A stretch of DNA of 11,041 nucleotides from Verrucomicrobiota bacterium (GTDB taxonomy: Bacteria; Verrucomicrobiota; Verrucomicrobiia; Limisphaerales; UBA1096), in assembly GCA_015658765.1 (NCBI GenBank), contig DQOE01000211.1:1-11041 (forward strand). Reading direction: 5' to 3'. Of the stretch, positions 1-11,041 are shown in pieces. Numbering within the stretch: the stretch's first letter is position 1; the number at the start of each line of letters is the position of its first letter. The translations under genes were made by a program, and so were the position numbers. The notes beneath the pieces are model-generated. The model searched no databases. It worked only from the letters and a program-made list of their open reading frames with translations, and was not told where the DNA came from.

Positions 1-188
1 CGGGTTTTCCAGACTTGAACGAAGACGTTTTGGGCGATGTCCTCCGCCTCGTCGATGTCGTTGATCAGCCGGTAAACCAGGTTCATCACCGGCTGTTTGA
101 ACTTCTCCACCAACGTCTCGTAGGCCGACAAGTCTCCCTCCTTCACCCTCAACATCAGGGCCACATCGGGATCGTTCCTGTCAACCAT
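1..188 (-). CDS. ECF-type RNA polymerase sigma factor, N-terminal part (runs off left edge)
   Basis: The reverse strand reads as an open frame from an ATG at 188 to the window edge, giving 62 residues. It starts MVDRNDPDVALMLRVKEGDL and continues with a sigma-70 region 2 pattern: an acidic/aromatic stretch (SAYETLVEKF), then NLVYRLINDIDEAEDIAQNVFVQVW. The DEAEDIAQ(N/D)VF core is typical of ECF (RpoE-like) sigma factors, which recruit RNA polymerase to alternative promoters; region 2 binds core enzyme and the -10 element. Region 4 would lie outside the window, so subgroup and target are unknown. An in-frame ATG at 218 would add MAKRNLDFCG, but that start lies inside a palindromic motif. A promoter-like pair places transcription at about 188, which is why I prefer the shorter form. 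The gene is divergent from glnD. Family assignment is secure; regulon and signal cannot be inferred. Confidence 0.85.
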   Translation of the reverse strand, partial: MVDRNDPDVALMLRVKEGDLSAYETLVEKFKQPVMNLVYRLINDIDEAEDIAQNVFVQVWKT

Positions 189-196
189 GCCGCAAA

Positions 197-225
197 AATC
201 TAAATTACGCTTGGCCATGCGGCAA
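197..225 (-). promoter_or_regulatory. Candidate promoter of the sigma factor gene (short-leader or leaderless)
   Basis: On the minus strand TTGCCG (complement of 220-225) is followed after 17 bp by TAGATT (complement of 197-202), and 8 nt later by the ATG at 188. The predicted start of transcription falls at or next to the start codon. The hexamers are 4/6 matches each to the sigma-70 consensus. The spacer contains the near-palindrome CGCTTGGCCATGCG (208-221), which could be an operator or be incidental. Confidence 0.4.
208..221. repeat. Near-palindrome, one mismatch from CGCTTGGCCAAGCG
   Basis: CGCTTGGCCATGCG, one base from the perfect 14-bp palindrome found at 247-260. It sits in the spacer of the sigma-factor promoter candidate. 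The two copies start 39 bp apart in the same orientation between divergent genes, and their flanks (ACGCTTGGCC then GCGG) also match. It belongs to the window-wide TTGGCCAA motif family. Confidence 0.7.
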
Positions 226-246
226 GGTTACGGGTGGGCGAAATGA

Positions 247-260
247 CGCTTGGCCAAGCG
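247..260. repeat. Perfect 14-bp palindrome CGCTTGGCCAAGCG (intergenic copy 1)
   Basis: Perfect 14-bp inverted repeat with no spacer, between the divergent sigma factor and glnD genes, just upstream of the proposed glnD -35 element (264-269). The identical 14-mer recurs at 8422-8435. If glnD were started at the TTG at 250, this motif would be read as coding (MAKR). Confidence 0.85.
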
Positions 261-263
261 GAA

Positions 264-292
264 TTGTTTCGGCGGCCCAGCGCGGCTAGACT
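264..292 (+). promoter_or_regulatory. Candidate glnD promoter (leaderless geometry)
   Basis: TTGTTT (264-269), a 17-bp spacer, TAGACT (287-292), then 8 nt to the GTG at 301. The -10 is 4/6 to consensus and nearly identical to TAGATT at the sigma-factor and methyltransferase promoters. The -35 keeps only its TTG core. The same geometry at other genes is the main support, and it is one reason to choose GTG 301 as the glnD start. Confidence 0.35.
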
Positions 293-300
293 CCCGGCGC

Positions 301-3093
301 GTGCCGGAGAACGCCACAGACCCAGCCGACGCCACGGAATTGATGGCCATCCCCAATGACAGTTCCCTCGTCAAGGAGCTGCCAAGGCTCAAGCGTTTCC
401 TCAAGACGGAGTCGGCCCGCCTGCAGCGGTGGCACCGCGGCGGCGGCGGCGGTCGCGAGGTGTGCCTTGGCCGGTCGTGGATGCTCGACACGCTGCTGCG
501 CGAGCTGTTCGACTGGACGCTGGCAACTTTCGAGCAGCCCGGCAATGCGCGGAAACTTCAAGTCGCCCTCGTCGCCATCGGCGGCTACGGTCGCGCGGAA
601 CTCAACCCCCACAGTGACGTCGACATCATGCTGCTGCACAGCGGTTCGATGCCGAGCGTCAACCGCATTTTCAGTCATCCGCTGCTCGAGAAACTCACCG
701 GCCCCGGCGGCTTGATCTACACGCTGTACGACCTCAGCTTGAAGGTCGGCCACTCGGTTCGCAACATCCAGGATGCGGTCAACGTCGCCAATGACGACAT
801 GCAGACCAAGACGTCGTTGATCGAGTCGCGCCTCATCACCGGCGACGCCGGGTTGTTCGGGCAGTTCCAGCAGCGGCTCGAGGCCAGATGCGTCCGCAAC
901 CACGTCGGCGACTATCTGCAAATGCGGATCGGCGACCAGGACGCGCGCCGCGTGAAGTTCGGCAACTCCGCCCTGCTGCAGGAGCCCAACATCAAGAACG
1001 GCTGCGGCGGACTTCGCGATTACCAGAATCTGCTGTGGATGACGCACTTCAAGTACGGCGCCCACACCCTCGAGCAGCTCGAGGCCCAGGGGATGGTCCG
1101 CCCGAGAAATCGCAGGCAACTCGAGGTCGGCTACGACTTCCTGCTGCGCACCCGCAACGAGCTTCACCTCCAGACTAAGCGACTGGCGGACGACATCCCC
1201 AAGGCGCTCCAACCGAAAATCGCCTGGCAGCTTGGCTACAAGGACCGCTCCCCGGCGCGCCGGCTCGAGGCGTTCATGCGCGACCTCTACACGCACATGC
1301 GTGCGATCCATCTCATCACCCGCATGGTCGAGCGCCGACTGGCTCTCCGCCCCAAGCCGGCCCGCCGCCTGCCCTCGCTTCGCTCGTTTTTCGGGAGTGG
1401 CAAAAAAACGGAGACGCTCGACGGCTTCAACATCATCGACGGCGAACTGGTGCCGATCTCACCGCGTATTTTCAGGGATCAGCCGAGACGACTCATGCGC
1501 GTGTTCCTGCACGCCCAGCAGCGCGGCCTCGAGTTTCACCCCGACCTCACGCAGTTGCTGCGCGACAACGTCTCGCTGGTGGACGACGGCTTCGTCCACG
1601 ACACGGAAAACCACGAGACGTTTCTCGAGATTCTCAACCAGCGCGGCAACGTCGCCCCCGCCCTGCGTGCCATGCACGAGGTCGATCTGCTGGGGCGCTA
1701 CATTCCGGAGTTCGGCCGGATGACCTGCCTCGTGCAGCACGAGTTTTTTCACGCCTACGCGGCGGACGAGCACACGCTCGTCTGCCTCGAGAAACTCGAC
1801 CAAGTCTGGGACGCAGCTCAGCCGCCGTTCGCGCACTACACCCACATCCTGCAGGACATCGACCTGCCGTACCTGCTGTACCTCGCGCTGTTTTTGCACG
1901 ACGCCGGCAAGGGCATGGAGAGCGGCGACCACGTGAAGGACGGCACAGTCGTCTGCCAAAAAGTCGGCGAGCGGCTTGGCCTCACGCCTCGCCGCCTGGC
2001 CCGGCTGAAGTTCCTCGTCGAGCATCACCTGCTCATGGCCGAGGTGTCGCAGCGGCGCGATATCGACTCACCCACGGTGATCCGCCAATTCGCCGAGACG
2101 GTGCAGGATGAGGAAAACCTGGCCATGCTCACGCTGCTGACATTCGCCGACTCGCTCGGCACCAGCAACAACCTCTGGAACGATTTCAAAAACACGCTGC
2201 TGCAAACCCTCTACCACCTCGCCGGCCGGCGCCTCGCCAGCGGCAAGGATTACGAGCAGGCGGAGCAGCAGCGCCTGGCCAAGCTCATGCAGGAGGCGCG
2301 CGAACAGTTGCCGCTGAAAATTTCCGCCGAGGAACTCGAGGCCCACTTTGAGCACCTCACGCCGCGTTATTTCCGCACCCACTCGCTCGAGCATATCAAC
2401 ATCGACCTCACGCAGGTGAACCGCTTCCTCAAGCGCGTCGTCAACGGCTCCGGCTCCAGGGTGCTCGAGCCGGTCATCGCCTGGCACAATCAACCTGCGC
2501 GCGGCTACACCTCGGTAAAAATCTGCACGTGGGATCGCCCAGGGCTGTTCACCACCATCTCCGGGGCCTTGGCTGCGGCGGGGCTGAACATCCTGAGCGC
2601 ACGCGTCTTCTCGCGGGGCGACGGGATCATCCTCGACACGTTCCTCGTCGTGGACGCGCGCACCGGCGGCTTGGCCAAGCGGCGCGAGCGCGACACGTTC
2701 AAAAAACAGCTCACCCAGGCACTGCTGCCGGACGAGTCGCCGGAATTCCAGACACAGATCGACACCTTGGCCAAGCGCGGCGCACCAGCGGAGTGGGAGT
2801 GGCCGACGCGCATCCGCATCGACACCGAGGCCGCCGAGTCGCGCACCATCATCGAAGTCGAGTCAGCGGATCGGCTGGGCCTGCTGCACCGCATCTCAAA
2901 GGTGCTGACACGGCACGGACTCAGCATCCACGTCGCACGCATCAGCACCGAGAAAGGCGCGGCGATCGACACCTTCTACGTCCGGACCGCTCTCGGGAAA
3001 AAACCAACCGACGAAGCACTGCTCCGTCAAACCCAGTCCGACCTCGAGACGGAATTAAGTGAGCAGAAAAGGGACACGGATTTCACGGATTAA
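301..3093 (+). CDS. glnD: Bifunctional PII uridylyltransferase/uridylyl-removing enzyme
   Basis: GlnD senses glutamine and adds or removes UMP on PII proteins (GlnB/GlnK) in the cytoplasm, setting nitrogen assimilation. From GTG 301 it is 930 aa (E. coli GlnD is about 890). Order of domains: nucleotidyltransferase with GGYGRAEL at 94-101 and SDVD at 105-108 carrying the metal-binding Asp residues; a conserved linker (GNSALLQEPNIKNGCGGLRD); an HD domain with HDAGKG at 533-538 (uridylyl-removing activity); and two C-terminal ACT domains from about 740 (WDRPGLF) and 850 (ADRLGLLHRIS), which bind glutamine. Alternative starts are TTG 250 and ATG 343; the ATG loses only 14 residues, and none has a good Shine-Dalgarno. 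The last residues, about EQKRDTDFTD, and the stop are encoded by an intergenic repeat. No PII or amtB gene is adjacent. The gene is convergent with the rrf2-type regulator. Confidence 0.95.
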   Translation: MPENATDPADATELMAIPNDSSLVKELPRLKRFLKTESARLQRWHRGGGGGREVCLGRSWMLDTLLRELFDWTLATFEQPGNARKLQVALVAIGGYGRAELNPHSDVDIMLLHSGSMPSVNRIFSHPLLEKLTGPGGLIYTLYDLSLKVGHSVRNIQDAVNVANDDMQTKTSLIESRLITGDAGLFGQFQQRLEARCVRNHVGDYLQMRIGDQDARRVKFGNSALLQEPNIKNGCGGLRDYQNLLWMTHFKYGAHTLEQLEAQGMVRPRNRRQLEVGYDFLLRTRNELHLQTKRLADDIPKALQPKIAWQLGYKDRSPARRLEAFMRDLYTHMRAIHLITRMVERRLALRPKPARRLPSLRSFFGSGKKTETLDGFNIIDGELVPISPRIFRDQPRRLMRVFLHAQQRGLEFHPDLTQLLRDNVSLVDDGFVHDTENHETFLEILNQRGNVAPALRAMHEVDLLGRYIPEFGRMTCLVQHEFFHAYAADEHTLVCLEKLDQVWDAAQPPFAHYTHILQDIDLPYLLYLALFLHDAGKGMESGDHVKDGTVVCQKVGERLGLTPRRLARLKFLVEHHLLMAEVSQRRDIDSPTVIRQFAETVQDEENLAMLTLLTFADSLGTSNNLWNDFKNTLLQTLYHLAGRRLASGKDYEQAEQQRLAKLMQEAREQLPLKISAEELEAHFEHLTPRYFRTHSLEHINIDLTQVNRFLKRVVNGSGSRVLEPVIAWHNQPARGYTSVKICTWDRPGLFTTISGALAAAGLNILSARVFSRGDGIILDTFLVVDARTGGLAKRRERDTFKKQLTQALLPDESPEFQTQIDTLAKRGAPAEWEWPTRIRIDTEAAESRTIIEVESADRLGLLHRISKVLTRHGLSIHVARISTEKGAAIDTFYVRTALGKKPTDEALLRQTQSDLETELSEQKRDTDFTD

Positions 3094-3135
3094 CACAGAT
3101 AGTCAGGATTGAGTTCAACCGTGTAATCCGTGTCC
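3072..3135. repeat. Imperfect inverted repeat, copy 1, overlapping the glnD stop
   Basis: The left arm 3072-3088 (GGACACGGATTTCACGG) pairs with 3119-3135 (CCGTGTAATCCGTGTCC) over 17 bp with one mismatch, around a 30-bp loop. The left arm continues GATTAA, which supplies the glnD stop at 3091-3093. It lies between convergent glnD and the rrf2-type gene, so it could act as a bidirectional transcription-ending structure, but there is no U-tract. A second copy of the same family is at 3690-3760. Confidence 0.85.
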
Positions 3136-3136
3136 G

Positions 3137-3161
3137 AACTTGAAACTGAAAACTTGAAACT
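3137..3161. repeat. Two direct copies of AACTTGAAACT
   Basis: The 11-mer AACTTGAAACT occurs at 3137-3147 and again at 3151-3161, a 14-bp period. It directly follows the inverted repeat and precedes the stop of the rrf2-type gene at 3164. It is low-complexity and function is unknown. Confidence 0.7.
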
Positions 3162-3163
3162 CC

Positions 3164-3625
3164 CTAAATGATATAATCGAGCGGGTTCTCCAGCGGGCCC
3201 TGCAAGTCGCGCACGCGGTCGCACAAATGCGCCACGCTCACCCCCTCCAGCACGCCGACGATCGCATCGCGCACCTCCTGCATCACGCTGCGGATCGCGC
3301 ACTTGCCCTCGTCGGGACAGGAACAGCGCTGGTAATAATTCACACTCACACACCCCACCGGTGCCAGCGGTCCCTCCAAGTGACGAATAATATCGGCCAG
3401 CGAAATCTCGTTCGGCCCGCGCTGCAGCCGATAGCCTCCCGCCACCCCGCGCTTGCTCAACACAAACCCGGCCGACTTCAGGTCATTGAGAATCTGCTCC
3501 AAAAACCGGCGCGGAATATTCTGCTGCTGCGCGATGTCCCTGATCCGCACCACACCCGAACCGTGGTTCATCCCCAGAACCAACAGCGCCCGCAAAGCAT
3601 ACTCACCCCGTTGCGACAATTTCAT
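3164..3625 (-). CDS. Rrf2-family (IscR-like) transcriptional regulator
   Basis: The 153-aa protein begins MKLSQRGEYALRALLVLG, the classic Rrf2 start, with a winged helix-turn-helix over about residues 1-70: the recognition region is IPRRFLEQILNDLKSAGFV and the wing RGVAGGYRL. Cysteines at 92, 101, 103 and 109 (C-x8-C-x-C-x5-C) fit an Fe-S or redox-sensing cluster site like that of IscR (ligands C92, C98, C104), although spacing differs. A fifth Cys lies at 137. Glu43, which in E. coli IscR helps discriminate site types, is present. The upstream region has an IscR type 1-like operator over the promoter, so autorepression is likely. No isc or suf genes are in view, so I give no gene symbol. An NO, iron or redox sensor of the same family is equally possible. 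Confidence 0.92.
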   Translation of the reverse strand: MKLSQRGEYALRALLVLGMNHGSGVVRIRDIAQQQNIPRRFLEQILNDLKSAGFVLSKRGVAGGYRLQRGPNEISLADIIRHLEGPLAPVGCVSVNYYQRCSCPDEGKCAIRSVMQEVRDAIVGVLEGVSVAHLCDRVRDLQGPLENPLDYII

Positions 3626-3635
3626 GCCAAGGCAG

Positions 3636-3663
3636 AAAGTAGAATCTCGACCTATTTAGTCAA
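3636..3663 (-). promoter_or_regulatory. Candidate promoter of the rrf2-type regulator
   Basis: On the minus strand TTGACT (complement of 3658-3663) is followed after 16 bp by TACTTT (complement of 3636-3641), then 10 nt to the ATG at 3625. The -35 is 5/6 to consensus and the -10 only 3/6. The -35 lies inside the dyad described in the next entry, so a bound regulator would block RNA polymerase. Confidence 0.4.
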
Positions 3664-3667
3664 GTAT
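3643..3667 (-). promoter_or_regulatory. IscR type 1-like operator (25-bp imperfect dyad)
   Basis: On the minus strand ATACTTGACT - AAATA - GGTCGAGATT: two 10-bp half-sites with a 5-bp centre, the same length and layout as the E. coli IscR type 1 site. The left half-site matches that consensus (ATASYYGACT) at every position; the right half-site matches AGTCRRSTAT at 7 of 10. It covers the -35 of the gene encoding an IscR-like protein, so negative autoregulation is the simplest reading. The match was made by eye against a remembered consensus. Confidence 0.55.
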
Positions 3668-3689
3668 CGTTTGATGAGCAGAGGAACAG

Positions 3690-3760
3690 GACACGGATTT
3701 CACGGATTACCACGGATGTGCTGATCCGGATAATCTGTGTCAATCCGTGAAATCCGTGTC
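3690..3760. repeat. Inverted repeat, copy 2, perfect 19-bp arms
   Basis: GACACGGATTTCACGGATT (3690-3708) is exactly repeated in inverted orientation at 3742-3760, with a 33-bp centre that is itself partly symmetrical (CCACGGAT against ATCTGTGT). It is the same family as 3072-3135, and the two share left-flank text (GAGCAGA). It lies between the regulator's promoter and the 3' end of the VOC gene, so the regulator is bracketed by two copies. Confidence 0.9.
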
Positions 3761-3779
3761 TAATCTAAAAACCAGAAAC

Positions 3780-4166
3780 TCACTTCGCGATCTCAATCAG
3801 CTCGATCTCGTAGCCCTCGGGGGCGTCGATGAAGGCGAAGCCGCCGCCGGCCTCCCTCATCGTCGGGCCGTCGGAGTACTCGAAGCCCAGCTTGGCCAGG
3901 TGCCGGCCGAATTCCTCAAGGCTGTCGACCTCGAAGGCCAGATGCGTGAGGTCTTCCTGCACCACCACTGGGCCGCTGTTGGGGAAATGGCAGATCTCGA
4001 CGGTCTCCTCGCTCTCGGGTGCCTTGAGGAAGGCCAGCTCGGAGCCGCGCGGCGACTTGTGGCGGCGCACCTCCTCCAGCCCAAGGACGTTCTTGTAAAA
4101 CTCGACGGTTTGCTCGAGGTCGTTCACGCGGTAGCGGGTGTGCAACAGTTTCTTTGCCAAGGCCAT
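3780..4166 (-). CDS. Glyoxalase I-like VOC-superfamily protein (lactoylglutathione lyase type)
   Basis: From ATG 4166 the protein is 128 aa (E. coli GloA is 135). It has two beta-alpha-beta-beta-beta modules of the vicinal oxygen chelate fold. The four metal ligands of glyoxalase I can be matched by position: His9 (LLHTRYRV), Glu57 (ETVEICH), His75 (LTHLAFEV) and Glu122 (GYEIELIE), against H5, E56, H74 and E122 in E. coli. It would convert the methylglyoxal-thiol hemithioacetal to S-lactoyl thiol in the cytoplasm. The natural thiol is unknown, and other VOC activities cannot be excluded. An upstream TTG at 4205 would add 13 residues that look non-conserved. It is divergent from the methyltransferase gene, 87 bp away. 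I withhold gloA because the thiol and substrate are unproven. Confidence 0.88.
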   Translation of the reverse strand: MALAKKLLHTRYRVNDLEQTVEFYKNVLGLEEVRRHKSPRGSELAFLKAPESEETVEICHFPNSGPVVVQEDLTHLAFEVDSLEEFGRHLAKLGFEYSDGPTMREAGGGFAFIDAPEGYEIELIEIAK

Positions 4167-4217
4167 AACGCCGCACACCGTACCAAGCCGAGCGTGCCGA
4201 GCCAAGCACAGGCCAGC

Positions 4218-4246
4218 TTGTCATCGCGCCTGCCCAAGGGTAGATT
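4218..4246 (+). promoter_or_regulatory. Candidate promoter of the exported methyltransferase gene
   Basis: TTGTCA (4218-4223, 5/6 to consensus), exactly 17 bp, TAGATT (4241-4246, 4/6), then 7 nt to the ATG at 4254. This is the best-matching sigma-70-like promoter in the window, and it predicts an mRNA starting at or within a base or two of the start codon. Confidence 0.5.
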
Positions 4247-4253
4247 GCCCCGC

Positions 4254-5024
4254 ATGAAATGCCCGCTGTTTTGCCTCGGACTTGCCGCCGCCTTCGTCGC
4301 GCTTGGCCAGCTCTCCCCCGCGCTTGGCCAGACCAAGGGTGTCCGCATCGATCCCGAGAACCCGCGCTACACACACCGCACGCAGCACAGCCGCGACGGC
4401 ATTGGCAAATTCTACATGGGCCGCGAGATCGCTCACGTAATGGGGCACCTCGGCGCGGGGTGGCTCGAACGCCCGTCGCGCGAACTGGAGGAGAAACCGC
4501 AGACGCTCATCCGGTCGCTCAAACTCAAGGCCGGCGACAACGTGGCGGACATCGGCGTCGGCACGGGGTACTTCGCGCGGCGCATCGCGCGCGTCATCGG
4601 GCCGAAGGGCACAGTGTACGGGGTGGACATCCAGCCGGAGATGCTCGAGTTGCTGGCAAAGAATCTCGGCAAGCTCGGCATCAAGAATGTGAAGGGCGTG
4701 CTCGGCACGATCAAAAACCCAAACCTGCCCGCGAACAGCATCGACCTCGCGCTGATGGTCGATGTGTACCACGAGTTTTCGCACCCGCACGAGATGCTGC
4801 AGAACCTCTGCCACGCGCTGAAGCCGGGAGGGCGGATCGCGTTCGTCGAGTATCGGATGGAGGATCCCAACGTGCCGATCAAGCTGCTGCACAAGATGTC
4901 GCAACTGCAGGTGATGATAGAGGCCACGCCGCACCCGCTCGAGTGGGTGGAGACAATCTCCGTGCTCCCCCGCCAACACGTCATCGTGTTCAAAAAAACC
5001 GCAACAACACCGGCAGCGAAATAG
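4254..5024 (+). CDS. Exported class I SAM-dependent methyltransferase
   Basis: The protein is 256 aa. Residues 1-26 look like a Sec signal peptide (Lys2, then a hydrophobic run, ending near SPALGQ). The rest is a Rossmann-fold methyltransferase of the Methyltransf_11/25 type: motif I ADIGVGTGY at 98-106, the acidic residue ending strand 2 at Asp125 (VYGVDIQPEML), motif II DLALMVDVYHEF around 164-175, and LKPGGRIAFVEY at 189-200. The target is unknown. SAM is normally cytoplasmic, so the signal peptide is odd, though exported methyltransferase-like proteins of this kind are, as I recall, often predicted in this group of phyla. No cysteine lipobox is present. The ATG is chosen because the frame upstream overlaps the VOC gene and the signal peptide begins here. 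Two 12-bp copies of GCGCTTGGCCAG (4299-4310, 4320-4331) encode the ALGQ repeat in the signal region. Confidence 0.85.
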   Translation: MKCPLFCLGLAAAFVALGQLSPALGQTKGVRIDPENPRYTHRTQHSRDGIGKFYMGREIAHVMGHLGAGWLERPSRELEEKPQTLIRSLKLKAGDNVADIGVGTGYFARRIARVIGPKGTVYGVDIQPEMLELLAKNLGKLGIKNVKGVLGTIKNPNLPANSIDLALMVDVYHEFSHPHEMLQNLCHALKPGGRIAFVEYRMEDPNVPIKLLHKMSQLQVMIEATPHPLEWVETISVLPRQHVIVFKKTATTPAAK

Positions 5025-5174
5025 ACGGTTGAATTAAACGCAGAGGCGCAAAGGGCCGCAAAGCTTTTTTACGGTTTGCAAGCTCGACCGTCTGTTGTGC
5101 ACGCGAGAGCGTTTTGGAGTGTGGTTCTCTGCACCGCTTTCGGTGACGTTGTGAAATCCTGTTCCCATTCCAAA

Positions 5175-5191
5175 GCGGCGCGCAGCGCCGC
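5175..5191. repeat. GC-rich hairpin, 7-bp stem
   Basis: GCGGCGC (5175-5181), loop GCA, GCGCCGC (5185-5191). It is a perfect stem in the middle of the repeat region with no following T-run on either strand, so a terminator role is doubtful. Confidence 0.65.
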
Positions 5192-5262
5192 AATCCAAGA
5201 CGCTGCCGCGATGTTCTACGGCCTAAAACAATCTGCCAGTCCAAGTAGTGCTCACACGTTGC

Positions 5263-5283
5263 GGACGGCTGGGACAGCCGTCC
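5263..5283. repeat. GC-rich hairpin, 8-bp stem
   Basis: GGACGGCT (5263-5270), loop GGGAC, AGCCGTCC (5276-5283). It is a perfect stem between convergent genes. It could slow polymerase from either side, but there is no U-tract. It resembles short dispersed palindromic elements more than a canonical terminator. Confidence 0.7.
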
Positions 5284-5328
5284 CTACCTTCATCTCTGCG
5301 GTTCTCCGCGTCTTTGCGCCCTCTGCGT

Positions 5329-5826
5329 TTAGATGAGGCGATGCTCCGTTTTTATCGCTTCCGATTGGTCAAGCGTTGCCAATAACCCGGAAACCGTTTG
5401 TTTCTGACCGGGCAAAACCAAGCCGGGGGCAATCTCGGCGAGTGGGGCCAAGACGAAGGCGCGCTCGTGGGCACGCGGATGCGGCAAAACCAATGTCGGC
5501 GTGGTGCGTGTCTCGGTGCCGAAGGCGATCAGGTCGAGGTCGATGGCGCGTGGCGCGTTGGCCAATCTGGAGCGGGTGCGGCCCAATCGGGCCTCGAGTG
5601 CCAGCAATGCGTCGAGCAGCGACTCTGGCGTGGTGCCGAGCGTTGGCTGCAGGCCAAGCGCGGCGTTGAGGAACGGCGGCGAGCCAGGCGGGCAATCGAC
5701 CGGCGCGGTCCGCCAAAGCGACGAGCCAAGCAACTCGGCGGGCGACCATCCGGCGATTGAGTCGGCTGCCTCTCGCAATGTCCCGGCGGCGGCGCCGAGG
5801 TTGGCCCCCAGCGCCACATAGGCCAT
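5329..5826 (-). CDS. folK: 2-amino-4-hydroxy-6-hydroxymethyldihydropteridine diphosphokinase (HPPK)
   Basis: FolK transfers pyrophosphate from ATP to hydroxymethyl-dihydropterin in folate synthesis. From ATG 5826 it is 165 aa (the family is about 160). It starts MAYVALGANLG, has the PFLNAALGL segment at 51-59, the HPPK signature APRAIDLDLIAFG at 91-103 with the Mg-binding Asp96 and Asp98 (E. coli D95, D97), and LPHPRAHERAFVLAPLAEIAP at 114-134. An in-frame GTG at 5844 would add VNDEPL, and further upstream the frame runs antisense into trpF, which rules out longer forms. The TAA stop overlaps one arm of the flanking inverted repeat. It is divergent from trpF. No folP or folB gene is adjacent. 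Confidence 0.95.
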   Translation of the reverse strand: MAYVALGANLGAAAGTLREAADSIAGWSPAELLGSSLWRTAPVDCPPGSPPFLNAALGLQPTLGTTPESLLDALLALEARLGRTRSRLANAPRAIDLDLIAFGTETRTTPTLVLPHPRAHERAFVLAPLAEIAPGLVLPGQKQTVSGLLATLDQSEAIKTEHRLI

Positions 5827-5899
5827 TAGCGGTTCGTCATTCACGCGCTTGGTTTTGCCGTGCCCCACCCTCCGGCGCAATCTGAATCCGACACGGGCG

Positions 5900-5927
5900 T
5901 TGACACTTGGCCCTGACCGCATAGCGT
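5900..5927 (+). promoter_or_regulatory. Candidate trpF promoter
   Basis: A perfect TTGACA (5900-5905), a 16-bp spacer, a weak TAGCGT (5922-5927, 3/6), then 8 nt to GTG 5936. It has the same short distance to the start codon as the glnD, sigma and methyltransferase promoters. No trp leader peptide or T-box is visible in this short gap. Confidence 0.35.
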
Positions 5928-5935
5928 CTTGCGCC

Positions 5936-6583
5936 GTGAGTGTGCGGGTAAAAATTTGCGGCATCACGTCGATCGACGATGCGCGCGCGGCGGTCGGGGC
6001 GGGCGCGGACGCGCTGGGCTTCATGTTTTATGAGCCGAGCCCGCGCTGCATCACGCCGGGGCGGGCGGCGGCGATCATTGCCGAACTGCCGACGCACGTG
6101 GCCAAGGTCGGCGTGTTCGTCGATGCCGACGAGGCGACGGTGCGCGCCACCGCCGCCACGGCCGGGCTGGACACGCTGCAATTCCACGGCAACGAGTCGC
6201 CGGGGTATTGTGCGCGATTCGAACTGCGGACGATCAAGGCATTCCGCGTGAAGGACAGCGAGTCGCTTGGCCAACTGCCGGATTACGAGACCGACGCGTG
6301 GCTGCTGGACAGTTACGTGAAGGGTGTGCCGGGCGGCACCGGAGAACGGTTCAACTGGGACCTGGCCGTGGAGGCCAACCGGCTGGGCCGCCCGATCCTG
6401 CTCGCTGGCGGGTTGACGCCAGAGAACGCCGGCGAAGCGGTTGGCCAGGTTGCGCCGTTCGGGCTCGACGTGTCGAGTGGCGTCGAGGCGGCTCCCGGCC
6501 GGAAGGATGCCGCGAAGGTCGCCGCACTCATCGCCAGCACCAAGGGCAGTTCGGCAGGCGTTGGACTCTGGGCCGGGTGTTGA
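5936..6583 (+). CDS. trpF: Phosphoribosylanthranilate isomerase
   Basis: TrpF converts N-(5-phosphoribosyl)anthranilate to the carboxyphenylamino-deoxyribulose phosphate in tryptophan synthesis. It is a 215-aa single TIM barrel from GTG 5936 (the family is about 200-210). Visible motifs: VKICGIT at 5-11 with the catalytic Cys8; GADALGFMFYEPSPR at 23-37; VGVFVDAD at 58-65; LQFHGNESP at 81-89; LLDS at 123-126 with the general acid Asp125; GGTGERFNW at 133-141; LLAGGLTPENA at 155-165; and the phosphate-binding LDVSSGVE at 177-184. The frame stays open upstream to 5849, but that part is antisense to the folK leader and has no TrpF character. No other trp gene is adjacent, so it is a stand-alone locus. 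Confidence 0.96.
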   Translation: MSVRVKICGITSIDDARAAVGAGADALGFMFYEPSPRCITPGRAAAIIAELPTHVAKVGVFVDADEATVRATAATAGLDTLQFHGNESPGYCARFELRTIKAFRVKDSESLGQLPDYETDAWLLDSYVKGVPGGTGERFNWDLAVEANRLGRPILLAGGLTPENAGEAVGQVAPFGLDVSSGVEAAPGRKDAAKVAALIASTKGSSAGVGLWAGC

Positions 6584-6667
6584 GTTTTTGCGGTGATTCG
6601 GTAACTTTGCCGCCTCCCGGCACGTAATGCATTGCGGCTTGATTACAGGCGCAACCCATCACTGAAC

Positions 6668-8359
6668 ATGAACCTGACTTTCTTCAAGAGCGCGACCGTC
6701 GGCTTGGCTGCATTCGTGTTGGCCGCCACCGGCTTGGCTGCGGACAAAAAACTGACGCTCGACGAACTGTTCCCGGCCGGCCGCGTGCTCGACGTGCAAA
6801 TCACCGTTGCCGAAAAGGACTGGGACAAGATACGCCATCAGTCGCGCAACTTCGTCTCGGCGCTGCACGAGAGCCGGAAAGTAAAGCCGATCGACGGCCC
6901 GTACGAATACGTGAATGCCGACGTGACGATTGACGGCATGAAGTTTGAAAAGGTCGGCCTGCGCAAGAAGGGGTTCATCGGCTCGCAGAGCAGCAGCCGG
7001 CCGTCGCTCAAGATCAAGCTCAACCACACCGACAAGGAGCAGGCCATCGGCGGGCTGACCAACCTGACGATGAACAACAACAAGCAGGACGGCTCCATCG
7101 TGAGCCAGTACATGGGGTATGCGGTTTTCAACCAGGCCGGGTCGCCGGCGCCGCGCTGCGCCTTTGCCAAGGTGACGGTCAACGGCAAAAACCTCGGCAT
7201 CTACTCGCACGTGGAGTCGGTGCGCAAGCCGCTGCTGGCGCGCGGGTTCGGCAACGATGCCGGCACGCTTTACGAGGGTACGGTAGTGGATTTTTACGAG
7301 GACTGGGAGGGCAGCCTCGAGCACAAACGCGGCGACGACAAACCGGGCCGCGAAAAAATTCGGCAACTGATCCAGCTGCTCGAGAGCGAGGAGGCGAGCG
7401 AGGAAGCCATCGGCAGGCTCGTCGATCTCGATTCGTTTTACCGGTTCTGGGCCATCGAGGGGCTGCTTGGTTTTTGGGACGGCTACTCCGGCAACGCGAA
7501 CAACTTTTTCATTTATCTCAACCCGAAGACGGATCGGTTCCACTTCATGCCGTGGGGAGCGGACGCGCTGTTCCGCAAGCGTAGCATGCTCAACTTCAAT
7601 TTCCGCGCGCCGGTCTCGGTCAAGACCAAGGGCCGGGTCGCCTATCGCCTTTACCAACTGCCGGAAAGCCGTGAACGCTATCGCAAGACACTGCACGGCT
7701 TGCTCAAGGAACATTGGGTCGAGGACAAGTTGCTCGCCGAGTGCGACCGGATCGAGGCCCTGATCAAGCCACACCTGAACCGTGAGCAGTATCGCTTCAC
7801 CCAATCGCTGGATGGCACGCGCGATTTCATCGAGGCACGACGCGGGGATTTGATGAAGGAAACCGGGGACAGCATGCCGGCGTGGCGCAAGGAGCCCAAG
7901 GCGCCGCCGGTCATCGCCGCCATCGGCAAAATCAAGGCCAGGTTCTCCGCCTCGTGGATGGAGGATTCCCCGCGCGAACGCACCAACATCGGCAAGGTGG
8001 AAATCAGCCTGACCATGGATGGCAGGGAGGTTGCGCTGAAGGACGCCGGCGTGCATGCGTCGTGGACAGGCGGCTTCGGCCGGAGCAGCAAGCCGTCGGT
8101 GCGCATCGTGGCGAGACGGGCCGACAACGACAAACAGGTGTCGTTCGATCTCGGAATGGAGGAGGACGCCTTTCGTGCCGGAGACGACATTCAATCCAGC
8201 GGCGTGCTGAAAGAGGGTCGCAGCTTTTCGTTTGGCCCGCTTGGCATGCAATTCATCGGCGGCAAGACCCGGCTCAGCGCCGCCGGCATGCGGGAAGGTG
8301 ACAAGGTTGAAGGTGAGTTCGAGGGTGAAGTAATGAAACTCATCGGGATGGGCCGCTGA
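6668..8359 (+). CDS. Exported CotH-family (spore coat H kinase-like) protein
   Basis: The protein is 563 aa with a clear signal peptide (MNLTFFKSATVGLAAFVLA, then ATGLA with likely cleavage before ADKK). CotH proteins have an atypical protein-kinase fold; in Bacillus, CotH phosphorylates coat proteins. Conserved blocks: VGLRKKGFIGS and SLKIKLNH in the N-lobe; TNLTMNNNKQDGS around 131-143; NLGIYSHVESVRKPLL with Glu183; DLDSFYRFWAIEGLLGFWDGYSGNANNFFIYLN from about 253; and HFMPWGADALF with PWGAD at 295-299. The usual PWDxD motif has Gly for the first Asp, while the second is kept. About the last 150 residues form an extra region (from RFSASWMEDS) that I do not recognise. A TTG at 6632 would add 12 residues before the signal peptide, so the ATG is preferred. 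Substrate and kinase activity are unproven. Confidence 0.88.
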   Translation: MNLTFFKSATVGLAAFVLAATGLAADKKLTLDELFPAGRVLDVQITVAEKDWDKIRHQSRNFVSALHESRKVKPIDGPYEYVNADVTIDGMKFEKVGLRKKGFIGSQSSSRPSLKIKLNHTDKEQAIGGLTNLTMNNNKQDGSIVSQYMGYAVFNQAGSPAPRCAFAKVTVNGKNLGIYSHVESVRKPLLARGFGNDAGTLYEGTVVDFYEDWEGSLEHKRGDDKPGREKIRQLIQLLESEEASEEAIGRLVDLDSFYRFWAIEGLLGFWDGYSGNANNFFIYLNPKTDRFHFMPWGADALFRKRSMLNFNFRAPVSVKTKGRVAYRLYQLPESRERYRKTLHGLLKEHWVEDKLLAECDRIEALIKPHLNREQYRFTQSLDGTRDFIEARRGDLMKETGDSMPAWRKEPKAPPVIAAIGKIKARFSASWMEDSPRERTNIGKVEISLTMDGREVALKDAGVHASWTGGFGRSSKPSVRIVARRADNDKQVSFDLGMEEDAFRAGDDIQSSGVLKEGRSFSFGPLGMQFIGGKTRLSAAGMREGDKVEGEFEGEVMKLIGMGR

Positions 8360-8421
8360 AACGACCGCCCGCCGTCGCCTGAAAACCTGTCGGGATTGAG
8401 CGGGTGCGATTCCCTTTATTC

Positions 8422-8435
8422 CGCTTGGCCAAGCG
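8422..8435. repeat. Perfect 14-bp palindrome CGCTTGGCCAAGCG (intergenic copy 2)
   Basis: Identical to 247-260. It lies four bases beyond the lhgO stop, between the convergent CotH and lhgO genes. As RNA it could form only a 5-bp stem with a GGCC loop, so it is a weak terminator at best. Sharing an exact 14-mer palindrome between two distant intergenic sites argues for a DNA-level role. Confidence 0.85.
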
Positions 8436-8438
8436 CGT

Positions 8439-9635
8439 TTAATTGCCCGCCAAGATCTTGCGGACGATTTCCTCGCCGATCGCCAACGACGCGGTCGCCG
8501 CCGGGCTGGGGGCGTTGAGCACATGCAACGCCGCCGGTCGCTGGATCAGGCAAAAATCCTGAATCAATTCGCCCTCCCGCGCCATCGCCTGTGCGCGCAC
8601 ACCCGCGCCGCCCGGCTCAATATCGGTTACACGGATGCTTGGCACGAGCTTTTGAAGCGCCTTGCAGAAGCGCCGTTTGCTGAACGACTGCCACAACTCA
8701 AGCGCGGTCATCCTCGGGTATTTCGCGACAAAACGCCACAGGCCGGGATAGGTAACCGCATCCCACAGGTCGCGCACGTTGACGTCGGTCTTGCGGTAAC
8801 CCTCGCGCGCAAAGGCGAGCACCGCGTTCGGGCCGGCCTCGGTGCCGCCGTGGATCAACCGCGTGAAGTGCACGCCCAAAAACGGGAACTGCGGATCTGG
8901 CACGGGATAAATCAAGTGGTGCACCAAGCCTTTGCTGGCCTCGACGAGTTTATAGTACTCGCCACGGAACGGAACGATTCGCGTCTCGCGTTTCTCGCCG
9001 GCCAAACCGGCGACGCGGTCGCAATGCAGCCCGGCGCAGTTCACGAGGTACCTGCCGGCAAACTCACCCTTGGATGTCGTCCCGATCCACTCGCCACCGC
9101 GCTGCTCGAGCCGCGTGACGCGCGCGCCGGTCTGCACGTCACCGCCATTGGCCGTGATCCGTCGCTTGAGTTCGCGGCAAACTGCCGGGTAATCGACGAT
9201 GCCCTCCTGCGGCACGCGCAGCGCAGCGATGCCGCCGACGTTCGGCTCGCACTCAAGCATCGCCTCGCGCCCGAGAAACTCGATGCCCTCAAGTCCGTTT
9301 TGCCGGCCGCGCTCCTCGAGTTTGCGCAGGCGCTCCAGCTCGGCGTCGTTGCACGCCACGACCAGTTTGCCGCAGACCTCATGCGCGATGTTGGCTTCCC
9401 GGCAAAACTCGACCATCTGCCGGATGCCCCGCACGGCGAGAACGGCCTTGGTCGAGCCCGGCTTGTAATAGAGGCCGCAATGCAGCACGCCGCTGTTGTG
9501 GCCGCTTTGGTGGCTGCCAACTTCCGGCTCCTTTTCGAGCAGGCAAACGCGGCTCCCCGGCTGCATGGTTTGCAACCGCCACGCCGTCGCCAGGCCGACA
9601 ACGCCTCCGCCGATGACAAGGTAGTCCGTTTTCAT
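8439..9635 (-). CDS. lhgO: L-2-hydroxyglutarate oxidase/dehydrogenase (FAD-dependent)
   Basis: LhgO oxidises L-2-hydroxyglutarate to 2-oxoglutarate, passing electrons to oxygen or the quinone pool at the membrane. It is 398 aa, the usual family length. The N-terminal FAD-binding motif is YLVIGGGVVGLATAWRL with GGGVVG at 9-14. The diagnostic block SHQSGHNSGVLHCGLYYKPG is at 41-60, followed by EGIVDYPAVCREL, FPFLGVHFTR, GGAGVRAQAM at 342-351 and NAPSPAATASLAIG at 374-387. These match the LhgO/YgaF and L2HGDH family closely, so assignment is strong, although related DAO-fold hydroxy-acid oxidases exist. Its ATG overlaps the stop of the upstream SDR gene (ATGA), implying translational coupling. 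No csiD or gabT gene is beside it. Confidence 0.93.
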   Translation of the reverse strand: MKTDYLVIGGGVVGLATAWRLQTMQPGSRVCLLEKEPEVGSHQSGHNSGVLHCGLYYKPGSTKAVLAVRGIRQMVEFCREANIAHEVCGKLVVACNDAELERLRKLEERGRQNGLEGIEFLGREAMLECEPNVGGIAALRVPQEGIVDYPAVCRELKRRITANGGDVQTGARVTRLEQRGGEWIGTTSKGEFAGRYLVNCAGLHCDRVAGLAGEKRETRIVPFRGEYYKLVEASKGLVHHLIYPVPDPQFPFLGVHFTRLIHGGTEAGPNAVLAFAREGYRKTDVNVRDLWDAVTYPGLWRFVAKYPRMTALELWQSFSKRRFCKALQKLVPSIRVTDIEPGGAGVRAQAMAREGELIQDFCLIQRPAALHVLNAPSPAATASLAIGEEIVRKILAGN

Positions 9636-10378
9636 CCGTGCACCCAGCCGCGATCAACGAGTATCTCCTGCCCGGTCACCGCGCAGCTGGCATCGCTCGC
9701 GAGGAACAACGCCACGTCAGCGACCTCATCCGGTTGATTGAGATCCGGGATGCATTGTTCCCTGCGAATCTGACGCTTGACCGCCGGGGTGACATGATCG
9801 CTGAGTTGCCGCTCGGTCATGATCCACCCCGGCGAAATGGTGTTCACGCGAATCCGCCGAGGCCCCAGCTCACGGGCCAGTGATCGCGTCAACCCGATCG
9901 CCGCCGCCTTGGTCGCGACATAGGCGCTCATGTTCACAGGCGCGGTATAAAACGTGATCGACGAAAAGTTGACGATCGACGCCCCCTTGGCCAAGTGCGG
10001 CGACGCCTCGCGGCAGGCTAGAAAATAGGCCCGAATATTGCCGGCGATGAGATCATCCCACACCTTCGCAGTGACGTCCTCAAGGGCGATGCGCGGGTCG
10101 CGCGCGGCGTTGTTGATGAGCACGTGAATGTCGCCATGCCGCTTGGCCAAATGTGCCACCCAGCGCTTGATGCCAGCCTCACGACAGAGGTTAACCTTGG
10201 CAAATTCAGCCCGGTCGCCCAGGCGCTTGGCCAGGCGCACACCGGCCCTGTCATCCAAGTCACAGAAACAAACCACGGCTCCCTGGGCGTGAAACGCCTC
10301 GACCATCGCCTGGCCAATGCCATTAGCCCCACCGGTTATGAGCACCAGACGACCGGCGAGTTCGTCGTACGTTGCCAT
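9632..10378 (-). CDS. Short-chain dehydrogenase/reductase (classical SDR)
   Basis: The 248-aa protein is of classical SDR size. The Rossmann motif GGANGIG is at 16-22; Asp40 closes strand 2 (VVCFCDLD), which favours NAD(H) over NADP(H). NNAA is at 89-92, the active-site Asn at about 114, Ser140, and Tyr153-x3-Lys157 (YVATK). The PG of strand 6 is at 183-184 and the C-terminal VDRGWVHG closes the fold. The exact alcohol or sugar substrate cannot be read from sequence. It starts 9 bp after the stop of the isomerase-like gene and overlaps lhgO by 4 bp, so the three are probably one transcript. No Shine-Dalgarno is visible. Three TTGGCC motifs in the gene encode LAKR (49-52), LAKR (77-80) and LAK (129-131). 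Confidence 0.93.
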   Translation of the reverse strand: MATYDELAGRLVLITGGANGIGQAMVEAFHAQGAVVCFCDLDDRAGVRLAKRLGDRAEFAKVNLCREAGIKRWVAHLAKRHGDIHVLINNAARDPRIALEDVTAKVWDDLIAGNIRAYFLACREASPHLAKGASIVNFSSITFYTAPVNMSAYVATKAAAIGLTRSLARELGPRRIRVNTISPGWIMTERQLSDHVTPAVKRQIRREQCIPDLNQPDEVADVALFLASDASCAVTGQEILVDRGWVHG

Positions 10379-10387
10379 CGCAAAAAA

Positions 10388-11041
10388 CTAAAGTGCCGGA
10401 GCGACGGAGGCCTTCATTTTGTCGAGCCCGATCCTGGCGGCCTCGAGCGCGTCCATCGCCCAGTATTCGCGATTGAACAACTCGAGTGACAGCACCGGCG
10501 TCGCGCCGACCTGCAGAAAGCCCCTCGTGATGTCGGCGATCGGCGCAATGCCGTCGCCGGGGAACACTCGGTGCTGGTCGCCGATTTTGTCCAGCGGCGG
10601 GTCGGCCGGATAATCGTTCCAATGAAAATGCTGCAACGCCTGCGGGCCGAGCATCTTCAGCCCGGCGAAATCGGAGCCGCCCTTGTACGTGTGATAAACA
10701 TCACCCAAAAAACAGGCGCTCGGATGGCCGGCCTCGATCGCGATGTAAATGGCCGTGCTCACGCGGCCAATGGATGGGTTGCCGCCCCACATCTCGATCT
10801 GCGGCACGACACCGATCTCGTCGCCGATCTCAAGCAGCTTTCGATACCGCTTGGCCGCCACCATCGGGTCGACCGTGCCGCGGGCACCGGCCGGCGGCGC
10901 AGCGATGCGCTTGGCACCGAGTTGGGCGAGCAGATCCATGTCACGCCGGGCGTCCTCGAGGCCCTTGGCTCGCTGCGCGTCGTCATCGACAATCCAACGC
11001 GCAAAGCCAATCGCACTCTCGACAGTCAGCCCGTGATCCTC
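10388..11041 (-). CDS. Sugar phosphate isomerase/epimerase (AP endonuclease 2-type TIM barrel), C-terminal part
   Basis: The frame is open to the right edge, giving 217 residues, and the true start lies outside; an internal ATG at 10939 is not the start, because the frame before it (EDHGLTVESAIGFARWIVDD) is coherent protein. It belongs to the xylose isomerase-like/AP endonuclease family 2 fold. Likely metal ligands along the barrel: Glu in VPQIEMWGG, Asp and His in LGDVYHTYKGG, His in QHFHWNDYP and Glu in LSLELFN. Such proteins isomerise or epimerise keto-sugars or inositol derivatives; the substrate here is unknown. It is the first visible gene of an operon with the SDR and lhgO, and ends 9 bp before the SDR start. 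Confidence 0.88.
   Translation of the reverse strand, partial: EDHGLTVESAIGFARWIVDDDAQRAKGLEDARRDMDLLAQLGAKRIAAPPAGARGTVDPMVAAKRYRKLLEIGDEIGVVPQIEMWGGNPSIGRVSTAIYIAIEAGHPSACFLGDVYHTYKGGSDFAGLKMLGPQALQHFHWNDYPADPPLDKIGDQHRVFPGDGIAPIADITRGFLQVGATPVLSLELFNREYWAMDALEAARIGLDKMKASVAPAL

Follow-up and report, generated by a model that had tools for sequence, protein, structure and literature searches.

Why does a short palindrome recur through genes and gaps alike along an 11,041-nucleotide stretch of DNA (the window) from a genus of uncultured marine Verrucomicrobiota, in which the word TTGGCCAA appears about once per kilobase? All eight copies of this 8-bp core originally predicted in the window proved exact (Table 1), while the runner-up 8-base palindrome has four copies. 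GCTTGGCC is present 12 times on the plus strand, one more than first listed because the copy at 1974 had been missed, and its complement six times, as listed. The perfect 14-mer CGCTTGGCCAAGCG occurs twice as predicted, and the claim that both copies are intergenic holds for the one at 8422; the copy at 247 lies 5′ of the GlnD-like gene when the gene start is set at 340, as in our analysis, but the longest open frame there opens with TTG at 250, inside this copy.

Table 1. Palindrome sites and a methyltransferase gene in the window
Positions	Strand	Feature	8-bp core	Context
208..221	.	near-copy of 14-bp palindrome, CGCTTGGCCATGCG, 1 mismatch		
247..260	.	perfect 14-bp palindrome CGCTTGGCCAAGCG	250-257	5′ of GlnD-like gene (from 340)
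2272..2285	.	near-copy CGCCTGGCCAAGCT, 2 mismatches		within GlnD-like gene
2668..2681	.	GGCTTGGCCAAGCG	2671-2678	within GlnD-like gene
2764..2777	.	ACCTTGGCCAAGCG	2767-2774	GlnD-like gene; 96 bp (9.1 turns) after 2668 site
3889..3902	.	near-copy AGCTTGGCCAGGTG, 3 mismatches		within glyoxalase-family gene
4251..5024	+	SAM-dependent methyltransferase gene (Methyltransf_31)		
4321..4334	.	near-copy CGCTTGGCCAGACC, 3 mismatches		further GCTTGGCC at 4301, 21 bp upstream
5362..5375	.	near-copy CGATTGGTCAAGCG, 2 mismatches		within HPPK gene
5558..5565	.	TTGGCCAA core, flanks poor (>3 mismatches to 14-mer)	5558-5565	HPPK gene
6264..6277	.	CGCTTGGCCAACTG	6267-6274	within trpF-like gene
8422..8435	.	perfect 14-bp palindrome CGCTTGGCCAAGCG	8425-8432	between convergent CotH and DAO-family genes
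9984..9997	.	CCCTTGGCCAAGTG	9987-9994	within SDR gene
10140..10153	.	CGCTTGGCCAAATG	10143-10150	within SDR gene
10224..10237	.	near-copy CGCTTGGCCAGGCG, 1 mismatch		SDR gene; 84 bp (8.0 turns) after 10140 site

The palindrome is abundant across one genus

The source genome (2.24 Mb) holds 1816 copies of TTGGCCAA, or 809 per Mb, compared with 65 of the reversed word. In 133 kb of this genome an order-2 Markov model predicts 7.7 copies where 124 are seen, and 0.007 copies of CGCTTGGCCAAGCG where 19 are seen; an order-4 model, although it already accounts for half of the word, still leaves a 3-fold excess (124 against 39.9 in sample G000). Markov models of orders 1–4 thus rule out chance and base composition as the cause, and the predicted excess far beyond chance was borne out, the frequency being nowhere near the Markov expectation. 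Observed-to-expected ratios against order 2 are 4.3–24.8 in all eight samples from rich genomes, and the overall excess over Markov and synonymous-shuffle expectations is 4–25 fold. Abundance of TTGGCCAA is a genus trait among the genomes sampled: 18 of 21 genus genomes are rich (340–1079 per Mb), three are poor (88–106 per Mb), and each of 272 other genomes of the same order has at most about 91 per Mb. Our literature search, which covered mostly openly available journal papers, found no description of TTGGCCAA as a genomic element among the papers listed, in agreement with the original prediction.

Near-copies of the 14-mer are enriched up to 3 mismatches, and the most enriched one-base neighbour of the core, CTGGCCAA, alters the outermost base (observed-to-expected 4.2 in G000, 2.5 in G020 and 3.1 in G010), compared with at most about 2.3 fold, and in some cases below 1, for the other one-base neighbours in these samples. 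The two halves of the palindrome abut, with 274 cases of zero spacer against 0–2 for each spacer of 1–7, and abutting sites make 12-bp tandem arrays, a minority form. Site density is strongly tied to local GC. Even spacing, which the original prediction had proposed checking, was not seen; distances between sites range from randomly distributed to clustered (CV 0.86–1.5), and clustering reaches about 200 bp, the same range as the helical phasing described below. Clusters of at least four sites, sought as a pointer to a regulator's own gene, number eight, of which seven are genic. General viral carriage was rejected, as one of at least 120 viral pieces with the 14-mer has eight cores and the others have 1–3 each; a search with the phage DnaB gene gave two further related loci.

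Some loci were set apart in these and later counts. Locus L025 (G020 contig 4, GC 0.44, one site in 20 kb) was part of the first G020 group count but entered neither the later G020 sample nor the pooled sets. The gene-level set of named relatives comprises 12 of 20 loci, the eight excluded ones (L005, L012, L014, L015, L016, L018, L019 and L021) being low-GC, sparse or short, and, to reduce repetition, seven of the 12 entered the pooled phasing set. The three genomes poor in sites (G001, G006 and G015) were kept out of the pooled set.

Sites disregard gene boundaries and reshape codons and peptides

The predicted indifference to gene boundaries was upheld in G000, with 994 sites per Mb outside called genes and 925 inside. 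Coding and noncoding densities are 843 and 1305 per Mb in G010, 839 and 1107 in the named relatives, and 527 and 373 in G020. The noncoding sets are not clean, because the gene caller misses genes such as HPPK in the window. Intergenic densities are alike in tandem (1555 per Mb), convergent (1474) and divergent (1317) gaps, which argues against a promoter or terminator role and rules out transcription terminators and promoter operators; the many sites are spread regardless of promoters, as would be expected of nucleoid-protein sites. The first tenth of genes is the richest (163 sites versus 56–103 in other tenths), an excess that may reflect gene starts placed too far upstream.

Codon usage does not account for the excess. 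Synonymous codon shuffling in a sample of the source genome left 16.5 copies (maximum of 40 shuffles, 22) where 110 are seen, confirming the word's independence of codon usage, and across samples left 7.0–33.8 against 58–209 observed. Coding sites fall mostly in two reading phases, encoding LAK and LGQ, and these peptides are raised 3–6 fold; LAK is 4 fold up while LAR and LAE are at expectation, and it ranks first among all tripeptides in two of the four samples. The palindrome is conserved at synonymous positions, beyond what its codons alone would give: within sites the codon CTT was kept in 258 of 274 cases, versus 1847 of 4205 elsewhere (the pairs are not independent), and the codon TTG in close pairs showed no difference in conservation inside and outside sites.

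Neighbouring palindromes tend to lie on one helix face

Sites within about 200 bp of each other tend to occupy the same face of the helix, at spacings that are multiples of 10.5 bp, and this helical phasing of neighbouring palindromes is what is new here. Taking as sites all sequences that differ from the 14-mer at no more than 3 positions, and counting once any pairs that share distance and 8-base flank, we obtained a Rayleigh power of 24.4 at 10.5 bp among 843 pairs 13–300 bp apart, with a phase of about −0.5 bp; by distance, the power is 13.0 (13–100 bp), 14.6 (100–200 bp) and 1.2 (200–300 bp). Control 6-mers of like abundance without TTGG, TGGC, GGCC or GCTT (215 scored out of 250 drawn, those with 300 pairs or more) reached at most 5.6 at 10.5 bp with a median of 0.8, and some peak near 10–11 bp with the period left free (AAAAAA at 10.7). 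With sites masked and similar windows merged, an analysis that groups windows instead of counting shared pairs once, 297 clusters gave a mean power of 20.2 and a best period of 10.45–10.5 bp, and the best period outside 9.9–11.1 reached only 6.4.

Phasing extends across and beyond genes, with a power of 15.0 for 177 pairs not sharing one gene and 11.3 (vector 0.42) for 63 pairs outside called genes; in DNA lacking any open frame of 600 nt it is 4.1 for 33 pairs, and stricter cuts leave 0–6 pairs. Phasing belongs to the full palindrome: exact TTGGCCAA gives a power of 22.6, whereas half-sites on their own (1.3) and TGGCCA located elsewhere than in the core (1.9) are unphased; GGCC gives 9.1 with a vector of only 0.017. 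Smaller or stricter subsets carry less signal: the source genome by itself is not significant (61 pairs, power 1.05), G010 gives 3.2 but peaks slightly higher at 8.4 bp, sites with at most one mismatch give a weak 3.9 (120 pairs), pairs with distance modulo 3 equal to 2 give only 2.1, and the three poor genomes together supply 25 sites and two pairs.

A putative architectural protein and its alternatives

We consider it probable that the genome-wide CGCTTGGCCAAGCG and its core are sites for a putative cooperative, sequence-specific architectural (nucleoid) protein bound along one helix face, a geometry to which the phasing points. The palindrome would be the recognition site of a putative, probably dimeric, DNA-binding protein that may contact its neighbours cooperatively by forming short loops, by wrapping the DNA or by building a protein array, and it would serve as an architectural protein of the nucleoid, addressed to thousands of sites. 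Selection for occupancy would create and hold these sites even when a change in protein sequence is the cost. More tentatively, and with somewhat less than even confidence, we propose a sequence-addressed bacterial chromatin in which a dedicated putative protein on 14-bp sites would form looped or wrapped particles chromosome-wide, with codons and amino acids rewritten and no methylation; such particles would have sites about one per kilobase and their helical face locked over about 200 bp.

The met boxes of MetJ are abutting palindromes with a fixed period that are bound cooperatively at a few operators; abutting TTGGCCAA sites share the fixed period, whereas met boxes are not genome-wide. 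The Streptomyces nucleoid protein Gbn also has thousands of short sequence-defined chromosomal sites, and the available text describes about 3,600 bound motifs, with a motif of GATC then (A/T)T and DNA shape altered only minimally in vitro, in which it differs from the system proposed here (PMC9239103).

A DNA uptake sequence, in which the palindrome marks kin DNA and biased import with recombination multiplies the copies, is an unlikely alternative that had been raised in the original prediction and emerged weakened. Copies at about one per kilobase and a graded excess of near-copies to 3 mismatches recall the short, greatly over-represented uptake words (DUS/USS) as the accessible part of their description has them (PMC1939737), the motif reshapes proteins, and ComEC was found in 9 of 21 genomes, all incomplete, every one among the 18 rich and none among the three poor. 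However, this split falls short of significance (about 0.17 in a Fisher test worked by hand), ComEC went undetected in half of the rich genomes (9 of 18), and uptake does not explain why separate sites should be phased at 10.5 bp. Known uptake sequences are, in the same partial source, non-palindromic (PMC1939737), whereas the dyad of CGCTTGGCCAAGCG is perfect to 14 bp.

The comparison with the highly iterated palindromes of cyanobacteria fared better, on density, palindromy, indifference to gene boundaries and conservation at synonymous positions. HIP1, GCGATCGC, described in 1995, and its alternates are, in the consulted portion of Elhai (2015), likewise GC-centred palindromes at densities of hundreds to around a thousand per Mb, genic and intergenic, with near-misses at the outermost base and no equally enriched palindrome (PMC4390886). 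TTGGCCAA occurs in coding and noncoding DNA, its one-base deviations are biased to the first and last base, and in the rich genomes its density lies within the HIP range of about 500–2500 per Mb, apart from two below 500 (G007, 340; G012, 499). It differs in that no cognate methyltransferase was found, in its longer consensus of 14 bp and in the helical phasing of neighbours; on the HIP1-bearing plasmid A of Trichormus variabilis (350 kb) phasing was not seen, although the 34 pairs there are too few for a fair comparison.

HIP1 upkeep has been modelled as methylation-directed repair (Elhai 2015, PMC4390886, in the part available), and an orphan methyltransferase that methylates GGCC or TGGCCA could in this way create and keep the sites. 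The HIP1-like density range, palindromy and outermost-base neighbour favour such an enzyme, as does GGCC methylation by M.Ssp6803II in a cyanobacterium, reported in the text available to us (PMC6560206). Yet the predicted solitary methyltransferase target found no partner, five DNA-methyltransferase Pfam families being essentially absent from the 21 genus genomes: PF01555, PF07669 and PF02086 occur in none, PF00145 in one, so that 17 of the 18 rich genomes lack it, and PF02384 in three at about 20 bits, the single match inspected being the protein methyltransferase PrmC. The methyltransferase gene in the window is not the missing partner, since its product has sub-cut-off NCBIfam matches only, with small-molecule, protein and RNA methyltransferases among the matches listed, and no sign of a DNA methyltransferase. 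According to the available text of Elhai, every cyanobacterial genome that contains such words has one or more methyltransferases able to methylate them, and some HIP1-rich genomes lack a CGATCG methyltransferase (PMC4390886), so an absent enzyme alone does not set TTGGCCAA apart from the HIP kind. Methylation does not predict helical phasing, and we judge this origin improbable. A phosphorothioation or restriction-modification site was rejected because neither these five families nor DndC (TIGR03183; 0 of 21 genomes, with control genomes matched only below cut-off) supplied modification genes.

Equally improbable to us is a reading with no dedicated protein, in which phased palindromes are preferred gyrase wrapping sites or self-bending DNA. 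Same-face phasing with clustering within about 200 bp would suit a wrapped particle, and site density depends on GC; against this, the 14-bp exactness, the zero spacer and the fact that neither GGCC nor TGGCCA beyond the core is phased to a similar degree suggest specific recognition. Gyrase is near-universal, whereas only one of the sampled genera carries the word in abundance.

An artefact of Leu-Ala-Lys and Leu-Gly-Gln peptides, arising from codon pairs or amphipathic helices, is very improbable and largely refuted: coding sites do lie mostly in these phases, a 3.5-residue heptad repeat also gives 10.5 bp, all Leu codons pooled have a real but minute periodicity of about 10.6 bp (vector 0.014, and 0.034 beyond 100 bp, with a different phase) and two cross-frame classes in one gene lie 1.6 bp apart in phase, within error but in the direction expected from a protein-level cause; however, the shuffle result and LAR and LAE at expectation stand against it, sites outside called genes are equally dense and more strongly phased, and non-site Leu-Ala-x codons have vectors of 0.02–0.08 against 0.16–0.42 at sites.

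Implications

Xu, Lawrence and Durand reportedly described selection on HIP1 and a 10–90 kb periodicity in 2018. The function of HIP1 is still debated, and one account (Elhai 2015) ties such words to DNA methyltransferases. A clade with an iterated palindrome, no methyltransferase found and helix-phased sites separates HIP-like words from methylation, and makes a role of such words in chromosome architecture directly testable. Here a demand at the DNA level is strong enough to skew protein sequences, a point to bear in mind when codon usage or selection is tested in these genomes, and TTGGCCAA provides a simple metagenome marker for the lineage and perhaps for its phages.

A palindrome in large excess in one genus

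The genome from which the window comes (G000; 2,243,959 bases in 433 contigs, 71% complete) carries 1816 copies of the 8-bp palindromic core TTGGCCAA, or 809 per Mb, and 65 copies of the reversed word. In 133 kb of this genome there are 124 cores where trinucleotide frequencies predict 7.7, and 19 copies of the full 14-bp palindrome CGCTTGGCCAAGCG where 0.007 are predicted, far from the Markov expectation with which the original prediction had proposed comparison. Recounting the window reproduced all eight predicted core positions exactly, as well as the two perfect 14-mers, and recovered 12 plus-strand copies of GCTTGGCC, of which 11 had been listed and one overlooked. No other 8-base palindrome reaches as high a ratio in samples of site-rich genomes; the next, AAGCGCTT, is raised 5–11 fold in four such samples, which abutting half-sites explain.

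The word is a property of one genus, represented here by 21 genomes that make up the whole family as sampled. Based on rounded genome sizes, 18 of the 21 hold 340–1079 cores per Mb and three (G001, G006 and G015) hold 88–106, and among 272 of the 293 genomes in the order the maximum outside the genus is about 91 per Mb. The 10-mer CTTGGCCAAG occurs 1278 times in G000 and at most 76 times in any of 386 other sampled genomes of the phylum, and samples of families f24 and f6, one of them (G093) largely masked, give observed-to-expected ratios of 0–2.4. Relatives identified through the GlnD-like gene (20 loci) are Verrucomicrobiota metagenome-assembled genomes (MAGs), and their record titles include names like FRAM, ETNP and ALOHA, which makes them marine by name. 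The samples from the three poor genomes have a GC content of 0.41–0.42 and ratios of 1.2, 3.9 and 3.0. The GlnD tree, in which the midpoint root is just a drawing aid, places three low-GC rows that lack sites next to site-rich rows, a pattern suggesting that sites were lost there.

Across 2.5-kb tiles of the rich genomes, site density climbs from 0 per Mb at a local GC of 0.40 to 1181 at 0.65, a steep dependence open to two readings, foreign DNA or a GC-linked process. The L025 segment is either a genomic island or part of a misbinned contig, and the L016/L021 pair reflects either a duplication or a mixed bin.

Coordinates of individual features
Locus	Source	Position	Feature
Window	DQOE01000211.1 (G000)	1974	Overlooked plus-strand copy of GCTTGGCC
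L025	G020 contig 4, a rich genome	first 20 kb	GC 0.44, one site
L016, L021	PBKH01, SP274		One MAG with a GlnD-like gene on each of two contigs, the pair differing little in the tree
L001	G010	358-1899	Sole C5 DNA methyltransferase (PF00145) found in the genus, on a 3-kb piece without sites; N-terminal excisionase-type helix-turn-helix (TIGR01764), then Dcm-like domain
L142	IMGVR_UViG_3300032087_002358	1-13670	Environmental phage contig

Structure and conservation of the site

Outside called genes the core is flanked by C at −1 (0.75), G at −2 (0.59), C at −3 (0.60) and G or C at −4 (0.76), with comparable preferences inside genes. The excess takes in near-copies of CGCTTGGCCAAGCG with as many as three mismatches (3.1–3.8 fold at three), shrinks to a slight 1.1–1.4 fold at four and has vanished at five. 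The dyad is strict: in 1.18 Mb the halves GCTTGG and CCAAGC occur 274 times with no spacer and 0, 1, 0, 1, 0, 2 and 0 times with spacers of 1–7. In the abutting reverse order, CCAAGC-GCTTGG, the halves are found 39 times (about 1.9 expected), and half-sites follow each other on one strand at a distance of 12 bp 43 times (about 3.8 expected); from these counts, overlapping sites form short 12-bp tandem arrays. Among 6-base palindromes, CTCGAG is the most frequent one in the window (24 copies); in G000 it occurs 116 times against 66.9 by synonymous shuffle (highest of 30 shuffles, 81), an excess milder than that of TTGGCCAA.

Codon usage as the cause of the word, the contrary account named in the original prediction, is contradicted by shuffle counts and by density outside genes. 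When synonymous codons are shuffled within genes, 16.5, 7.0, 33.8 and 16.7 copies remain, where the real genes have 110, 58, 209 and 138. Noncoding and coding densities per Mb are 994 and 925 in G000, 1305 and 843 in G010, 1107 and 839 in named relatives, and 373 and 527 in G020, where "noncoding" is imperfect since our home-made gene caller misses genes such as HPPK in the window; DNA without a 300-nt open frame in any of six frames holds 18 copies in 50.4 kb. Over residue shuffles in four samples, the peptides most often encoded by the core, LAK and LGQ, are raised 3.7–4.5 fold and 3.0–5.6 fold, and LAN, also encodable by the core, 1.3–1.9 fold; LGK reaches 1.7 fold in one of the four, and LAQ spans 0.6–1.7. 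LAR and LAE stay at 0.97–1.11 of expectation. It is thus the DNA word that shapes protein sequence, rather than protein sequence that dictates the word. Sites with up to two mismatches number 163 in the first tenth of called genes against 56–103 in other tenths, a peak that gene starts placed too far upstream may have produced.

Codons within sites are better kept than the same codons elsewhere, in pairs of rich genomes that are directed and not independent. Between the close pairs G000–G020 and G000–L002, TTG is no better kept in sites. DNA alignments at 70–75% identity preserve the core in 288 of 593 cases, against 10% of all 8-mers; above 95% identity it fares no better than other 8-mers (52 of 71 against 76%).

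Codons kept between reciprocal best hits of rich genomes where the amino acid is the same
Codon	In sites	Elsewhere
CTT	258/274	1847/4205
TTG	409/537	2953/5476
GCC	475/503	9625/12530
AAG	423/446	7925/9859
CAA	222/258	2226/3564
GGC	244/272	11847/14878

Sites tend to lie in helical phase

We analyzed spacing among 1861 sites with up to three mismatches; the sequence set, 1.68 Mb, combines eight rich genomes with seven named loci. The 843 pairs lying 13–300 bp apart give a Rayleigh power of 24.4 at 10.5 bp, the helical repeat, with a phase of about −0.5 bp, and per bp there are roughly two pairs below 200 bp for each one above. Power is 13.0 at 13–100 bp, 14.6 at 100–200, 1.2 at 200–300, 1.4 at 300–400, 3.6 with another phase at 400–600 and 1.0 at 600–1000. 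By distance modulo 3 it is 16.5, 9.0 and 2.1, and the signal, weak in the last class, is thus not confined to one reading frame. Under a null that keeps distance modulo 3, the observed value was attained in 0 of 300 trials in each of the three ranges for the three-mismatch set, in 4, 0 and 0 for two mismatches and in 12, 2 and 55 for one mismatch, where 120 pairs are few and weak (power 3.9). At 10.5 bp, the 215 control 6-mers have a median power of 0.8 and a maximum of 5.6; when the period may vary from 10 to about 11.2 bp, the eight top controls reach up to 10.7 (AAAAAA).

The phasing persists after merging related sequence. With sites masked and similar windows merged, 726 pairs collapse to 297 clusters with a mean power of 20.2 (lowest of 50 draws, 13.8) and a best period of 10.45–10.5, and exact-core clusters give 16.4 (n=219). 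The cluster vector is 0.26, with 64 and 64 in the two in-phase bins of seven and 18 in the opposite bin; the phasing is a bias, not a rule. It is strongest for pairs outside called genes (n=63, vector 0.42, power 11.3), with power 15.0 for pairs not in one gene (n=177) and 12.7 for pairs in one gene (n=513); DNA free of 600-nt open frames retains 33 pairs (power 4.1), and stricter cuts 0–6. Leu-Ala-x codons that are not sites have vectors of 0.02–0.08, and pooling all Leu codons gives a very small periodic signal near 10.6 bp (vector 0.014) in another phase. Power is 1.3 for lone half-sites and 1.9 for TGGCCA outside the core; GGCC scores 9.1, at a vector of no more than 0.017, and peaks higher at 13.4 bp. 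Individual sets vary: 8.5 for G004, 10.7 for four smaller samples pooled, 6.7 for the named loci, 3.4 for G020, 3.2 for G010 (top peak at 8.4 bp) and 1.05 for G000 alone (61 pairs). The steps in the window (39, 84, 94, 96, 150 and 156 bp) are no proof on their own.

A candidate architectural role

From placement on one helical face across as many as about 19 turns, clustering within the same reach, abutting tandem arrays and a strict dyad we infer a protein dimer that would touch its neighbours along the DNA through short loops, by wrapping or as part of an array, and that may act in compaction, replication or repair. Sites per Mb are 1555 in tandem gaps, 1474 in convergent gaps and 1317 in divergent gaps, and as this shows no promoter preference we read the sites as architectural rather than regulatory. 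That the sites serve gyrase or DNA curvature is a live rival to a bound dimer. Roles in DNA uptake or methylation, both raised in the original prediction, are less likely because neither calls for phase between sites.

The idea of a methyltransferase target fared poorly in the gene content as well: no METHYLTRANSFERASE was found, and five common Pfam DNA-methyltransferase families are almost missing from all 21 genus genomes (61–93% complete). PF01555, PF07669 and PF02086 occur in 0 of 21, PF00145 in one, and PF02384 in three at about 20 bits, one of them identified as PrmC. Despite that incompleteness, a gene common to the 18 rich genomes would scarcely have escaped detection in every one. 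DndC matched 0 of 21 in a search where control genomes matched only below the cut-off. The near-absence of the five families indicates that the genus is probably poor in restriction-modification systems.

The likeness to HIP1, the highly iterated palindrome of cyanobacteria, held up in abundance and spread, and three of four tested features of this kind of element are present; the fourth, a methyltransferase, was not found among the families searched. Elhai 2015 (PMC4390886) concludes that every cyanobacterial genome with such words owns one or more methyltransferases that can modify them, and also notes some HIP1-rich genomes that lack the CGATCG enzyme. Among the papers listed for the word and for term combinations, none presents it as a genomic element, and among those listed on HIP1 none was seen to treat helical phasing of that element.

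The word also appears in phage DNA. The contig L142, where PHROGs assigns genes for the large subunit of terminase, for DnaB and for a RusA-like protein, carries 8 cores in 13.7 kb when 0.65 would be expected, and as the richest chosen among at least 120 viral pieces with the 14-mer it is a lead only. Eight relatives by terminase hold 0–2 cores each, including 1 and 2 in the two whose terminase is 89% identical. It is possible that L142 infects this genus; if so, a phage genome would have been drawn to the word of its host.
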